Below, in pieces: positions 1 to 64,000 of a DNA stretch of 64,000 bases. Made by a program: the position numbers and the translations under genes. The stretch lies in contig NZ_RPEM01000008.1 in NCBI RefSeq assembly GCF_004745575.1, positions 329-64,328 on the forward strand, in the 5' to 3' direction. Position 1 is the stretch's first letter; each line of letters begins with the position of its first letter. The stretch comes from Pseudotabrizicola sediminis (GTDB lineage: Bacteria > Pseudomonadota > Alphaproteobacteria > Rhodobacterales > Rhodobacteraceae). The notes under the pieces are model-generated. The model worked only from the letters and a program-made list of their open reading frames with translations. It was not told where the DNA came from and ran no database searches.

Positions 1-99
1 GATCGCTGTCGGCCCGGCAGGATCAGGCATCCCCATGCGGCTTTCAGGCATCTCGGTGCCTACATGGGTATGATCTGCGTGCGGGTCTGATTTGGACAT
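1..99 (-). CDS. Partial CDS, 5' end of a probable copper-transporting P-type ATPase
   Basis: Only the first 33 codons are inside the window. The reading frame starts with ATG at 97-99 behind an AGGAG ribosome site (about 103-107) and begins MSKSDPHADHTHVGTEM, a polar leader rich in His, Met and Pro. No domain is visible. Identification as a copper-exporting ATPase is inference from the CueR/MerR-type promoter immediately upstream (159-189) and from the copper-related neighbours. Another metal-resistance protein with a His-rich leader is possible. Confidence 0.5.
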   Translation of the reverse strand, partial: MSKSDPHADHTHVGTEMPESRMGMPDPAGPTAI

Positions 100-158
100 G
101 GCGTTCTCCTTGTCGCGGTCAGTGCCGCGTGAAGACCGGTGCACGGCCCTCTAGTACC

Positions 159-189
159 AGGGTGCGCCTTCCCAGTGCGGGAGGGTCAA
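159..189 (-). promoter_or_regulatory. CueR/MerR-family metal-responsive promoter
   Basis: On the minus strand a -35 box TTGACC (184-189) is followed by a 19-bp spacer containing the dyad CTCCC/GGGAaGG, then a -10-like CACCCT (159-164). The overlong 19-bp spacer with a central dyad is the hallmark of MerR-family promoters, and the sequence closely follows the known CueR copA promoter layout. It points at the partial gene ending the window at position 1. No cueR gene is in the window. Confidence 0.65.
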
Positions 190-213
190 GCGCGGATTGC
201 GCCGCAGGGCAGA

Positions 214-600
214 TCAGATCGCTGCGACAGCCTTGGCCAGCAGATCGCGCACCTGACCTGCGACGCTGTGCAAAGCGGTGTTGTCGATGGCCTGCATCGA
301 GGCCACCGGATCGACGGCGCTGACCTCAACCCCGCCCTCGACTTCGCGCAGGATCACGTTGCAGGGCAGCATCGCCCCCACGCGCGGTTCCATCCCGATC
401 GCTTCCAGTGCCATCTTCGGATTGCAGGCACCAAGGATGCTATAGGCTGGCATATCCACATCCAGTTTCTTCTTCATCGTCGCCTTGACGTCGATTTCTG
501 TCAGAACACCAAAGCCCTGCGCGGTCAGTGCGGCACGGGTCCGCGCGTCGACCGCATCAAAATCCGCGCCGGTGATCAGGCGGTTGATTGTATAATCCAT
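214..600 (-). CDS. DUF302 family protein
   Basis: A 128-residue soluble protein without signal peptide. The pattern ALTAQGFGVLTEIDVK near the N terminus and the core LGACNPKMALEAI followed by GAMLPCNVILRE are typical of DUF302 proteins, which are common beside copper and other metal-resistance genes. The biochemical role is unknown; the conserved Cys residues near 60 and 80 could bind metal (inference). It lies 15 nt downstream of the 38-residue membrane peptide gene and is followed by the CueR-type promoter of the next gene. Confidence 0.85.
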   Translation of the reverse strand: MDYTINRLITGADFDAVDARTRAALTAQGFGVLTEIDVKATMKKKLDVDMPAYSILGACNPKMALEAIGMEPRVGAMLPCNVILREVEGGVEVSAVDPVASMQAIDNTALHSVAGQVRDLLAKAVAAI

Positions 601-615
601 CGGGTTTCCATTCGT

Positions 616-732
616 TTATTTCCGCAGGTATTTGACCAGCGCCGCAATCACGAGGCCGACCAGCACAAGGATGACGATCATCCAGAGCCAGCCAAAACCC
701 ATGCCCACGCCCATACCATAGCCATTCATCAT
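616..732 (-). CDS. Small Gly/Met-rich single-span membrane peptide (38 aa)
   Basis: A 38-codon frame starting MMNGYGMGVGMGFGWLW and continuing into a hydrophobic span of about 19 residues, ending VKYLRK and a TAA stop. An AGGAGG site lies 5 nt before the first ATG, so it is very likely translated. It has one predicted transmembrane helix and a basic C terminus. Similar tiny Met/Gly-rich membrane peptides accompany copper-resistance operons, but no function is established. It sits between the EF-hand gene and the DUF302 gene, all on the same strand. Confidence 0.7.
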   Translation of the reverse strand: MMNGYGMGVGMGFGWLWMIVILVLVGLVIAALVKYLRK

Positions 733-762
733 CACAGCCTCCTGATCTGTGTTGGGATTTCT

Positions 763-794
763 GCCGCCAACCGGACATTTGTCCGGTTGGCGGC
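763..794. terminator. Perfect 14-bp hairpin between EF-hand and membrane-peptide genes
   Basis: GCCGCCAACCGGAC (763-776) and its exact complement (781-794) enclose a 4-nt loop. It lies 14 nt past the EF-hand stop on the minus strand. There is no T-tract, so it may act as an mRNA-stabilising or attenuating hairpin rather than a classic intrinsic terminator. Confidence 0.6.
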
Positions 795-808
795 GGGAAA
801 GCCGCGTG

Positions 809-1318
809 TCAGTTGTTGCCCATCATGCCGTGACCCATGCCCGGCATGCCGCCCTGCTGCCCGCCCATATGGCTTTGCATCATCTCTGCCATGGCAGCCA
901 TTTCGGCATCGGTTACCTGCCCGTCGCCATCGGCGTCGTGCATCTGGAAGGCGCGCACGGTCATTGGCCGCATATGGGCTGCATGCATCACTGCGAATTC
1001 CTCCAGCGACAGGGTGCCGTTGGCATCGGTGTCATAGGTCTTGAGTTCGGCCTGAATGCCCGCCGCCATTTCCTCGGGGCTGAGCGTGCCATCCTTGTTG
1101 GTGTCGAACGTGGCCATGGCATAGCTTTGGCCACCCCCCATCATACCCATTCCACCACCCATCATGCCGCCATGCTGGCCCATGGTGCCCTTCATCGTGC
1201 CACCATGCTGCATATTGCCATGCTGCATCTGACCCTGTTGGGCGACGACCGGCCCGGCAACAGCGGCGATACCAAGGGCGGCTGCGGCTGCGAGGGCGAA
1301 TTTTGTCGAGCGATTCAT
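809..1318 (-). CDS. Periplasmic Met/His-rich EF-hand protein
   Basis: A 169-residue precursor with a Sec signal peptide (residues 1-26, ending GPVVA-QQ). Residues 28-64 form a low-complexity segment of Gly, Met, His and Gln repeats that resembles copper-binding Met/His motifs. Three EF-hand calcium loops follow, with the patterns DTNKDG (72-83), DTDANG (96-107) and DADGDG (128-139). The C terminus returns to Met/Gly/His-rich sequence. Family knowledge suggests Ca2+ binding; a copper-buffering role is inferred from the Met/His repeats and the neighbours. It is divergent from the two-component system starting at 1500. Confidence 0.85.
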   Translation of the reverse strand: MNRSTKFALAAAAALGIAAVAGPVVAQQGQMQHGNMQHGGTMKGTMGQHGGMMGGGMGMMGGGQSYAMATFDTNKDGTLSPEEMAAGIQAELKTYDTDANGTLSLEEFAVMHAAHMRPMTVRAFQMHDADGDGQVTDAEMAAMAEMMQSHMGGQQGGMPGMGHGMMGNN

Positions 1319-1499
1319 TCTGTCTCTCCTGGACTGGATTGCGATAGCTGCAATCTGGGGGTCAGATGTCCCACAGGTTTGTCAGGGGAACGCCTGTTTT
1401 GTATCAATCTGTCGCAAGGACGGATGCTGAGAGAGCTTTGCGACAATCTTCTGTCCGCAATGCCTGCAGGTTCCGCTAGGGTCGCCATCAGGAGACAAG

Positions 1500-2225
1500 A
1501 TGATGACCCAGCCGCCCCATATCCTGATCGTCGATGACCACCGCGAGATCCGCGATGCGCTGGTGAAGTATCTGGAAAAGAACGGCATGCGCGCGACCTC
1601 TGCCGCCGATGCCGTCGCGATGGATGCCGCGATGAAGGTGGGGCAGTTCGATCTGATCGTGCTGGATGTGATGATGCCGGGCGAAGATGGCCTGTCGGTC
1701 TGCCGCCGCCTTCGCGCACAGGGCGACATTCCGATCCTGATGCTGACGGCGTTAGGGGACGAGACCGACCGCATCGTCGGGCTGGAGGTTGGCGCCGATG
1801 ATTATCTGCCCAAACCCTTCAACCCGCGCGAGTTGCTGGCCAGGATCAAGGCGATCCTGCGCCGGTCTGACCGGGGGGAAGTGGTTGGCGGCAGCCTTGC
1901 GGGGCACAGGCTGGCTTTTGACCGCTGGGTGCTTGATACCGACCGCCGGACCCTGACTGACACAGATGGCACCGAGGTCGCATTGACCACTGCCGAATTC
2001 CGCCTGCTGACCGTCTTTCTGGAACGGCCCCGCTTCGTGCTCAGCCGCGAGCAATTGCTTGATCTGACCTCGGGTCGCGCGGCGCAAGTGTTCGACCGCA
2101 CGATCGACAACCAGATCAGCCGTCTGCGCCGCAAGATCGAGGTCGATCCGGCCAGGCCCGCGCTGATTGCCACAGTCTGGGGCGGCGGCTACAGCTTGGC
2201 CGCCGATGTAAGGACATTGCCATGA
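1500..2225 (+). CDS. OmpR/PhoB-family response regulator
   Basis: 241 residues. The N-terminal receiver domain shows the acidic pair D12-D13, phospho-acceptor D56 in LIVLDVMMPGEDG, T83 and K105. The C-terminal winged helix contains the typical RAAQVFDRTIDNQISRLRRK region. The start is set by AGGAGA 5 nt before the ATG. It overlaps the downstream histidine kinase by ATGA. It probably controls the nearby copper/metal genes, since the pair stands divergent to the EF-hand/DUF302 operon and beside a CusA remnant, but no operator was identified. Confidence 0.92.
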   Translation: MMTQPPHILIVDDHREIRDALVKYLEKNGMRATSAADAVAMDAAMKVGQFDLIVLDVMMPGEDGLSVCRRLRAQGDIPILMLTALGDETDRIVGLEVGADDYLPKPFNPRELLARIKAILRRSDRGEVVGGSLAGHRLAFDRWVLDTDRRTLTDTDGTEVALTTAEFRLLTVFLERPRFVLSREQLLDLTSGRAAQVFDRTIDNQISRLRRKIEVDPARPALIATVWGGGYSLAADVRTLP

Positions 2226-3625
2226 GCCTGCGCCCCGCCCTTTTGCGCAGACTGTTCCCGCAATCGCTTGGCGGGCAGCTGCTGGTCATGCTGCTTTTGG
2301 CGCTGGCCATCACGCATGGGCTTGGGCTTCATTTGTTGACGGACGAGCGGAACCGCGCGGTGCGCGCCGCGCTGGGGCTTGAAGCGGCTGGGCGAGCCGC
2401 CAATGTGGTTTTGCTTCTGGACAGCGCCCCAGCCGATCTGCGCCCGTCCATCCTGCGGGCAGCAGATTCGCCTCTGGTCAGGTTTGAGATCGGGCCAGAG
2501 CCGGAAGCACTGCATGACAGCGCCGACTCGGACGTGGTTTTGCGCCAGATCCGCCAGATCCTGGGCGAGGCGGAACGCGACGTCCGCGCCGATGTTCATG
2601 CCCCCTCCCCCGTGTCCCTGCCGATGCCGGACGGTGTTCCCGCCAACATGCGCCCGATGCACGATGCAATGATGGCCGGGCGGATCGAGCCCGTTGAACT
2701 GACGCTTTCCATCCGGCTGGCGGGGGGCGACTGGCTGAATGTCAGCACCATGTTCCATCGTCCGGGCTTGCAGTTGTCACCGCAGGCCCTGTTGCCGCTT
2801 GTGTTGATGGCGGTGGCAGTCGCGCTGGTGGCATGGTGGACCGCGCGGCGTGTCGTCGGCCCGATGCGGGCTTTGGCGCTTGGCGCTGACCGGCTGGGCC
2901 GCGGCCTTGATGTCGAAGCGCTGCCGCTGTCAGGGCCGACCGAGGTGCGCGAAACCACGCAGGCCTTCAACCGGATGAAAGACCGCCTGACCCGTTTCGT
3001 CAACGAACGCACGCATATGCTTGCCGCCCTGAGCCACGACTTGCGCTCGCCCCTGACCGCCATGCGCCTGCGGATCGAGATGCTCGATGACACCGAGGAC
3101 AGCCTCCGGCTGAAAGCGCTGGTCGAGGAAATGCAGGCCATGGTCGAGGCCACGCTGGAATTTGCGCGAGGGGTCGCCAAGGCCGAACCCCCTTCTGATG
3201 TCGACCTTGCGGTATTGCTGGCAAATCTGGTGGGCGATGTCGGCGGCGAAAGGGCAACGCTGGTCCCGTCCCCACCCCTGCCCGTTACCATCCGTCCCAC
3301 GGCGCTGAACCGCGCGTTGCGCAACCTGATCGACAATGCGGTGCGCTATGGCGGCTCGGCGCAGGTGGCCTTGGCGCAAGAGCCGGGCACAGCGATCATC
3401 ACCATTGCAGACAAGGGCCCGGGACTGCCGGAAGATCAGCTTGAGGCGGTGTTTGAACCCTTCGTCCGCCTTGAACAGTCCCGCAGCCGCGATACCGGCG
3501 GCGTCGGCTTGGGCCTCGCCATCGCCCGGACCATCATTCAGGCACACGGCGGCAGCGTGAAGCTGCGCAATCAGCGCAAAGGCGGGCTTGAAGCGGTCGT
3601 GACCTTGCCGACGGGATCGGCGTGA
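2222..3625 (+). CDS. Sensor histidine kinase
   Basis: 467 residues, inner-membrane. TM1 lies at about residues 18-38, a periplasmic sensor of about 150 residues follows, TM2 is at about 189-207, then HAMP. HisKA has H272 in LAALSHDLRSPLTA, and HATPase_c shows the N box NLIDNAVRYG, G1 DKGPGLPE and G2 GVGLGLAIA. It is translationally coupled to the response regulator by a 4-nt overlap. The periplasmic part has no obvious His/Met cluster, so the stimulus is not readable from sequence; copper or another envelope stress is inferred from context. A CusA fragment begins right after the stop on the other strand. Confidence 0.92.
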   Translation: MSLRPALLRRLFPQSLGGQLLVMLLLALAITHGLGLHLLTDERNRAVRAALGLEAAGRAANVVLLLDSAPADLRPSILRAADSPLVRFEIGPEPEALHDSADSDVVLRQIRQILGEAERDVRADVHAPSPVSLPMPDGVPANMRPMHDAMMAGRIEPVELTLSIRLAGGDWLNVSTMFHRPGLQLSPQALLPLVLMAVAVALVAWWTARRVVGPMRALALGADRLGRGLDVEALPLSGPTEVRETTQAFNRMKDRLTRFVNERTHMLAALSHDLRSPLTAMRLRIEMLDDTEDSLRLKALVEEMQAMVEATLEFARGVAKAEPPSDVDLAVLLANLVGDVGGERATLVPSPPLPVTIRPTALNRALRNLIDNAVRYGGSAQVALAQEPGTAIITIADKGPGLPEDQLEAVFEPFVRLEQSRSRDTGGVGLGLAIARTIIQAHGGSVKLRNQRKGGLEAVVTLPTGSA

Positions 3626-3629
3626 ACAG

Positions 3630-4110
3630 CTTTGCCGTTTTGCGCGCAGGATCTGGTTCGGGTCGTCGGTTTCGACCACTTCGACAATCTGGCTGACAGG
3701 GAGCCAGCCGGTCGGGATTTCGATCAACAGATCGCCAGGATCGCGTGTCGTGCGATCTTCGTCCTCCGGCGCAGCACCACGTCAAAGCAGCTATTGCCAT
3801 CAACGATCCGCGAAACGATGCACTCCTTCGGCGTGTTCATCCAGTTCCGCGCGGCCCGTCCGGCACCCGACCAGCACGACCTCGGCCACCTAATTCATCG
3901 ACCGCTCTGCCATCAGACCGTTGCGCTGGCTTTCTTCCGGCGAAATGCCGGGGCTGAACAGCATGCTGAGGGTCAGTGTGCCCTCGCTTAACGGCGGCAG
4001 GAACGCGCGTGGCAGCTGCGTGGCGAAACTGTGCGATGTGGTCACCGCCGCCAGAACCCCGGTGATCAGCAGGCGCCGGTGCCAGAAGAACCGGCAACCC
4101 GGCCAGCGTG
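3630..4110 (-). pseudogene. Remnant of a CusA/CzcA heavy-metal RND efflux pump
   Basis: Reading the minus strand from about 4105 gives RRLLITGVLAA, then LPRAFLPPLSEGTLTLSMLF, SPGISPEESQRNGLMAERS, an in-frame stop, and VGCRTGRAELDEHAEGVH. These match the well-conserved middle of CusA/CzcA pumps. After a jump of roughly 130 residues the text resumes in another frame with LLIEIPTGWLPVSQI and DDPNQILR, again CusA/CzcA sequence. Start, end and middle are missing and the frame is interrupted several times, so the gene is dead. It suggests that a Cus-type efflux locus once lay next to the two-component system. Confidence 0.8.
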
Positions 4111-4322
4111 CGCTTGATGGTCAGCAACCGATCCGCCAGGCGCCATTCAGTCGCATTGCGGCGTCCCCCCATCAACAGACCGGCTTTGACGCAGGACGGC
4201 CTCGTGACAGTAAACCCGTTGGCGCGCAGGAGTTTGGCGACAAGCGACAAGATCTCGCCGTCATCATCGACGACGCGGATTTTCCCTTTGGTTGCTTTAC
4301 CTGTGGTCGGCTGCAGCAACAT
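4111..4322 (-). pseudogene. Truncated response-regulator receiver fragment
   Basis: The frame beginning near 4322 reads MLLQPTTGKATKGKIRVV, DDDGEILSLVAKLL and RANGFTV. This looks like the first 45 residues of a receiver domain, with the acidic cluster but without the phospho-acceptor region. It then runs out of homology and into the CusA remnant. No domain can fold from this, so it is annotated as debris of a second regulator gene. Confidence 0.5.
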
Positions 4323-4669
4323 CTGTCTTCTATGTCACCTTTGTCCTGCGCTGACCGGCATTCGCACACTACGACACCGCTGCACGATTGTATCGATTTG
4401 TTGCAGCATTCTCAACGGCGGGAGCCTTCTGCCACAGGATTTGGTCGTGGTCCCCACGCCATAGCATGATGCGGCTCTTCGGGGTCAGGTGCGGGTGTGA
4501 AGGCGACCAAGTCCCCGAAAAGGCTGCGGTCGCGCTTTTGGACACCAATCTGACTGGCACATTTGCAACCTGAAGCGCGGACCGCATGGGTGAGCTTTTG
4601 CGCACCACACCGTCTGCGCACCCTGACCCATTGTTCGGCAGGCGAATGAACCGCCTGCCGCATTTTTTG
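4323..4669. other. Intergenic stretch with no recognisable gene
   Basis: Open frames exist on both strands but none has a ribosome site plus family-like composition. It borders pseudogenes on one side and an intact membrane-anchor gene on the other, so it is probably further decayed sequence. Confidence 0.4.
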
Positions 4670-5497
4670 TCAGGGGGCCTTCATCTGAGCATACTCGCCA
4701 CCCGTTTGCAGCGTGACCGTCACAGGCGCGTCCGAGCGGTTGCGCCAGAACCAGCCGTGGTTGCCCGTGAAGGCGGCAACCAGTTCGCCGGTCTGCTCTG
4801 GCACGGCACGGCCTTGCTCATAACTCAGGTTCTGCCCGCCACCATCGCCATGCAGGTCAAAGTTCACCGCGCCGCCATTCGCCGTCCAGTAGAAGAGGGC
4901 GACCTGGCCTGCTTCCATCGCCAGCTTGACCTCGATCCCCTCACCGGGGTTCAGCGTGTAGCTGACCTCGTCGCGCCATTCGGGGGCGACTGCTTCTGCG
5001 ACGGCAGCCTCAATCGGGTCAGGGGAAGCCGGGGCGACGTCCTCTGGCGCGGGGTCGGCCGCCAACGGGGCCACGGTCGCGGTATCCTCAGGACTGGGCC
5101 GTGTGCCGATGACCGCCGATATCGCGGCAAGCTGGGCGTCGATGCGGTCCAGCCGTGCGATGATCTCGGGTGCTGCGGCCACAGTTTGCGGCGGTGGCAA
5201 GGGTGGCGCCACAGCTGCGGCCTGTGCGTCCGCCTCCGCCTCGGCCTCAAGTTGCTGCTTGATCTCGCCCATCTCGGTCAGGCCGGTCAGGGCGCCTACG
5301 CCGGTCGGGTCGATCCCGTATTCGGCGGGCAGCCAGAAGAAGGTAAGGATCGCGCCCGCCCCACCCGCCGCCAACAGAGTTGACCGGATCAGGCCCCCCG
5401 CAGAGGCGGGCACTGATTGCACACCGGGTGATGCGAATGCCGGTTGGCGGGGTTCGGCCCGCTGGGAGGCATTTTGAGAGTCAAAACGACTGGTCAT
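4670..5497 (-). CDS. Transmembrane anchor protein partnered with HupE-like transporter
   Basis: 275 residues. A polar N terminus of about 40 residues is followed by one membrane span (about 41-58, AAGGAGAILTFFWLP), a Glu/Ala-rich probable coiled coil (about 75-100), and a Pro/Ala-rich linker. The C-terminal domain is beta-rich (about 190-275) with GEGIEVKLAMEAGQVALFYW. The start has a strong AAGGAGG site. It belongs to a family of single-span proteins of unknown activity usually encoded next to HupE/UreJ-like permeases, as here (16 nt upstream gene). Export or assembly support for that permease is inference. Confidence 0.75.
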   Translation of the reverse strand: MTSRFDSQNASQRAEPRQPAFASPGVQSVPASAGGLIRSTLLAAGGAGAILTFFWLPAEYGIDPTGVGALTGLTEMGEIKQQLEAEAEADAQAAAVAPPLPPPQTVAAAPEIIARLDRIDAQLAAISAVIGTRPSPEDTATVAPLAADPAPEDVAPASPDPIEAAVAEAVAPEWRDEVSYTLNPGEGIEVKLAMEAGQVALFYWTANGGAVNFDLHGDGGGQNLSYEQGRAVPEQTGELVAAFTGNHGWFWRNRSDAPVTVTLQTGGEYAQMKAP

Positions 5498-5513
5498 GAG
5501 TTGCGCCCTCCTT

Positions 5514-6239
5514 TCAGGCGACGAAATAGCCGGTGAACTGCAGGCCCATCAGGGCAAAGCCAGCCACCATCATCAGAACGTTCGCGGCATAAGCCTGCCG
5601 CGCAAAGGCGGGGCGCGCGCGCCACTGGGTCATTGCCAGCAGGATCAGCGCCAGCGCCATCAACTGGCCAAGCTCAACGCCCAGGTTGAACGCGATCAGA
5701 TTGCCCAGAAGACCATCGGCCGAAATCTCGTATTCCTGAATCTTGGTCGCCAGACCAAAGCCGTGCAGCAGGCCGAAAATCAGCGTGGCGGCCTTGGTGT
5801 TCGGTTGCACGCCGAACCACAGCCGGAACGCGCCCAAATTGTCCAGCGCCTTGTAGACCACAGAAAACGCGATGATCGCATCGATGATGTAGGCGTTGAT
5901 CGAGATCTGCCACCAGACGCCCGCAATCATCGTGACCGAATGACCGATGGCAAAAATGCTGACATAGGTGGCGATGTCCTTGGCGCGGTAGAGAAAAAAG
6001 ATTACCCCCGCGAGGAACAGCAGGTGGTCATAGCCGGTGACCATGTGCTTTGCACCAAGGTAGATGAACGCGATGGGGCGAAAGCCCGTCACCTCCTGCA
6101 CATAACCCGCATCGCCTTCGGTGACGTTGTGGGCCAATGCTGCACCGGCAAGCAGCAGGGATGCGAAAAGGGTGCACAGGGCGCCAAGGGCTGGCCACGG
6201 CACCGGACGGCGCAAAAGCGCCCGGACGTTGGGTATCAT
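5514..6239 (-). CDS. HupE/UreJ family membrane protein (putative Ni/Co or metal permease)
   Basis: 241 residues. A signal-like first segment ends near ALAHNVTEGDAGY, followed by about six hydrophobic spans. The diagnostic HupE/UreJ-2 features are YLGAKHMVTGYDHLLFLAGV and IFGLLHGFGLATK, whose His/Asp residues resemble those of nickel/cobalt permeases of the HupE/UreJ group. Family members are implicated in Ni or Co movement; direction and substrate are not established for this subgroup. It is cotranscribed with the anchor gene and lies near the DmeR-like repressor and the MFS exporter. Confidence 0.85.
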   Translation of the reverse strand: MIPNVRALLRRPVPWPALGALCTLFASLLLAGAALAHNVTEGDAGYVQEVTGFRPIAFIYLGAKHMVTGYDHLLFLAGVIFFLYRAKDIATYVSIFAIGHSVTMIAGVWWQISINAYIIDAIIAFSVVYKALDNLGAFRLWFGVQPNTKAATLIFGLLHGFGLATKIQEYEISADGLLGNLIAFNLGVELGQLMALALILLAMTQWRARPAFARQAYAANVLMMVAGFALMGLQFTGYFVA

Positions 6240-6294
6240 ATCGTTGATCCTGACTGATATAACTGTCTGACTGCCCTTTGGTGCGGGCGGCGGT

Positions 6295-6645
6295 TCAGGT
6301 CATCCTCAAACGTGGCGGCCGTCGCGGGCCCTCTCGGATCGTGCTTTGCGCACGCATCCCGTCTGGCCGCAAGGTACGCTCGGACGGGGCATGATGCTCT
6401 GTGCCGGGGGATGTCAGGACGACCACGCTCACATGGTCATGGTCACCAGAGTCGTGATGGCCACTGGGCAAGTCATGCCAATGGCCGTGCGTGGCGTGAA
6501 AGGCGCGATATTCGGCTTCGGCCATCAGTGCGCCAGGACCATGCTTGACTGCCTCAATTGCAGGCGCTGCGGCCAAGGATAGCGCCATGACAAGGGCCGC
6601 ACAAAGCGCCCAGATCCTGCCCCATCCTGCCGACTGGCTCTGCAT
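6295..6645 (-). CDS. Small exported His-rich protein, possible metal binding
   Basis: 116 residues when started at the ATG 6643-6645, which has AAAGGA upstream. Longer frames would overlap the divergent repressor. The N terminus has a hydrophobic signal (residues about 10-30, ALCAALVMALSLAAAPA). The mature part has a His/Asp cluster GHWHDLPSGHHDSGDHDH at about 58-75, then a basic tail. No family was recognised. Position opposite a Ni/Co repressor and sharing its operator region suggests a periplasmic metal-binding role (inference). Confidence 0.55.
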   Translation of the reverse strand: MQSQSAGWGRIWALCAALVMALSLAAAPAIEAVKHGPGALMAEAEYRAFHATHGHWHDLPSGHHDSGDHDHVSVVVLTSPGTEHHAPSERTLRPDGMRAQSTIREGPRRPPRLRMT

Positions 6646-6690
6646 TGCCTTGTCCTTTGGGGATGAACTCCCCTGTTCGTTGCTTGCGCG

Positions 6691-6707
6691 ATCCCCCTCG
6701 GGGGGAT
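6691..6707. promoter_or_regulatory. Predicted operator of the DmeR/RcnR-like repressor
   Basis: A perfect 7-3-7 inverted repeat, ATCCCCC-TCG-GGGGGAT, lies 11 nt before the repressor ATG and between two divergent genes. C/G tracts of this kind flanked by AT are the known binding sites of the RcnR/CsoR/DmeR/FrmR family. Confidence 0.7.
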
Positions 6708-6718
6708 ACGCTTTCGTT

Positions 6719-6976
6719 ATGTCAGAACCACATGCCCATGCAAGCCACCCTGCCATCGCCGCCCGGCTGAAACGCGCCGAAGGGCATCTGCGGCGGGTGA
6801 TCGGAATGATCGAGGAGGGTCGGCCGTGTATCGATCTGGCCACGCAACTGCACGCCGTCGAACGCGCGGTGGCCGAGGCGAAGCGGGCGTTGATCCATGA
6901 TCACATCGACCATTGCGTGACAACCGGGGGCGAACACGATCTGGCCGAAATCAAATCCCTCACGAAACTGCTCTAG
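6719..6976 (+). CDS. DmeR/RcnR-like metal-sensing transcriptional repressor
   Basis: 85 residues, an all-helical CsoR/RcnR-family protein (DUF156). The N terminus MSEPHAHASH carries extra His residues. The core EGHLRRVIGMIEEGRPC places C37, and RALIHDHIDHC places H60, H62, H65 and C66, a ligand set like the Ni/Co-responsive DmeR group rather than copper CsoR. The chosen ATG follows the operator palindrome; upstream codons in frame would run through it. The MFS gene begins immediately after its stop, so the pair is one transcription unit probably derepressed by nickel or cobalt. Confidence 0.88.
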   Translation: MSEPHAHASHPAIAARLKRAEGHLRRVIGMIEEGRPCIDLATQLHAVERAVAEAKRALIHDHIDHCVTTGGEHDLAEIKSLTKLL

Positions 6977-8284
6977 ATGCTGAAAACCCTGCGCAACCCG
7001 GCCTTTCGCCACCTTTTCGCCGCGCAGATCGTAGCCCTTTTGGGCACTGGTCTGGCCACAGTGGCGCTGGGGCTGCTCGCCTGGCAACTCGCAGGCGATA
7101 ATGCCGGGGCGGTTCTGGGCACGGCGCTGGCCATCAAGATGGTGGCATATGTCCTGCTTGCCCCGATTGCGGCGGCAGTGGCCGAACGCTTGCCGCGACG
7201 CACCTTTCTGGTGGCGCTTGACCTTATCCGCGCCGGGGTGATCGCCTGCCTGCCCTTTGTCGATCAGGTCTGGCAGATTTACGTGCTGATCTTCTTTCTT
7301 CAGGCGGCATCGGCGGGGTTCACACCGGCGTTTCAGGCTGTCATTCCGGATGTGCTGAAGGACGAGGATGACTATACCAACGCCCTCTCGCTTTTGCGGC
7401 TGGCCGAGGATCTGGAACAACTCGCCTCGCCCATGATCGCGGCGCTGCTGCTGACGGTGGTCAGTTTTCCAATTCTGTTTGCGGGCACGGTGGTGGGATT
7501 TTTCGCCTCGGCGCTGCTGGTTGTGACCGCGCGGCTGCCGGACCGGGTGCGCGGCGAGAACAGCCAGTTTTGGGCAGACGTCACCAAAGGCATCCGCATC
7601 TACACCCGAACGCCCCGCCTGCGTGGGTTGATGGTCATGGAGGCCGCCGTCGCCGCTGCCGGGGCGATGGTCTATGTCAACACGGTCGTTCTGGTGCAGG
7701 CACGGCTGGGTCTGGGTGAGCAAGCCGTCGCCCTTGCCTTTGCGGGTTTTGGCGCGGGGTCCATGCTGGCGGCCTTCCTGCTGCCGCGCATGCTTGAACG
7801 TCTGGCGGATCGGCCGGTGATGATCGGCGGCGCGGCCCTGATGGTGGCAGGCGTGGCACTTGTGCCGCTGGTGGGCGGTCTGACCAGCCTGATTGCATTG
7901 TGGGCGCTCATCGGTTTTGGATTTTCGCTGACGCAGACGCCGATTGGCCGCATCATCAACCGTTGCGCCCGTGAAGCCGACCGGGGCGCTGTGTTTGCCG
8001 CGCAATTCGCGCTCAGCCATGCCTGCTGGCTGGTGACCTATCCGGTTGCCGGATGGGTTGGTGCGGGGGCGGGGCTGTCTGAAGCCGCGTTGCTTCTGGC
8101 CGGCATTGGCGCGCTTGGGCTGGTTGCCGTGCTCAAGATATGGCCTGCTGAGGTTGACAGCGTCCTGCCGCATGACCATCCGGACCTGCCGCCAGATCAC
8201 CCCCACATTTCACAGCATGGTCCCCATCATTCACATGCCTTCGTGATTGACGACCTTCATCGCCGCTGGCCAAAGGCGGCCTGA
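6977..8284 (+). CDS. MFS exporter with His-rich C-terminal tail (putative Ni/Co efflux)
   Basis: 435 residues with about 12 membrane spans. The start codon directly follows the repressor stop. The opening LRNPAFRHLFAAQIVALLG and the cytoplasmic loop AERLPRRTF are typical of the MFS_3/NreB-like branch. The last 40 residues contain HDHPDLPPDHPHISQHGPHH followed by HSH, a metal-binding tail like that of nickel-resistance NreB/NrsD exporters. Together with the DmeR-like repressor and the HupE neighbour this supports Ni/Co export; substrate is inferred. Confidence 0.82.
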   Translation: MLKTLRNPAFRHLFAAQIVALLGTGLATVALGLLAWQLAGDNAGAVLGTALAIKMVAYVLLAPIAAAVAERLPRRTFLVALDLIRAGVIACLPFVDQVWQIYVLIFFLQAASAGFTPAFQAVIPDVLKDEDDYTNALSLLRLAEDLEQLASPMIAALLLTVVSFPILFAGTVVGFFASALLVVTARLPDRVRGENSQFWADVTKGIRIYTRTPRLRGLMVMEAAVAAAGAMVYVNTVVLVQARLGLGEQAVALAFAGFGAGSMLAAFLLPRMLERLADRPVMIGGAALMVAGVALVPLVGGLTSLIALWALIGFGFSLTQTPIGRIINRCAREADRGAVFAAQFALSHACWLVTYPVAGWVGAGAGLSEAALLLAGIGALGLVAVLKIWPAEVDSVLPHDHPDLPPDHPHISQHGPHHSHAFVIDDLHRRWPKAA

Positions 8285-8382
8285 CACAATGGCGTGACCG
8301 TGTGCATTGTGCTCATTGCAGGTTGGATGGAAAGGACCCAAAGTATAGGGGAAGTTCTCCCGCCAAGACCGGATTTTCACAG

Positions 8383-8862
8383 ATGCAACAGACACGCCTG
8401 ACCCGCCGCACCGCCCTGTTTTCATTGGCTGCAGGTCTTGTGGTCAGCCTGCGCCCCGCAACCGCCGATATCACGCAAGCGTCAATCCGCGTGGTCAAGG
8501 ATCCAAACTGCGGGTGCTGTACGGCGTGGGTCGAGATCCTCGAAGCCGACGGTTTCAACGCCACCATCGAACTGCTTGAGTACGATGCCCTGCAAGCCCA
8601 CAAGGCCGCCAGCGGCATCCCGCAAAACATGGCATCCTGCCACACAGCGCACGTGGACGGCTATGTGATCGAAGGCCACGTGCCCCCCGCCGACATCCGT
8701 CGCCTTTTGGCAGAACGTCCCGAAGCCGTCGGCCTTTCGGTGCCGGGCATGCCCTACGGCTCGCCGGGCATGGGGCCTGAGACAGAGCGCGAGGCTTACG
8801 TCGTCTACTTGATGCTGCGCGACGGAAGCACCGAGGCTTTCAGCGCGTACGCCGCAGCGTAA
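8383..8862 (+). CDS. DUF411 metal-binding protein
   Basis: 159 residues. The chosen start gives a twin-arginine-like signal (RLTRRTALFSLAAGLVVSLR, cleavage near ATA-DI). The mature domain begins RVVKDPNCGCCTAWVEIL, the CxCC signature of DUF411, and continues with NMASCHTAHVDGYVIEGHVP, whose Cys/His residues complete a likely metal site. DUF411 proteins are periplasmic and are associated with copper and other metal resistance; the reaction is unknown. It stands alone after the MFS gene, before transposon debris. Confidence 0.85.
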   Translation: MQQTRLTRRTALFSLAAGLVVSLRPATADITQASIRVVKDPNCGCCTAWVEILEADGFNATIELLEYDALQAHKAASGIPQNMASCHTAHVDGYVIEGHVPPADIRRLLAERPEAVGLSVPGMPYGSPGMGPETEREAYVVYLMLRDGSTEAFSAYAAA

Positions 8863-8959
8863 GCGGAACTGCCTGAGTGACATGTGGTCGGAGGCAACGG
8901 GCCCGCCGCTAAGTGTCTGACCTGCAAATGGATTTTCTCTCCTTCTGCGGCCAGAGCGG

Positions 8960-9400
8960 CGTGAGGCATGCGCTAAGTGTACCGATCTCTTCCGCAAACA
9001 CGGCATGTCGAAGGCACGCTCTATGCCTGGCAGGCGAAGTATTCCGGAATGACAGTGTCAGAGGCCAGGCGGCTAAAGGCGCTTAAGGACGAGAACGCCA
9101 AGCTGAAGCAGCGGCTGGCCGAGCAGATGCTCGACATGGCCATGATAAAGGAACTGCTGCCAGACAAATGGTGATGCGCGAGTCTGTTGCGCATCTGAAG
9201 ACCATCTCGGGCTGTCGGAACGCCGGGCGTGCCAGATTGCTGCGCCGGGTCGGAAGATGGTGCGATACCAGTCGCGTGGGGCGCCTGACACGGCGCTGCG
9301 GGGCCTGCTGTGCCACCTGACCAGTGAACGGCCCCGGTCGGATATCGGCGGCTGTTCGTGCTCTTGCGCCGTAAGGGGGGAGCTTTCCGGGATCTGGCGC
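8960..9400 (+). pseudogene. Decayed IS3-family transposase (orfA and orfB remnants)
   Basis: The frame ending at 9174 reads GTLYAWQAKYSGMTVSEA, then LKALKDENAKLKQRLAEQM and LDMAMIKELL, a clear IS3-type OrfA (leucine-zipper part). DLFRKHGMS lies just before it in another frame. Shifted frames from 9180 read VAHLKTISG, LSERRACQI, GRKMVRYQSR and TSERPRSDI, then RRLFVLLRRKG, the start of OrfB (IS407/IS51-like). At least three frameshifts and loss of the catalytic DDE part make it inactive. No terminal repeats were found. Confidence 0.75.
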
Positions 9401-9784
9401 AGCAGGCTGGCGTAATCGGTCATGGTGCCACCGTCGCCCCGGTTGATCTGGTCGGGATGGGTGTCGAAATGATCAGGGGGCGGTGGTGCGGCAGTTTGTC
9501 ATGGCCTGGTCTCCGGGGCTGAATTGCATCCTTCCCATAAACCCGGAATCGCTCAATGCGAGGGTAAGATAAACTGACAAATATTAGATTTACTATTTAT
9601 TTACAATATCTTGATGTAATTCAATCGCTATGGGCGGATCGATCAACCAGACAGCGTCATGCGCGCGTCAGGCAGAACTGATGGGTACCAACCTAAAACG
9701 CGGCTCATTTAGCGGCAAAGCCACTTTTTATGTCGGCGGCATGGGCGCGTAAGACAGTCACTTCACTTGCAGATGACGGGCCAT
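9401..9784. other. AT-rich intergenic region without gene
   Basis: The segment 9570-9625 is strikingly AT-rich compared with its surroundings (runs such as TTTACTATTTATTTACAAT). A 23-codon frame beginning at 9680 (MGTNLKRGSF) is too short and unplaced to call. Nothing else is recognisable; it looks like foreign or decayed DNA between the metal region and the B12 locus. Confidence 0.45.
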
Positions 9785-10342
9785 TCAGCCTGCACAGTTC
9801 AGCCGCCTGAGCGCCCACCTGCGACCGTCGTGGCGCAGGTCGGTTACAGTTCCGGGTGCAATGTCAATCAACCAGAACGCAGTGGGCGGTGCGCCAAGAA
9901 CGCGGCACACAATTGACCGGATGACGGCTGAATGAGTTATGGCCACCACATGATTACCGTCACTGGCAACACGGTCCAGCCAGGCCGCCATCCGGTCCGC
10001 CAACTGATCACGACTTTCTCCACCATGATCGCGGAATGCAGGTTGGTTGACCCAGAGCTCCAAAGCTTCGGGGGTCGACTGCGCAACTGCCGCAATTTCA
10101 ATCCCAGACCAGCGCCCGTGATCAAGGTCGCGCAGGTCAGGCTCGACGCGCGCCTGAAGTCCGAAATGCTGCGCCATCTGAAGGCATGCCGCCATCGGGC
10201 TGCAAATGCAGTGTCGGCTGCGCCACCCTGCGGGTGCCATCATCGGCACCTTGTTGTCCAACAGGGAGTCGTCTGCCGGAAAAGCCGCGCGCAGCGACGC
10301 TGTGGTCGCCCCATGCGACACAAGCGTTAGAACAACTGTCAT
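9785..10342 (-). CDS. Histidine phosphatase (phosphoglycerate-mutase-like) family protein
   Basis: 185 residues from the ATG preceding TVVLTLVSHG. The fold is recognised by LVSHGAT at the N terminus (nucleophilic His conserved, but the usual RHG arginine is Ser), LRDLDHGRWSG in the middle and ITHSAVIRSIV near residue 140, the second catalytic His. Related enzymes include alpha-ribazole phosphatases, and this one is divergent to the riboswitch-controlled cbtB, so a role in B12 metabolism is plausible. The Arg-to-Ser change may weaken phosphate binding. Confidence 0.75.
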   Translation of the reverse strand: MTVVLTLVSHGATTASLRAAFPADDSLLDNKVPMMAPAGWRSRHCICSPMAACLQMAQHFGLQARVEPDLRDLDHGRWSGIEIAAVAQSTPEALELWVNQPAFRDHGGESRDQLADRMAAWLDRVASDGNHVVAITHSAVIRSIVCRVLGAPPTAFWLIDIAPGTVTDLRHDGRRWALRRLNCAG

Positions 10343-10394
10343 CAAGTCCCCATCAAAGCCCGATTTCACGACCGGAACGCGCCAAGCGATTGAC

Positions 10395-10505
10395 TTGTTC
10401 AATCGTAACATGCCATCTCTGTGACTTGAAGATCAGAAAGAAGTCGGTGAAAACCCGGCACGGTCGCGCCCCTGTATTCGCTTTTGCGAGAGTCAGACCT
10501 TTTTG
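10395..10505 (+). promoter_or_regulatory. Cobalamin riboswitch upstream of cbtB
   Basis: Core elements occur in order: GAAAGAAGTCGGTGAAAACC, then CGGCACGGTCGCGCCCCTGT, and a B12-box-like GAGAGTCAGACC at 10487-10499. It is followed directly by T5, then the cbtB ribosome site AGGAG at 10541. High AdoCbl would be expected to shut off cobalt uptake. Confidence 0.78.
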
Positions 10506-10551
10506 TATCCGATCAACCCTGAGTGGGACGCGAAATCCCGAGGAGACAGAT

Positions 10552-10758
10552 ATGACACCTGCACTTGCCACAGATGTTGCCGTTGCCCCGCTGCCGGCGC
10601 GCGAGGTCCTGCCATGGGCCCTTTTCGGCATCCTGATGCTGGCGTTCGCGATCTATTTCGTTGGTGCCGAACAGGGCGCTTCGGCCGTGGTGCAGGGCGA
10701 CATGATCCACGAATTCATGCATGACGGCCGCCACCTGCTTGGCTTTCCCTGCCACTGA
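10552..10758 (+). CDS. cbtB: CbtB, small subunit of B12-regulated cobalt transporter
   Basis: 68 residues with AGGAG 6 nt before the ATG. One membrane span (about 21-38, WALFGILMLAFAIYFVGAE) is followed by the characteristic HEFMHDGRHLLGFPCH C-terminal His motif, the probable metal site. CbtB is a family defined by its single span and terminal His cluster, always next to CbtA and under cobalamin riboswitches, as here. Transport of cobalt is the family assignment from genomic and regulatory evidence. Confidence 0.92.
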   Translation: MTPALATDVAVAPLPAREVLPWALFGILMLAFAIYFVGAEQGASAVVQGDMIHEFMHDGRHLLGFPCH

Positions 10759-10770
10759 CAGGAGCGTGAC

Positions 10771-11499
10771 ATGACAGGTGCGCTTTTGCTGCGCGGCATG
10801 ATTGTCGGCGTTATCGCCGGTCTTTGTGCCTATGTGTTCGCGTTCATCTTTGGTGAACCACAGGTTGATCTGGCCATCGCATTTCAAACCGCCGTGAGCG
10901 GCGGGGCGGACGAAGGGCTGCCTGCTGTCAGCCGTCAAACGCAGGCTGGCATTGGTCTGGCGGTTGGGCTTGTGGGGTATGGGGCGGCCGTCGGGGGCAT
11001 TTTTGCGCTGGTGTTCGCTCTGACCTATGGCCGGCTGTGCGCGGTCAGGGCGCGTGGCATGGCGGCGCTGCTTGGTCTGGCGGCATTCGTGTCAACCGCA
11101 CTGGTGCCGCAGTTGAAATATCCTGCCAATCCGCCCGCCGTGGGCTTGGCAGAGACAATAGCGGCCCGCACGACGCTGTTCTTTCTGATGCTGGTCTTGT
11201 CGGTGATCTGCATGGCGGTGACGGTGCTGATCGCCAGACGCCTGTGGCGTGAACGCGGCGGCTGGTCGGCAAGCATCATCGCGGGGACGGTGTTTTTCGG
11301 TCTGACCGCAACCAGTTTCCTTGCCCTGCCGTCAGTGAACGAAATGCCCCCAGGCTTTGATCCCGCGGTGCTCTGGAACTTTCGCGTGTCTTCGCTGGGC
11401 ATCCATGTGGTACTTTGGCTGATCCTCGGGCTTGGGTTTGGCGCAGTGGCGGAACGCCTTCTGGAAGGGCGGCAGGTCAGGCGGCCTGCTGCCGTCTGA
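10771..11499 (+). CDS. cbtA: CbtA, cobalt transporter membrane subunit
   Basis: 242 residues with about five to six membrane spans. It begins LLLRGMIVGVIAGLCAYVFAF, typical of CbtA, and has the conserved GEPQVDLAI near residue 26, VGYGAAVGGIF and PPGFDPAVLWNFRVSSLG near the C terminus. It is 12 nt downstream of cbtB and on the same riboswitch-controlled transcript. The pair would supply cobalt for the late-insertion chelatase CobN encoded nearby. Confidence 0.92.
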   Translation: MTGALLLRGMIVGVIAGLCAYVFAFIFGEPQVDLAIAFQTAVSGGADEGLPAVSRQTQAGIGLAVGLVGYGAAVGGIFALVFALTYGRLCAVRARGMAALLGLAAFVSTALVPQLKYPANPPAVGLAETIAARTTLFFLMLVLSVICMAVTVLIARRLWRERGGWSASIIAGTVFFGLTATSFLALPSVNEMPPGFDPAVLWNFRVSSLGIHVVLWLILGLGFGAVAERLLEGRQVRRPAAV

Positions 11500-11503
11500 T
11501 CCG

Positions 11504-12148
11504 ATGCTGTGGCAGTACGCCAGAACGACAACGGCGCACAACCGCGTGCGGCGGCTGTTGCGCGGTGTCGTCTTGCTGGTCGCCCTGCAGACTGGGTCCG
11601 CCAATGCGCATGTGTCAGGCTCGGGCAACGTGCCCGTTGCAGGCGTGCCGATCGTAGAGATCACGCATGGCCAGATGCCAGTGATCGCCCGCCATGGGTC
11701 TGACATTCTTGCTCTTGCCGCACGGCAGCCTGTGACGACAGCAGATTTTCAGCGGGTTCTGAACTACGCCAAGATCCAGCGGGCCTATTGCTTGTGGGGG
11801 CTGGTCCCCGGCAGCATTTCGGACGAGTTCAGTCCGTTCAATGCCTGTTCCCACGCCTATCTGGCGGCGATGCGCGACCTGCTGCTGCGAATGACCGCCG
11901 AGGGCGGAACGCCTGCCGCTGTCGATCTGGCACGCCGGGTGGACACAGACATGATCGCGTCGTCCACGGCGTTGGAGTTTTGCAACTACAGCGCCACACC
12001 CTATGACACGGCGACAGTGGTGCAGCCCGTTTTGACCGACATGGTGGGTCATCCTGCAACTGTCGCCAGCCTTGGCGGCTTGGGCGGGTTTCTGATCTTG
12101 GCCGCAGCAATGTTTGTCCGCTGGTCCGCCAAAGCCGCAGTACTTTGA
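11504..12148 (+). CDS. Unknown exported/membrane protein in the B12 locus
   Basis: 214 residues from the ATG at 11504, 4 nt after the cbtA stop. A signal peptide is visible (RRLLRGVVLLVALQTGSANA). A roughly 150-residue periplasmic-looking domain contains VEITHGQMPVIARHGSDILAL-type sequence and several Cys/His. A C-terminal membrane anchor (about 187-205) precedes a short basic tail. No family was recognised. It is wedged between the cobalt transporter and the L-threonine kinase and overlaps the latter by ATGA-type coupling (starts at 12145), so it very likely serves cobalt uptake or B12 synthesis. Confidence 0.6.
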   Translation: MLWQYARTTTAHNRVRRLLRGVVLLVALQTGSANAHVSGSGNVPVAGVPIVEITHGQMPVIARHGSDILALAARQPVTTADFQRVLNYAKIQRAYCLWGLVPGSISDEFSPFNACSHAYLAAMRDLLLRMTAEGGTPAAVDLARRVDTDMIASSTALEFCNYSATPYDTATVVQPVLTDMVGHPATVASLGGLGGFLILAAAMFVRWSAKAAVL

Positions 12149-12990
12149 CCGCAGCACGACAGGATTCTTGTGCCAACGGCGCGCCCGCGCGGGCGCTGCA
12201 TCTGTCTGGGCATTTTGGCGAATGGATGCAGGGACGGCTTGGCCCCGGTGGCCCGGTGGTTCTGATTACCCTGCCCTGCGCAGTGCTGGGTGTCACCGCA
12301 AGCATGGATGCGGGCGCGCAAAACCTGCGGGGGGCCGGTCTGGACGGCCCGCACGGCGCCGCCGCCGCGGCTCGGTTCATTGCATATCTCGGGCTTGACC
12401 TGCCGTATGGCGTCAGGGTGCAGGCGTGCGCCGAGGCCGGATTGGGCACCGGAGTTTCCACTGCCAGTCTGCTGGCGCTGGCACGGCTGGCCCGCTGGCG
12501 GGGTCCGGCATCAATGCTGGCGCGGGCCTGTCTGCGGGCAGAGGGCGCGTCAGACCCGCTGATGTCGCGCAATCCCGAGCGGCTGTTGTGGGCCTCGCGC
12601 CAAGGGCGCGCGCTGGCACGGTTGCCCGCCCTGCCCGCCTATGAGGTGATCGGCGGGTTTTTCGGGCTGCCGCGGATCACTGACCCGGCCGACAGCGCCT
12701 TTCCCGATATCGTGGACCTCGTCCCTTTGTGGAAGGCCGCACGCGATCTGGAAGGCTTTGCCGCGCTGGCAAGCGTATCGGCACGACGGAGCCTGGACCT
12801 TCGTGGCCCAGCGCAGGATCCGACCGCCGATCTGGCCAGCAGGCTGGGCGCGCTGGGGTGGATCATCGCGCATACCGGGGCGGCGCGCGGCTTGATCTTT
12901 GCACCGGGCCGGGTGCCGGATCACGCGGCACAGGCGTTGCGGGACGCAGGCATGCGGGGCATTTTGCAATTCAGCGGCGGGCGGGCATGA
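12145..12990 (+). CDS. bluE: L-threonine kinase, GHMP family (BluE/PduX-like)
   Basis: 281 residues. GHMP kinase signatures are the N-terminal SGHFGEWMQGRLGPGGPVVL and the phosphate-binding AEAGLGTGVSTAS at about residues 96-108. The C-terminal ASRLGALGWIIAHTGAARGL is also family-like. PduX/BluE proteins phosphorylate L-threonine, whose product is decarboxylated by CobC to (R)-1-amino-2-propanol phosphate for the nucleotide loop of B12. CobC is encoded 1.4 kb downstream and the broken cobD starts inside the stop of this gene (ATGA at 12987), so the three once formed one operon. Confidence 0.82.
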   Translation: MTAARQDSCANGAPARALHLSGHFGEWMQGRLGPGGPVVLITLPCAVLGVTASMDAGAQNLRGAGLDGPHGAAAAARFIAYLGLDLPYGVRVQACAEAGLGTGVSTASLLALARLARWRGPASMLARACLRAEGASDPLMSRNPERLLWASRQGRALARLPALPAYEVIGGFFGLPRITDPADSAFPDIVDLVPLWKAARDLEGFAALASVSARRSLDLRGPAQDPTADLASRLGALGWIIAHTGAARGLIFAPGRVPDHAAQALRDAGMRGILQFSGGRA

Positions 12991-13425
12991 GTTTTGCGGC
13001 GATGATGGTGGTTGCGACGGCGATCAACGCGGTGGCGGGCGGGCCGAGCCGGTTTTACCGCGGATCGGGCAGTCGGTGACTTGGTTCTGCCGTCGCGCTC
13101 CTCGCCATCAGGCGTTTGGCTGGGCCTCTGCGCGTGTCGTCGACGGGGGAACCCTGATCCCTGCCCGGCTGGGCGAAGTGATCGATGCCGCCGTGTCGGC
13201 GCGCCCGCTTGCGACGCTGGCCTGCATGGGCCGCGATGGCCGGGGCGTTGGGGATGCGGCTGTCGGGGCCACGGATTTATGAAGACCACATCGCAGACGA
13301 ACCTTGGGGCAACGTCGGCTCTGCCGACCTCTTGCCCTGCGATTTGCGCCGGGACCTCGTGCTCTGTCGCCGTCCCTTGCCGGCCTGTATCGCTCTGATC
13401 GATGTGGTTGCGGCAAGCATTGGGC
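12987..13425 (+). pseudogene. cobD: Broken cobD/cbiB (adenosylcobinamide-phosphate synthase)
   Basis: The start overlaps the bluE stop (ATGA) and gives MSFAAMMVVATAINAVAGG, PSRFYR, then hits a stop. One frame over, RIGQSVTWF continues the typical CbiB opening. The following RHQAFGWASARVVD and LIPARLGEVIDAA match a segment about 150 residues further on. Another frame shift later MAGALGMRLSGPRIYEDHI and a degraded C terminus (DLRRDLVLCRR) appear. About half of a 300-residue membrane enzyme is missing and three frames are used, so this is true decay, not one sequencing error. The product would condense adenosylcobyrate with aminopropanol phosphate. Confidence 0.8.
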
Positions 13426-13458
13426 GATTGCGTCCCCCCGGCACCGACAGTAGCGTGT

Positions 13459-15380
<1,922 letters not shown>

Positions 15381-15381
15381 G

Positions 15382-16827
15382 TCAACGCGCCAGCGCCAGC
15401 AACCCCGGCACATCCAGATGCGCCTCGACGTGGTCAGCCAGCGCATCCAGCGCCGCCTCGACCGATGCGCCGTGCGACCGCAGCGGGGCCGCAATCCCCA
15501 GACCGTGTAGAAACGCCGTGCGGAAGGCATCCGACGCGAACAGCCCGTGCAGGTAGCTGCCGGTCACCCGGCCATCGGCGCTGATCGCCCCCTCGGCCCG
15601 GTCCTGCACATGGGCAAACGCCCGCGCACAATCAGGGCCATCGGTGCGGCCGATGTGGATCTCGTACCCCGCCACCGCAAGCCCGCTGGCCGCATGCACC
15701 GCTTGAACCCGCGCAAGGCGTTTGTCCGGCGTCATCACCGTCGCCACGTCCAGCAGGCCCAGACCCGCCGAAGCCCCCGCCGCGCCCTCGATCCCGTCGG
15801 GGTCGTCGATCACCCGGCCCAGCATCTGATAGCCGCCGCAAATGCCAAGCACATGCCCGCCGCGCCGCACATGCGCCGCCAGATCAATGTCCCAGCCTTG
15901 GGCGCGCAGAAACGCCAGATCCCCGCGCGTCGATTTCGACCCCGGAATGATCACCAGCCGCGCCGCAGCCGGAATCGGTTGCCCCGCCTGCACCATCACC
16001 AGTTGCACGCCGGGTTCGGCTTTCAGCGGGTCCAGATCGTCGAAATTGGCAATGCGCGACAGGGTCAGGCAGGCGATCACCACACCATCGCCTGCAGGAC
16101 CCGAGGCGATGTCCAGCGCATCTTCGGCGGGCAGAAGATGGGCCTGACCAAACCACGGCACCACGCCGAAACCGCGCCAGCCGGTTCGGGCCTCAATCAT
16201 CGCATAGCCGTCGTCAAACAGACGCGGATCACCGCGGAACTTGTTGATTAAAAATCCTGCGACCATCGCGGCATCTGCGGCATCAATGACCGCTTGCGTG
16301 CCGACGATCTGCGCGATCACCCCGCCCCGGTCGATATCACCCACCAGCACCACTGGCACGTCCGCCGCACAGGCAAAGCCCATGTTGGCAATGTCACCGG
16401 GCCGCAAGTTGATCTCGGCCGGGCTGCCCGCACCTTCGACGATCACCAGATCGTATCCCGCCCGCAACCGCGCGAAACTGTCCAGCACGGACGCCATCAG
16501 CGCGGGCTTCATCGCGGCGTAGTCGCGCGCCCGCACGGTGGCCACGCGCCGCCCTTGCACGATGACCTGCGATCCCACATCGGTTTCAGGCTTCAGCAGC
16601 ACTGGGTTCATGTCCGTGACCGGGTCAATCCCGCAAGCCAGCGCCTGCAAGGCCTGAGCGCGGCCGATCTCACCGCCGTCGACCGTCACGGCGGCGTTGT
16701 TGGACATGTTCTGGGGCTTGAACGGGGCTACTGTCAGACCGCGACGCCGGGCCGCGCGGCAAAGGCCCGCCACCAGCATCGATTTGCCGACGTTGGACCC
16801 GCAGCCCTGTATCATCAGTGCGGCCAT
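15382..16827 (-). CDS. cobQ: CobQ, adenosylcobyric acid synthase (glutamine-hydrolysing)
   Basis: 481 residues. The N-terminal synthetase domain has the P-loop-like [11 protein letters not shown] (8-18) and [10 protein letters not shown]. The C-terminal triad glutamine amidotransferase domain has nucleophile C330 in [12 protein letters not shown] and a late SYLHGLF with the catalytic His. It amidates the b, d, e and g carboxylates of the corrin ring. It lies 4 nt downstream of cobO and convergent to cobC. Confidence 0.95.
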
Positions 16828-16831
16828 GGGG

Positions 16832-17488
16832 TCAGAACTCCACGCCCGGCTGGCCCTTGATGCCCGACCGGAAGGGGTGCTTGACCAGCGTCATCTCGGT
16901 GACCAGATCCGCCGCCTCGATCAGCGCGTCCTTGGCGTTGCGCCCGGTCAGGCAGACATGGGTCAGGGGTGGCTTTTCATCGCGCAGAAACGTCAGCACC
17001 TCGTCAAGATCAAGGTAGTCATAGCGCAGGGCGATGTTGATCTCGTCCAGCAGCACAAAACGGATATCGGGGTCCCGGATCAGCTCCTTGGCCTTTTCCC
17101 AGCCCCGCCGCGCCGCTGCGATGTCGCGCGCCTTATCCTGAGTTTCCCAGGTAAAGCCTTCGCCCATCGCGTAAAACTGACAGATGTCGGCAAAGTTCTC
17201 CTCGATCAGCCGCCGCTCGCCAGTGTCCCAGGCGCCTTTGATGAACTGCACCACTGCACAGGGCATGCCGTGGGCGATACAGCGCAGGATCATGCCGAAC
17301 CCGGATGAGGATTTGCCCTTGCCCGCCCCGGTATGCACGATAATCAGGCCCTTCTCGCCCGCCTTGCCCGCCATCATCTTGTCGCGTGCGGCTTTGATCT
17401 TGGCCATCTTGGCGGCGTGACGGGCCAATTCAGCTTGGGCAACGTCGGCATCCGGGATTGTCAGGGGGGTGTCGCTGCTGTCTGTCAT
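16832..17488 (-). CDS. cobO: CobO, cob(I)alamin adenosyltransferase
   Basis: 218 residues. The Walker A variant [15 protein letters not shown] (51-65), [23 protein letters not shown] and [17 protein letters not shown] are characteristic of CobA/CobO-type adenosyltransferases. The start at 17488 was chosen because an AAGGAAGGG site precedes it; the longer open frame upstream runs antisense through a riboswitch. It adds the adenosyl group to the reduced corrinoid. Operon: cobO-cobQ. Confidence 0.94.
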
Positions 17489-17547
17489 CTTGCCCTTCCT
17501 TTTCCTTGACTCTGCCCATGCCTGTGTCACAGGTGGGGCAATATTGC

Positions 17548-17740
17548 TGGTGCCTGTCCTATGGCAGGCTAAAAGGGAATGCGACAAGTTTTGCGACACT
17601 CGCGTTGCAAAGCCAAGCGCAGCCGCCCCCGCGACCGTGACCGGAAAGGTCTGTCCATGCCACTGGCCGCAAGGCTGGGAAGGCGGCCAGAGCGCCGAAA
17701 CCCCCGTGGTTCCGATATCCGCAAGCCGGGAGACCTGCCA
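17548..17740 (+). promoter_or_regulatory. Cobalamin riboswitch upstream of the DUF1636-cobW-cobN operon
   Basis: Near-consensus: CTGGTGCCTGTCC at 17548, AAAAGGGAATGCGAC at 17571, CAGCCGCCCCCGCGACCGTG, TCCATGCCACTGG, AAGGCTGGGAAGGCGGCCAG, and the B12 box GCAAGCCGGGAGACCTGCC (17721-17739). It is the best-conserved of the three riboswitches here. A CACGGA/TCCGTG hairpin follows at 17757-17776. Confidence 0.95.
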
Positions 17741-17847
17741 GCGATCGAACTGAAACGCACGGACGGGGTGTTCCGTGACCTTCGGATGTGGGCGCGCGTC
17801 GCCCGCCCCGCAGGCTATGCCCCGTTCCATACCGAGGGCTGACTGTT

Positions 17848-18204
17848 TTGACCGCGATACTTTACGTCTGCATGACCTGCCGTGCCGGACAACCGTTGCC
17901 CGAGGGCGAGCTGGCCCCCGGTGCGCAACTGATGGCGGCGCTGACGGTCGCCGAGGTGCCTGATGGCGTCACGCTGCGCGGGGTGGAGTGTCTGTCGGCT
18001 TGTGATCATGGCTGCACCGTTGCCGTGACAAAACCCGGCGGTTGGTCCTATGTTTACGGCCGGATGTCGCCCGCCGATGCGCCAGAGATTCTGCGCGGAG
18101 CCGGGCTTTATGCCGCCACGACCGACGGGCTGGTGCCCTGGCGCGACCGCCCGGTGATTTTCCGCAAGCAAAGTATTGCCCGTCTTCCCCCGCTGGAGTC
18201 CTGA
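17848..18204 (+). CDS. DUF1636 ferredoxin-like Cys-rich protein
   Basis: 118 residues if started at the TTG at 17848, which has GAGGG about 9 nt upstream. ILYVCMTCRAG starts the domain immediately, and VECLSACDHGCTVAV supplies the further Cys/His residues; the four-Cys pattern resembles thioredoxin-like 2Fe-2S ferredoxins. DUF1636 genes are regularly found under cobalamin riboswitches beside cobW, so a metal or redox role in cobalt insertion is likely but unproven. The cobW ATG follows one base after its stop. Confidence 0.8.
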   Translation: MTAILYVCMTCRAGQPLPEGELAPGAQLMAALTVAEVPDGVTLRGVECLSACDHGCTVAVTKPGGWSYVYGRMSPADAPEILRGAGLYAATTDGLVPWRDRPVIFRKQSIARLPPLES

Positions 18205-18205
18205 C

Positions 18206-19252
18206 ATGCCCGATCTGACTACGCCCGACCTGACCAAGATCCCCGTCACCATCATCACCGGATTTCTCGGCGCTGGAAAAACCACGCTGATACGCCACCT
18301 GATGCAAAATCCGCAGGGCAAGCGGCTGGCCATTCTGGTCAATGAATTCGGGGTGTTGGGGGTCGATGGCGACATCCTGAAATCCTGTGCTGATGTGAAT
18401 TGCCCGGTGGAAAACATCGTGGAACTGGCCAACGGCTGCATCTGCTGCACCGTGGCCGATGATTTCATCCCCACGATCGAGGCGCTGATGGCCCTGCCGC
18501 AGCGCCCCGACCACATCCTGATCGAAACCTCGGGGCTGGCGCTGCCGAAACCGCTGCTCAAGGCGTTCGACTGGCCGGCGATCCGGTCGCGCATCACCGT
18601 GGACGGGGTGATCGCGCTGGCCGATGCCGAGTCGGTGGCCGCGGGCCGCTTTGCCCCCGATGTGGCGGCGGTAGACGCGCAGCGGCGGGCCGACGACGCC
18701 ATCGACCATGAAACCCCGCTGTCCGAGGTGTTCGAGGATCAGATCGCCTGTGCCGACATCGTGCTGCTGTCCAAGGCCGATCTTGCGGGCGAGGCGGGCC
18801 TTGCCACAGCCCGCGCGGTGATCGAGGCCGAAAGCCCGCGCCGCGTGCCGATTCTGCCGATGACCGATGGCATCATCGACCCCCGCGTGATCCTGGGCCT
18901 GCAAGCCGCGGCGGAAAACGATCTTGCCGCGCGCCCCAGCCACCACGACGGCGAGGATCACGAGCATGACGATTTCGCCAGCGTGGTGATTGATCTGCCC
19001 GAGGTTGCCGACATCGACGCACTTGTGGCCCGCATCCAGACGCTGGCCCGCGAACAGGACGTGCTGCGGGTCAAGGGGTATGTCGCGGTGACGGGCAAAC
19101 CGATGCGTCTGCTGGTGCAAGCGGTGGGCGAACGGGTGCGCCATCAGTTCGACCGCCCGTGGGGCACTGCGGCGCGCGTCTCGCAGCTGGTGGTGATCGG
19201 CGAACATCACGCCATCGACGCGGACGCTATCCGCCGCGTTCTGCTGGCCTGA
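18206..19252 (+). CDS. cobW: CobW, GTP-dependent metallochaperone
   Basis: 348 residues. COG0523 G3E GTPase with Walker A GFLGAGKT (19-26), the metal-binding CxCC in NGCICCTV (C78, C80, C81), switch-region IETSGLALPKP, and LSKADL as the base-specificity motif. A His/Asp stretch, HHDGEDHEHDD, precedes the C-terminal CobW domain. It is thought to deliver Co(II) to CobN. It is directly upstream of cobN and on the same riboswitch transcript. Confidence 0.95.
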   Translation: MPDLTTPDLTKIPVTIITGFLGAGKTTLIRHLMQNPQGKRLAILVNEFGVLGVDGDILKSCADVNCPVENIVELANGCICCTVADDFIPTIEALMALPQRPDHILIETSGLALPKPLLKAFDWPAIRSRITVDGVIALADAESVAAGRFAPDVAAVDAQRRADDAIDHETPLSEVFEDQIACADIVLLSKADLAGEAGLATARAVIEAESPRRVPILPMTDGIIDPRVILGLQAAAENDLAARPSHHDGEDHEHDDFASVVIDLPEVADIDALVARIQTLAREQDVLRVKGYVAVTGKPMRLLVQAVGERVRHQFDRPWGTAARVSQLVVIGEHHAIDADAIRRVLLA

Positions 19253-19261
19253 TTTCGCATC

Positions 19262-22200
19262 ATGCACGTCGTCTTTCGTGAAACCCATGGCTTGGATCAA
19301 ACCGCAGCCCCCTATGATCCGGCGCAAGATCCGGCGAATCTGGTGGTGCTGTCGTATTCCGACAGCGACCTTGGGGCATTTGCGGCGGGCTGGCAGCGTG
19401 CGGCGGGCAAACTGCCCAGCACCCGGTTGCAGAACATCGTGGCGCTGAAACATCCGGTGTCGGTCGATACCTATGTTGAGCGTACCCTTTCAGGGGCAAA
19501 GGCCATTCTGATCCGGCTGATCGGCGGGGTGGCCTATTGGCCTTATGGAATCGCATCGGTGCAAGATCTGGCGCGGCGGCGCGGGATTGCGTTGGCCATC
19601 CTTCCCGGCGACGGGCGGGCAGACCCTGCGTTGGATGCGGCATCAACCCTGCCGGTTTCGACCCTGCGGCGGCTGCAAGAGCTGTGCGATGCCGGGGGAG
19701 CGGTGGCGGCGCAGGCGGCGCTGGCGCAACTCAGCCTCGCCGCCGGGCTGTATGCCGGCCCTGTCGCGGGCGACAAGCGGGTGGCGCAATTCGGGTTTTA
19801 TGACCCGACGCTGGGGGTGACGGCGCAGATACCCGGCCAGACTGACACCGCACCGCTGGTGCTGATCAGCTTTTACCGCAGCTATCTGACCGCCGCCGAC
19901 ACCGCCCCGATCGACGCGCTGATTGCGGCATTCCGGGCGCGGGGCTTTGCGGCTTGCGGGGTGTTTGCGCCCTCGCTCAAGGTGCCGGGCTTTGCCGACT
20001 GGCTGCGCCCGCATCTGCTGGCCGCACCGCCGGTCGCCATCGTCAACGCCACCGCATTTTCAGCGCGCGGCGATGACGGCAGCACGCCATTTGACGCGGT
20101 GGAATGCCCAGTGTTTCAGGTGGCGCTGTCCACCGCACGCAAGCGGGACTGGACCGCATCGGACCGTGGTCTGTCGCCTGCAGACCTTGCGATGCACGTC
20201 GTGCTGCCCGAGGTGGACGGGCGGCTTTTCGCCGGGGTTGCGTCGTTCAAGTCGGTGGCCCCGCGCGACGTTGACCTGCAATTCTCGCGCTTTGCCCACC
20301 GGCCCGATGCGGCACTGGTGGATGCGGTGGCCGACCGGGTGCAGGCGTGGCACCGGCTGGCCGTCACCCCAGCCGCCGACCGGAAGCTGGCGGTGATCCT
20401 GTCGACCTATCCCGGCAAGGCACATCAGATGGCCCATGCGGTGGGGCTGGATGCGCTGGCCTCTACGACGCAACTGCTCGGCGATCTGGCGGACACGGGC
20501 TATACCACCGATGCGGGCAGCGATCTGACGGAGTTGCAGACCGCCCGCCTGCGTTGGCCGCTGGCCGATTATGTGGCTGCCCTGACCACCCTGCCCGCGC
20601 CCTTGCGCGAGGCGCTGCACAGCGCCTGGGGTCAACCCGAGGATGACCCCGCCTGCGCCGGGGGAGCGTTCCAGTTCGCGGCGCTTCACCGGGGGCATGC
20701 CCTGGTCGCCCTGCAACCCGAACGGGGCGATCCCGGCGAACGCGACGCCCAGTATCACGATCTGTCGCGCGCCCCGCGCCATGCATATGTGGCGTTCTAT
20801 CTGTGGCTGCAATCTCAGGGCTTGCATGCCATGCTGCACATCGGCGCGCATGGCACGCTGGAATGGTTGCCGGGCAAATCCGTGGCCTTGTCGGGTGCGT
20901 GCTGGCCTGCCGCGCTGACGGGCACACTGCCTGTGATCTATCCGTTCATCGTGAACGACCCCGGCGAGGCCGCGCAAGCCAAGCGGCGGATCGGGGCGGT
21001 CACGCTGGGCCATCTGCCGCCACCTCAGATCCGTGCCGTGGTGCCGCCCGCACTGCAGCGGCTGGAACGGCTGTTGGACGAATATTCTACCGCCGACGGT
21101 CTGGACCCAGCACGCCGCGACCGCTTGATCGGTGATATCAGGTCCGAGGCGCAGGGCACAGGCATCGTGGCCGACCTGGGCCTGCCCGCCACCGCCAGTC
21201 TGGCCGAAGCGATCACCCGGATCGACCGTTTTGTCTGTGACATCAAGGAAAGCCAGTTCGGCGAGGGTCTCCATGTGCTGGGGCGCGGTGCCTGTGGCGA
21301 TGCCGAACGCCAGGGTCTGTTGACCGCATTGGCGGGGCGCAGGGTCGCACCGGGGCCGTCCGGCTCGCCCGCGCGCGGGCGGCGCGACGTGATGCCGACA
21401 GGGCGCAACATGTTCGCCGTCGATCCACGGGCTGTGCCGTCGCAATCGGCCCATGCCATGGGCGTCAAGCTGGCCGAGGAGTTGCTGCGCAAACACCTGC
21501 AAGATCACGGCGACTGGCCGCGCGGGCTGGTGGTCGATCTGTGGGGCAGCGCCACCATGCGTACGGCCGGCGAAGAATTCGCGATGGCGCTGCATCTGGC
21601 CGGGCTGGCCCCGATCTGGGATGCGGGATCGGGCCGGGTGTCGGGGGTCGAGGTGGTGCCGCTGGCGCTGCTGGGACGCCCGCGCATTGACGTAACGTTG
21701 CGGGTGTCGGGGCTGTTTCGTGATGTGTTTCCGGGGCTTGCGGCGCTGTTTGAAACCGGGGCGGCAGCGCTGGCCGCGCGCGACGAGGCCGCCCAGGACA
21801 ACCCCTATGCATGCCGCGCCGCGCGGGTGTTCGGCCCGGCTCCGGGGCAGTATGGCCTTGGTATGGGCAGCGCGATGGACGATTTCAGCGCCGAAGCCCG
21901 CACGGCGGCAGGCGAGGCGTGGCTGGCCGCGTCTTCTTGGGCGATCGGCACCGACGGCATCAGCCGCGACGACCGTGCGGGGCTGGAATCGCGGCTGCGC
22001 GGCGCGGATGCCTTTGTGCATGCGCAGGATCTGCCGGAAAGCGATGTGCTGATGGCCGCCGATTATGCCGCGCACGAGGCAGGCTTTGCGGCGGCGTTGG
22101 CCCGACTGGGGGCGGCGCAACCCGCGCTTTACCACCTTGATGCAACGCAAGCCGACCGCCCCCGCGCCCGCACCCTGACCGAAGAAATCGCCCGCGTGGT

Positions 22201-22507
22201 GCGCGCCCGCGCCGCCAACCCCGCCTGGGCCGACGGCATGATGGCGCACGGCTTTCGCGGGGCCGCCGAGATTGCCGCGACGCTGGACCACATGGCCGCT
22301 TTTGCGCATCTGGCGGGGGTGGTTCCAGCGCATCTGTTCGACCTGTACCACGACGCAACGTTGGGCCGGCCGGAGGTGGTGGATTTCATGGCCATCGCCA
22401 ATCCGGGGGCGTTGGCGGCGGTGCAAGACCTGTTCCAAAGGCTGGCCGAGGCCGGACTGTGGGTGACGCGGCGCAACTCGATTGCAGCCTCACTGGTGAC
22501 GCCATGA
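19262..22507 (+). CDS. cobN: CobN, cobaltochelatase large subunit
   Basis: 1081 residues, somewhat shorter than many CobN proteins (about 1200). BchH/CobN-family sequence includes GGVAYWPYG near residue 89, AMLHIGAHGTLEWLPGKSVAL (His-rich active-site region near 527), MPTGRNMFAVDP and DLWGSATMRTAGEEFAMAL. It inserts cobalt into hydrogenobyrinic acid a,c-diamide with the AAA+ subunits CobS and CobT, which are not encoded in this window. The start follows cobW by 9 nt and the stop overlaps the next ATG. Confidence 0.95.
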   Translation: MHVVFRETHGLDQTAAPYDPAQDPANLVVLSYSDSDLGAFAAGWQRAAGKLPSTRLQNIVALKHPVSVDTYVERTLSGAKAILIRLIGGVAYWPYGIASVQDLARRRGIALAILPGDGRADPALDAASTLPVSTLRRLQELCDAGGAVAAQAALAQLSLAAGLYAGPVAGDKRVAQFGFYDPTLGVTAQIPGQTDTAPLVLISFYRSYLTAADTAPIDALIAAFRARGFAACGVFAPSLKVPGFADWLRPHLLAAPPVAIVNATAFSARGDDGSTPFDAVECPVFQVALSTARKRDWTASDRGLSPADLAMHVVLPEVDGRLFAGVASFKSVAPRDVDLQFSRFAHRPDAALVDAVADRVQAWHRLAVTPAADRKLAVILSTYPGKAHQMAHAVGLDALASTTQLLGDLADTGYTTDAGSDLTELQTARLRWPLADYVAALTTLPAPLREALHSAWGQPEDDPACAGGAFQFAALHRGHALVALQPERGDPGERDAQYHDLSRAPRHAYVAFYLWLQSQGLHAMLHIGAHGTLEWLPGKSVALSGACWPAALTGTLPVIYPFIVNDPGEAAQAKRRIGAVTLGHLPPPQIRAVVPPALQRLERLLDEYSTADGLDPARRDRLIGDIRSEAQGTGIVADLGLPATASLAEAITRIDRFVCDIKESQFGEGLHVLGRGACGDAERQGLLTALAGRRVAPGPSGSPARGRRDVMPTGRNMFAVDPRAVPSQSAHAMGVKLAEELLRKHLQDHGDWPRGLVVDLWGSATMRTAGEEFAMALHLAGLAPIWDAGSGRVSGVEVVPLALLGRPRIDVTLRVSGLFRDVFPGLAALFETGAAALAARDEAAQDNPYACRAARVFGPAPGQYGLGMGSAMDDFSAEARTAAGEAWLAASSWAIGTDGISRDDRAGLESRLRGADAFVHAQDLPESDVLMAADYAAHEAGFAAALARLGAAQPALYHLDATQADRPRARTLTEEIARVVRARAANPAWADGMMAHGFRGAAEIAATLDHMAAFAHLAGVVPAHLFDLYHDATLGRPEVVDFMAIANPGALAAVQDLFQRLAEAGLWVTRRNSIAASLVTP

Positions 22508-23643
22508 CTGGCGCTTCGGAGTTTGTGGTGCAGGGCTGGTGCCCCGGCGCGCTGCGCCCGATGCTGTCGGGCGATGGGTTGGTGGTGCGGATCCGCCCGG
22601 ATGCCGGGCGGTTGACCCGCACACAAGCCGCCGGGATCGCCAAAGCCGCCCGAACGCACGGCAATGGGCTGATTGATCTGTCGTCGCGCGGCAATGTGCA
22701 AGTGCGGGGCGTTACGCAGGCCAGCCATCCGGGGCTGATCGAGGATCTGCGCGCGCTCGACCTGATCGACGCTGATGCTGCGACCGAGGCCAGGCGTGCC
22801 ATCATGGTGACACCGTTTGCCGATGCCACAACCAGTAGCCTCGCCCGTCGCTTGGCGGCAGAGTTGACGCAAGGGCCTGTGCTGCCAGGGAAATTCGGAT
22901 TTGCGGTGGATACGGGGCCTGCACCTGTTCTGCAGGCTGTGTCAGCCGACATCCGGCTGGAGCGTTGCGCAGCGGGAGGTCTGATCCTGCGCTGTGACGG
23001 GGTGCCGCTGGGCACGCCGGTGACGCCGCAAGATGCTGCACAACGGGCGGTTGATCTGGCGCACTGGTTTGTCGCGGCGGGTGGGGTGACGGCAGGCCGG
23101 GGCCGGATGGCCGCTCTGATCGCGCGCGGCGTGCGACCCGAGCAGGCCGATACTGCACCCGCCCCGCCCCCTTCGGCCTACGGTCCAGGGTTGCACCCGA
23201 TGGGCGCGCTGGTTGGGTTCGAGTTTGGCCAGATACAGGCCGAAACGCTGGCGGCACTGGCAGCGTTGGGCAATGTGCGCGTGACGCCTTGGCGCATGCT
23301 GTTGATCGAAGGCCTGACCGCGCTGCCCGACAGGCCCGACTTGATCGTAGCCGTCGACGACCCGCGCCGCCGCGTGATCGCCTGCACTGGCGCGCCGGGG
23401 TGTTTGCAGGCCCATGCGCCAGTGCGTCCCTTGGCGCGACGCCTGGCAGACCAGGTGCCACTTGGCAAAACCCTTCACGTCACAGGCTGCGCCAAGGGTT
23501 GCGCCCATCCGGGTGCAGCGGATATCACGCTGGTGGCGACGGCCAAGGGCTTTGACCGGATCAGGCAAGGCTCGGCCCAGGACCTGCCCGAAGCCGCGGG
23601 TCTTGCGGCCGCCGAGATAGAGAGCGAAGGACTGTTTCGATGA
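22504..23643 (+). CDS. cobG: CobG, precorrin-3B synthase
   Basis: 379 residues; start at 22504 overlaps the cobN stop (ATGA). Nitrite/sulfite-reductase-like: LSSRGNVQVRG in the N-terminal ferredoxin-like half and the 4Fe-4S cysteines CTGAPGC and CAKGCAHPG in the C-terminal half. This monooxygenase uses O2 to form the precorrin-3B lactone, the defining step of the aerobic pathway. It overlaps cobH. Confidence 0.93.
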   Translation: MTGASEFVVQGWCPGALRPMLSGDGLVVRIRPDAGRLTRTQAAGIAKAARTHGNGLIDLSSRGNVQVRGVTQASHPGLIEDLRALDLIDADAATEARRAIMVTPFADATTSSLARRLAAELTQGPVLPGKFGFAVDTGPAPVLQAVSADIRLERCAAGGLILRCDGVPLGTPVTPQDAAQRAVDLAHWFVAAGGVTAGRGRMAALIARGVRPEQADTAPAPPPSAYGPGLHPMGALVGFEFGQIQAETLAALAALGNVRVTPWRMLLIEGLTALPDRPDLIVAVDDPRRRVIACTGAPGCLQAHAPVRPLARRLADQVPLGKTLHVTGCAKGCAHPGAADITLVATAKGFDRIRQGSAQDLPEAAGLAAAEIESEGLFR

Positions 23644-24269
23644 TCCACCAGTATGAAACCGACGGCGCCACGATCTATCTGCAATCCTTTGCCATCATCC
23701 GCGCCGAGGCCGACCTTGCCCGTTTCACCCCCGAGGAAGAAGTGGTCGCGGTCCGCATGATCCACGCCGCGGGCATGGTCGGGCTGGAAAGGTTCATCCG
23801 CTTTTCCCCCGGCATGGCTATCGCCGCGCGCGCGGCACTGGAGGCGGGAGCGCCGATCCTGTGCGATGTGCGCATGGTCAGCGAGGGCATCACCCGCACC
23901 CGGCTGCCGGTGAACAATGCGGTGATCTGCACGCTGCAAGACCAGGCCGTGGCCCCGCTTGCCGCCCGGCTTGGCACCACCCGGTCGGCTGCGGCGGTTG
24001 AACTGTGGCGGCCGCATCTGGCCGGGGCGGTGGTGGCGATCGGCAATGCGCCGACAGCGCTGTTTCACCTTCTGAACATGCTGGACGACCCCACCTGCCC
24101 GCGCCCCGCAGCGATCATCGGCTGTCCGGTAGGGTTCGTCGGCGCTGCGGAATCCAAGGCAGCGCTGATTGCGGCCCCACCTGTGCCGTCGGTGGTGGTC
24201 GAAGGCCGCCTTGGTGGATCAGCGATCACTGTCGCGGCTGTCAACGCATTGGCAAGTCGGCGCGAATGA
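23640..24269 (+). CDS. cobH: CobH, precorrin-8X methylmutase
   Basis: 209 residues. Family-typical VVAVRMIHAAGMVGLERFI carries the catalytic His near residue 43; CDVRMVSEGITRTRLP and IIGCPVGFVGAAESKAAL are strongly conserved. It moves the C-11 methyl group to C-12, giving hydrogenobyrinic acid. ATGA overlaps at both ends. Confidence 0.95.
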   Translation: MIHQYETDGATIYLQSFAIIRAEADLARFTPEEEVVAVRMIHAAGMVGLERFIRFSPGMAIAARAALEAGAPILCDVRMVSEGITRTRLPVNNAVICTLQDQAVAPLAARLGTTRSAAAVELWRPHLAGAVVAIGNAPTALFHLLNMLDDPTCPRPAAIIGCPVGFVGAAESKAALIAAPPVPSVVVEGRLGGSAITVAAVNALASRRE

Positions 24270-25030
24270 CGATGGAAAACGGAATGACGGCTGGCCGCAT
24301 CATCTGTGCCGGGCTTGGTCCCGGCGACCCCGACCTGCTGTCGGTGCGATCCGACCGGGTGATCCGGGCTGCGGGGCATGTGGCCTATTTCCGCAAGTCC
24401 GGCAGGCAAGGTCAGGCACGGCGCATGGTGGACGGCATGTTGCGGGCGGATGTGCGGGAGATGGCAATGGAATATCCCGTCACCACCGAACTGCCGTTCG
24501 ATAGCCAGGCATACATACACCTGCTGGCCACGTTCTATGATGATTGGGCTGCGCGGTTGCAAGCACTGGCAGCGGCGGGCACCGATGTGGTGGTGCTGTG
24601 CGAGGGGGATCCGTTCTTTTACGGGTCATTCATGCACCTTTATGTTCGGCTCAAGGATCAGGTGGCAGTCGAGGTGATCCCCGGCATTCCCGGCATGGTC
24701 GGCTGCTGGAACGCGGTCGGCGTGCCGATCACCTGGGGCGATGACGTGCTGACCGTGTTGATGGGCACCCTGCCCGAGGCGGATCTGGCCCGCCACATGC
24801 AGGGCACCGACGCGCTGGTGATCATGAAGACCGGACGCAACCTGCCGCGGGTGCGCCGGGCGCTGGCGCAGGCAGGGCGGCTGGACGACGCCTGGCTGGT
24901 GGAACGCGGCACGATGCCGGGCCAGCGCATCGCGCGGCTGGCAGAGGTCGAGGCCGCCGATTGCCCGTATTTTGCCATTGTGCTGGTGCATGGCCGGGGT
25001 CGCAGACCCGTTGCAGGGGGCGAGGAATGA
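24266..25030 (+). CDS. cobI: CobI, precorrin-2 C20-methyltransferase
   Basis: 254 residues from the ATG overlapping the cobH stop; a second ATG 6 nt later is also possible. Tetrapyrrole methylase fold with CAGLGPGDPDLLSVRS at the N terminus, VVVLCEGDPFFYGSFMHLY, and VIPGIPGMVGCWNAVGVPI. It methylates C-20 using S-adenosylmethionine. Confidence 0.93.
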   Translation: MTMENGMTAGRIICAGLGPGDPDLLSVRSDRVIRAAGHVAYFRKSGRQGQARRMVDGMLRADVREMAMEYPVTTELPFDSQAYIHLLATFYDDWAARLQALAAAGTDVVVLCEGDPFFYGSFMHLYVRLKDQVAVEVIPGIPGMVGCWNAVGVPITWGDDVLTVLMGTLPEADLARHMQGTDALVIMKTGRNLPRVRRALAQAGRLDDAWLVERGTMPGQRIARLAEVEAADCPYFAIVLVHGRGRRPVAGGEE

Positions 25031-25764
25031 CCGGTTGGGTCACTGTCGCGGGCCTTGGCCCCGGAGCAGAGGCGCAGGTGACGCCCGAAGTTTCCCTTGC
25101 GCTGGCCGAGGCGACCGATGTGGTGGGCTATTTTCCCTATGTGGCGCGGGTGGCACCGCGTCCGGGGCTTGTGTTGCACCCGTCTGACAACCGGGTGGAG
25201 CTGGACCGGGCGGGCCTCGCGCTCGATCTGGCGGCGGCGGGACGGCGGGTGGTGATCGTGTCGTCAGGCGATCCGGGCGTATTTGCGATGGCCTCGGCCC
25301 TGTTCGAAGCGATCGACGCGCGCGGAAACCCCGATGCGACCGACATTCGCATCCTGCCCGGCATCACCGCGATGCTGGCGGCAGCGGCGCGGGCGGGCGC
25401 GCCGCTGGGCCATGATTTTTGCGCGATCAACCTGAGCGACAACCTCAAACCGTTGTCCGAGGTGGAACGCAGGGTGCGCCATGCAGCGCTTGGCGGCTTT
25501 GCGATGGCATTTTACAACCCGCGATCGAACTCTCGACCCCATCAATTCGGCCACGTGCTCGATGTGCTGCGCGAGACTTGCGAGCCGGCGCGGCTGATCC
25601 TGTTTGCGCGCGCGGTTTCAACCCCCGACGAAGCCCTGAGCACCGTCACCTTGGCCGAAGCCGTGCCTGAGATGGCCGACATGCGTACAGTCGTGATCGT
25701 TGGAAATGCCGCCACCCGCCGGATCGGGCGCTGGATCTACACCCCCCGCTCGGTGCCCGCATGA
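25027..25764 (+). CDS. cobJ: CobJ, precorrin-3B C17-methyltransferase
   Basis: 245 residues. VAGLGPGAEAQVTPEV at the N terminus, VVIVSSGDPGVFAMASAL, GHDFCAINLSDNLKP, and AFYNPRSNSRPHQFG are diagnostic for CobJ/CbiH, which methylates C-17 during ring contraction. The gene overlaps cobI by ATGA and its last 28 bp overlap the 3' end of cobK on the other strand. Confidence 0.95.
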   Translation: MTGWVTVAGLGPGAEAQVTPEVSLALAEATDVVGYFPYVARVAPRPGLVLHPSDNRVELDRAGLALDLAAAGRRVVIVSSGDPGVFAMASALFEAIDARGNPDATDIRILPGITAMLAAAARAGAPLGHDFCAINLSDNLKPLSEVERRVRHAALGGFAMAFYNPRSNSRPHQFGHVLDVLRETCEPARLILFARAVSTPDEALSTVTLAEAVPEMADMRTVVIVGNAATRRIGRWIYTPRSVPA

Positions 25765-26504
25765 CCCAGCCAGGCCATCACCTGCGCCACCGACCCAAGC
25801 ACATGGCGCGGGGGCAACACGCGCTGGTCAAAATCGGGCCGGTCGATCAAGATCACCGGCAGGCCCAGCGCGCGGGCGGCAATCAGCTTGGCCTCGGCCC
25901 CTGCCCCACCCGCGTTCTTGGCGATGATATGGCTGATCCGGTGCGCCCGCAGCAGATCAAGGTCTCCCGCAACATCGAACGGGCCACGCGCGACCACGGC
26001 CACGGCGTCCGGCAACGGCAGCGGGCCATCGGGCGCATCGACCAGCCGCAGCAGATAGTGGTGCTGCGGTTTGGCCGCGAAAGCCGCCAGCGTCTGCTTG
26101 CCGATCGCCAGAAATACCCGTGCAGGCTGGTCAGGCAGAGCGGCGACCGCGGCCGGAAGATCGGGCACACAGATCCAGTCATCGCCCGGGGCCACTTGCC
26201 ATGCCGGACGCTCCAGTGCCACCAGCGGCACGCGGGCCTGCGCGCAGGCATCAAGGGCGTTCTGACTGATCTGCGCGGCAAACGGATGTGTTGCGTCGAC
26301 CACATGGCTGATCCGCTGATCGTGGAGGAATTGCGCCAATCCCGCCACACCGCCAAAGCCGCCCGTCCGCACCGGGATCGGCTGATCCATCGGGGCCGCC
26401 GTGCGCCCGGCATAGGAATAGACCGCGTCGATGCCCGCACCTGCCAGTGCGCGGGCCAATGCGCCCGCTTCGGTCGTGCCACCCAGCAAAAGGATGCGCG
26501 TCAT
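25737..26504 (-). CDS. cobK: CobK, precorrin-6A reductase
   Basis: 255 residues. RILLLGGTTEAGALARAL is the N-terminal nucleotide-binding motif; VVDATHPFAAQISQNA and HIIAKNAGGAGAEAKLIAA are family signatures. It reduces precorrin-6A with NADPH. It is antisense within the operon: its 3' end overlaps cobJ and its start codon shares the CATG at 26502-26505 with cobL. No good ribosome site precedes this ATG, and an in-frame ATG at 26526-26528 would lengthen it by eight residues into cobL. Confidence 0.92.
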   Translation of the reverse strand: MTRILLLGGTTEAGALARALAGAGIDAVYSYAGRTAAPMDQPIPVRTGGFGGVAGLAQFLHDQRISHVVDATHPFAAQISQNALDACAQARVPLVALERPAWQVAPGDDWICVPDLPAAVAALPDQPARVFLAIGKQTLAAFAAKPQHHYLLRLVDAPDGPLPLPDAVAVVARGPFDVAGDLDLLRAHRISHIIAKNAGGAGAEAKLIAARALGLPVILIDRPDFDQRVLPPRHVLGSVAQVMAWLGHAGTERGV

Positions 26505-27681
26505 GTCTGATCCGTGGTTGTCGATCATAGGTCTGGGCAGTGATGGACTGGCGGGCCTGCCCTTGGCAAGCCGTGACGCGCTGGCGGGGGCCGAGATCGT
26601 GTTTGGGGCGCCCCGGCATCTGGACCTCGTGCAGATCGGGCCGCGGGGGCGCGACTGGCCGGTGCCGTTCGATCTGGCTCCGTTGCTGGCCCTGCGGGGA
26701 CGCCGGGTGGCAATGCTGGTGTCGGGCGATCCGTTCTGGTTTGGCGCGGGCGGGTCGGTGGCGGCGCATCTGGCCCCGCACGAATGGCTGGCCTACCCGG
26801 TGGCGGGTACGTTTTCGCTGGTCGCGGCCCGGCTGGGCTGGCGGCTGGAGGACACGCTGTGCCTTGGCCTGCACGCGGCGCCGTTTGCGCGGCTCGCACC
26901 GGTGATGGCGCGCGGCGTGCGGGCAATCTGCACGCTGCGCGATGCGGCAGCGGTGGCCGAACTGGCGGGCTGGCTGGCGGACAACGGCTTTGCCGGGGTG
27001 CAGATGACAGTGTGCGAGGCGATGGGCGGCGCAGACGAACGGGTGCGCAAGGGGGCAAACTGGACCGACATCGCAGCCCCGGTTGCGGTGGCCCTGGATG
27101 GCTGCGATCTGCCGCGCGATGCCGGGCTGTCGCGCGCCAGTGGTCTGCCTGATACCGCCTTTGCCCATGATGGCCAGATCACAAAACGTCCTGTACGGGC
27201 GCTGACGCTGTCGGCGCTGGCCCCCAGGCCGGGGCAGATGCTGTGGGACATCGGGGCGGGGTCGGGGTCTGTCGCGGTGGAATGGTGCCTGTCGGGCGGT
27301 CGCGCCGTAGCGATTGAGCAGCGGGCGGATCGCTGCGCCAACATCCGCCACAACGCTGAAGCCTTTGGGCTGGCGCATCGGCTGTCTGTCGTGCAGGGCG
27401 ACGCCCCGGCCGCACTTGCCGATCTGCCAGACCCGGATGCGGTGTTCATCGGCGGAGGTGGTGATGCTTGCCTGCACGACGCAGTGTGGTCGATGCTGCC
27501 CGACGGTGCCCGGCTGATTGCCAACGCAGTGACGCTGGAGGGCGAGGCGGTGCTTGCCGCGCGCCACACCCGCCACGGCGGCAGCCTGCTGCGGATTGAT
27601 CTGGCCGAGGCTGTGCCGCTGGGGGCCTTCAGGGGCTGGCACGCAGCACGCCCTATTGTGCAATGGAGTGTGACGGCATGA
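26503..27681 (+). CDS. cobL: CobL, precorrin-6B C5,15-methyltransferase (decarboxylating)
   Basis: 392 residues, a fusion of two methylases. The N-terminal CbiE-like half carries [20 protein letters not shown] and [15 protein letters not shown]. The C-terminal CbiT-like half carries [15 protein letters not shown] near residue 248 and [14 protein letters not shown]. It methylates C-5 and C-15 and decarboxylates the C-12 acetate. AAGGA lies 9 nt before the start. The ATG is the mirror image of the cobK start (shared CATG). Confidence 0.94.
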
Positions 27682-28046
27682 AAGTCGCTGGGTTCGGATT
27701 TCGCGACGGCGCGCCGCTGGTGGCCCTTCGCGCGGCCTTGGGGCTGGTCGAACAGGCGGGCGGGCCTGCCACCGCGCTGGCGACAGCGACAAGCAAAGCC
27801 GGGGCTGCGGCGTTGAGCGCTCTCGCAATCGAGCGTGGTCTGGTTGTACTGGCGGTGCCGGTGGCCGGTGTTGCAACCCCAACCCGGTCGCCGCGCGTGC
27901 AAGCGATGTTCGGCACCGGATCGGTCGCCGAGGCTGCCGCCCTTTCGGGGGCAGGCCCGGACGCCACGCTGATCGTCGGGCGCATGACCTCTCCCGACGG
28001 CATGGCAACCTGTGCAATGGCCCTCAGCAACGGAGCGCACCCATGA
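27678..28046 (+). CDS. cobE: CobE, cobalamin biosynthesis protein (CbiG C-terminal domain family)
   Basis: 122 residues, starting within the cobL stop (ATGA). The pattern [35 protein letters not shown] and [23 protein letters not shown] matches CobE/CbiG_C. CobE's exact catalytic role in the aerobic pathway is not settled, but it is always located between CobL and CobM genes as here. Confidence 0.92.
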
Positions 28047-28816
28047 CCGTGCATTTCATCGGCGCAGGCCCCGGCGCGGCCGATCTGATCACCCTGCGCG
28101 GCCGCGACCTGATCGCCGCCTGCCCGGTCTGCCTTTATGCGGGCAGTCTGGTGCCCGACGCGCTGCTGGCGCATTGCCCGCCCGGCGCGCGGATCGTGAA
28201 CACGGCCTCGCTCAGCCTGGATGACATTATTGCTGAAATCGCAGCGGCCCACGCGCAAGGTCAGGACGTGGCGCGGCTGCACTCAGGCGATCTGTCGATC
28301 TGGTCTGCGATGGGGGAACAGTTGCGCCGCCTGCGCGCGATGGACATCCCGTTTGACGTGACCCCCGGCGTGCCAGCCTTTGCCGCCGCCGCCGCCGCGC
28401 TGGAGGCCGAGCTGACGCTCCCCGGGGTGGCGCAATCGCTGGTGTTGACGCGCACGTCGGGGCGCGCATCGGCAATGCCAGAGGGCGAAAGCCTTGAGAA
28501 CTTTGCCGCAACCGGTGCCACGCTGGCCATCCATCTTTCGGTGCATCTGCTGGACGAAGTGACGGCCCGGCTGATCCCGCAGTATGGTGCCGATTGCCCG
28601 GTTGCGGTGGTGTTTCGCGCATCCTGGCCGGAACAGCGGGTGATCCGAGCCACGCTGGCGACGCTGGACCCGGCGATCGGGGTGGGCGAGCGGACAGCCC
28701 TGATCCTGGTGGGCCATGCGCTTGCTGCGACCGGTTTCGACGAAAGTCGCCTTTACGCGGGGGATTACGACCGCCGCTATCGCCCGGTCGGCACCGACCC
28801 GCGGTTTCCCGAATGA
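28043..28816 (+). CDS. cobM: CobM, precorrin-4 C11-methyltransferase
   Basis: 257 residues. [47 protein letters not shown] and [15 protein letters not shown] are typical of CobM/CbiF. Methylates C-11. ATGA overlaps link it to cobE and cobB. Confidence 0.95.
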
Positions 28817-30162
28817 CGCGCGCAATGCCCCCCGGATTGCTGATCTCGGCCCCCGCCTCGGGCACCGGCAAGACCACCGTCGCGCTGGGGCTTCTGGCGG
28901 CGTTTCGCGCTCAAGGGCTGAGCGTGCAACCGTTCAAAAGCGGGCCAGACTATATCGATCCCGCGTTCCACACGGCGGCAGCAGGGCGGGTTTCGGTCAA
29001 CCTCGATACCTGGGCGATGACGGCAGACCAGATCACGCGGCAGGCCCAGGCGGGGCACGGCGCGGACCTGATCCTTGCCGAAGGGTCAATGGGTCTGTTC
29101 GACGGCGTGGCCCAGCCCGGCGAGGCGGGGTCAGGGGCCAGTGCTGAGCTTGCCGCCCTGATGGGCTGGCCGGTGATCTTGGTACTGGATGTGTCGGGTC
29201 AGGCGCAGACGGCGGCGGCGGTGGCGCTGGGGATGGCGCGCTTTCGGCCGGGGCTGCCGGTGGCGGGCGTGATCCTGAACAAGGTCGCCTCGCCCCGGCA
29301 CGAGGCTTTGGTGCGCGCGGGCATGGCGCAAGCGGGCCTGACCGTACTGGGTGCGCTGCCGCGCAGCGCCAAGACCGCCCTGCCCGAACGCCATCTGGGC
29401 CTGGTGCAGGCCGAGGAGTTGCCAGCACTGACGCAACTGCTGGCCGATGCCGCCGAATTCGTGGCCGCGCATTGTGACTTGGCCGCCATCCTCGCCGCCG
29501 CGCGCGCCGGCAGCGCCCGTGACGTGCCGGATGCGGCACCAATCCCTGCCCCCGGCGCGCGGATCGCCTTGGCGCGCGATGCCGCGTTTTCGTTTGTCTA
29601 TCCGCATGTTCTGGCGGATTGGCGGGCGCAAGGTGCCACCCTCTTGCCATTTTCACCGCTGGCAGACGAAGGCCCGGACCCTTCGGCCACCACCTGCTGG
29701 CTGCCGGGGGGGTATCCCGAACTGCACAGCGGTCGACTTGCCGCCTGCGAACGCTTTCGCAGCGGCCTGCGCAGCTTTGCCGAAACCCGGACCGTGCATG
29801 GCGAATGTGGGGGCTACATGGCGCTGGGAGAAGGCTTGGTCGCCGCGGACGGCACGCGACACCGGATGGTGGGGTTGCTGGGGCTGGAAACCAGCTTTGC
29901 CAAGCGGCGGATGCATCTGGGCTATCGGTTGGCGCGCCTGCAGCACCCTTTTGGCGGCTTTGCGGCAGGCAGTGCGCTGCGCGGGCATGAATTTCACTAC
30001 GCCAGCATCGTGGCGCAACCCGACGCGCCGCTGGCACAGGTCACCGATGCCACCGGGGCCGCGGTGGCCGAAACCGGGTCGTGGCGACAAACGGAGGGCG
30101 GCTGCGTGACGGGCAGCTTTTTCCATCTGATCGCGCCCGCAAGCCCGCAGGCCGCAGCATGA
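28813..30162 (+). CDS. cobB: CobB, hydrogenobyrinic acid a,c-diamide synthase
   Basis: 449 residues. ATP-binding [19 protein letters not shown] at 9-27, [25 protein letters not shown], and the C-terminal glutaminase domain with nucleophile in [14 protein letters not shown] and a late GHEFHYAS. It amidates the a and c carboxylates before cobalt insertion. Translationally coupled to cobM and cobA. Confidence 0.95.
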
Positions 30163-30902
30163 CCGGGGCTATGATCGGGGCCAAGACCGGCTTTGTTTCG
30201 TTCGTTTCTGCCGGGCCGGGCGACCCGGACCTGCTGACGATCAAGGCCGCGCGTCTGTTGGCGCAGGCGGACGTGGTGCTGTTTGACGATCTCGCCTCGG
30301 GGCCGGTGCTGTCGCATGTCGGCCCGCAAACAGAACTGGTGGCCGTGGGCAAGCGCGCCGGGCGTGCGTCGCCAAAGCAGCACCACGTCAGCCGGTTGCT
30401 GGTCGATCACGCCCTGACCGGTGCGCGGGTGGTCCGGCTTAAATCGGGGGACGCCGGGGTTTTCGGGCGGCTTGAGGAAGAGATCACTGCACTGACAGCC
30501 GCTGGCATCGCCTTCGAAATCGTGCCGGGTGTGCCGTCGGCATGCGCGGCGGCGGCCGCGGCGGGCATCCCGCTGACCCGGCGACTGACGGCGCGGCGGG
30601 TGCAGTTCATCACCGGGGCCGATGTGACGGGCGATCTTCCGCAAGCGATGAACTGGGCAGCGCTGGCGGATGCGACGGCGACCACGGTGGTGTTCATGGG
30701 CAAGCGCACCTTTCCGGCGCTTGCGACCGCGTTGATGGACCATGGCCTTTCCCCCGACACCCCGGCTCTTCTGGCCCAGTCGGTGGGCCATGCGAACCAG
30801 ACACTGACCCGGTCCACCATTGCGGCACTTGCCGCCCAACTGGCACTGGATACGGGCGATCAACCGGCGCTGATCCTCTACGGCCCGTTGGCAGAAGAAT
30901 GA
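30159..30902 (+). CDS. cobA: CobA, uroporphyrinogen-III C-methyltransferase (SUMT)
   Basis: 247 residues. FVSAGPGDPDLLTIKAARLL, VVRLKSGDAGVFGRLEEE and EIVPGVPSACAAAAAAGIPL are SUMT signatures. It is a stand-alone methylase without a siroheme dehydrogenase domain. It commits uroporphyrinogen III to B12 by making precorrin-2. Coupled to cobB and cobF by ATGA. Confidence 0.94.
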   Translation: MTGAMIGAKTGFVSFVSAGPGDPDLLTIKAARLLAQADVVLFDDLASGPVLSHVGPQTELVAVGKRAGRASPKQHHVSRLLVDHALTGARVVRLKSGDAGVFGRLEEEITALTAAGIAFEIVPGVPSACAAAAAAGIPLTRRLTARRVQFITGADVTGDLPQAMNWAALADATATTVVFMGKRTFPALATALMDHGLSPDTPALLAQSVGHANQTLTRSTIAALAAQLALDTGDQPALILYGPLAEE

Positions 30903-31672
30903 CGTCCCCCATCACGATTGACCTGTTCCTGATCGGAATTGGCACCGGCAACCCCGACCATGTAACGGTGCAGGCCGCCAAGGCCATAGCGTCTGCTGAC
31001 CTGATTCTTGTGCCGCTGAAGGGTGAGGACAAGGCAGACCTCGCCGGTTTGCGAATGACAATCTGTCAAAACTGCATAACCAACCCGGCAACCCGGATCG
31101 AAACCTTCGATCTGCCCAACCGCAACCCCGCAACGCCCGCGTATCTGGACCGTGTCAACGACTGGCACGACGCCATCGCCGCCATTTGGCATGAACGTAT
31201 TGCCCGGCATCTGGCAGCCGGAGGCGGCCCGCGCATAGCGCTGCTGGTCTGGGGGGATCCGTCGCTGTATGACAGCACCTTGCGGATCGCCGCGCGGGTG
31301 GAGCACCGCCAGCCCCTGCGCCTGACGGTCATCCCCGGCATAACCGCAATTCAGGCGCTGTGCGCGGCCCATGCGATTCCGCTGAACGATCTGGCCGCCC
31401 CGGTTCTGATCACGACGGCGCGCAATTTGCGTACCCTCGGCTGGCCACCCGACGCAAAAACCTTGGTGGTGATGCTTGACAGTGGTGGCGCGTTCGATGC
31501 CATTGACCAGACCGGCGTGATGATCTGGTGGGGGGCCTACCTGGGTTTGCCCGAAGAAATCCTGATCACAGGTTTGCTGCCTGACGTGTCGGCACAGATC
31601 ATAACCACCAGATCCGAGGCACGCGCGCGGCACGGCTGGATCATGGACATCTACCTGCTGCGGCGGCCATGA
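30899..31672 (+). CDS. cobF: CobF, precorrin-6A synthase (deacetylating)
   Basis: 257 residues. LIGIGTGNPDHVTVQAAKAI, ALLVWGDPSLYDSTLRI and VIPGITAIQALCAAHAIPLNDL are typical. It methylates C-1 with loss of acetate in the aerobic pathway. Last gene of the long operon; the gene-free IS region follows. Confidence 0.94.
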   Translation: MTSPITIDLFLIGIGTGNPDHVTVQAAKAIASADLILVPLKGEDKADLAGLRMTICQNCITNPATRIETFDLPNRNPATPAYLDRVNDWHDAIAAIWHERIARHLAAGGGPRIALLVWGDPSLYDSTLRIAARVEHRQPLRLTVIPGITAIQALCAAHAIPLNDLAAPVLITTARNLRTLGWPPDAKTLVVMLDSGGAFDAIDQTGVMIWWGAYLGLPEEILITGLLPDVSAQIITTRSEARARHGWIMDIYLLRRP

Positions 31673-31904
31673 GGTCGGCACATTCACATTCAAAAGAGTC
31701 TGCCATGCTTGGCACGACAAAAGTTGCACGCAACATTGACGCGGCCCTCCCCGACGTCACCGGGCGCAAAGATGTTCCACACAGTCGGAACAGTCCCTGC
31801 ACGGCTGGAATTAACTCGGGATAAACCGGCGACAGCGTCGTGCGTCTCTGCGGAAAAGCTGCGACCATTCGGAGCGATGGCCTGGACGGCTACTGAGATT
31901 TTCC
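31673..31904. other. Intergenic spacer between cobF and the IS5-family element
   Basis: No gene is recognisable. A short TGCCA/TGGCA dyad just after cobF could be part of a weak terminator. Otherwise nothing is seen. Confidence 0.4.
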
Positions 31905-32809
31905 AGGGTCAGGACTCGTTCTCGTTTCATGGCCAGAACATGACGGTTGCTGCCAGAGCGACGGCGGAGTGGAAAACCTTCGGGCATCGGTCGTAACGGG
32001 TGGCGCCGCGCCTCCGGTCCTTCAGCCGCCCGAACATGATCTCGATCCTGTTGCGTCGTTTGTAGCGGCGCTTGTCGTGCTTGATGGGCTTGGCGCGCGA
32101 CTTCCGGCCCAGGATGCAGGGTTTTATCCCCCTGTTTTTCAACACATCTATGGATCAGTCGGCATCGCAACGCCGGTCGGCCAGCAGCCACCCCGCCTTT
32201 GGCAAACCGCCCAGCGGGGCAGCTGCCCCGATAGGGTCGCTGACCTGGCCTGCGGTCGTGAAGACGCGCAACGGGCGGCCTTCCGCATCGGTAACGGCGT
32301 GCAGTTTGGTTTTCATGCCGCCCTTGGTTCGGCCGATCAGGCGGCTCCTTTGGTCCTATGGCTCCCCTTCTTCGACCGCAGTCTGGTGGCTGTGCCCCAC
32401 TCGCACATGCCTTGCATGTGCTGCCGGGCAATGGGTCCGCCTTCAGATAGGTCGCGTCGCTCATGATGGTCTTCTGCCCAGTGCCTTTTGAGGCCAGCCC
32501 CTCCATCAACCTCGCGAAGATACCCTTGTCGCCCCACCGCTTCCATCGGTTGTAGAGCGTCTTCGGCGGGCCATATTCCTTGGGCGCATCAAACCACCGC
32601 AAGCCGTTGCGACTGATAAGAATCATGCCGCTCAAAACCCGCCGATCATCGACGCGCGGCTTCTTATGGCTCTTTGGAAAGAACGGTCTCAGCCGCTCCA
32701 CCTGCTCGCCCGTCAGCCAGACTGGAGTGCTCATGATCACCCGCGTAGCTCAGGGGCCTCGACACACGCAGCAGCGGCAGCCTCAAGCAGATCAATGGGT
32801 CCTGGCCCT
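31905..32809 (-). mobile_element. IS5-family insertion sequence, degenerate (905 bp)
   Basis: The ends AGGGTCAGGACTC (31905-31917) and GGGTCCTGGCCCT (32797-32809) are inverted repeats matching at 11 of 13 positions. They enclose a transposase of the IS5 family, IS427-like group. No clear target-site duplication flanks them. The element sits exactly at the junction between the B12 locus and the aromatic-degradation island. Confidence 0.7.
31927..32737 (-). pseudogene. IS5-family transposase, frameshifted and with an internal stop
   Basis: The N-terminal part reads STPVWLTGEQVERLRPFF, ILISRNGLRWFDAPKEYGPP and TLYNRWKRWGDKGIF. The frame then changes after DATYLKA. The middle reads LLADRRCDAD followed by TGA where active relatives have Trp (YDADW). 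The C-terminal part reads LKNRGIKPCILGRKSR, RRYKRRNRIEIMFGRLKD and RCPKVFHSAVALAATVMFW. The DDE core is therefore split and the element cannot move by itself. Confidence 0.85.
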
Positions 32810-32907
32810 AAAACAAGAAAGTGGGACAAGGCGATCTGTCGATGATGGCGCCAGTTCCCTTGATCTGTGAGAGTGCGACTACCGCCGAGACAAGCCGCAC
32901 TAACGCT

Positions 32908-34077
32908 TCAAGCCACAGCGTCCCGCCTCTTGATTCCGGCCAAACTGATCGAGGATGAGCCCACCGACAGTTTCATAATTTCCGCCTGATCCCGCTTTTG
33001 CGCGTCACGGTCAGAGCGTTCCCACATCTGTTTCATCATGCTGGCAAATGGGGATGAAACTTCCACAAACTCGGTCCGACGATCCTTGGTATAAGCGTCC
33101 AGTTCATCACGCTCGTTCGCGCCCGACAGAACGTTCTCAAAGGCTGTCACCAGACGGTCCACATCCATGATCCCACCCGTCAGACCGCGCCCGCCACAGG
33201 GGTTGCAAATATGCGCGGCATCGCCCGCCAAGACCACGCGGCCCATGTTGTAGGTTGGGCAAGTGCGCTCGTGTACCCGGTACGGAGCCCAGCTGACGAT
33301 TTCGTAAGCTTCATCATCGGGCATGATGCGCTTGTAATGATCATGTATGCGCCGGCCCACTTCCTCGACCGGAATGTCAGGATCTTCGGGAAAGGTCACG
33401 CGATACAGGCCTTCGGCATTGATCTTGGCCACCAGACCCCAGGATGGGCCAGAACAGATCATGTGAACATTTTTCCACCCCTTGCCGGTGAAGTCATAGC
33501 GCACATTTGTCGCCACAAAGCGTTCGGGCCATGTGAACCCTTCAAACTCCAGCCCCAGCAGCTTGCGGATCGTGGACTGGCCGCCATCGCATCCGATAAC
33601 CCATTTTGCCCGCAACTCGCGGACGCCGTTTGGGGTTTCTACCGTGACAGTTGCATGGGCGGTTCCGTGGCTGATCGCGCGAACCTTGGTGCTGAAACGC
33701 ACTTCCGTCATGGGATAGGTCAGAAACGCATCCATGGCGATTTGACCCAAGGCTTCTTGTCCGAAATGGAGGTTATGAGCATAGGTGCGGGTGGGTTCGG
33801 CTTTCAGCGTGTCGATCGTGACGACCAGATCATCCTGTGGCCAGACAAAGTTGATTTCGCGATTGCGGATGGCAACCTTCTCGGCGGCGTCCAGAATGCC
33901 CAGACGGTTCATCAAAACCAGCGTCGGGTCCGTATAAGTCATTGCACGCGGGCTGTCATTCAACTGCGCATCCGCATCCAGCACGATTACACTGGCATTG
34001 GCGCGGGCGAGGCCCAGGGCCGTCAACAGACCGACCGGCCCTGCACCAACAACGATGAAATCTGCAATATTATCCAT
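32908..34077 (-). CDS. FAD-dependent aromatic monooxygenase (MhpA/PheA-like, single component)
   Basis: 389 residues from the ATG with AGGGAGG upstream; the seven codons before it lack a ribosome site. Class A flavoprotein hydroxylase: GxGxxG in FIVVGAGPVGLLTALGLAR, GCDGGQSTIRKLLG (DG motif) and VVLAGDAAHICNPCGGRGLTGG (GD motif). The C-terminal thioredoxin-like domain found in phenol hydroxylases is missing, as in shorter members. It probably hydroxylates a phenolic ring with NAD(P)H and O2; substrate unknown. Downstream of TRAP genes on the same strand. Confidence 0.85.
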   Translation of the reverse strand: MDNIADFIVVGAGPVGLLTALGLARANASVIVLDADAQLNDSPRAMTYTDPTLVLMNRLGILDAAEKVAIRNREINFVWPQDDLVVTIDTLKAEPTRTYAHNLHFGQEALGQIAMDAFLTYPMTEVRFSTKVRAISHGTAHATVTVETPNGVRELRAKWVIGCDGGQSTIRKLLGLEFEGFTWPERFVATNVRYDFTGKGWKNVHMICSGPSWGLVAKINAEGLYRVTFPEDPDIPVEEVGRRIHDHYKRIMPDDEAYEIVSWAPYRVHERTCPTYNMGRVVLAGDAAHICNPCGGRGLTGGIMDVDRLVTAFENVLSGANERDELDAYTKDRRTEFVEVSSPFASMMKQMWERSDRDAQKRDQAEIMKLSVGSSSISLAGIKRRDAVA

Positions 34078-34098
34078 CTTAACCTCCCTTTGGTTCAC

Positions 34099-34275
34099 TC
34101 AAATCTCGGGCGGACAAAAGCGCCAGACGGTGCCACGGTTTGGCGGAAAACCTGGCGTGGCCCGGTCCAGATGACCACCGCAAACCCAGAACTGCGCATG
34201 GATCACACGCGGCGCCTCTGATCGCGCTATCACCTGCCGGATGGCCAGCCCACTTGTCACAAGCGTGCGAGTCAT
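34099..34275 (-). CDS. Possible small protein between TRAP SBP and monooxygenase
   Basis: A 58-codon frame, MTRTLVTSGLAIRQVIARSE and onward, with AAGGAAG about 10 nt upstream and the same direction as its neighbours. No family was recognised, and the composition is compatible with either a real small protein or a remnant. Kept because the 240-bp gap would otherwise be empty in a tightly packed operon. Confidence 0.3.
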   Translation of the reverse strand: MTRTLVTSGLAIRQVIARSEAPRVIHAQFWVCGGHLDRATPGFPPNRGTVWRFCPPEI

Positions 34276-34339
34276 ATCGGCATGCTCTTCCTTTTCCGCG
34301 GCGGAACAACGGGGCAGGCCGATGACCTGCCCCACAGAC

Positions 34340-35446
34340 TTAGTCGACGAGCGTCGCAAAAACGCGCTCATGCAGGCGTGCCGCCAAAAGCACGGGGTCC
34401 TTGCCAACGTCTTCGACAATCGCCTCCCACTCCGCCAACAGGGCGATATTGGCGTCGACCGCGGCGGCAGCGCCAGTGGCACCACGCGCTTCGGCGGCGG
34501 CGATCACCTCGGTTCGTTCCGAGGCCTGAAAATCCGCCCAGGCTTGGGCAAATCCATCACCCAGAGATATGAACTTCGCGCCATTGGCCAGCGCCAGATC
34601 CTTGCCTTTGACTTCATCCAGATAGTAGCCGTCGACCACATTCATGATCGCCTGGGGGATTTCGCGGGCGAAAATTTCCTTGCGACCGGGTGTCATCCCG
34701 TCCCAGGTGCCCTTGTTGACACCCATCATCACAACGGCCGGGAACACGCCGTGCGACACATCATCGACAACTGTCTTGACCACATCCGCGAGCGAGAATG
34801 CCACCAGCCAATCTTTGGGCGCAAACACGCAATCAACCGTGCCGCGTGCCAGTGCCTGCTGGAATTCGTTTGGCGGCAGGCCCTGACGCGACATGCCAAG
34901 CGATGCGGCCCAACGGTTGAACATCGGGTTGCCTTCCGCAGAGCGCTTGCCCTGTAACTGGTCCATCGAGGTAAGGTCGAAGTTGCACATGAGATGATAG
35001 GGCGCCGTCGCATAGACCCCCATCGGCATCACGTTCTGCGCGCCATATTCTTCGAGACACTCCGGGCAGTTCAACAGCAGGGTTTCGGTTCCGGCGCCAG
35101 CCGCAGCGTAGCCCTCCTTTGCCAACGCCTGCAGTTCCCCCATCGTGGTGTGGGTTTTCAACTCGGCCGAGTTATAGCCCGGCACGAGGATGCCCCCGTC
35201 CACAACCCCGTCGCGCAGACCTGCCAACGTCGTAAAGGCGTTGAACACCTGTCCGCCCATGAAGTTTTCAAATGTCATTTCATTTTCGGTGCCCGCCGTT
35301 TCGGCTGTTATCTTTTCGAACATCGGCACAGTGCCCAGCCGGTTGTTCGGCGCAGGCGGGGGTGTCCAGGCCGAGTATTTGAATGTTTCGGCACTGGCCG
35401 GGATGGCCACCACGGCGAGCGCAGCGACAAAAGCTTTAAGTTTCAT
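34340..35446 (-). CDS. TRAP transporter solute-binding protein, DctP family
   Basis: 368 residues with a Sec signal peptide (KLKAFVAALAVVAIPASA-ET). The periplasmic binding-protein domain shows the family-like region around GGILVPGYNSAELKTH and the conserved segment near FNRWAASLGMSRQGLPPNEFQQAL. A Cys pair in LNCPECLEEYG is unusual and could form a disulfide. It feeds the DctM/DctQ pair encoded just upstream. The ligand is probably an organic acid, possibly aromatic, judging from the neighbours. Confidence 0.9.
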   Translation of the reverse strand: MKLKAFVAALAVVAIPASAETFKYSAWTPPPAPNNRLGTVPMFEKITAETAGTENEMTFENFMGGQVFNAFTTLAGLRDGVVDGGILVPGYNSAELKTHTTMGELQALAKEGYAAAGAGTETLLLNCPECLEEYGAQNVMPMGVYATAPYHLMCNFDLTSMDQLQGKRSAEGNPMFNRWAASLGMSRQGLPPNEFQQALARGTVDCVFAPKDWLVAFSLADVVKTVVDDVSHGVFPAVVMMGVNKGTWDGMTPGRKEIFAREIPQAIMNVVDGYYLDEVKGKDLALANGAKFISLGDGFAQAWADFQASERTEVIAAAEARGATGAAAAVDANIALLAEWEAIVEDVGKDPVLLAARLHERVFATLVD

Positions 35447-35503
35447 TGGTATTTCCTCCTCTGGTTTAAGTCTGGAATTGGCCTTGGCAGGGCAGAAACC
35501 GGG

Positions 35504-36805
35504 TCACATGACGCTGGGCAGCCACAGCGTGATAATTGGGAACACAATCAGCAATCCGACGATCAGCACTTCGGACAGCAGGAACCACACCGCGCCCCTG
35601 AAGATTTTTTGAAGCGGTATCTCGGGTTGCATCAATTTCACGGCATAGACGTTCAGCCCGACAGGTGGCGTTATCAGCCCGATCTCAATGAACTTCACCA
35701 TAAGGATGCCGAACCAGATCAGGTCCATGTCGGCTGCAATCAACAGCGGCAGGAACACCGGCAGCGTCAGCAGCATCATGCCCAGCGGGTCCAGAAACAT
35801 GCCAAGGATCAGATAGATCACCATGATCGTCAGAATGATGGCCAGATGGCTGACACCAAAATCCGCGACCAATGATGCCAGATACATGGGCACGCCCGAA
35901 AACGCCATGAAACGGGTAAGCAGCACGGCACCGACCGCGACAAAGAACACCGCCGCCGTGGCCACGATGCTTTCGCGCGCCGCCTCGCGAAAGATGGCAA
36001 GTGTCATGCGGCGCTGAGCCAGAGCGATCAACAGGGCCAGAAACGCTCCCAGCGCCCCCGCTTCCGTCGGGGTGGCGATACCGGAATAGATGCCGCCGAT
36101 AACAGCGAGGATCAGCAGCGGCAGCGGCCATATCTCTGCCAAAGCGGCAAAGCGTTCCGCCCAGGTTGGCTTTTCATCAACAGGCGGCGCAAGGGACGGA
36201 TCCAGTTTGCAGCGGATAATGATCTGTGCCGTATAAATGCCCGCCGTCAGCAGTCCAGGAATGATCCCTGCGATGAACAGCTTTGCAACCGACACTTCCG
36301 CAAAGATGCCATAGATGACGAGAATGATCGACGGCGGGATCAGGACACCCAGCGTGCCACCGCAGGCTACGATCCCACAGGCCAGACCGTCATCGTATTT
36401 ATACTTCCGCATTTCAGGGATAGCGATGCGCCCGACGGCCATCGTGGTGGCCAAAGATGATCCCGATGCCGACGAGAACCCCGCGCACGCAAAGTTCGTT
36501 GCGACTGCCAGCCCGCCCGGCAAACCCGATAACCACAAGCGCGCCACGTCAAAGAGACTGGACGTCATGCCGGACCGATGCGCAATGGCCCCCATCAGCA
36601 GGAACATGGGGATCGCGGACAGATCCCAGTTCGCCACGAAATCGAACGGAACCACACGCACCAACGAAAACGCAATTCCCGGCGACGTCACAATAGAGAT
36701 GCCGAAGAACGCGACGATCAACAGGGCAAGCCCGACAGGAACGCGCAATCCGATCAAGGCGACAATGGCCAGAAATCCCGAAAACCCGATGGCGAGATTT
36801 GACAT
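35504..36805 (-). CDS. TRAP transporter large permease, DctM family
   Basis: 433 residues with about 12 membrane segments. LRVPVGLALLIVAFFGI, PMFLLMGAIAHRSGMT, GGTLGVLIPPSIILVIYG and FLDPLGMMLLTLPVFLPLL are DctM hallmarks. It couples Na+ import to uptake of the ligand delivered by the DctP protein. Adjacent to dctQ (3-nt spacing). Confidence 0.94.
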   Translation of the reverse strand: MSNLAIGFSGFLAIVALIGLRVPVGLALLIVAFFGISIVTSPGIAFSLVRVVPFDFVANWDLSAIPMFLLMGAIAHRSGMTSSLFDVARLWLSGLPGGLAVATNFACAGFSSASGSSLATTMAVGRIAIPEMRKYKYDDGLACGIVACGGTLGVLIPPSIILVIYGIFAEVSVAKLFIAGIIPGLLTAGIYTAQIIIRCKLDPSLAPPVDEKPTWAERFAALAEIWPLPLLILAVIGGIYSGIATPTEAGALGAFLALLIALAQRRMTLAIFREAARESIVATAAVFFVAVGAVLLTRFMAFSGVPMYLASLVADFGVSHLAIILTIMVIYLILGMFLDPLGMMLLTLPVFLPLLIAADMDLIWFGILMVKFIEIGLITPPVGLNVYAVKLMQPEIPLQKIFRGAVWFLLSEVLIVGLLIVFPIITLWLPSVM

Positions 36806-36808
36806 GGC

Positions 36809-37348
36809 TTATCCTTTTGCGGCGTGCGTAACCGCACTTGGCGTCATGCCCACGGGCCGACCCACGATCTTGTCCAGCGCCAGCACCAGGGCCGACAGCG
36901 CCATCAGCCCGCACCCGATGGGCGCAAACCAGCGTGTCGGCCATTTGGGCAGGTTGATGCTGGCCCCTTGGTGAAATTCGCCAATACGGGTCATTCGGAT
37001 GGCTTCATGCAGGGTTTCCCACGCAAACAGGCCCATCCCGATGGCAAGGACCACAAATATCAGCCCTTGCAGCAGTTCATTGGCACGACGGGGCAGCATG
37101 TCGGTAAACAATGACGCAGAGATATGCCCGTCCTCGCGGGTGACATACGCAAAGGACAAAAAGATCATGCCGGCCATGTAGTAGAACGCAACAATTTCCG
37201 GGACGCTGTCGATCGAGATGCGGAAGATACCGCGCATCGCAATTTGCAGCACCACGTGCAGCATCATCAACGCCATCGCGATTTCCGCCACTGCCATGGC
37301 CGCCGAGATTGCGGCATCCAGCGCGCGCCGAAAAACACGATACATCAT
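36809..37348 (-). CDS. TRAP transporter small permease, DctQ family
   Basis: 179 residues with four membrane spans (IAMALMMLHVVLQIAMRG, IVAFYYMAGMIFLSFAYV, LLQGLIFVVLAIGMGLFAW and a C-terminal span). It forms the membrane domain with DctM. AGGGGG lies 5 nt before the start. The upstream region carries a 7-bp inverted repeat that could be the operator for this TRAP/monooxygenase operon. Confidence 0.9.
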   Translation of the reverse strand: MMYRVFRRALDAAISAAMAVAEIAMALMMLHVVLQIAMRGIFRISIDSVPEIVAFYYMAGMIFLSFAYVTREDGHISASLFTDMLPRRANELLQGLIFVVLAIGMGLFAWETLHEAIRMTRIGEFHQGASINLPKWPTRWFAPIGCGLMALSALVLALDKIVGRPVGMTPSAVTHAAKG

Positions 37349-37942
37349 ATACCCCCTTATGCGCCGAGCGCACTCTCATGCGGCCAGCGGCACCTTCTTG
37401 ATTGCAGACTTATCCGATGCCTCCGCTCTGGGCGGGCCTCCCCACCGGATACAAACAGGTTACGCAGGTGCGGGGCCTCAGGAATGAGATTTCTTTGCCT
37501 TTGCATAGCGGTTTGCTATGCGTCGTATGGAAGTCGTCCGAATCTGGCTTGCAGGTCAGTTTCGACACCGCGCGCTGGCGCGATGCTGCGCGCGTAACCC
37601 ACCTGAATTTGTGATCAACGTTGGGTGATCCATCAAACGAGCCCTGTGATTGCACGCCCCGTCGCGCGCCTGTGCGAGCGGCCCCAGCAGGCGTTTGCGG
37701 CCGCAAGAGACCATTCCAACCCTTTTGATCGCGTCACTCTCAGCGCGCGCACACTGCATCATCGTGCAAAGCGGGCCACGCAGATCGCATTTGCTGCAGC
37801 TTGCAACACCGCAGGCAGTCTGCCGGCTGACAGAAGGCCACATCGAAGCCCTCACCCTCGCTGCGCTGATCTTTCCCCGCTCCCGCCGGCAGAGCATCGA
37901 TGCCTGGGGCTTTGGATGCTACCACCCAAAGCCCCCTAGCCT
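37349..37942. other. 594-bp intergenic region upstream of the TRAP operon
   Basis: It holds the inverted repeat at 37503-37521 and probably the TRAP promoter. Several open frames on both strands lack ribosome sites. No gene was recognised between the TRAP promoter and the end of the TfdB-like gene. Confidence 0.5.
37503..37521. promoter_or_regulatory. Candidate operator, GCATAGC-N5-GCTATGC
   Basis: A perfect 7-bp inverted repeat with a 5-bp spacer, about 155 bp before the dctQ start. It has the form of a dimeric repressor/activator site (for example IclR or GntR type). Which regulator binds is unknown. Confidence 0.45.
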
Positions 37943-39700
37943 TCAGCGCGCCAGAACGGTGCGCAGCACCCGGCCAAGATCTGCGGCAGGGTCTGTGCTC
38001 AGCTCTGTTGCACGCCAACAGATGTGGTGATCGGGGCGCACCAGCAAGCAGCCGTTGTCATGGATTTCAGAAAGTCGCGCCCACTCACCACTATGGTCGA
38101 CATAGGTTTGCCGGGGTCCGATGATATGCACCGCAATCGAAATGCCCAGGTCGGCCGCTGCACGGCTCGCGGCTTCTGCCCATGCTTCACCGCCCAACCC
38201 GGTCAGCACACTGAAGTGGCCACGGCCGCACAGGTCAAGCGTGGAGACTTGCGCCCCGGTATCATGGCGATACAGCCAGGCATGCGGCAGCCGCGCGCCA
38301 GGCCAGGTGGTCGGCTGATAATGCAAATCAGCGTCCATCTGAAACGCTGGTTCGATCTGGCCATCGGTAACCACCGCACCAGAGCGGTAGCGCTGGTTCA
38401 TTTCGACGCCGTGGGCATCAAATTCATATTTCTTGAAAGAAATCGCTTTGCGGATTGCCGCCCGCTGCGCCTCGGCCTCGGCTGAGCCTTCGGTTCTGGC
38501 CTGCAGGTTTTTCTGCATCTGCACCGGATCCACACCTTCGGCCATGCCCAACGCTTTGAAAATCGGACCCGTTTCGGCGATCGACTGGTTGGCGCGGGTG
38601 ACGATCTGCTTGGCCACGGGTGCGCGTTCAGCGTCATAGGTTTCCAGCAGGCGCTCTCCGGCCTGACCTTTCAGCACCATCGCCAGTTTCCACGCCAGAT
38701 TGAACGCATCCTGAATCGAGGTGTTGGAACCCAGGCCGTTGGATGGCGGATGACGATGGATGGCATCGCCCATGCAGAACACCCGTCCATTGGCGGTTTT
38801 TGTGGCGTAATAGTTGTTCACCGTCCAGACGTTGGCCGACAGCAATTCGATCTCCAGCTCCGGGTCGCCGATCAGCTGGCGGGCAACACCGGTGGCAAAC
38901 TCGGGCGTTACCTCGGGTTCGGGTCCATTGATGTCATAGCCCCAGACGATCAGCCATTCATTCCACGGCCGCACCATCCGCACCAGACCCATACCAATAC
39001 CGCCCACATCGGCACCCGGCTGCATCACCCAATACAGAACGCTGGGCCGATGGGCGACATATTTGGAAAGATCCGCGCGGAACAGGATGTTCATCGAGCC
39101 ACCGACCCCCATCTTGCCCTCGAACGTCAGGCCAGCATGTTCTGCCACCAGCGACTTCCCACCATCCGCCCCGATCAGATACCGGGAGCGGATCGTCACT
39201 TCCTTGCCGGTCAGCCGGTCAAGGCAGGTGGTGGTGACGCCTTCGCTGTCCTGTTCATGGCGCAGATACTCGGTGGACATCCGGGCCTGCGTGCCACGCT
39301 GACAGGCGGTCTTGAACAGCAGGGGTTCCATGAAGGTTTGCGGCAGATCATTCATCTTGGTGGGCGACGACATCTGATGTTCGGCGCGGCTTAGCGGATG
39401 ATTTCCCCAAGCCTTCATCCGCCCGATTTCTTCACCCGCAAGGCTTTCGCAAAAAATGTTTTCGCCCATCAGATCCTGATGGGTTGCGAACATATAGGCC
39501 TCGTCCTCCACATCCTGGCCTAGGTCGCGCAAGACCTCCATCGTGCGTTGGTTTGTGATGTGGGCGCGCGGGGTATTGGCCAGCCAGCGGTACCGGTTCA
39601 CCGCCATGTTGGCGACGCCGTAGCTGGACAAAAGCGCTGCAGAGGCTGACCCTGCAGGGCCGGTGCCGATGATCAGAACGTCTGTGTTGATGTCAGCCAT
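37943..39700 (-). CDS. TfdB-like phenol monooxygenase (2,4-dichlorophenol 6-hydroxylase family)
   Basis: 585 residues; start supported by GAGAGGAC upstream. Strong similarity to TfdB over its length: VLIIGTGPAGSASAALLSSYG, NTPRAHITNQRTMEVLRDLG, YVAHRPSVLYWVMQPGADVG, NEWLIVWGYDINGPEPEVT and GRVFCMGDAIHRHPPSNGLG. These flavoproteins ortho-hydroxylate phenols to catechols with NADPH. The actual substrate need not be chlorinated; no chloro-muconate cycloisomerase genes are present. It is 54 nt downstream of the maleylacetate reductase gene. Confidence 0.88.
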   Translation of the reverse strand: MADINTDVLIIGTGPAGSASAALLSSYGVANMAVNRYRWLANTPRAHITNQRTMEVLRDLGQDVEDEAYMFATHQDLMGENIFCESLAGEEIGRMKAWGNHPLSRAEHQMSSPTKMNDLPQTFMEPLLFKTACQRGTQARMSTEYLRHEQDSEGVTTTCLDRLTGKEVTIRSRYLIGADGGKSLVAEHAGLTFEGKMGVGGSMNILFRADLSKYVAHRPSVLYWVMQPGADVGGIGMGLVRMVRPWNEWLIVWGYDINGPEPEVTPEFATGVARQLIGDPELEIELLSANVWTVNNYYATKTANGRVFCMGDAIHRHPPSNGLGSNTSIQDAFNLAWKLAMVLKGQAGERLLETYDAERAPVAKQIVTRANQSIAETGPIFKALGMAEGVDPVQMQKNLQARTEGSAEAEAQRAAIRKAISFKKYEFDAHGVEMNQRYRSGAVVTDGQIEPAFQMDADLHYQPTTWPGARLPHAWLYRHDTGAQVSTLDLCGRGHFSVLTGLGGEAWAEAASRAAADLGISIAVHIIGPRQTYVDHSGEWARLSEIHDNGCLLVRPDHHICWRATELSTDPAADLGRVLRTVLAR

Positions 39701-39754
39701 GGAAATGTCCTCTCGGTATGTCAGTCGAAGCGCGGGGATAATCCGCACGGTATA

Positions 39755-40837
39755 TCAGATGTCAGGGCGATCCCCGGCCCAGGCCGCCTGCAACAGACGA
39801 CGGATGCCGTCTTTCGTAACGGGGCGCGGGTTCCAGTAGGGGTTGGCGGTGGCCAGATCGGTGGCCCGGTCCAGATCAGCCTCCACAAGTCCCAGATCGC
39901 GCAACGACAATGGCGCACCGGCGGATTTCGCAAACTGCCACAGGCCAGTGCCGGCGCCAAAGCCGGAGCTCGTGCCGAACAGATCAGCCAGCGGTGCCAG
40001 CAAATCGGGCACGGCTGATGCGTTGAAGGCAATAGCGTGCGGCAGGATGATGGCGTGGGTTTCTGCATGGGGCAGATCAAAGCTGCCGCCCAGCGTGTGG
40101 CACAGCTTGTGGTGCAGCGCCATGCCAACCTGCCCAAGCACGGTGCCGCACAGCCACGCCCCGTAAAGCGTTTCGCCTCGGGCGGTCAGATTGCCGGGGT
40201 CCGCCAGCACCTTTGGCAGGCTGTCGCGAAAAGCGCGCAAACCTTCAACTGCCATCAGCGACGATATCGGCGAGCGGTCACGGGCATAAAGCCCTTCGGC
40301 CGCGTGGGCCATCGCGTTCAGGGCCGAAGTGACTGTCATGGACAAGGGCAGCGTGGCCACCAGTTCGGCATCATACAAGATCACCTCGGGCTGAACTTTC
40401 GCACTTGTCAGAGTGGTTTTCACCCCGTTTTCGGTCTGGCCCAGAATCCCCGTCGCCTCTGACCCGGCATAGGTGGTGGGCACCACGATCTGCGGCAGAT
40501 CGGTGCGCAGGGCGATTGCCTTGCCCAAACCCGTGGTTGACCCGCCCCCGACCGAAATCAGCACGTCCGCGCCCAGCCTGCGCGCCAAATCGGTGGCCTG
40601 TTCCGACACATCAACTGGCGTGTGCATGGCAGCGCCTGTAAAGCGCCCGACTGCCTTGGCGCCGCAATAGTTGGCAAACTCATCGGCCATGTCGGACTGC
40701 TGAGGCGTGGTCAGGATCAAGGCACGGCTGACGCCAAGATTGTCCATTTCTTCCGAAACGGCAGCACGGATGCCTGCCCCAAAGCGCACACGTACAGACG
40801 CGCTGCGTGCAGTGAAATCTTCGCGGAAAAAGGACAT
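39755..40837 (-). CDS. Maleylacetate reductase
   Basis: 360 residues from the ATG with GAGGAG upstream. Iron-type alcohol dehydrogenase fold with VLISVGGGSTTGLGKAIAL and PTTYAGSEATGILGQTENGVK as in TfdF/MacA, and the metal-site region LCHTLGGSFDLPHAETHA. It reduces maleylacetate, the hydroxyquinol ring-cleavage product, to 3-oxoadipate with NADH. First gene of the operon divergent from the LysR regulator. Confidence 0.92.
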   Translation of the reverse strand: MSFFREDFTARSASVRVRFGAGIRAAVSEEMDNLGVSRALILTTPQQSDMADEFANYCGAKAVGRFTGAAMHTPVDVSEQATDLARRLGADVLISVGGGSTTGLGKAIALRTDLPQIVVPTTYAGSEATGILGQTENGVKTTLTSAKVQPEVILYDAELVATLPLSMTVTSALNAMAHAAEGLYARDRSPISSLMAVEGLRAFRDSLPKVLADPGNLTARGETLYGAWLCGTVLGQVGMALHHKLCHTLGGSFDLPHAETHAIILPHAIAFNASAVPDLLAPLADLFGTSSGFGAGTGLWQFAKSAGAPLSLRDLGLVEADLDRATDLATANPYWNPRPVTKDGIRRLLQAAWAGDRPDI

Positions 40838-40894
40838 CGGACTCCTCTCCTTCGTCGGACTTGGGAAACCTAGCCCAGCACCAGAGAAATATTG

Positions 40895-40910
40895 ATCGGA
40901 TGATACCGAT
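40895..40910. promoter_or_regulatory. Candidate LysR-type recognition site
   Basis: ATCGG-ATGATA-CCGAT, embedded in longer imperfect arms (ATATTGATCGG / CCGATGTAATAT). It lies in the 91-bp gap between maleylacetate reductase and the divergent LysR gene, just where a LysR autoregulatory and activation site is expected. Confidence 0.55.
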
Positions 40911-40928
40911 GTAATATCGCTTATTGCT

Positions 40929-41879
40929 ATGAAGATAGACAGCGAACATCTGGAAATTCTATCGGCCATTGTCGAAAAGGGCGGGTTGACCGAAGGCGCG
41001 GAAGCGCTTGGCAAATCGCAGCCTTCGGTATCGCGCAGCATGGCGCTGCTGGAAGACCGCATCGGCATGCCGCTGTTCGAGCCTGGCCGCCGCCCGCTGC
41101 GCCCGACCGAATTGGGGGCAAGCCTCGCGCGTCTTGGAAGCCGGATACGCAGCGCCAATCAAGAGGCAAGTCTGCTGGTGCGCCGTTTTCGCCAAGGCTT
41201 GGCCGGGCGCTTGCGGGTGGGCGGCTCGCCGATCTTCATGGATGGGGTGGTGGCCAGCATGGTGGCTGAATTCCAGACCCGCCACGTCGATGTGCAGATC
41301 GACCAGACGTACGGCTATCTGGACTCTCTGGAAACCGGGTTGCGCAATGGCGGGCTGGATCTGGCAATCCTGCCGCTGCATCCCAGGCAGGTGCCTCAGG
41401 ATATGGAGTTTGCGCCGCTGCTTTCGGGCAACAACGTGATTGCTTGCCGGGCCGGGCATCCGCTGACCCGCGCGCGGGCCATCACCCTGGCCGATATTGC
41501 GCCTTATGCTTGGGTCGCTCCACCGCAGAACAGTCCGCTCTACCGCGATCTGCTGCAGGCGTTGAAATCCATCGGGCAAGAAGATTTCCGGGTAAACTTC
41601 TCGGGGGGGATGCTGGCATCGATACAGTCGGTTCTGGCGGGGTCGGATGCGTTGACGGTGCTGCCATATTCGGTGGTCTTCATGTCGCGCCGCACGATTC
41701 AGCTGGAGGCGCTGCCGCTGAAAATTGACCACCCGGACCGGCAGCTTGGCATGCTGACGATGGTCGACAGGCAAGGCCCGCCTGCCGTTGCTCAGTTCAT
41801 CAATTTCCTTCAAACCGAATGCCAGCGTCTTCAAGCCCGGATGGACCACGATCAACAAGTCACCCGGCGGCGGGGCTGA
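40929..41879 (+). CDS. LysR-family transcriptional regulator
   Basis: 316 residues. N-terminal winged helix HLEILSAIVEKGGLTEGAEA followed by LGKSQPSVSRSMALLEDRIG, and a C-terminal LysR substrate domain. Divergent from maleylacetate reductase/TfdB-like genes and convergent to the tautomerase gene, so it probably controls those catabolic operons in response to a ring-cleavage intermediate. It is a paralogue of the partial regulator at 63255. Confidence 0.9.
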   Translation: MKIDSEHLEILSAIVEKGGLTEGAEALGKSQPSVSRSMALLEDRIGMPLFEPGRRPLRPTELGASLARLGSRIRSANQEASLLVRRFRQGLAGRLRVGGSPIFMDGVVASMVAEFQTRHVDVQIDQTYGYLDSLETGLRNGGLDLAILPLHPRQVPQDMEFAPLLSGNNVIACRAGHPLTRARAITLADIAPYAWVAPPQNSPLYRDLLQALKSIGQEDFRVNFSGGMLASIQSVLAGSDALTVLPYSVVFMSRRTIQLEALPLKIDHPDRQLGMLTMVDRQGPPAVAQFINFLQTECQRLQARMDHDQQVTRRRG

Positions 41880-41883
41880 AGAG

Positions 41884-42216
41884 CTATTTCAGGGCTATAT
41901 AGCTGGCCGGATCAAGCGCCGCGATCCGCACCGCGACGGGAAGTCCTGTTGCGGAGTGGAGTTGCGACCGCACCTCCTGCGCCACCTGTCGCAGAAGGGT
42001 CGGTGTGCGTTCGGGGCGCGGCAAATAGGAAAGCTCGGCATTGATCTGAGGCTGGTCAGGCAGGCCAATGACCGGGATCACCGCGATATGACACGCTGCG
42101 TGATCAACTGACAGCGCGGCACAAAGCATGTCGCGCAACGGGGCCAGCAGCGCAACAAGTCCGGAGTGCAGGCTTTGATAGTGCGCCTCGTCAATGAACA
42201 GCTTCACATTGGGCAT
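41884..42216 (-). CDS. Tautomerase/CHMI-like small protein
   Basis: 110 residues from the ATG giving MPNVKLFIDE. The Pro after Met would become the catalytic amino-terminal proline if the family assignment is right. Length and the pattern fit 5-carboxymethyl-2-hydroxymuconate isomerase/MIF-like proteins, but similarity is moderate. Located 7 nt after the hydroxyquinol dioxygenase stop, so it may isomerise the maleylacetate enol form (inference). Confidence 0.6.
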   Translation of the reverse strand: MPNVKLFIDEAHYQSLHSGLVALLAPLRDMLCAALSVDHAACHIAVIPVIGLPDQPQINAELSYLPRPERTPTLLRQVAQEVRSQLHSATGLPVAVRIAALDPASYIALK

Positions 42217-42223
42217 GGTGGCC

Positions 42224-43060
42224 TCAGCTGGGGACCAATACGAAATCAAAAGGCGAGTGCCAGAGCGTGTCGCCGCCCTCAACGCGCTCATACGGGGCGA
42301 TCAGCGTGTCCTTGACCCCGAACACCGTATCCGAGGCCAAATAGTCATCCCCACCAACAAAGGTATGGGTGACCAGCTTCTGGAAGCCGGGTGCGGTAAT
42401 CAAATAGTGCATATGCGCGGGGCGATAGGGGTGGCGCCCCAGCAGGCCCAACATCTGCCCCACGGGTCCATCATCCGGAATGGGGTAGCTGACCGGTTTG
42501 ACCCCACGAAATACATAGACCCCATCTGCGCCGGTGACAAAACGCCCGCGGTTGTTCCATTTCGGCTGAATGCCGGGCTGCTGAACATCATAAAACCCGT
42601 CGGCATTGTCGCACCAGACATCGACCGTCGCGCCCTCGATCGGGGTGCCGTTCAGGTTCAGCACCCGGCCCTCGAACAGGCAGCTTTCGCCCTTTCCATC
42701 CAAAGAGATAGTGTCGCCCATGGCGCGGATCGGGGCATCCGCAACATGAAACGGACCAAAGACCGTGTTTTCGGTCGCTGGTTCCGGACGGCGGTTGTTG
42801 ATGGCATCGACCAGCATGGACACGCCCAGCGTATCGGACAGCAAGATAAACTCCTGCCTCTCGCCAGAGCAGATCTGGCCGGTGCGTGTCAGGAAATCGA
42901 TGGCGTATTCCCATTCTTGCTGCGTCAAGCCTACATCCTTGATGAAATCGTGAATGTGCGTCACAAGACTTGACATCACGAGTGCAAGCCGGGCATCGGT
43001 CTGATCGCCCATTCGGCTGTTGACCGCTTCGGCCGAACCGCTTTCGGAAAAATAACTCAT
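42224..43060 (-). CDS. Intradiol ring-cleavage dioxygenase, hydroxyquinol 1,2-dioxygenase type
   Basis: 278 residues. N-terminal dimerisation helices, then the Fe(III)-binding core: Y157 in DNADGFYDVQ, Y192 in PVSYPIPDDGPVG, and H216/H218 in RPAHMHYL. Cleaves hydroxyquinol (1,2,4-trihydroxybenzene) or a (chloro)catechol to maleylacetate or a muconate. Maleylacetate reductase nearby favours hydroxyquinol. It overlaps livM by ATGA, linking ring cleavage with an ABC importer. Confidence 0.9.
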   Translation of the reverse strand: MSYFSESGSAEAVNSRMGDQTDARLALVMSSLVTHIHDFIKDVGLTQQEWEYAIDFLTRTGQICSGERQEFILLSDTLGVSMLVDAINNRRPEPATENTVFGPFHVADAPIRAMGDTISLDGKGESCLFEGRVLNLNGTPIEGATVDVWCDNADGFYDVQQPGIQPKWNNRGRFVTGADGVYVFRGVKPVSYPIPDDGPVGQMLGLLGRHPYRPAHMHYLITAPGFQKLVTHTFVGGDDYLASDTVFGVKDTLIAPYERVEGGDTLWHSPFDFVLVPS

Positions 43061-44094
43061 GCTGCATCCTCTTTGATGGATTGACGGGCAAGTCTGGGCG
43101 CGGCATGGCCCAGCGGAAACGGATCAAATCCAATGCAGTGGATCAGGCCACCCCATAGGCCGCGCCGCGCAAAAAGCATGATCGCAATGCCGATGAGCCC
43201 CAGCGCAATAAGATAAACGGTGCCGTAATCGGACAGCAATCGTTGCAGTCCGTAAAACACCAGAACCCCGACGATCGGGCCCGGCAGGGTGCCGATCCCC
43301 CCGATCACGACAATAAAGATCACAAAGGCCGTCCAGTCGATGACGGAAAAAGCGGCATCCGGCGTGATGCGACCGATCTGGATAAACAACAGTGCCCCAC
43401 ACAGCCCTGTGACAAAGGCCGTCAGCAGAAAGACCAGCGCCTTGAGACGGGTCGGGTCCACGCCGACCGACTGCGCGGCCACCGGATTGTCACGCACCGC
43501 CTGCAAGCCCAAACCCATGCGCGAGCGCAAGAACAGCCAGCACGCCACCAGCATCACCGTGGCCAAGCCAAGCGCAAGCCAATACGTCACGGCATCGATC
43601 GCCGCCGCCGGAGATACCCCTAGCAGGTCGCGCACCAGACCCACGCCAAACATCTCACGCGTGGCGTCGCGCGGCAGTGCGGTGCCGGTGCCACCGCCAA
43701 GCGCGCGCCACTGTCCAAAAGACAGCCGTGCAATATCGGCCACCGCCCATGTCCCGATTGCGAAATAGGCCCCATTCAGACGAAAGGCGAAAAAGGCAAT
43801 CGGGATCGACAGAGCCATTGCCAACATGCCGCCGATCAGCATGCCAGCCAGCGGATCCCATCCCCAGAGAATGGTGGTGGCGAACATCACATAAGCACCG
43901 ATGCCGACAAAGGCTTGCTGCCCGACCGAGACCAACCCGGCAAACCCTGCCAGAAGGTTCCAGTTCAGCGCCAGCACCAGCAGGCACAGCACCTTGAACA
44001 GGTCTTGCACCAGAATACGCGGGCCGATCACCGGCACCAGCGCCAAAGCCAGCACGACGGCCAGACCTACACCGAGTGTCAAAACAGCTTTCAT
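43057..44094 (-). CDS. Branched-chain amino-acid-type (HAAT) ABC permease, LivM family
   Basis: 345 residues, about nine to ten spans. LAGFAGLVSVGQQAFVGIGAY and FVLLVFLL-type helices precede FIVVIGGIGTLPGPIVGVLVF, a LivM signature. Part of the set livG-livF-livH-livM at 42-46 kb, which has no binding protein of its own. Probably imports an aromatic or other carboxylate. Confidence 0.9.
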   Translation of the reverse strand: MKAVLTLGVGLAVVLALALVPVIGPRILVQDLFKVLCLLVLALNWNLLAGFAGLVSVGQQAFVGIGAYVMFATTILWGWDPLAGMLIGGMLAMALSIPIAFFAFRLNGAYFAIGTWAVADIARLSFGQWRALGGGTGTALPRDATREMFGVGLVRDLLGVSPAAAIDAVTYWLALGLATVMLVACWLFLRSRMGLGLQAVRDNPVAAQSVGVDPTRLKALVFLLTAFVTGLCGALLFIQIGRITPDAAFSVIDWTAFVIFIVVIGGIGTLPGPIVGVLVFYGLQRLLSDYGTVYLIALGLIGIAIMLFARRGLWGGLIHCIGFDPFPLGHAAPRLARQSIKEDAA

Positions 44095-44103
44095 TCCTGC
44101 CCC

Positions 44104-44967
44104 TCAGTCATTTGCGCGCGGAAACAAGCCGCGCGGCCGCACCAGCAGGACCGCGACAAAGGCGATATGCCCGGCAAGGATCTGCCATTCTGGGTTCACT
44201 GACGCGCCGACGGCTTGCGCCACACCGATCACCATGCCGCCCGCCAAAGTGCCCCACAGGCTGCCAAGACCTCCGATGATGACCGCCTCAAATGCGTAGA
44301 GCAGCCGCGCCGGACCAATCGACGGGTCAAAGTTTGCCCGCGCACCAAGATAGAGCGCGGCGATCGTGGCCACGACCAGCGCAATGCCCGTGGCGATGGC
44401 GAAAACTCGGCGCGGACGGATCCCCATCAGCTGCGCGGTCACCGGATCATCCGACGTGGCCCGAAACGCCCGGCCCAATGCGGTGTGATAGAACAACCAG
44501 TTCAGTGCCAATATGACCACAATTGCCGACCCAAAGGTGATCAGCGGCATCACCCCGACCGTGACCGGACCCAGTGGCAAGGACGCAGACTCGATCGGAC
44601 CCACGGGCAATTTCCGGCTATCGGCGCTGTAGGTCTGCAAAAGCACGTTTTGGATCACCACCGACAGGCCAAAGGTGACCAGAAGGGGCGGCAGAATGTC
44701 ATCGCCCAGCACCCGGTTCAAAAGCGCGGTCTGCAATAGCCAGCCAAAGGCAAACATGATCGGCAGGGCAATTGCCGCAGCCAGAAAGGCATTGATACCA
44801 ATGGAGGTGCCGATCCCGAGGATCAGATAGGCGCCCACCACAATCAGGTCGCCATGCGCCAGATTGACCAGTCGCATGATGCCAAAGACCAGGCTCAGCC
44901 CAGCGGCGAACAGCGCATAAAGCCCGCCCAGCATCACGCCCTGCACCAATGTATCCAGCAACATCAT
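44104..44967 (-). CDS. HAAT ABC permease, LivH family
   Basis: 287 residues with about eight spans. GVMLGGLYALFAAGLSLVFGI, MRLVNLAHGDLIVVGAYL and FEAVIIGGLGSLWGTLAGGMV are LivH hallmarks. It pairs with the LivM encoded 9 nt downstream. Confidence 0.93.
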   Translation of the reverse strand: MMLLDTLVQGVMLGGLYALFAAGLSLVFGIMRLVNLAHGDLIVVGAYLILGIGTSIGINAFLAAAIALPIMFAFGWLLQTALLNRVLGDDILPPLLVTFGLSVVIQNVLLQTYSADSRKLPVGPIESASLPLGPVTVGVMPLITFGSAIVVILALNWLFYHTALGRAFRATSDDPVTAQLMGIRPRRVFAIATGIALVVATIAALYLGARANFDPSIGPARLLYAFEAVIIGGLGSLWGTLAGGMVIGVAQAVGASVNPEWQILAGHIAFVAVLLVRPRGLFPRAND

Positions 44968-45677
44968 GCGTGCTTCACTCCAAAATAGGCGTCATGGATC
45001 GCCCCGCGGCTCAACTCCTGCGGGCGACCCGACAAGGTGATCCGTCCCTCCATCATACAATGCACGTGATCGGCCACCTTGAGCGCCTGGCTGATGTCCT
45101 GCTCCACCACGATAATCGCCGCCCCGCTATCGCGGATGGTGGGAAAGGCAGCATAAATCTCGCGAATTACCACCGGGGCAAGGCCAAGGCTCAGCTCGTC
45201 ACACAGCAAAACGGTTGGGTTAGACATCAGCGCCCTGCCAATCGCCACCATCTGTTGTTGGCCACCCGACAGCGCGGTGCCGGGTTGGCTGCGCCGTTCA
45301 CGCAAGATGGGAAACAGGGTGAAGATGCGGTCCAGCGTCCAGAACCGGTTGCCCGTACGCGCATGCGCACCAATCTGCAAATTCTCTTCGACGGTCAGGC
45401 TGGGGAACAGGCGGCGGCCTTCGGGCACCATTGCGATACCGGCCGTCAGGATGTCGGGCGCAGAAAGTTGCGCAAGATCGCGGCCCTTTAGCCGGATGCT
45501 ACCACCACTGACACGGGCGATGCCGGTGATGGCACGCATTAAAGTGGTCTTGCCAGCTCCATTGGCCCCGATGATCGCCAGCGTCTGCCCTTCTTCCAGA
45601 ATCAGATCCACACCGAACAGCGCCTTGAAGTCGCCGTAATGCGCGGTCAGGCCCTGAATTTCCAGCAGTCCGGTCAT
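44964..45677 (-). CDS. HAAT ABC ATPase, LivF family
   Basis: 237 residues; the start overlaps the LivG stop (ATGA), so the much longer upstream frame is not used. Walker A GANGAGKTT, signature LSGGQQQMVAIGRAL, Walker B LLCDELSLGLAP. One of two ATPases energising the adjacent permease. Confidence 0.94.
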   Translation of the reverse strand: MTGLLEIQGLTAHYGDFKALFGVDLILEEGQTLAIIGANGAGKTTLMRAITGIARVSGGSIRLKGRDLAQLSAPDILTAGIAMVPEGRRLFPSLTVEENLQIGAHARTGNRFWTLDRIFTLFPILRERRSQPGTALSGGQQQMVAIGRALMSNPTVLLCDELSLGLAPVVIREIYAAFPTIRDSGAAIIVVEQDISQALKVADHVHCMMEGRITLSGRPQELSRGAIHDAYFGVKHA

Positions 45678-46393
45678 GCCTCGATCCCCAGATAAATCTC
45701 TTGGACCTGCGGCGCGGCCATCACCTCGTCCGGGGTGCCCGTCATCAGGACCCGGCCAAAGTTCAGTGCGATCAGGCGGGTCACAACCGATGTCAGTGCG
45801 TGCAAGACATGCTCGATCCAGATGATCGCCGTGCCCTCTGCGTGCAAGGAGCGAATGGTGGCGACCAGATCGACGCATTCGCCATCGGTTAGCCCGCCTG
45901 CAATCTCATCCAGCAGGATCACGCGTGGGCGGGTCGCCAACGCGCGCGACAGTTCCAGCCGCTTGCGGTGCAGCAGCGGCAACGCCCCGGCTTTGCGATC
46001 CGACAGAGCCGACAGTCCGGTCCGGTGCAAGATGTCCATGCAGGCCAAAGGTGCCTCGGACGCCGCAAGCCCGCCACCGAACCGGGCCGCAACCAGCAGG
46101 TTTTCATATACCGTCAGATGATCAAACGGCTGCGGGATCTGGAATGACCGCCCAACACCGCTGGCGCAGCGCTGCATCGGAGTTTCAAGCGTGATATCGC
46201 GGCCATCGAGCAAAACCTGCCCGGCATCAGGCCGCAGATTGCCAGTGATCAGATTGAAAAGCGTCGATTTTCCGGCGCCATTCGGACCAATGATCCCAAG
46301 CGCCTCGCCGGGGGCAAGGTCGAAACTTACATCGTCAGTCACTTTCAGCGCGCCAAAGTTTTTCGACACGCCCTGCAATGACAGGATCGCCAT
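45674..46393 (-). CDS. HAAT ABC ATPase, LivG family
   Basis: 239 residues. Walker A GPNGAGKSTLFN, the LivG-type loop GVGRSFQIPQPFDHLTVYEN, and Walker B VILLDEIAGGLTDGE. First gene of the five-gene transporter/dioxygenase operon; a GMC oxidoreductase ends 132 nt upstream. Confidence 0.94.
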   Translation of the reverse strand: MAILSLQGVSKNFGALKVTDDVSFDLAPGEALGIIGPNGAGKSTLFNLITGNLRPDAGQVLLDGRDITLETPMQRCASGVGRSFQIPQPFDHLTVYENLLVAARFGGGLAASEAPLACMDILHRTGLSALSDRKAGALPLLHRKRLELSRALATRPRVILLDEIAGGLTDGECVDLVATIRSLHAEGTAIIWIEHVLHALTSVVTRLIALNFGRVLMTGTPDEVMAAPQVQEIYLGIEA

Positions 46394-46525
46394 ACGGACC
46401 TCTCTCCCCCGCTTTTTCGGCGGGTCTTCCCTGTCGGCAGGTTAGTCGGAGGATCTGGCTGATTTGATCGGATGGCTGCGCATCAATATCACACTTCGGT
46501 ATGAACCCGCCGCTTGGGCAGGCGA

Positions 46526-48145
46526 TTAGCCCGTCGCCATGATCAACTCTGCCGCTTTCTCTCCAATCATCACAGCGGGCGCATGGGTGTTCCCGCTCAC
46601 AAGGCGTGGCATGATCGAGCAATCGGCGATCCGCAGCCCTGCCAGACCATGAACCCGCAACCCAGCATCGGTGACTGCAAGGGGGTCATTGCCCATCCGC
46701 GCCGTGCCCACCGGGTGAAAGATCGTGGTGCCGATTTGTGCCGCAAGCCGCGCAAGGCTTTCATCATCCGCATCGCCAGGCCCCGGTTTCAGCTCGGTCG
46801 GGGAAAAGCGGGCCAGATGGGGCTGAGCCATAAGCCGGCGGGCATGACGAATACTGTCGGCGGCGACCTTGCGGTCTGCCTCCGTGGCCAGATAGTTCGG
46901 CTGAATGGCCGGTGCAGCAAATGAGTCTGCACTGACCGCATGGCATGAACCTGTCGAGGTCGGGCGCAGGTTGCACACCGAAACCGTCAGCGCGGGCGTG
47001 CGGTGCAGCGGCTGCCCAAACGCGTCCAGCGACAGCGGCTGTACGTGATATTCGATGTTTGCCCGGTCATGTTCTGGCCCCGAGCGGGTAAAGATACCCA
47101 GTTGGCTTGGGGCCATCGCCATCGGCCCCGATTGAGTCAATGCATATTGCAACGCGATCCCGGCCTTGCCCCACAGACTGCGCGCCCGGTCATTCAAAGT
47201 GCGGGCACCGGTGATCGCAAAGACCGTGCGAAGTTGCAGGTGATCTTGAAGGTTCTCCCCCACCCCGGGCAGCGCATGGCGGACGGGAACACCGATTGCA
47301 CTCAGAACTTCGGGGCGGCCAATTCCGGACAGTTCCAGAATGTGCGGCGTGCCTATGGCACCGGCCGACAGCACCACCTCTTGCCCGGCGCGGGCATGAT
47401 GCAGGCCGCTTCGGTCGCGGAAAACGGCACCGGTCACCCGCCGCCCGTCAAATGTCAGGCACTGTACTTGCGCCCCGGTGATGATGCGCAGGTTGGAACG
47501 GCCGCGCGACGGGTCCAGAAACGCCTTGCGCGCATTCCAGCGCAAGCCACGCCGCTGATTTACCGGAAAATACCCAACGCCTTCATTGTCGCCCGCGTTG
47601 AAATCGCTGGTGGCGGCGATCCCCATGTCCTGCGCCGCCCGTGCCACCTCATCCAGAATCGGCCAGTGCAACCGCTGTTCCTCTACCCGCAATTCGCCGC
47701 TCGTGCTATGGTGGTCGTCCGCAGCCCCGAAGTGCCGTTCCGAGCGTCGGAACAGCGGCAAGACATCGGCCCAGCCCCAGCCCGGATTGCCCAGATCGCG
47801 CCACAGGTCATAATCCTGCTTCTGACCTCGCATGTAGATCATGCCGTTAATCGACGAACAGCCGCCCAGCACCTTGCCGCGCGGGTAAATCAGACTGCGC
47901 CCGTTCAGCCCCGGCACGGGTTGAGTGCGAAAGCCCCAGTCCAGTTGGGGATGCCCGATTGCAAACAAATAGCCAACGGGGATATGAACCCACGGGTGAT
48001 TGTCACTGCCCCCGGCCTCGATGAGCAACACGCGACGGCGCGGGTCTGCTGACAGCCGGTTTGCAAGGACACAGCCCGAGGACCCGGCCCCGACGATCAC
48101 CACATCATAACAGCCAAAATCGGCGGGTGAGTCAGCGAAAGACAT
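46526..48145 (-). CDS. GMC-family FAD oxidoreductase (choline-dehydrogenase-like)
   Basis: 539 residues. FAD-binding VVIVGAGSSGCVLANRLSADP at the N terminus, the GMC signature PRGKVLGGCSSINGMIYMRG, and the C-terminal active-site pair in FHPVGTARMG (His) and VSGNTHAPAVMIGEKAA (Asn). GMC enzymes oxidise primary or secondary alcohols, so it may process an alcohol side chain before ring attack (inference). It overlaps the flavin reductase by 14 nt. Confidence 0.9.
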   Translation of the reverse strand: MSFADSPADFGCYDVVIVGAGSSGCVLANRLSADPRRRVLLIEAGGSDNHPWVHIPVGYLFAIGHPQLDWGFRTQPVPGLNGRSLIYPRGKVLGGCSSINGMIYMRGQKQDYDLWRDLGNPGWGWADVLPLFRRSERHFGAADDHHSTSGELRVEEQRLHWPILDEVARAAQDMGIAATSDFNAGDNEGVGYFPVNQRRGLRWNARKAFLDPSRGRSNLRIITGAQVQCLTFDGRRVTGAVFRDRSGLHHARAGQEVVLSAGAIGTPHILELSGIGRPEVLSAIGVPVRHALPGVGENLQDHLQLRTVFAITGARTLNDRARSLWGKAGIALQYALTQSGPMAMAPSQLGIFTRSGPEHDRANIEYHVQPLSLDAFGQPLHRTPALTVSVCNLRPTSTGSCHAVSADSFAAPAIQPNYLATEADRKVAADSIRHARRLMAQPHLARFSPTELKPGPGDADDESLARLAAQIGTTIFHPVGTARMGNDPLAVTDAGLRVHGLAGLRIADCSIMPRLVSGNTHAPAVMIGEKAAELIMATG

Positions 48146-48692
48146 CGCGGTACTCTGTATCCATCAGCGTCAGGCTTGCAGCCCCGTCTGGCGTTTCGCG
48201 CAAGCGGTGCCAGCGCCGGTCCATGTAAATCAGCGATTCCAGTTCCGGCGCACCCAGTGGCGTCCCACAGACCCCGTCAAGCAACTCGGCGGTGACAACG
48301 GTGGCGCCCGCCACCGGAAGCGTGCCAGTGATTTGTGCGCGAAACCATGTGGCCACGGCTGTGTAGCGCGGCTCGCCGCTGGACAGACGTTCCCAGGGAG
48401 CGGCCGTGCCGAAGCGGTCGGCCCCCGGCGCAGCCCCCAAAAGCGCCAGGTCAAGATCCGCGTAGCGCAGCAGGTGAATGATCAGGCCGCTCGCCGCCAT
48501 CACCGATGTGGCAGAGCCCGACCGGGCCGAAAGCGAAAAGGCGACCGTGGGCGGGTCTGCGCTGACCGAGATCAGCGATGACACCGTCATCGCCACAGGG
48601 CCATTGCCGGGGTCGGCGGTAATGACCGCGACCCCGGCCGGATGACATCGAAAGGCCTCGCGAAAGGCGTGGGACAGCGCAGGCGCGGTCAT
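48132..48692 (-). CDS. NAD(P)H:flavin reductase of a two-component monooxygenase
   Basis: 186 residues. FMN-binding split barrel: FRCHPAGVAVITADPGNGPV and MTVSSLISVSADPPTVAFSL are typical. It supplies reduced flavin to the acyl-CoA-dehydrogenase-like oxygenase encoded 55 nt upstream in the same operon, a pairing like HsaAB or GraAD (resorcinol hydroxylase). Confidence 0.9.
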   Translation of the reverse strand: MTAPALSHAFREAFRCHPAGVAVITADPGNGPVAMTVSSLISVSADPPTVAFSLSARSGSATSVMAASGLIIHLLRYADLDLALLGAAPGADRFGTAAPWERLSSGEPRYTAVATWFRAQITGTLPVAGATVVTAELLDGVCGTPLGAPELESLIYMDRRWHRLRETPDGAASLTLMDTEYRDVFR

Positions 48693-48747
48693 CGGCAGAT
48701 CTCCTGTATCCCGGCCGGCCGGACCAAGCCGGCCAGTGGGCCTTGGC

Positions 48748-49968
48748 TTATTTTTTCTCGATCAGGTCGTAGAACTGCCAGCTGCGGTCAGTCCATTGCC
48801 CGCCCACTTCACGACCCGCCGAGGTCACGATCGACGGCGCGATCGTGAAGTGGTTCGCCGCCACCATCATGTCGCGGAACGTACGCTGGATCACCCCGGC
48901 GCGCAGCCCCGCCCCGCCCGAGGCACGATAGGCGAAGGTGCACACCTCTACCCCGGTCTCGTGGATCTGTGCCTTGGCCAAATGGACAAGACTGATCTGA
49001 CGGGTGGTCATCTGCTTGCCTGCCTCGGCTGTCGCCTCGATGTCACTCCAGACTTCCATCACAAAGGCGCGGGCGGCACGGTAACTGGCTTCGGCGCGGC
49101 CGTAATCATGCCAGAATTTTTCGCTTTCGCCCAAAAGCCCGGCGCGGCCAGATTTCGACCGGGCAAATGTTGCGATCTCATCCAGCATCCGCCGCCCCGC
49201 GCCCATGGCCCAGCCGGTATGGCCTATGGCCGCCAGCCCGACGATCCCCAGACTGAACAGTTCCTTAAGCCGCTGCGGCGGCGCGGTCAGGATCGGGAAC
49301 ACCAAATCCTCCGCAATGAACACATCCTCGGCGCCGTAGTCGATCGACCCGGTGCCTTTCAATCCAAGCACATCCCAGTTGCCCAGCTGCTTGTGTTCCG
49401 GGACCGGCGCATGAGCACACATGATGATGACATTGCCGGTTTCATCCTTGGCAGGTTTGCCGGTGCCATCATCGACGAAACAGGCCGAATGCGACCAAGT
49501 TGCATGGGAAAAGCCTGAGCCATAACTCCATTTGCCAGTCAGGCTGTAACCGCCATCGACTTTCTTCAACATGCCCAGTGGCGCGCCCTGCCCCGAAAAG
49601 CGGTTTTCTGTGCCCGGAGCGAACAGGCGCTCCACAGCGCTGTCGGGCAGGAAGGCCGCCGACATCGCGCCGATGCAGCAGTGCACCATCGACACCCAGC
49701 CAGCCGATCCCGACCACCAGGTGACCGCCTCAAGCAGTTTCAGAACTTCGGTCGGCCGCATTTGCGCGCCGCCCAGAGCTTCGGTCGCCAGCAGATGCGA
49801 CAAACGCAGCGGGCGCAGCAGTTCAAAACTTTCGGGAGTCAACTCGCCCGCAGCTTCATCGGCGGCGGCGTTGGCCTCCAGTTTCGGGCCGATTTCAGCG
49901 ATCCGCGCCAGCAGGTCGCTATGATCGACGGTATTGCCCCAATAGCTATGCTTTATCGGTTTGTTCAT
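48748..49968 (-). CDS. FADH2-dependent aromatic monooxygenase, oxygenase component (HsaA/GraD type)
   Basis: 406 residues from the ATG with GAGGAGGAGA upstream. Acyl-CoA dehydrogenase-like group D flavin monooxygenase: LATEALGGAQMRPTEVLKLL, GWVSMVHCCIGAMSAAFLPD, LTGKWSYGSGFSHATWSH and the C-terminal FRDMMVAANHFTIAPSIV. Uses FADH2 from the reductase gene downstream. With hydroxyquinol dioxygenase and maleylacetate reductase in the same island, resorcinol or a related phenol is a plausible substrate; a larger cyclic substrate as for HsaA is the alternative. Confidence 0.88.
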   Translation of the reverse strand: MNKPIKHSYWGNTVDHSDLLARIAEIGPKLEANAAADEAAGELTPESFELLRPLRLSHLLATEALGGAQMRPTEVLKLLEAVTWWSGSAGWVSMVHCCIGAMSAAFLPDSAVERLFAPGTENRFSGQGAPLGMLKKVDGGYSLTGKWSYGSGFSHATWSHSACFVDDGTGKPAKDETGNVIIMCAHAPVPEHKQLGNWDVLGLKGTGSIDYGAEDVFIAEDLVFPILTAPPQRLKELFSLGIVGLAAIGHTGWAMGAGRRMLDEIATFARSKSGRAGLLGESEKFWHDYGRAEASYRAARAFVMEVWSDIEATAEAGKQMTTRQISLVHLAKAQIHETGVEVCTFAYRASGGAGLRAGVIQRTFRDMMVAANHFTIAPSIVTSAGREVGGQWTDRSWQFYDLIEKK

Positions 49969-49995
49969 GGCTGTCTCCTCCTCGGACAATCGGTT

Positions 49996-50784
49996 TCAGG
50001 CGGCAAGAAAATCGCCGATCTGGGTCAGTGCGGCGGGCTTTTCCTGCAAAACGAGATGGCCCGCGCCCGGAACGCTCAGCAGCGTCGCGTCGGGCAGTGC
50101 CTCAACCCAAAGCGGGGCCTGGCTTGCGGGCAGCAGGCGGTCCTCATCGCCCCAGACCAGCAATGTGGGGTTGGTGATGCGCGCCAACATGCGGCGCAGG
50201 TTCGGGTGCCCCATGCCAAAGGGGGCGCAAAGCCGGCCCACCGCCTCGCCCTCACGGGCGCGGTCTGCGCCAAAGGCCTCGGCAAAGGCAGGGTCTGATC
50301 CGTCGGGAAAATAGGGCAGTGCAACGGCAGGATCATGCGCCAGATACGCCGGGAAATCCTGCGGGACGATATCGCCCAGCGGTGTGGCCGGATGCGCCGG
50401 ATCGTTCAATCCGGCAGGCGCAACCAACACGACACGGTCAAATCTTTCGCGCGCGATCGCGGCCAGCTCGGTGGCAATCCAGCCACCCATTGAAAAGCCC
50501 ATAAGGTGCGGCTTTTCAGACAGGTCCAGCGCATCAAGCAGGTTCAGGTAATGCACCAGCATATCCGCCATACCCGCCGCATGCGGGTCCGGACCGGAAA
50601 ACCCCATGCCGGGATGGCTGGGAAGCAGCACGCGAAAGCGGTCGGCCAACCCCGCGGCGAAGTCAAACCCTTCCAGCGTGGCCGCACCATGCAAGAACAG
50701 CACGGGTTTTCCCGCGCCAATCGCTTTAACCACGGCATGGACCGCGCCAACGTCGTATTCCAAAGTCTCGAACGTCACGGACAT
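49996..50784 (-). CDS. Alpha/beta hydrolase
   Basis: 262 residues. LFLHGAATLEGFDFAAGLAD oxyanion region, nucleophile S98 in LMGFSMGGWIATELA, a late LLVWGDEDRLLP (acid) and VPGAGHLVLQEKP (His). Resembles meta-cleavage-product hydrolases and esterases. Substrate unknown; being just upstream of the monooxygenase suggests ester or C-C bond hydrolysis within the pathway. Confidence 0.85.
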   Translation of the reverse strand: MSVTFETLEYDVGAVHAVVKAIGAGKPVLFLHGAATLEGFDFAAGLADRFRVLLPSHPGMGFSGPDPHAAGMADMLVHYLNLLDALDLSEKPHLMGFSMGGWIATELAAIARERFDRVVLVAPAGLNDPAHPATPLGDIVPQDFPAYLAHDPAVALPYFPDGSDPAFAEAFGADRAREGEAVGRLCAPFGMGHPNLRRMLARITNPTLLVWGDEDRLLPASQAPLWVEALPDATLLSVPGAGHLVLQEKPAALTQIGDFLAA

Positions 50785-50796
50785 CTTGGTTTCTCC

Positions 50797-51807
50797 TCAG
50801 GACAGCTCTGGCTGGATCAGCACTTTGCATTGTGTGGTGCGCCGCCGCAGGCTTTCAAACACCTGGGGCACTTGTGTCAGACCGATCCGATCGGTGACGA
50901 TCTGCTGCGGCAGACCGCCCGCAAGCGCATCCAGCGCCACGCCGAATTCGTTGCGCTGGTGAAAAAACACCGCAAAAATCAAGTCGATCTCTTTGGTCAG
51001 CGCGATGAACGGGTCCCATTCATCGCCGCCGACGCACAGGCCGACGCCCACCACCTTGCCTTGCAACCGCACCGCCTGGACCGCTGCTTGCAAAAGGCCG
51101 CGCTTGCCGACACATTCAAACACGATATCGGGCGGCCCCCCGCACAGATCAGCGATGTTCTCGGCCAATCTGTCGCCTGACAGCGCAAAATCGGTGGCCC
51201 CAAGTGCCAGCGCGCGCGCGCGCTGATGGGTGTGAAGATCGGCCATCACCACATGCAAGGCCCCCATCCGTCGCGCCCAAAAGGCGACCAGCAGGCCGAT
51301 AGGTCCGGCACCAAGAATCGCAACCCGGTCGCCGGGCTTTACCCCTGCGCGCACCACGCAGTGTAAAGCCACCGCAAGCGGTTCGGCCAAAGCACCATCT
51401 GCAAGCGCGACGGCAGGCGGCAGCTTATGGCACTGCCGCGCTGCAACGGTGACGAATTCGGCATAGCCGCCACCGATCAGTACCATCTGCGCGCAACGCG
51501 CCGGATCACCGGCCAGACAGCGCGCGCAGCGCCCGCAGCCTCGCATCGGCACCACAGCCACGCCATCACCGGGCGTGAATTCGTGAACCTCTGCCCCGAC
51601 GGCCACCACCTCACCTGCGATCTCATGACCAAGCACAAAACCCGCACCAATTCCAAAGGGGGCAGGATCTTCGGTGATATGCAGATCGCTACCGCAGATG
51701 CCGCAGCCGGCAACACGCAGCACCACCTCATCGGGGCCAGGTGCTGGGTCGGGCTGCACACCAATCCGCAGCGGGGTGGCGACCGCGTCAAAAAAGGCTG
51801 CTTTCAT
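50797..51807 (-). CDS. Zn-dependent alcohol dehydrogenase (MDR superfamily)
   Basis: 336 residues from the ATG with GGAGG upstream, overlapping the livM stop by ATGA. Catalytic zinc site GCGICGSDLH and GHEIAGEVVAVG; structural zinc cysteines in RGCGRCARCLAGDPARC; Rossmann motif VAILGAGPIGLLVAF. Oxidises a secondary or primary alcohol, possibly a side chain of the imported compound. Confidence 0.9.
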   Translation of the reverse strand: MKAAFFDAVATPLRIGVQPDPAPGPDEVVLRVAGCGICGSDLHITEDPAPFGIGAGFVLGHEIAGEVVAVGAEVHEFTPGDGVAVVPMRGCGRCARCLAGDPARCAQMVLIGGGYAEFVTVAARQCHKLPPAVALADGALAEPLAVALHCVVRAGVKPGDRVAILGAGPIGLLVAFWARRMGALHVVMADLHTHQRARALALGATDFALSGDRLAENIADLCGGPPDIVFECVGKRGLLQAAVQAVRLQGKVVGVGLCVGGDEWDPFIALTKEIDLIFAVFFHQRNEFGVALDALAGGLPQQIVTDRIGLTQVPQVFESLRRRTTQCKVLIQPELS

Positions 51808-52835
51808 GGCTTTTCCTCCGGTGTGTAGACCAGGTGGCGACGGATCGGGAACCAGTGCACATCCCACCGCTTTGACACCGCGCCCCAGATGCCGCCCCGT
51901 GCATAAAGCGCGACAAACACGGTCATCACCCCCAGCACCACGAAATAGCTGGCGCCATACTGGCCGAACCAGCGGTCGGCGATGAAATAGATCAGCGAGC
52001 CGATCAGCACTCCCTCGATCGAAGCGATACCGCCGACCATCACGATGAAGATCGCCACATTCGCCCACATCGGATCAAAAGCCGAAGGCGGGTTGATCCG
52101 AAGCTGCGCCATCGCGTAAACCGCGCCCGCCAATCCGCAGCCCACGGCCGCCGCAACATAGATCATGAAGCGCAATCGCCGCACATTCACACCTTGACTG
52201 GCGGCTGCCACAGGGTTGTCACGCATGGCGATCAAGGCAAGGCCATACCGCGAACGCAAGAACCAGTAGCTCCCCCCTATGGTCAACAAGATCAGAAGCG
52301 CGCACAGCAGCGACATGGCGACATTGCGCTCGAACAGCGAGTATTCCTTCATCACATTCAGCGACATACCCGCGCCGGCGTTCAGAAAGCCCATGTTCGA
52401 CGCCACCAGCCGGAACACCTCTGCCACCACCCAGGTGCCGATGGCGAAGTAAGGCCCGTCCAGCCGGTGCAGCAGCATGTAGCAGGGCACAGCCAGAAAG
52501 GCGGGAACCAGCAAAGCGATGAAAATTGCCAGAAACGGGTTCACACCAAAGGTCTGCGCCAGCACGAACAGCGCATACCCCGCAGCCCCCATAAAGGCTT
52601 GCTGGCCCACCGACACCAAACCGGCATAGCCCGCCAACATGTTCCACATCTGGGCGACCGCAATATAACAGCAAAGTTCAAGAACCATGCGGATCGTTCC
52701 GGTCTTTGCCCACCACGGCATCGCGGCCAGAGCAACCACCGCCAACAAGAAGAGCACCATGGCGACACGCCCGCCAGGTGTCTGTCTGCGAACAGTCACG
52801 CGCGGCAGTGCTGGGGAAAGGGCAACAGTTGTCAT
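51804..52835 (-). CDS. HAAT ABC permease, LivM family (second set)
   Basis: 343 residues. LAGYAGLVSVGQQAFMGAAGY, GPYFAIGTWVVAEVFRLVA and FIVMVGGIASIEGVLIGSLIY identify LivM. Belongs to the complete set SBP-livG-livF-livH-livM (51.8-56.5 kb) inserted among catabolic genes. Confidence 0.93.
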   Translation of the reverse strand: MTTVALSPALPRVTVRRQTPGGRVAMVLFLLAVVALAAMPWWAKTGTIRMVLELCCYIAVAQMWNMLAGYAGLVSVGQQAFMGAAGYALFVLAQTFGVNPFLAIFIALLVPAFLAVPCYMLLHRLDGPYFAIGTWVVAEVFRLVASNMGFLNAGAGMSLNVMKEYSLFERNVAMSLLCALLILLTIGGSYWFLRSRYGLALIAMRDNPVAAASQGVNVRRLRFMIYVAAAVGCGLAGAVYAMAQLRINPPSAFDPMWANVAIFIVMVGGIASIEGVLIGSLIYFIADRWFGQYGASYFVVLGVMTVFVALYARGGIWGAVSKRWDVHWFPIRRHLVYTPEEKP

Positions 52836-52838
52836 ATC

Positions 52839-53696
52839 TCAGACCTTTCCAAACAGTCCCTGCGGGCGGATGGCCAGCACGAGCAGAAAGACAAGGTGAC
52901 CGGCCAGCACACCAAAACCGGGGTCAATGCGAAAGCCGATGGCCTGCGAGACGCCCAGCACCATGGACCCGATGAACGCCCCCCAGACCGAGCCCATGCC
53001 GCCGATGATCACCGCCTCAAAGGCGTAGATCAGCTGCGCGCCACCGTCGGCCGGAGCCACAGTTGAGCGCAGCGACTGAAATACGGCGGCAAAGCCGAGG
53101 ATACCGACGGCAATGGCGGTGGCCGAGGCATAGACGGCGCGGGCGTTGATACCACTCATCGACGCGGCCTCCACATCGGCCGAGGCTGCGCGCAGTGACC
53201 GGCCAAAGCGGGTGCGCTTCAGCACAAGGTCGAGGCCCCAGGTCAGGGCGGTGGCAAAGGTCAGCACCAGCACCGGCAACAGACCGACATAGATGCCGCC
53301 GATCTGGATCGATTGACTTTCGATGCCGCCCCCCGGCAATGATCGGCTGTTGGCCGACCAGATCTGCAACATCATGTTTTGCAGCGCAATCGACAGGCCA
53401 AAGGTCGCGATCAGCGACGGCAACGGATCGTCGCCTACCACCTTGTTCAGCACGACCTTTTGCAGCAGCCACCCCAGCGCAATTGCCAACGGCACAAGCG
53501 CGACCATCACCGTGAACGGACCCCAGCCAAAGTTGGAGGCCAGCGAAATCCCGATCAACGACAAAAGAATTACCAGATCGCCATGGCTGACATTCACGAT
53601 CCGCATCACACCGAACATCAAGGCCATGCCAAGGGCATATTGCGCATACATGCCGCCAAGCAAAATACCCTGGATCAGCGCGTCAAACCACTGCAT
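52839..53696 (-). CDS. HAAT ABC permease, LivH family (second set)
   Basis: 285 residues. ALIQGILLGGMYAQYALGMAL, MRIVNVSHGDLVILLSLIG and YAFEAVIIGGMGSVWGAFIG are LivH features. Its start overlaps the livF end by 14 nt. Confidence 0.93.
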   Translation of the reverse strand: MQWFDALIQGILLGGMYAQYALGMALMFGVMRIVNVSHGDLVILLSLIGISLASNFGWGPFTVMVALVPLAIALGWLLQKVVLNKVVGDDPLPSLIATFGLSIALQNMMLQIWSANSRSLPGGGIESQSIQIGGIYVGLLPVLVLTFATALTWGLDLVLKRTRFGRSLRAASADVEAASMSGINARAVYASATAIAVGILGFAAVFQSLRSTVAPADGGAQLIYAFEAVIIGGMGSVWGAFIGSMVLGVSQAIGFRIDPGFGVLAGHLVFLLVLAIRPQGLFGKV

Positions 53697-54408
53697 GAGA
53701 GCCTCCGAAATACGCCCCGGCGATCTGTTCTCGAGTAATGGCTGACGAGGCTCCGGTCAGGGTCACGCGCCCCTCCAACAGACAGAAAATCCGGTCCGAG
53801 GCGGATTGCGCGAGGCCGACATCTTGCTCCACCACGATGATGGCAGTGCCTTGGGCCCTGATCTCGGGTAAGGCCGCGTATATTTCGCGGATCACCTTGG
53901 GTGCCAGACCCAGGCTGATCTCGTCACACAACAGCACGCGCGGCTGGCTCAGCAGCGCGCGGCCGATCGACACCATCTGTTGCTGTCCACCCGACAGGTT
54001 CTGCACCTCGGTCCGGGCTTTTTCCTTCAGGATCGGGAACAGGCGGTGCAGCCGCTCCAGCGACCAGCCTCCCGTTCGCCCAAGCCTGTCGGCCTGATCC
54101 ATTGCCACGCGCAGGTTGTCATCCACCGACATGCCGGTAAACAGGCGACGGCCTTCGGGCACGATGGCCACGCCTTTCTGAACCATGCGATCGGTTGGGG
54201 TCCCTCCGATGGGCTGGCCGTCCAGCCGCACCATTTCGGGCTTCACCGCCATCAATCCCATGATGGAGCGCAAAAAGGTGGATTTCCCCGCGCCGTTCGC
54301 GCCAATCAGCGCCACAGCCTCGCCTTCGGCCACGTCGATATCAACGCCATACAGCGCCTGAAAGTCACCGTATCGGGCAACAAGACCATGGGTGGAAAGC
54401 ACCGTCAT
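53683..54408 (-). CDS. HAAT ABC ATPase, LivF family (second set)
   Basis: 241 residues. Walker A GANGAGKST, signature LSGGQQQMVSIGRALLS, Walker B LLCDEISLGLAP. Overlaps livG by ATGA and livH by 14 nt. Confidence 0.94.
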   Translation of the reverse strand: MTVLSTHGLVARYGDFQALYGVDIDVAEGEAVALIGANGAGKSTFLRSIMGLMAVKPEMVRLDGQPIGGTPTDRMVQKGVAIVPEGRRLFTGMSVDDNLRVAMDQADRLGRTGGWSLERLHRLFPILKEKARTEVQNLSGGQQQMVSIGRALLSQPRVLLCDEISLGLAPKVIREIYAALPEIRAQGTAIIVVEQDVGLAQSASDRIFCLLEGRVTLTGASSAITREQIAGAYFGGSHAVV

Positions 54409-55133
54409 GCCTCAACCCCCATATAGACTCGCTTGACCTCTGGATTGGCGATTACCTCCTGCGGCAGGCCTTCAGCGATCTTTTCCCCAAAGTTCAGCAC
54501 CAGCAGCCGATCAGCCACCGCCATCAGCGCGTGCAGCACGTGTTCGATCCACACGATTGTTACGCCGCGGTCGCGGATGCGCCGCACCAGCGCGACCAGT
54601 GACTGCGACTCCTCTTCCGTCAGTCCGCCCGCAATCTCATCCAGCAACAAGAGCTTTGGATCTGACGCCAGCGCCCGCGCCAGTTCCAGACGCTTGCGAT
54701 CCAGCAAGGTCAGACTGCCCGAGGGGGTGTTGGCTTTGCTGGCCAACTCACATTCGGTCAGGACCTGCGCACAAAACGCATAGGCGTCCCGCTCGGACCG
54801 TCCGCCGCCAAAGGCTGCTGCGACCAGCAGGTTTTCAAAGGTCGTCATGCCCGAATAAGGCCGGGGGATCTGATAGGTCCGCCCGATGCCCATGCGGCAG
54901 CGCTTGAAGGGCGGTTCGCCACCAAGCGCCGTGCCCCCGAGGCGGATTTCCCCGCCTGAGGGTTTGATATCGCCACTGATCATATTGAACAGAGTCGTCT
55001 TGCCTGCACCGTTGGGGCCAAGAATTCCCAGCACCTCGCCCCGATACACATCGAAGCTGACCTCGTGCAGCACCCGAACCGCGCCGAAACTTTTCGACAC
55101 GTCTCTGGCCTGCAAAAATGCGTTCTGGCTCAT
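54405..55133 (-). CDS. HAAT ABC ATPase, LivG family (second set)
   Basis: 242 residues from the ATG with GGAGGGG upstream. Walker A GPNGAGKTT, the GIGRTYQIPRPYSGMTTFEN loop, signature region LLDRKRLELARALAS and Walker B LLLDEIAGGLTEEE. Follows the binding-protein gene by 22 nt. Confidence 0.94.
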   Translation of the reverse strand: MSQNAFLQARDVSKSFGAVRVLHEVSFDVYRGEVLGILGPNGAGKTTLFNMISGDIKPSGGEIRLGGTALGGEPPFKRCRMGIGRTYQIPRPYSGMTTFENLLVAAAFGGGRSERDAYAFCAQVLTECELASKANTPSGSLTLLDRKRLELARALASDPKLLLLDEIAGGLTEEESQSLVALVRRIRDRGVTIVWIEHVLHALMAVADRLLVLNFGEKIAEGLPQEVIANPEVKRVYMGVEA

Positions 55134-55155
55134 TCCCGCCCCTCCGATTGCAGGC

Positions 55156-56451
55156 TCACCAGACGATCGGCACAATGGCCTGTTCGGGTTCGAACAGTTG
55201 GTTTACCGAATTGTCGACGATCTTCAGATCATAGGGCCAGCTTTCGCCCTTTACCCACTGCCCGCCAAAGATCGGCATGGTGCAGATGTTCTTGTGCGGG
55301 GTGCCGCCGAATTTTACCGGGCCGCAAACCGTGGTGATATCGGTCGCCGCCATTGCCTCGCGGTTGGCTTCGCGGTCCATCGGGTCTGTGGAACGCTTGA
55401 GGATGTCGATCGCCACCTCCAGCAGCGCGTGAGAATAGCCCAACGGCTGTGTCCATTGGCGCTTCTGGTCGGCCTCCCATTGACTTGCCAATGCGGCACT
55501 GTTCTGCCCGGTGATGGTCGAGTTGAACGGAAAGGCAGGCGTCCACCAGACTTCGCTCGACATCCCGTTGCCAAGCTCTCCCATCGCCTCCACCCCGCCG
55601 GGGAACAGAAGCGCCGCCGCCACGGTCACGGCGCGTGGCTTGAAGCCCTGCTGGTTGCACTGCGTGACAAAGGTTTTCAGATCATCCGGATAGGTGATGC
55701 CACCAATAATATCGACTCCGGCCTGCTTGAACGCGGCAATCTGAGCGGAAAAGTCGTTCGTGCGCGGCTGGAAATAGCCGGGAATTGTGACTTCGTATCC
55801 TGCAGCGCGCGTGGGCACCGGCAGGCCATAGTCGTTGTTGCCCCAGGTCTCGCCGTCGATGTTCTGCGGGAACAGCATGCCGACCTTTTTGTTGGTTTCC
55901 AAACCGTCCCACAGGCCGACAAAGGTGTTCAGCGCCTCGTCCAGACCCCAGAAAAAGTGATAGGTCCAGTCAAAGTCACCACCCCCCCGCGGCATGATTA
56001 CCGCCTGCCACGGGGCCCCGGATGAAATGCAGGGGGCCTCATACAACTCCGCCTGCTCCATCACCGGCAGGATGGTGTCGGTGGTGGAGGCGGGCACCAT
56101 CAGATGCACCTCTTCGTTCAGGATCAAGTCACCGGCCAGTTCGGCGGCCTTGTTGGGGTTCGACTGGCTGTCGCGCTCCAGGATTTCCAGCTCATAGGTA
56201 CTGCCATTGGCAGCCTGAAAAGTGCCGCCCAGCGCGTCGCGGATCTTTTGCACGGTATAGCCGTCGGTTTCACCGAAAAGACCAAGTGGACCGGTCGCCG
56301 GGCTGATATAGGCCATCTTGACCTTACCCGCCGTCTGGGCGCGCAGATAGGTTGGCGTTGCAAGTGTCGAAGCAGCAATGCCGGCACCCATGCCCCGAAG
56401 CACAGACCGGCGACTGATCCCCGATTTGACCAGTGTATTGTAATAGGTCAT
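55156..56451 (-). CDS. HAAT ABC substrate-binding protein, Tat-exported
   Basis: 431 residues. A twin-arginine signal peptide (ISRRSVLRGMGAGIAAS, mature start near RAQ-TAGKV) precedes a Peripla_BP_6-type domain with VKMAYISPATGPLGLFGE at its start. It is the dedicated receptor of the second ABC set, encoded just after the SDR gene. It resembles the other binding protein at 59317 in layout, suggesting related ligands. Confidence 0.92.
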   Translation of the reverse strand: MTYYNTLVKSGISRRSVLRGMGAGIAASTLATPTYLRAQTAGKVKMAYISPATGPLGLFGETDGYTVQKIRDALGGTFQAANGSTYELEILERDSQSNPNKAAELAGDLILNEEVHLMVPASTTDTILPVMEQAELYEAPCISSGAPWQAVIMPRGGGDFDWTYHFFWGLDEALNTFVGLWDGLETNKKVGMLFPQNIDGETWGNNDYGLPVPTRAAGYEVTIPGYFQPRTNDFSAQIAAFKQAGVDIIGGITYPDDLKTFVTQCNQQGFKPRAVTVAAALLFPGGVEAMGELGNGMSSEVWWTPAFPFNSTITGQNSAALASQWEADQKRQWTQPLGYSHALLEVAIDILKRSTDPMDREANREAMAATDITTVCGPVKFGGTPHKNICTMPIFGGQWVKGESWPYDLKIVDNSVNQLFEPEQAIVPIVW

Positions 56452-56517
56452 CGTTGTTTCCTCCCTCTTGTTGACCATACGACCTGCTTCCTCCTCACAG
56501 GCCGCAAGGCGATGAAC

Positions 56518-57336
56518 TCACGTCATCCGTATTAATGAACCACCGTCGATCACAATCAGCGATCCGGTGAAATATGCCCCCGCAGGCGAGGCCAGCAGCA
56601 GCGCCAGACCCTTGATGTCATCGACATCTCCGATCCGCCCGATCAGTGATTGCGACTCAAACGCCGCGCGGTCGGCTTTGTTGCGCAGCCGCCCACCCGC
56701 GATATTGGTAATGAACGGCCCCGGCAAAATGGCGTTGACCCGTATCCCATACGCCCCCAGCTCCATCGCCATGTGGCGCACAAACTGGTTCACGGCCGCT
56801 TTCGCAGGCATATAGCTGGTGCCGACGATGCTTTCATTGATGAGCGCGGCGATGGATGAGGTCACTATGATCTCGCCCTTGCCAGCGGGTTTCATGTGCC
56901 GCACGGCGTTCTTTATCGTCACATAAACTGACGTCAGGTTTATCTCGATACCACGGTCCCATTGTTCGTCCGGAATGTTTTCGATGGCCCCGTCAGGGTT
57001 GCGCTCACCAGTCGGAGTATTGAACCCTGGCCCCGGGTCGATGCCCGCATTGGCAAACACCGTGTCGATACACCCGTGGCGCACGGCCACCGTATCAAAG
57101 GCGGCAGCCATGCCCGGTCGATCACCGACATCAACGATCTGGCCCCAGACATCCCATCCCTGCGCAACCATTTCGGCGACGGCCTGATCCAGTCCAGTGG
57201 CGTCGATGTCAAAGATGCAGACTCTCGCACCCTGTTGGGCCATGATTTCGGCGTAGGCCTTACCAATGCCGCTGGCCCCTCCGGTTATGATTGTCGATTT
57301 GCCGCGGACATCGAACATTGTCTCAAGTGCTGCCAT
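56518..57336 (-). CDS. Short-chain dehydrogenase/reductase
   Basis: 272 residues from the ATG with GGAGGGGG upstream. Cofactor loop TGGASGIG (18-25), NAG motif in VFANAGIDPGPGFN, catalytic S160/S161, Y175 and K179 (YMPAK), and a C-terminal GSLIVIDGGSLI. First gene of the long minus-strand operon that runs to about 41.9 kb; the DmpR-like regulator diverges from it. Confidence 0.92.
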   Translation of the reverse strand: MAALETMFDVRGKSTIITGGASGIGKAYAEIMAQQGARVCIFDIDATGLDQAVAEMVAQGWDVWGQIVDVGDRPGMAAAFDTVAVRHGCIDTVFANAGIDPGPGFNTPTGERNPDGAIENIPDEQWDRGIEINLTSVYVTIKNAVRHMKPAGKGEIIVTSSIAALINESIVGTSYMPAKAAVNQFVRHMAMELGAYGIRVNAILPGPFITNIAGGRLRNKADRAAFESQSLIGRIGDVDDIKGLALLLASPAGAYFTGSLIVIDGGSLIRMT

Positions 57337-57676
57337 CTGATCCCCCTCCGGACAGTGTGCCTGCAATCCACCCGCAGTTGAGCCCAAAGGCACTCAAAGG
57401 GACCCGATCGCGCCGGGTCTTCCCAAAAGCATTTGCGGAAAGATCCCACCCACCTCCCAGAAAGCGGAACCAATACCTTCAGTGAACATGTGAACCGACC
57501 TACAAGTCAAATGCGGAAGTCAGCGGTTAATATATCATTTCAGCATAAGTGTAAAATACTGATAAATAATGATAAAATCAAAATTGACCAGTAACCTCTA
57601 GTCTGTGGCAAAATTTGATTCATCAAATGATTAAATTTCTTTGCTTATTTAAGAATAACTGCAAAGAGTTGACGGC
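57337..57676. promoter_or_regulatory. Divergent promoter region between the SDR operon and the DmpR-like regulator
   Basis: 340 bp with a very AT-rich half (57500-57660) in an otherwise GC-rich island. It contains the palindrome ATTTGAT-TC-ATCAAAT at 57613-57628 and repeated TGATAAA words around 57555-57578. No convincing -24/-12 (GG-N10-GC) element was found, consistent with a regulator that lacks the sigma-54 contact loop. Confidence 0.6.
57613..57628. repeat. AT-rich palindrome, candidate activator site
   Basis: ATTTGATTCATCAAAT reads the same on both strands (7-bp arms, 2-bp centre). It lies 49 bp upstream of the regulator start in the divergent control region, where a DmpR-type upstream activator sequence or autorepressor site would be expected. 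Confidence 0.5.
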
Positions 57677-59281
57677 ATGAAGTCTCCGCTGCTTCCCCTG
57701 AAACGTACAATCGACTCTCCTGGATTACTGGATCGCGGAGGCCGCCCCACGGTGCGCGAACTGCTGGGCGGTCTGGCGTTTGATGCGCTGACCGGCGCGC
57801 TCCACCTGAACGGCGAGCGGGTCACCCTGCAACTTGCAGAGGCAGACCGCGTTCTGCGACGCGAACTTGTGCTTTTGCTTGGCGAGGATGAGGCGCGGAT
57901 ACTGATGCTGCGACGCGGGTTTCGGATGGGGCAGCATGATGCGGGTTTTGTCGCGCAATCCTGGCCTGCATTGGACCGGGGCGATGCTTTCTCTGCCGGC
58001 ACACGCCTGCATATGTTTAGCGGCATCGTCCGGGTCGAAACCATCCACAATGATTTCGATTTTGCGCGAGGCCGGTTTTCTGCAGAGTTCCTCTGGCATA
58101 ACTCGGTAGAGGCCGAAGATGGGCCAGACCAGCCCCGACAGTCGGACCGCCCAGTGTGCTGGCAGCAACTGGGTTATGCGTCTGGATACGCCAGTTTTTT
58201 CTTTGGGGTGCCTGTCATCTACAAGGAAACCCAATGTGTCGCTCAGGGGCATCGCTGTTGCCGCGTTCAAGGCAGGTTGGCGACAGGCTGGGGCGAGGAT
58301 GACCCGGATGTCATCTTGTTCCGCAACCGAATACTGCCTCGGATACCAGAGGCCCCCCGGCGCAAGCCGCAGGCCGGTCAGGTGCCCGATGCGGCGGATA
58401 TGCCGATTTTGGCCCCTGTGCTGCGCTGGCTTGAAAAGGCGGCGCTGTTGCCTTTGCCCTGTCTGATCGCCGGGGCAGGCAGTTGCGGGCAAGAGGTCGC
58501 AACTGCACATCTGCTGCGGCTGTCGGGTCGCGCTGATGGAGCGCTGCGGCTGACGGGGGCCAACACTGGTGTCGAGACCTTGCGTGCAGCATTGGCCCAG
58601 CAGCGCAAACCGCGCCGCAGGGATTTCCCTCCCGCACTGGTTCTTGACCGCATCGAGGCGATGCCCGCCCCCGCACAGGAAGAACTTGCGTCCGCGCTGA
58701 GCATTCAGGAACCGCAGACGTGGTCCCGGCTGGTGGTCACATCGGCACTTCCTCTGTCACATCTGGCCGCTGGGGGTGTTCTGCCCTCGCTCTGGGCGAG
58801 GCTCGCACCACTTTCGACAGAACTGCCCGGACTGGCTGACCGCCTGGCGGATCTGCCGCACCTGGCAGAATTACGCTTGCCACGCCTGGCGGCACAGTTG
58901 GGTCTTGATCCACCGGTGGTTGCTCCGGGTGCACTCGACCAACTTGGTGATCAGCCCCCCCTCCACGGCGTCGAGGGGTTGGAGGCCATTCTGACGGCGA
59001 TTTTGGTGGATACGCCAGAAGGAGCGCCCATAACGGCCACCTTGGTCGCACGCGCCTGTCAGCGTGTGGCGCCCCGGCCAAAACTGCTGGGTGAGTCAAA
59101 TGAGCTTGAGGCGCAGATCGCGGCGCAGATGACAGCAGGTTCCTTTTCCTTGCCCGCACACGAAGCCCGCATCCGTGCCTTGGCGCAACTGCAGGCCAAC
59201 GGCAATCTTTCGGCAGCGGCGCGGCTGTTGGGGATCAGTCGGGCCCAATTGGCATACCGGGAAAAGGTTGGGCAGAAATAG
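57677..59281 (+). CDS. DmpR/XylR-like aromatic-sensing regulator with a degenerate AAA+ domain
   Basis: 534 residues. Residues about 25-130 match the XylR_N aromatic-binding domain. The V4R domain spans about 130-205 (SAEFLWHNSVEAE, CWQQLGYASGYASFFFGVPV, ETQCVAQGHRCCRVQGR, with Cys 161, 187, 194, 195). The central region still shows the EBP layout but Walker A is GAGSCGQE (265-272, no GK), Walker B is LVLDR instead of LDE, and the ELFG/GAFTGA segment is absent. The C terminus keeps a Fis-type helix-turn-helix (ALAQLQANGNLSAAARLLGI). It should sense phenolics but cannot drive sigma-54 by the normal ATPase cycle; repressor or sigma-70-type action is likely. Confidence 0.88.
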   Translation: MKSPLLPLKRTIDSPGLLDRGGRPTVRELLGGLAFDALTGALHLNGERVTLQLAEADRVLRRELVLLLGEDEARILMLRRGFRMGQHDAGFVAQSWPALDRGDAFSAGTRLHMFSGIVRVETIHNDFDFARGRFSAEFLWHNSVEAEDGPDQPRQSDRPVCWQQLGYASGYASFFFGVPVIYKETQCVAQGHRCCRVQGRLATGWGEDDPDVILFRNRILPRIPEAPRRKPQAGQVPDAADMPILAPVLRWLEKAALLPLPCLIAGAGSCGQEVATAHLLRLSGRADGALRLTGANTGVETLRAALAQQRKPRRRDFPPALVLDRIEAMPAPAQEELASALSIQEPQTWSRLVVTSALPLSHLAAGGVLPSLWARLAPLSTELPGLADRLADLPHLAELRLPRLAAQLGLDPPVVAPGALDQLGDQPPLHGVEGLEAILTAILVDTPEGAPITATLVARACQRVAPRPKLLGESNELEAQIAAQMTAGSFSLPAHEARIRALAQLQANGNLSAAARLLGISRAQLAYREKVGQK

Positions 59282-59308
59282 CGGCGGGCCAAGGCTTGGC
59301 TCCGCCGC
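59281..59308. terminator. Hairpin between convergent regulator and binding-protein genes
   Basis: GCGGCG (59281-59286) pairs with CGCCGC (59303-59308) and GCCAA with TTGGC inside it. It starts at the last base of the regulator stop and lies just before the convergent gene's end. It looks like a bidirectional terminator although no T-run follows. Confidence 0.6.
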
Positions 59309-59316
59309 TGCTTGCA

Positions 59317-60591
59317 TCAGGACAACGCTTCCATGGTGCCGCCGGTCGGGATTTCGGTCGCACCGCCGTTTTCGACGATGACCAGATCATAGCCGCCGCC
59401 GTCCTTCATTCGCCACTGGCCACCGGTCAACGGGGTTTTGCACACGTTGCGCGCAGCAAACTCCGGCACGCCCGCGCCATTCCACGCCACCTTGCCCACG
59501 ATCGTGTCCAGATCGGTGGCGGCCACCGCTTCTGCCACGCCATCGCCATCGGTCGGGTCGCTCGCACGTCCCATCACATTTGCCGCAACCTCGAACAGGG
59601 AATGGACAAAGCCGATCGGCTGCGTCCATGGGCGGCCTGTTTTCTCGGTAAAGGCCGCCGCCAGATCAGCAGAGCTTTGCCCGGTGATCGACGATGCAAA
59701 CGGGTGCGACGGCGTCCACCATACTTCGGACGAGAGGTTGTGCCCGGCGGCCCCCAATGTTTCCACCGATTGCGGGAACAACAGAGCCTTTGCCACCGTT
59801 ACCACCTTTGGGCTGACGCCTTGCTGACGCAGCTGGTTCCAGAATGTGGTGAAATCGGGCGGGATCAGCACACCGGTAATAATATCCGTGTTTGCCGCCT
59901 TGAACGCGTTGATTTGCGCAGAAAAATCATCGGTCAAGTTCTGAAAGCTTCCGGGGTTGGTCAGATCAAAACCAGCCGCAGCCAAACCAGGGCGCAGCCC
60001 ATTGTCATTGTCGCCCCAGGCATTGCCATCGGCATCGTTGGGGAACAGGCCACCAACGCTCTTGTTGGTTTCCAACTGATTCCACATGGCCGTATAGACC
60101 CTGATCACATCTTCCATGCCCCAGAAGTAGTGGAAAGCATAGTCAAACGGCTTCCAGCTTGCCGGATCGCGCGGGTTGCCCTGCTGGCCGATGAACCACG
60201 GCTGCCAGGGCGCAACGGTGGTGATGCAGGGGATCCCCTCGCCCTCGCACACGCCGGCAACCGGATTGGTGTTTTCCGGGGTCGATGCGGCCAGCATCAG
60301 GTTTACCTCGTCGTTCAGGATCAGCTCCTTGGTCACCTCTGCCGCACGGTTGGGATTGGACTGGCTGTCCTTGACGATCACCTCGAACTCTCGGCCGATC
60401 TCAGAGGCGAGAAATGCCTCGATGTTGAAGGCGTCGCTTTCGGCAAACCCGGCCAGCGGGCCTGTCTGGGGCGAGACAAACCCCAGTTTGATCTTGGCAC
60501 CCTGAGCAATCGCCGGTGCGGCCAGAGCTGATGCTGAAAGTGTCAGGCCGGTGGCAGAAGCGGTACGCAGGAATGAGCGTCTGGTGATCAT
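59317..60591 (-). CDS. HAAT ABC substrate-binding protein, Tat-exported (second copy)
   Basis: 424 residues with a twin-arginine leader (ITRRSFLRTASATGLTLSAS, mature near AIAQ-GAKIK). The binding-protein domain starts LGFVSPQTGPLAGFAESD. No transporter genes adjoin it; it is well placed to serve the permease set at 43-46 kb that lacks a receptor. It is in an operon with the esterase, PcpA-like and intradiol dioxygenase genes, so the ligand is probably an aromatic compound. Confidence 0.9.
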   Translation of the reverse strand: MITRRSFLRTASATGLTLSASALAAPAIAQGAKIKLGFVSPQTGPLAGFAESDAFNIEAFLASEIGREFEVIVKDSQSNPNRAAEVTKELILNDEVNLMLAASTPENTNPVAGVCEGEGIPCITTVAPWQPWFIGQQGNPRDPASWKPFDYAFHYFWGMEDVIRVYTAMWNQLETNKSVGGLFPNDADGNAWGDNDNGLRPGLAAAGFDLTNPGSFQNLTDDFSAQINAFKAANTDIITGVLIPPDFTTFWNQLRQQGVSPKVVTVAKALLFPQSVETLGAAGHNLSSEVWWTPSHPFASSITGQSSADLAAAFTEKTGRPWTQPIGFVHSLFEVAANVMGRASDPTDGDGVAEAVAATDLDTIVGKVAWNGAGVPEFAARNVCKTPLTGGQWRMKDGGGYDLVIVENGGATEIPTGGTMEALS

Positions 60592-60655
60592 CTTTTTCTC
60601 CCTTTGAGTTGCGCGGCCGTGCTTGTACCGACCGCAGATGTGACGACAGACGGCC

Positions 60656-61306
60656 CTACTGCAAGGCCGCCATCTTGTTTGTCTTGGTGCGGATCAGATC
60701 GGTCAGAATGGTTCCCAGCATGCTGACCTCGGCATCGCAGACCTCGTGCGCACGTCCCGGGAAAAGTTCTGCGCGCAGTCGCGCCCGGCCCTGCCCCAAA
60801 TCGAGCACCGCATCGGCAAAGGCTGCCACCGGAATCCACGGATCGGCATCCGATCCGGTCAGATAAACCGGCAGGTCGGGTGGCAAGGCCTGCGGGCGTG
60901 CGTCGCCGCGCTGACCCACGCGACAGCCGGTAAAGCCCACCAGTGCGTCGGGCGCGGGGTGCCCGGAAAACACATATTCCAGCGCAAGGCACGCTCCTTG
61001 CGAGAACCCGGCCAGCACCAGTGGAAGCCCCGGACAGGCGGCCCGCGCCGCAACGATATCGGCCTGCAGTTGATGCCGCGCGGCAGACAGTGCACTTCGG
61101 GTGTCCTCGGTCAGCGCATCTGTCGCGCGGGCGGCATACCAAGCCCCGCCCTGAGCCCGGGGCATCACAAAACACACATTCTGCGTATCAAGTCGCGCAA
61201 GAACATGGGCCTGCATCTCTTCAGGCGACTGGCCCCGGCCGTGGACAAGAACGCAGACCGCCCTTGCCCCATCCGTCGCCCCCATCCAGAGCGCGCCCCC
61301 CATCAT
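60656..61306 (-). CDS. Carboxylesterase/phospholipase-like alpha/beta hydrolase
   Basis: 216 residues; start overlaps the upstream stop as TGATG. VLVHGRGQSPEEM near residue 20, nucleophile S102 in LVLAGFSQGACLALEY, GSDADPW (acid) and GRAHEV (His). YpfH/AB-hydrolase-2 family. It may hydrolyse an ester bond of the substrate or a lactone intermediate. Confidence 0.87.
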   Translation of the reverse strand: MMGGALWMGATDGARAVCVLVHGRGQSPEEMQAHVLARLDTQNVCFVMPRAQGGAWYAARATDALTEDTRSALSAARHQLQADIVAARAACPGLPLVLAGFSQGACLALEYVFSGHPAPDALVGFTGCRVGQRGDARPQALPPDLPVYLTGSDADPWIPVAAFADAVLDLGQGRARLRAELFPGRAHEVCDAEVSMLGTILTDLIRTKTNKMAALQ

Positions 61307-62265
61307 CAGACGAATTCTGCCGCTTCCAGGCCTTCGCGCAGTTCCGCCTCGCGGTCCTTGAACCATGGCGGAAACACCAGCGTCTTGCCGATCTGACCGG
61401 GGGGTTCATCTTTGGCCCAGCCTTCGGGCGTGGTCCACGCAAGCTCGAACAACGCACCACCCGGACTGCGGACATAGCAGGACTTGAAGTAGTTGCGGTC
61501 CTTCTGTTCCGAGATGTCGGTGAACCCCAAGCCCTCGATATGGGCTCGCAGCTTCATCTGGCTGTCCTCATCCCCGGTGTTCAGCGCCAGATGGTGGATC
61601 GTGCCCCCCGACAAGGTCCATGTACCGGCCGGGCTGTCACGATCTTCGATCACCTCAAGGCGCTGTACCACGCCATTCGCATCCGGAACGCGATAGACAA
61701 TCCCTTCGTGGCTATCGGCTTCTTTGGTCAACGGCAGGGCGATCGTCATGAAATCGTCCATCGCGGTGCGGTCAAAGCAGGCGACAACCGCGCCATAAAT
61801 TCCCTTGATCCCATGTTCGGCCCCGATGCCCTGCACAGTGTTGGTGATCGGCGTACGCGGATCGCCATCGCTTTCCACCAATTCGTGCGGAATCCCGCAG
61901 GGATGTGCAAAGGCCACCCGGTCAGCGCCGAAGCGGGTGATCTTTTCTGCCGCAATACCGCGCGCGTTCAGCCGATCCACCCAGAACTGTGACGCACCCT
62001 TGGGAATGGACTGCAGGATCGTGCGCGACTGGTTTGTGCCGCGTCGACCATACACACCGGGTTTGCGGAACGGAAAGGTGGTGATGATTGTAGAGGCGTC
62101 TCCCGAGGGCGAGCCGTAATACAGGTGATACACCGGGATGGTGCCATCAAACAGCACCGTACGCTTGACCGAATGAAGGCCGAGCGTTTTGGTGTAGAAA
62201 TCAAAATCCTCCTGCGCACCGTCGGTCGACATAGTCAGGTGGTGAAAGCCGCTGATCTGGCTCAT
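61306..62265 (-). CDS. PcpA/LinE-like hydroquinone ring-cleaving dioxygenase (VOC fold)
   Basis: 319 residues with two VOC modules. The fit to PcpA/LinE extends through FHHLTMSTDGAQEDFDFYTK, PVYHLYYGSPSG, TTFPFRKPGVYGRRGTNQS and RNYFKSCYVRSPGGALFELAW. Predicted Fe(II) ligands are H9, H224 or H225, and E274, in the same places as in PcpA. These enzymes open (chloro)hydroquinones between C1 and C2. Its presence next to a second intradiol dioxygenase suggests a para-diol branch. It could also be an MhqO-type quinone-detoxification enzyme. Confidence 0.85.
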   Translation of the reverse strand: MSQISGFHHLTMSTDGAQEDFDFYTKTLGLHSVKRTVLFDGTIPVYHLYYGSPSGDASTIITTFPFRKPGVYGRRGTNQSRTILQSIPKGASQFWVDRLNARGIAAEKITRFGADRVAFAHPCGIPHELVESDGDPRTPITNTVQGIGAEHGIKGIYGAVVACFDRTAMDDFMTIALPLTKEADSHEGIVYRVPDANGVVQRLEVIEDRDSPAGTWTLSGGTIHHLALNTGDEDSQMKLRAHIEGLGFTDISEQKDRNYFKSCYVRSPGGALFELAWTTPEGWAKDEPPGQIGKTLVFPPWFKDREAELREGLEAAEFV

Positions 62266-63164
62266 GGTGTTTCCTCCGTTTCAATTCTGCTTTGCCTCAG
62301 CGGACAAAGCACCAGGTTTACGTCAAGCATGCGCCCCGCGGCTGGATCTTTTGCAGAACGGAATTCTGCCAACAGTTCGGGTTTCACGCCAAAAATCGCA
62401 TCTCGCCCGATGGCATCATCGGCGCGGTCAAAGATATGGGTAACCAGCGTTTCATGGCCCTTGGCCGAGACGCGAAAATGCAGGTGCGCCGGTCGTTCAA
62501 GGCACAGACCGAGCGTCTCCATCAGCCGACCAACCGGCCCGTCAGAGGGCAGAACGTAGCCGCGCGGCATCACGGAACGAAAGGCAAAGCGACCCAGCGC
62601 ATCGGTGCGAAACCTTCCGCGCAGATTGTGTTCTGGCTGCAGATCGGGTTCCTGATTTTCGTACTTCCCCTCGGCATTGGCGTGCCACACCTCCACCAGC
62701 GCGTCCGATAGCCGCCTACCGGTCACGCTTGCGATCTTGCCGCCCACCGACAGTGGCTCTCCCCTGCCGTCCCGCGAGATATCGGAGCCAAGCGGCAGAT
62801 CGGGCGCGTCAGCGCGATAGAATGGCCCGGCAACCGTGTTGGGCGTGGCACCCGCCGGGCGCAAAGCCTGCAGATCATCGAGCAGCGAAGACAGACCCAT
62901 CACATCAGCCAACAGGACCCATTCCTGACGGCGGGGGTCGGCCACGTGCCCCACTTCGGTCAGAAATTCGATTCCCGCACGCAGTTCGGCGGGGGTAAGG
63001 CGCAGATTTTCGATCAGGTCATGCATGGCCAAAACGACGGCACCCAGCGTCTCGTGCAGCCGGGACGTGCCTGCGCGGGCCATCCGGTCCGCCAGCTCTG
63101 CTGAAACCCTCCTGGCCTGTGGCGGGTTTTCTCCCGCACGCAGCCTGCCATGCTGCCCTTCCAT
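62262..63164 (-). CDS. Second intradiol dioxygenase (hydroxyquinol/catechol 1,2-dioxygenase type)
   Basis: 300 residues from the ATG with GGAGGGAGG upstream; longer frames run into the LysR control region. Fe(III) ligands Y168 in EGKYENQEP, Y203 in RGYVLPSDGPVG and H227/H229 in RPAHLHFRV. The protein is clearly distinct from the dioxygenase at 42224, so the island encodes two parallel ortho-cleavage enzymes. It overlaps the PcpA-like gene by ATGA. Confidence 0.88.
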   Translation of the reverse strand: MEGQHGRLRAGENPPQARRVSAELADRMARAGTSRLHETLGAVVLAMHDLIENLRLTPAELRAGIEFLTEVGHVADPRRQEWVLLADVMGLSSLLDDLQALRPAGATPNTVAGPFYRADAPDLPLGSDISRDGRGEPLSVGGKIASVTGRRLSDALVEVWHANAEGKYENQEPDLQPEHNLRGRFRTDALGRFAFRSVMPRGYVLPSDGPVGRLMETLGLCLERPAHLHFRVSAKGHETLVTHIFDRADDAIGRDAIFGVKPELLAEFRSAKDPAAGRMLDVNLVLCPLRQSRIETEETP

Positions 63165-63254
63165 CCATCGGGGCCTCCCTCCCCTTGAGACAGGAATATC
63201 GTGATCCGGAAGAAATCTGATTGAGTTGTTCGCCGCACAGTATAGCACTATGGC

Positions 63255-64000
63255 ATGAAGCTGAATGAACGACATCTGATGCAGCTGGCGGCAGTCCTTG
63301 ATGCTGGCGGGGTTTCCGAAGGGGCCGCGATGCTGGGCCTGACTCAGCCCGCCGTCAGCCGCTCACTTGCCATGCTCGAGGCACGGGTGGGCGAGCCCCT
63401 GTTTATCAAGGGCCGTCGTCCGTTGCAGGCCACGGCTTTGGGCGGCCAGCTTGCGGTGCAGGGGCGGGCGATCATATCCGCATCCCGGCGGGCGTCCGAT
63501 GTGGTGCAGGGCTTTGTGCGCGGCACAACCGGACAGGTGCGCGTGGGCGGCGTGCCATTTTTCATCGACGCAATGATCAGCCGGATGATTGGCGAGTTTC
63601 TCAATCTTGAACCCGGCATTACCGTTCAGCAGGCCTATATGAACCTGCCCGAATTAGCGGCAGGCCTGGAGGCACATCAGATCGATCTTGGTATCGTGCC
63701 GATCGGGGCGCTGGAACTCGGCTCGCGCTTTGTGTTCACCGAGATCTTGCCGGGCCGCAATATTGTGGCCTGCCGTCCGGGGCATCCGCTTATGCGCAAA
63801 CGTCCATTGGAGGCGGGCGACCTGACCCGCTATCCTTGGGTCGCCCCGCTGCCCGGATCGCCGCTGATGTCCGATCTCCAGATGATCCTGATGTCGATTG
63901 GTATGTCAGACCTGAACATCCGGTATTCCGGCGGATCGTTGATGAGTGTGGTTCATGTTCTGGCGGAAACCGATGCCTTGGCAGTCCTGCCGTTTTCGGT
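63255..64000 (+). CDS. LysR-family regulator, 3' end cut by the window
   Basis: 248 codons visible. Winged helix HLMQLAAVLDAGGVSEGAAM followed by LGLTQPAVSRSLAMLEARVG, then the LysR substrate-binding domain starting near RVGGVPFFIDAMI. It diverges from the second dioxygenase operon and is closely similar in layout to the LysR at 40929 (same spacing of GGLTEGAEALG/GGVSEGAAMLG and GRRPL). It probably controls the operon 59317-63164. Confidence 0.88.
   Translation, partial: MKLNERHLMQLAAVLDAGGVSEGAAMLGLTQPAVSRSLAMLEARVGEPLFIKGRRPLQATALGGQLAVQGRAIISASRRASDVVQGFVRGTTGQVRVGGVPFFIDAMISRMIGEFLNLEPGITVQQAYMNLPELAAGLEAHQIDLGIVPIGALELGSRFVFTEILPGRNIVACRPGHPLMRKRPLEAGDLTRYPWVAPLPGSPLMSDLQMILMSIGMSDLNIRYSGGSLMSVVHVLAETDALAVLPFS

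Follow-up and report, generated by a model that had tools for sequence, protein, structure and literature searches.

An aromatic-sensing regulator of the XylR/DmpR type with a degenerate AAA+ domain, shared by Rhodobacterales and Rhizobiales and probably independent of sigma-54

The regulator gene and its surroundings

The window, by which we mean the whole 64,000-nucleotide stretch of Pseudotabrizicola sediminis DNA that was analysed, carries a regulator gene and, on the opposite strand, two clusters of genes that flank it:

57677..59281, plus strand: regulator gene, XylR_N-V4R-degenerate AAA+-Fis HTH (ORF and Pfam)
57725..58060, plus strand: XylR_N aromatic-sensing domain region, residues 17-128; H112 aligns with MopR H106
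58088..58321, plus strand: V4R domain region, residues 138-215; W140 aligns with MopR W134
58397..59011, plus strand: degenerate AAA+ domain, residues 241-445, GAFTGA segment deleted (Pfam, alignments)
58472..58495, plus strand: Walker A remnant GAGSCGQE, residues 266-273 (translation, alignment)
59147..59278, plus strand: C-terminal Fis-type HTH region, residues 491-534 (Pfam, alignment)
56518..57393, minus strand: SDR dehydrogenase, which opens the divergent operon and, judged by eye, probably starts at 57336
50797..56478, minus strand: ABC transporter genes (substrate-binding protein, two ATPases, two permeases) and a Zn alcohol dehydrogenase, named by similarity to the annotated locus L065
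59317..63275, minus strand: second cluster, with a substrate-binding-like protein (by eye), a carboxylesterase-type hydrolase, a protein without a Pfam match and an intradiol dioxygenase

The first-pass annotation had described an intact gene with the XylR/DmpR architecture, and both points hold. The 534-aa ORF at 57677-59281 is open from ATG to TAG, and the combination that marks the XylR/DmpR subfamily is present, with Pfam matching XylR_N at residues 33-128 (E 3.9e-21), V4R at residues 140-198 (E 1.7e-10) and the Fis-type HTH_8 at residues 506-528 (E 2.9e-6). Between them lies a weak match to Sigma54_activ_2 (residues 251-386, E 4.1e-6, 27.5 bits against a cut-off of 25). All four domains are matched in each of the six family members of alignment A1. 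A profile of six members aligns with the CapR/DmpR chain 6iy8 over residues 6-460 (E 8.4e-58) and also with the AAA+ regulators 5m7n, ZraR, flagellar regulatory protein C and VpsR, and a profile-profile comparison with five canonical proteins covered 519 columns, the sensor among them. The middle of the regulator is thus an AAA+ domain by descent.

The sensor half retains the residues expected of an aromatic-binding, Zn-containing module. Residues C161, E184, C187 and C195 align with MopR C155, E178, C181 and C189, which we take to be Zn ligands, while MopR H106 and W134, the counterparts of H112 and W140, are presumably phenol-site residues. In the alignment with MopR all six of these residues are conserved in 16/16 regulators of the degenerate group defined below. 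Four Cys can be read from the translation of the V4R region (161, 187, 194 and 195), the number given in the first-pass annotation. For DmpR, PMC7264223 describes a phenol hydroxyl held between His100 and Trp128, Zn bound via three Cys and a Glu, and a dimer made by the sensor half.

The gene arrangement is also conserved. The large operon divergent from the regulator, already remarked upon in the first pass, recurs in all 15 other loci as SDR-SBP-ATPase-ATPase-permease; in 14 of these it continues with the second permease and the dehydrogenase, and in the remaining one the contig ends before them. The second cluster, downstream of the regulator, is found in 7/8 loci of clade I (the window's closer clade, eight proteins), the window counted. 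In L065, a cupin-type gene annotated as belonging to the 2,4'-dihydroxyacetophenone dioxygenase family sits between the regulator and the SDR gene, and a gap of about that size is seen at this position in the remaining clade II and Rhizobiales loci. The wider neighbourhood includes ABC uptake genes, an FAD ring hydroxylase, two intradiol dioxygenases and an Fe-alcohol dehydrogenase, probably a maleylacetate reductase, part of these at least 15 kb away. It points to a phenolic or polyhydroxylated aromatic as the probable effector. An IS4/5-family transposase-like gene (31811-32740, minus strand; DUF4096 match) lies upstream of the aromatic clusters.

Losses in the AAA+ domain and their distribution among relatives

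The first-pass annotation had called the AAA+ motor dead, with all residues for ATP-driven open-complex formation missing at once. Walker A indeed reads GAGSCGQE, with Lys replaced by Gln, and alignment and length together identify the absence of the GAFTGA loop as a genuine deletion. Walker B, for which an acid-to-Arg change had been noted, is ALVLDR: the catalytic Glu is Arg, but the first acid, Asp, is still present. Further losses are the sensor I Asn (to Ala), the first Arg finger (to Leu) and the sensor II Arg (to Glu). Most of the ATP-handling residues are gone; 'all at once' is slightly overstated, since the second Arg-finger column is still Arg. Among the features by which class membership was judged, the GAFTGA loop, Walker A Lys and Walker B Glu of sigma-54-dependent enhancer-binding proteins (EBPs) are absent, and the feature of sigma-70-acting EBP paralogues, an EBP-derived protein without GAFTGA, is present.

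Relatives were collected from several sources. The same-genus search matched 4/16 genomes (3 of them degenerate, window included) and the same-family search 11/394 (10 degenerate, window included). The named genome collection gave 6 loci, of which 5 were used, 2 of these being duplicates of others, and the plasmid search matched 103 records, 44 of them from Pseudosulfitobacter, of which one (L065) was read. After counting duplicates once (L003 and L006 with L038, L012 with L007), the aligned set comprised 16 distinct degenerate proteins, two intermediates (L039 and L048) and 19 canonical proteins including XylR of pWW0. The weak XylR_N matches L057 (no EBP) and L058 were left out of tree and counts, as was L011, an ordinary EBP with GAFTGA at 27% identity. 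Also outside the 16 stand L070 and L080. L080 is the only match besides Neorhizobium petrolearium's own among the 297 genomes of that order searched; it is degenerate too, with GSGC at its P-loop. L070 (2989-4613, a plasmid of Rhizobium sp. RCAM05350) is a regulator copy in three frames, either broken or affected by a sequencing fault, beside operon genes that are still recognisable. The 44 Pseudosulfitobacter plasmid records (H1-H44) match the regulator at 37-38% identity over 98% of its length, L065 falls in clade II, and no near-identical copies of the regulator were found on plasmids.

The degeneration is common to the 16 regulators. In the alignment each position scored is intact in all 19 canonical proteins, whereas among the 16 degenerate ones the GAFTGA Thr, the sensor I Asn and the sensor II Arg are retained in none, the Walker B Glu in one, the Walker A Lys in two, the Walker B Asp in three, the first Arg finger in four and the second in eight. 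The distance from Walker A to the HTH is 227-242 residues in 16/16 degenerate proteins versus 262-288 in 19/19 canonical ones. Orthologues at 82, 75, 74, 67, 61, 57 and 56% identity to the window protein show the same AAA+ degeneration.

Only the sensor half went into the tree, which keeps the AAA+ columns that define the trait from influencing the grouping. A branch with 100/100 support separates the 16 degenerate regulators from the rest; since the tree is rooted at its midpoint, calling them a clade assumes a root among the canonical proteins. L039 and L048, a second XylR_N-V4R type with GAFTGA deleted and with both the Walker A Lys and the sensor II Arg retained, adjoin a canonical Rhizobium protein. 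Loss of GAFTGA needs two changes on this tree, and these two proteins would represent the second, separate loss. No SDR gene was found beside either of them.

The order of events within the clade may still be visible: all 16 are without the loop, the sensor I Asn and the sensor II Arg, and the two aligned Rhizobiales members retain GSGK at the P-loop. The P-loop Lys has gone from L080, which comes from the same order as one of these two. The GSGK of the two aligned members could be taken as a sign of a regulator that binds nucleotide and does not hydrolyse it, like NtrC of Rhodobacter capsulatus, with the nucleotide setting the oligomer, and a 1998 Genes Dev paper is, by its title, said to concern an ATP-dependent EBP that activates the housekeeping polymerase. 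We consider this reading improbable: the Walker A Lys is Gln in the window protein and lost in 14/16, and none of the 16 retains the sensor I Asn or the sensor II Arg.

Losses on this scale, together with the three-frame plasmid copy, could also reflect a decaying pseudogene or an assembly artefact. Against this, reading frames are open in the 15 other degenerate relatives used, the operon is conserved, and the same losses occur in separate assemblies, which excludes an assembly error. Between the window and its nearest orthologue dN/dS is 0.12 for XylR_N, 0.005 for V4R, 0.15 for AAA+ and 0.09 for the HTH. Over 8 of the 28 clade I pairs (Nei-Gojobori), XylR_N gives 0.05-0.18, the AAA+ remnant 0.15-0.44 and the HTH 0.09-0.24; dS approaches saturation in several of the comparisons and is undefined in others. 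Constraint is looser in the linkers, where one value exceeds 1 (residues 216-240, L041 versus L008, 1.47). Judged by its range of 0.15-0.44, the AAA+ remnant is under purifying selection, relaxed but constrained. Since orthologues down to 56% identity share the degeneration and dN/dS of the domain stays below 1, we regard a decaying allele as excluded, and decay or artefact together retain next to no probability.

Intergenic DNA and the presence of RpoN

The intergenic region common to the regulator and the SDR operon contains the following elements:

57506..57518, no strand assigned: conserved block GTCAAATGCGGAA; its minus strand carries the -35-like TTTGAC
57529..57534, minus strand: TATATT, an AT-rich block that is conserved and may be a -10-like element or belong to an operator
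57622..57631, no strand assigned: ATCAAATGAT, the left arm of a dyad; the dyad is less distinct in the window than in L040, L041, L042 and L008
57379..57482, minus strand: segment separating the conserved block from the SDR gene; it carries two conserved stem-loops and may be a leader (alifold)

We scanned 400 bp upstream of each gene for a -24/-12 element (TGGCACG-N4-TTGCW, maximum score 15). The first-pass annotation had seen no obvious site upstream of the window gene, and the best score there is 10/15, a value reached by 199/200 shuffles. Scores of at least 13.5 were obtained for 7/19 canonical genes, 0/2 intermediates (L039 and L048) and 0/16 degenerate genes, a cut-off chosen after the scores had been seen (Fisher p 0.009 at 13.5, 0.047 at 13, 0.010 at 12.5 and 0.078 at 12). 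The scan misses real sites, because 12/19 canonical genes are likewise without a strong site and the pWW0 xylR-xylS region, in which we take Ps to be a sigma-54 promoter, scores only 12.5 (reached by 25/200 shuffles). The tail of L071, intended as a Pu control, proved to lie outside the Pu region and was disregarded. One degenerate gene, L037, has a score of 13 beside the SDR start (4/100 shuffles), absent from the other degenerate genes.

A sigma-70 scan of 57320-57690 returned 0 promoters (shuffles, mean 0.5). The conserved blocks nevertheless suggest a divergent promoter with a poor -10, for which the TTTGAC on the minus strand of the conserved block would be the -35-like element of the SDR operon; since the formal scan finds none, this promoter is probably weak or unusual. 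The sequence GTCAAATNCGGAA is matched in 7/8 clade I genes and with one mismatch in the eighth, and its sole exact match in the window's genome is the window's intergenic region. In clade II, GTCAAA is present in 6/6 loci with an imperfect GC-rich palindrome centred 25-26 bp off (L045 was judged by eye, the other five by pattern). Another copy lies close to the regulator start in 4/6, again by pattern. This operator pattern was drawn up after viewing the sequences and carries no chance control. The GTCAAA block was found in 0/2 Rhizobiales loci. If TTTGAC is the -35, the clade II palindrome would lie at about -57, a position usual for activators that touch RNA polymerase.

These blocks bear on a different possibility, that the regulator is a ligand-released repressor, which would sit on them, stop the divergent promoter and leave or change shape with the aromatic. 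Such a protein would require neither an ATPase nor a sigma contact, and the conserved GTCAAAT block overlaps the -35-like TTTGAC itself. A repressor, however, would usually guard a promoter that is strong by itself, and the scan sees no strong sigma-70 promoter; Pfam, moreover, describes XylR_N as 'Activator of aromatic catabolism', and to our knowledge the characterised members of the XylR/DmpR family are activators, which we also count against repression. We give the repressor a minor share of the probability and favour an activator.

In the stretch at 57379-57482 the stem-loop has the loop CUGGGAGG in 7/8 clade I loci. Its alifold energy is -18.4, where 50 column shuffles average -0.27 (sd 0.65), and some pairs covary. 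Four single sequences barely fold better than shuffles (z -0.25 to -1.4), and either strand is possible. An Rfam search of 57300-57760 gave one match, at 22.1 against a gathering score of 48, which we took as chance.

In the window's genome, 4.04 Mb in 86 contigs and 99.99% complete, PF04552 (Sigma54_DBD), PF04963 (Sigma54_CBD) and a same-genus RpoN protein each gave 0 matches; in the controls, 4/14 genomes matched in each Pfam search and 5/10 genomes with the RpoN-protein query. There is a small chance that an RpoN gene lies in an assembly gap. Two same-genus genomes with an orthologous regulator do have RpoN, as do 12/15 carrier genomes searched with Sigma54_CBD. In the family sample, Sigma54_DBD detected RpoN in 7/10 carriers versus 129/394 genomes over the cut-off (140 at E 0.001), so that RpoN is commoner in carriers than in their kin (p 0.017-0.038). 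Loss of RpoN as the driver of the change was rejected because 12/15 carrier genomes keep it: the regulator appears to persist without RpoN in the window's genome, yet such a loss is not common to the carriers.

The regulator is the only XylR_N match in its genome. A co-regulator of another EBP, as had been suggested from the first reading, would form mixed oligomers and modulate a sigma-54 promoter; the sensor half is conserved, and in DmpR it makes the dimer (PMC7264223). Such a role is made very unlikely because there is no second XylR_N match for a partner and no RpoN was found.

The same genome has 10 Sigma54_activat matches, and six of the loci were looked at. L078 (4670-6106, contig C23) encodes an EBP of the response-regulator kind that reads GSFTGA and whose ATPase motifs look intact; its presence in a genome without detected RpoN counts against the reading favoured here. 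L024 (contig C1), another response-regulator EBP, reads GAFPGA. According to PMC3162934, Pro is preferred at that position in EBPs with a defective GAFTGA, and a Jannaschia EBP with altered GAFTGA occurs in a genome without sigma-54.

Proposed mechanism and relation to known systems

Taken together, these results suggest that the regulator is a one-component aromatic sensor that is sigma-54-independent, probably ATP-independent and most likely a sigma-70 activator, the reading to which we give the better part of the probability. The change of mechanism proposed in the first-pass annotation is thereby supported: the losses are shared, the remnant is constrained, no RpoN was found in the window's genome and no -24/-12 site was seen. 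The XylR_N/V4R half would bind a phenol-like aromatic and Zn and probably hold the protein as a dimer, and the Fis-type HTH would bind the intergenic region common to the regulator and the SDR-ABC-transporter operon. The AAA+ domain would neither hydrolyse ATP nor contact sigma-54, and would instead be a scaffold passing the ligand signal to the HTH. With ligand bound, the regulator would most likely recruit or help the housekeeping (sigma-70) RNA polymerase at the divergent promoter. From the DNA and protein sequences come the losses, their sharing by relatives, the purifying selection, the conserved operon and intergenic blocks, and the lack of a detected RpoN and -24/-12 site; from these we infer the ligand, the dimer, ATP-independence, activation over repression and the sigma-70 partner.

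For the clade as a whole, Rhodobacterales and Rhizobiales together, we would put no better than even chances on the broader proposal that a sigma-54 machine has become a motor-less sigma-70 one-component switch, in which the AAA+ fold would be only a ligand-to-DNA scaffold.

Opening of sigma-54 promoters by ligand-gated ATPases is known in textbook form from XylR and DmpR, and the genes for XylR, DmpR, MopR and PoxR are often divergent from their catabolic operon. The window regulator is like these four in its XylR_N and V4R sensor, phenol- and Zn-site residues, AAA+-derived middle and Fis-type HTH. Unlike them, it is without GAFTGA and the catalytic ATPase residues, its AAA+ domain is shorter, no -24/-12 site was found, and it sits in a genome where no RpoN was found. 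It resembles TyrR, DhaR, HupR, NtrC of Rhodobacter capsulatus and Caulobacter, and probably VpsR as an AAA+ EBP without the sigma-54 contact loop, and would like them serve other promoters; here the difference is that most members of the degenerate group have also lost nearly all ATP-handling residues; the sensor domains of those proteins, too, differ from XylR_N-V4R. A further parallel is L039/L048, which has the same XylR_N-V4R sensor and lacks GAFTGA but keeps the Walker A Lys and the sensor II Arg.

Precedents exist in the literature. TyrR, DhaR, HupR and probably VpsR are EBP paralogues without GAFTGA at sigma-70 promoters (PMC3162934), NtrC of Rhodobacter capsulatus and Caulobacter are likewise EBP paralogues that moved to sigma-70 (PMC10274813), and some GAFTGA-less EBPs act at sigma-70 promoters without ATP hydrolysis (PMC3162934, PMC10274813). 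The sub-domain architecture of Geobacillus PheR differs from that of DmpR and XylR (PMC2590616). MphX, considered as a precedent for a motor-less co-regulator, was rejected as a member of an unrelated protein family (PMC3063778). Among the open-licence PubMed Central titles and abstract openings listed we found no report of a XylR/DmpR-type regulator with a dead AAA+ domain, which is no proof of absence. Sigma-54-independent EBP paralogues are thus already known, while a XylR/DmpR-type group with both loop and ATPase gone seems, from those titles and abstracts, unreported. Rather than a sigma-54 EBP, we class the regulator as a XylR/DmpR descendant that would work like the sigma-70-acting EBP paralogues.

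If a conserved group has indeed discarded the motor and retained the sensor, it would illustrate how regulators of this type can switch from one polymerase to another. The orthologous regulators and operons in a genome without detected RpoN and in same-genus genomes with RpoN form a natural test pair, and aromatic biosensors needing neither RpoN nor an ATPase could result. The group also carries a warning, as naming such proteins sigma-54-dependent by their domains alone would be wrong.
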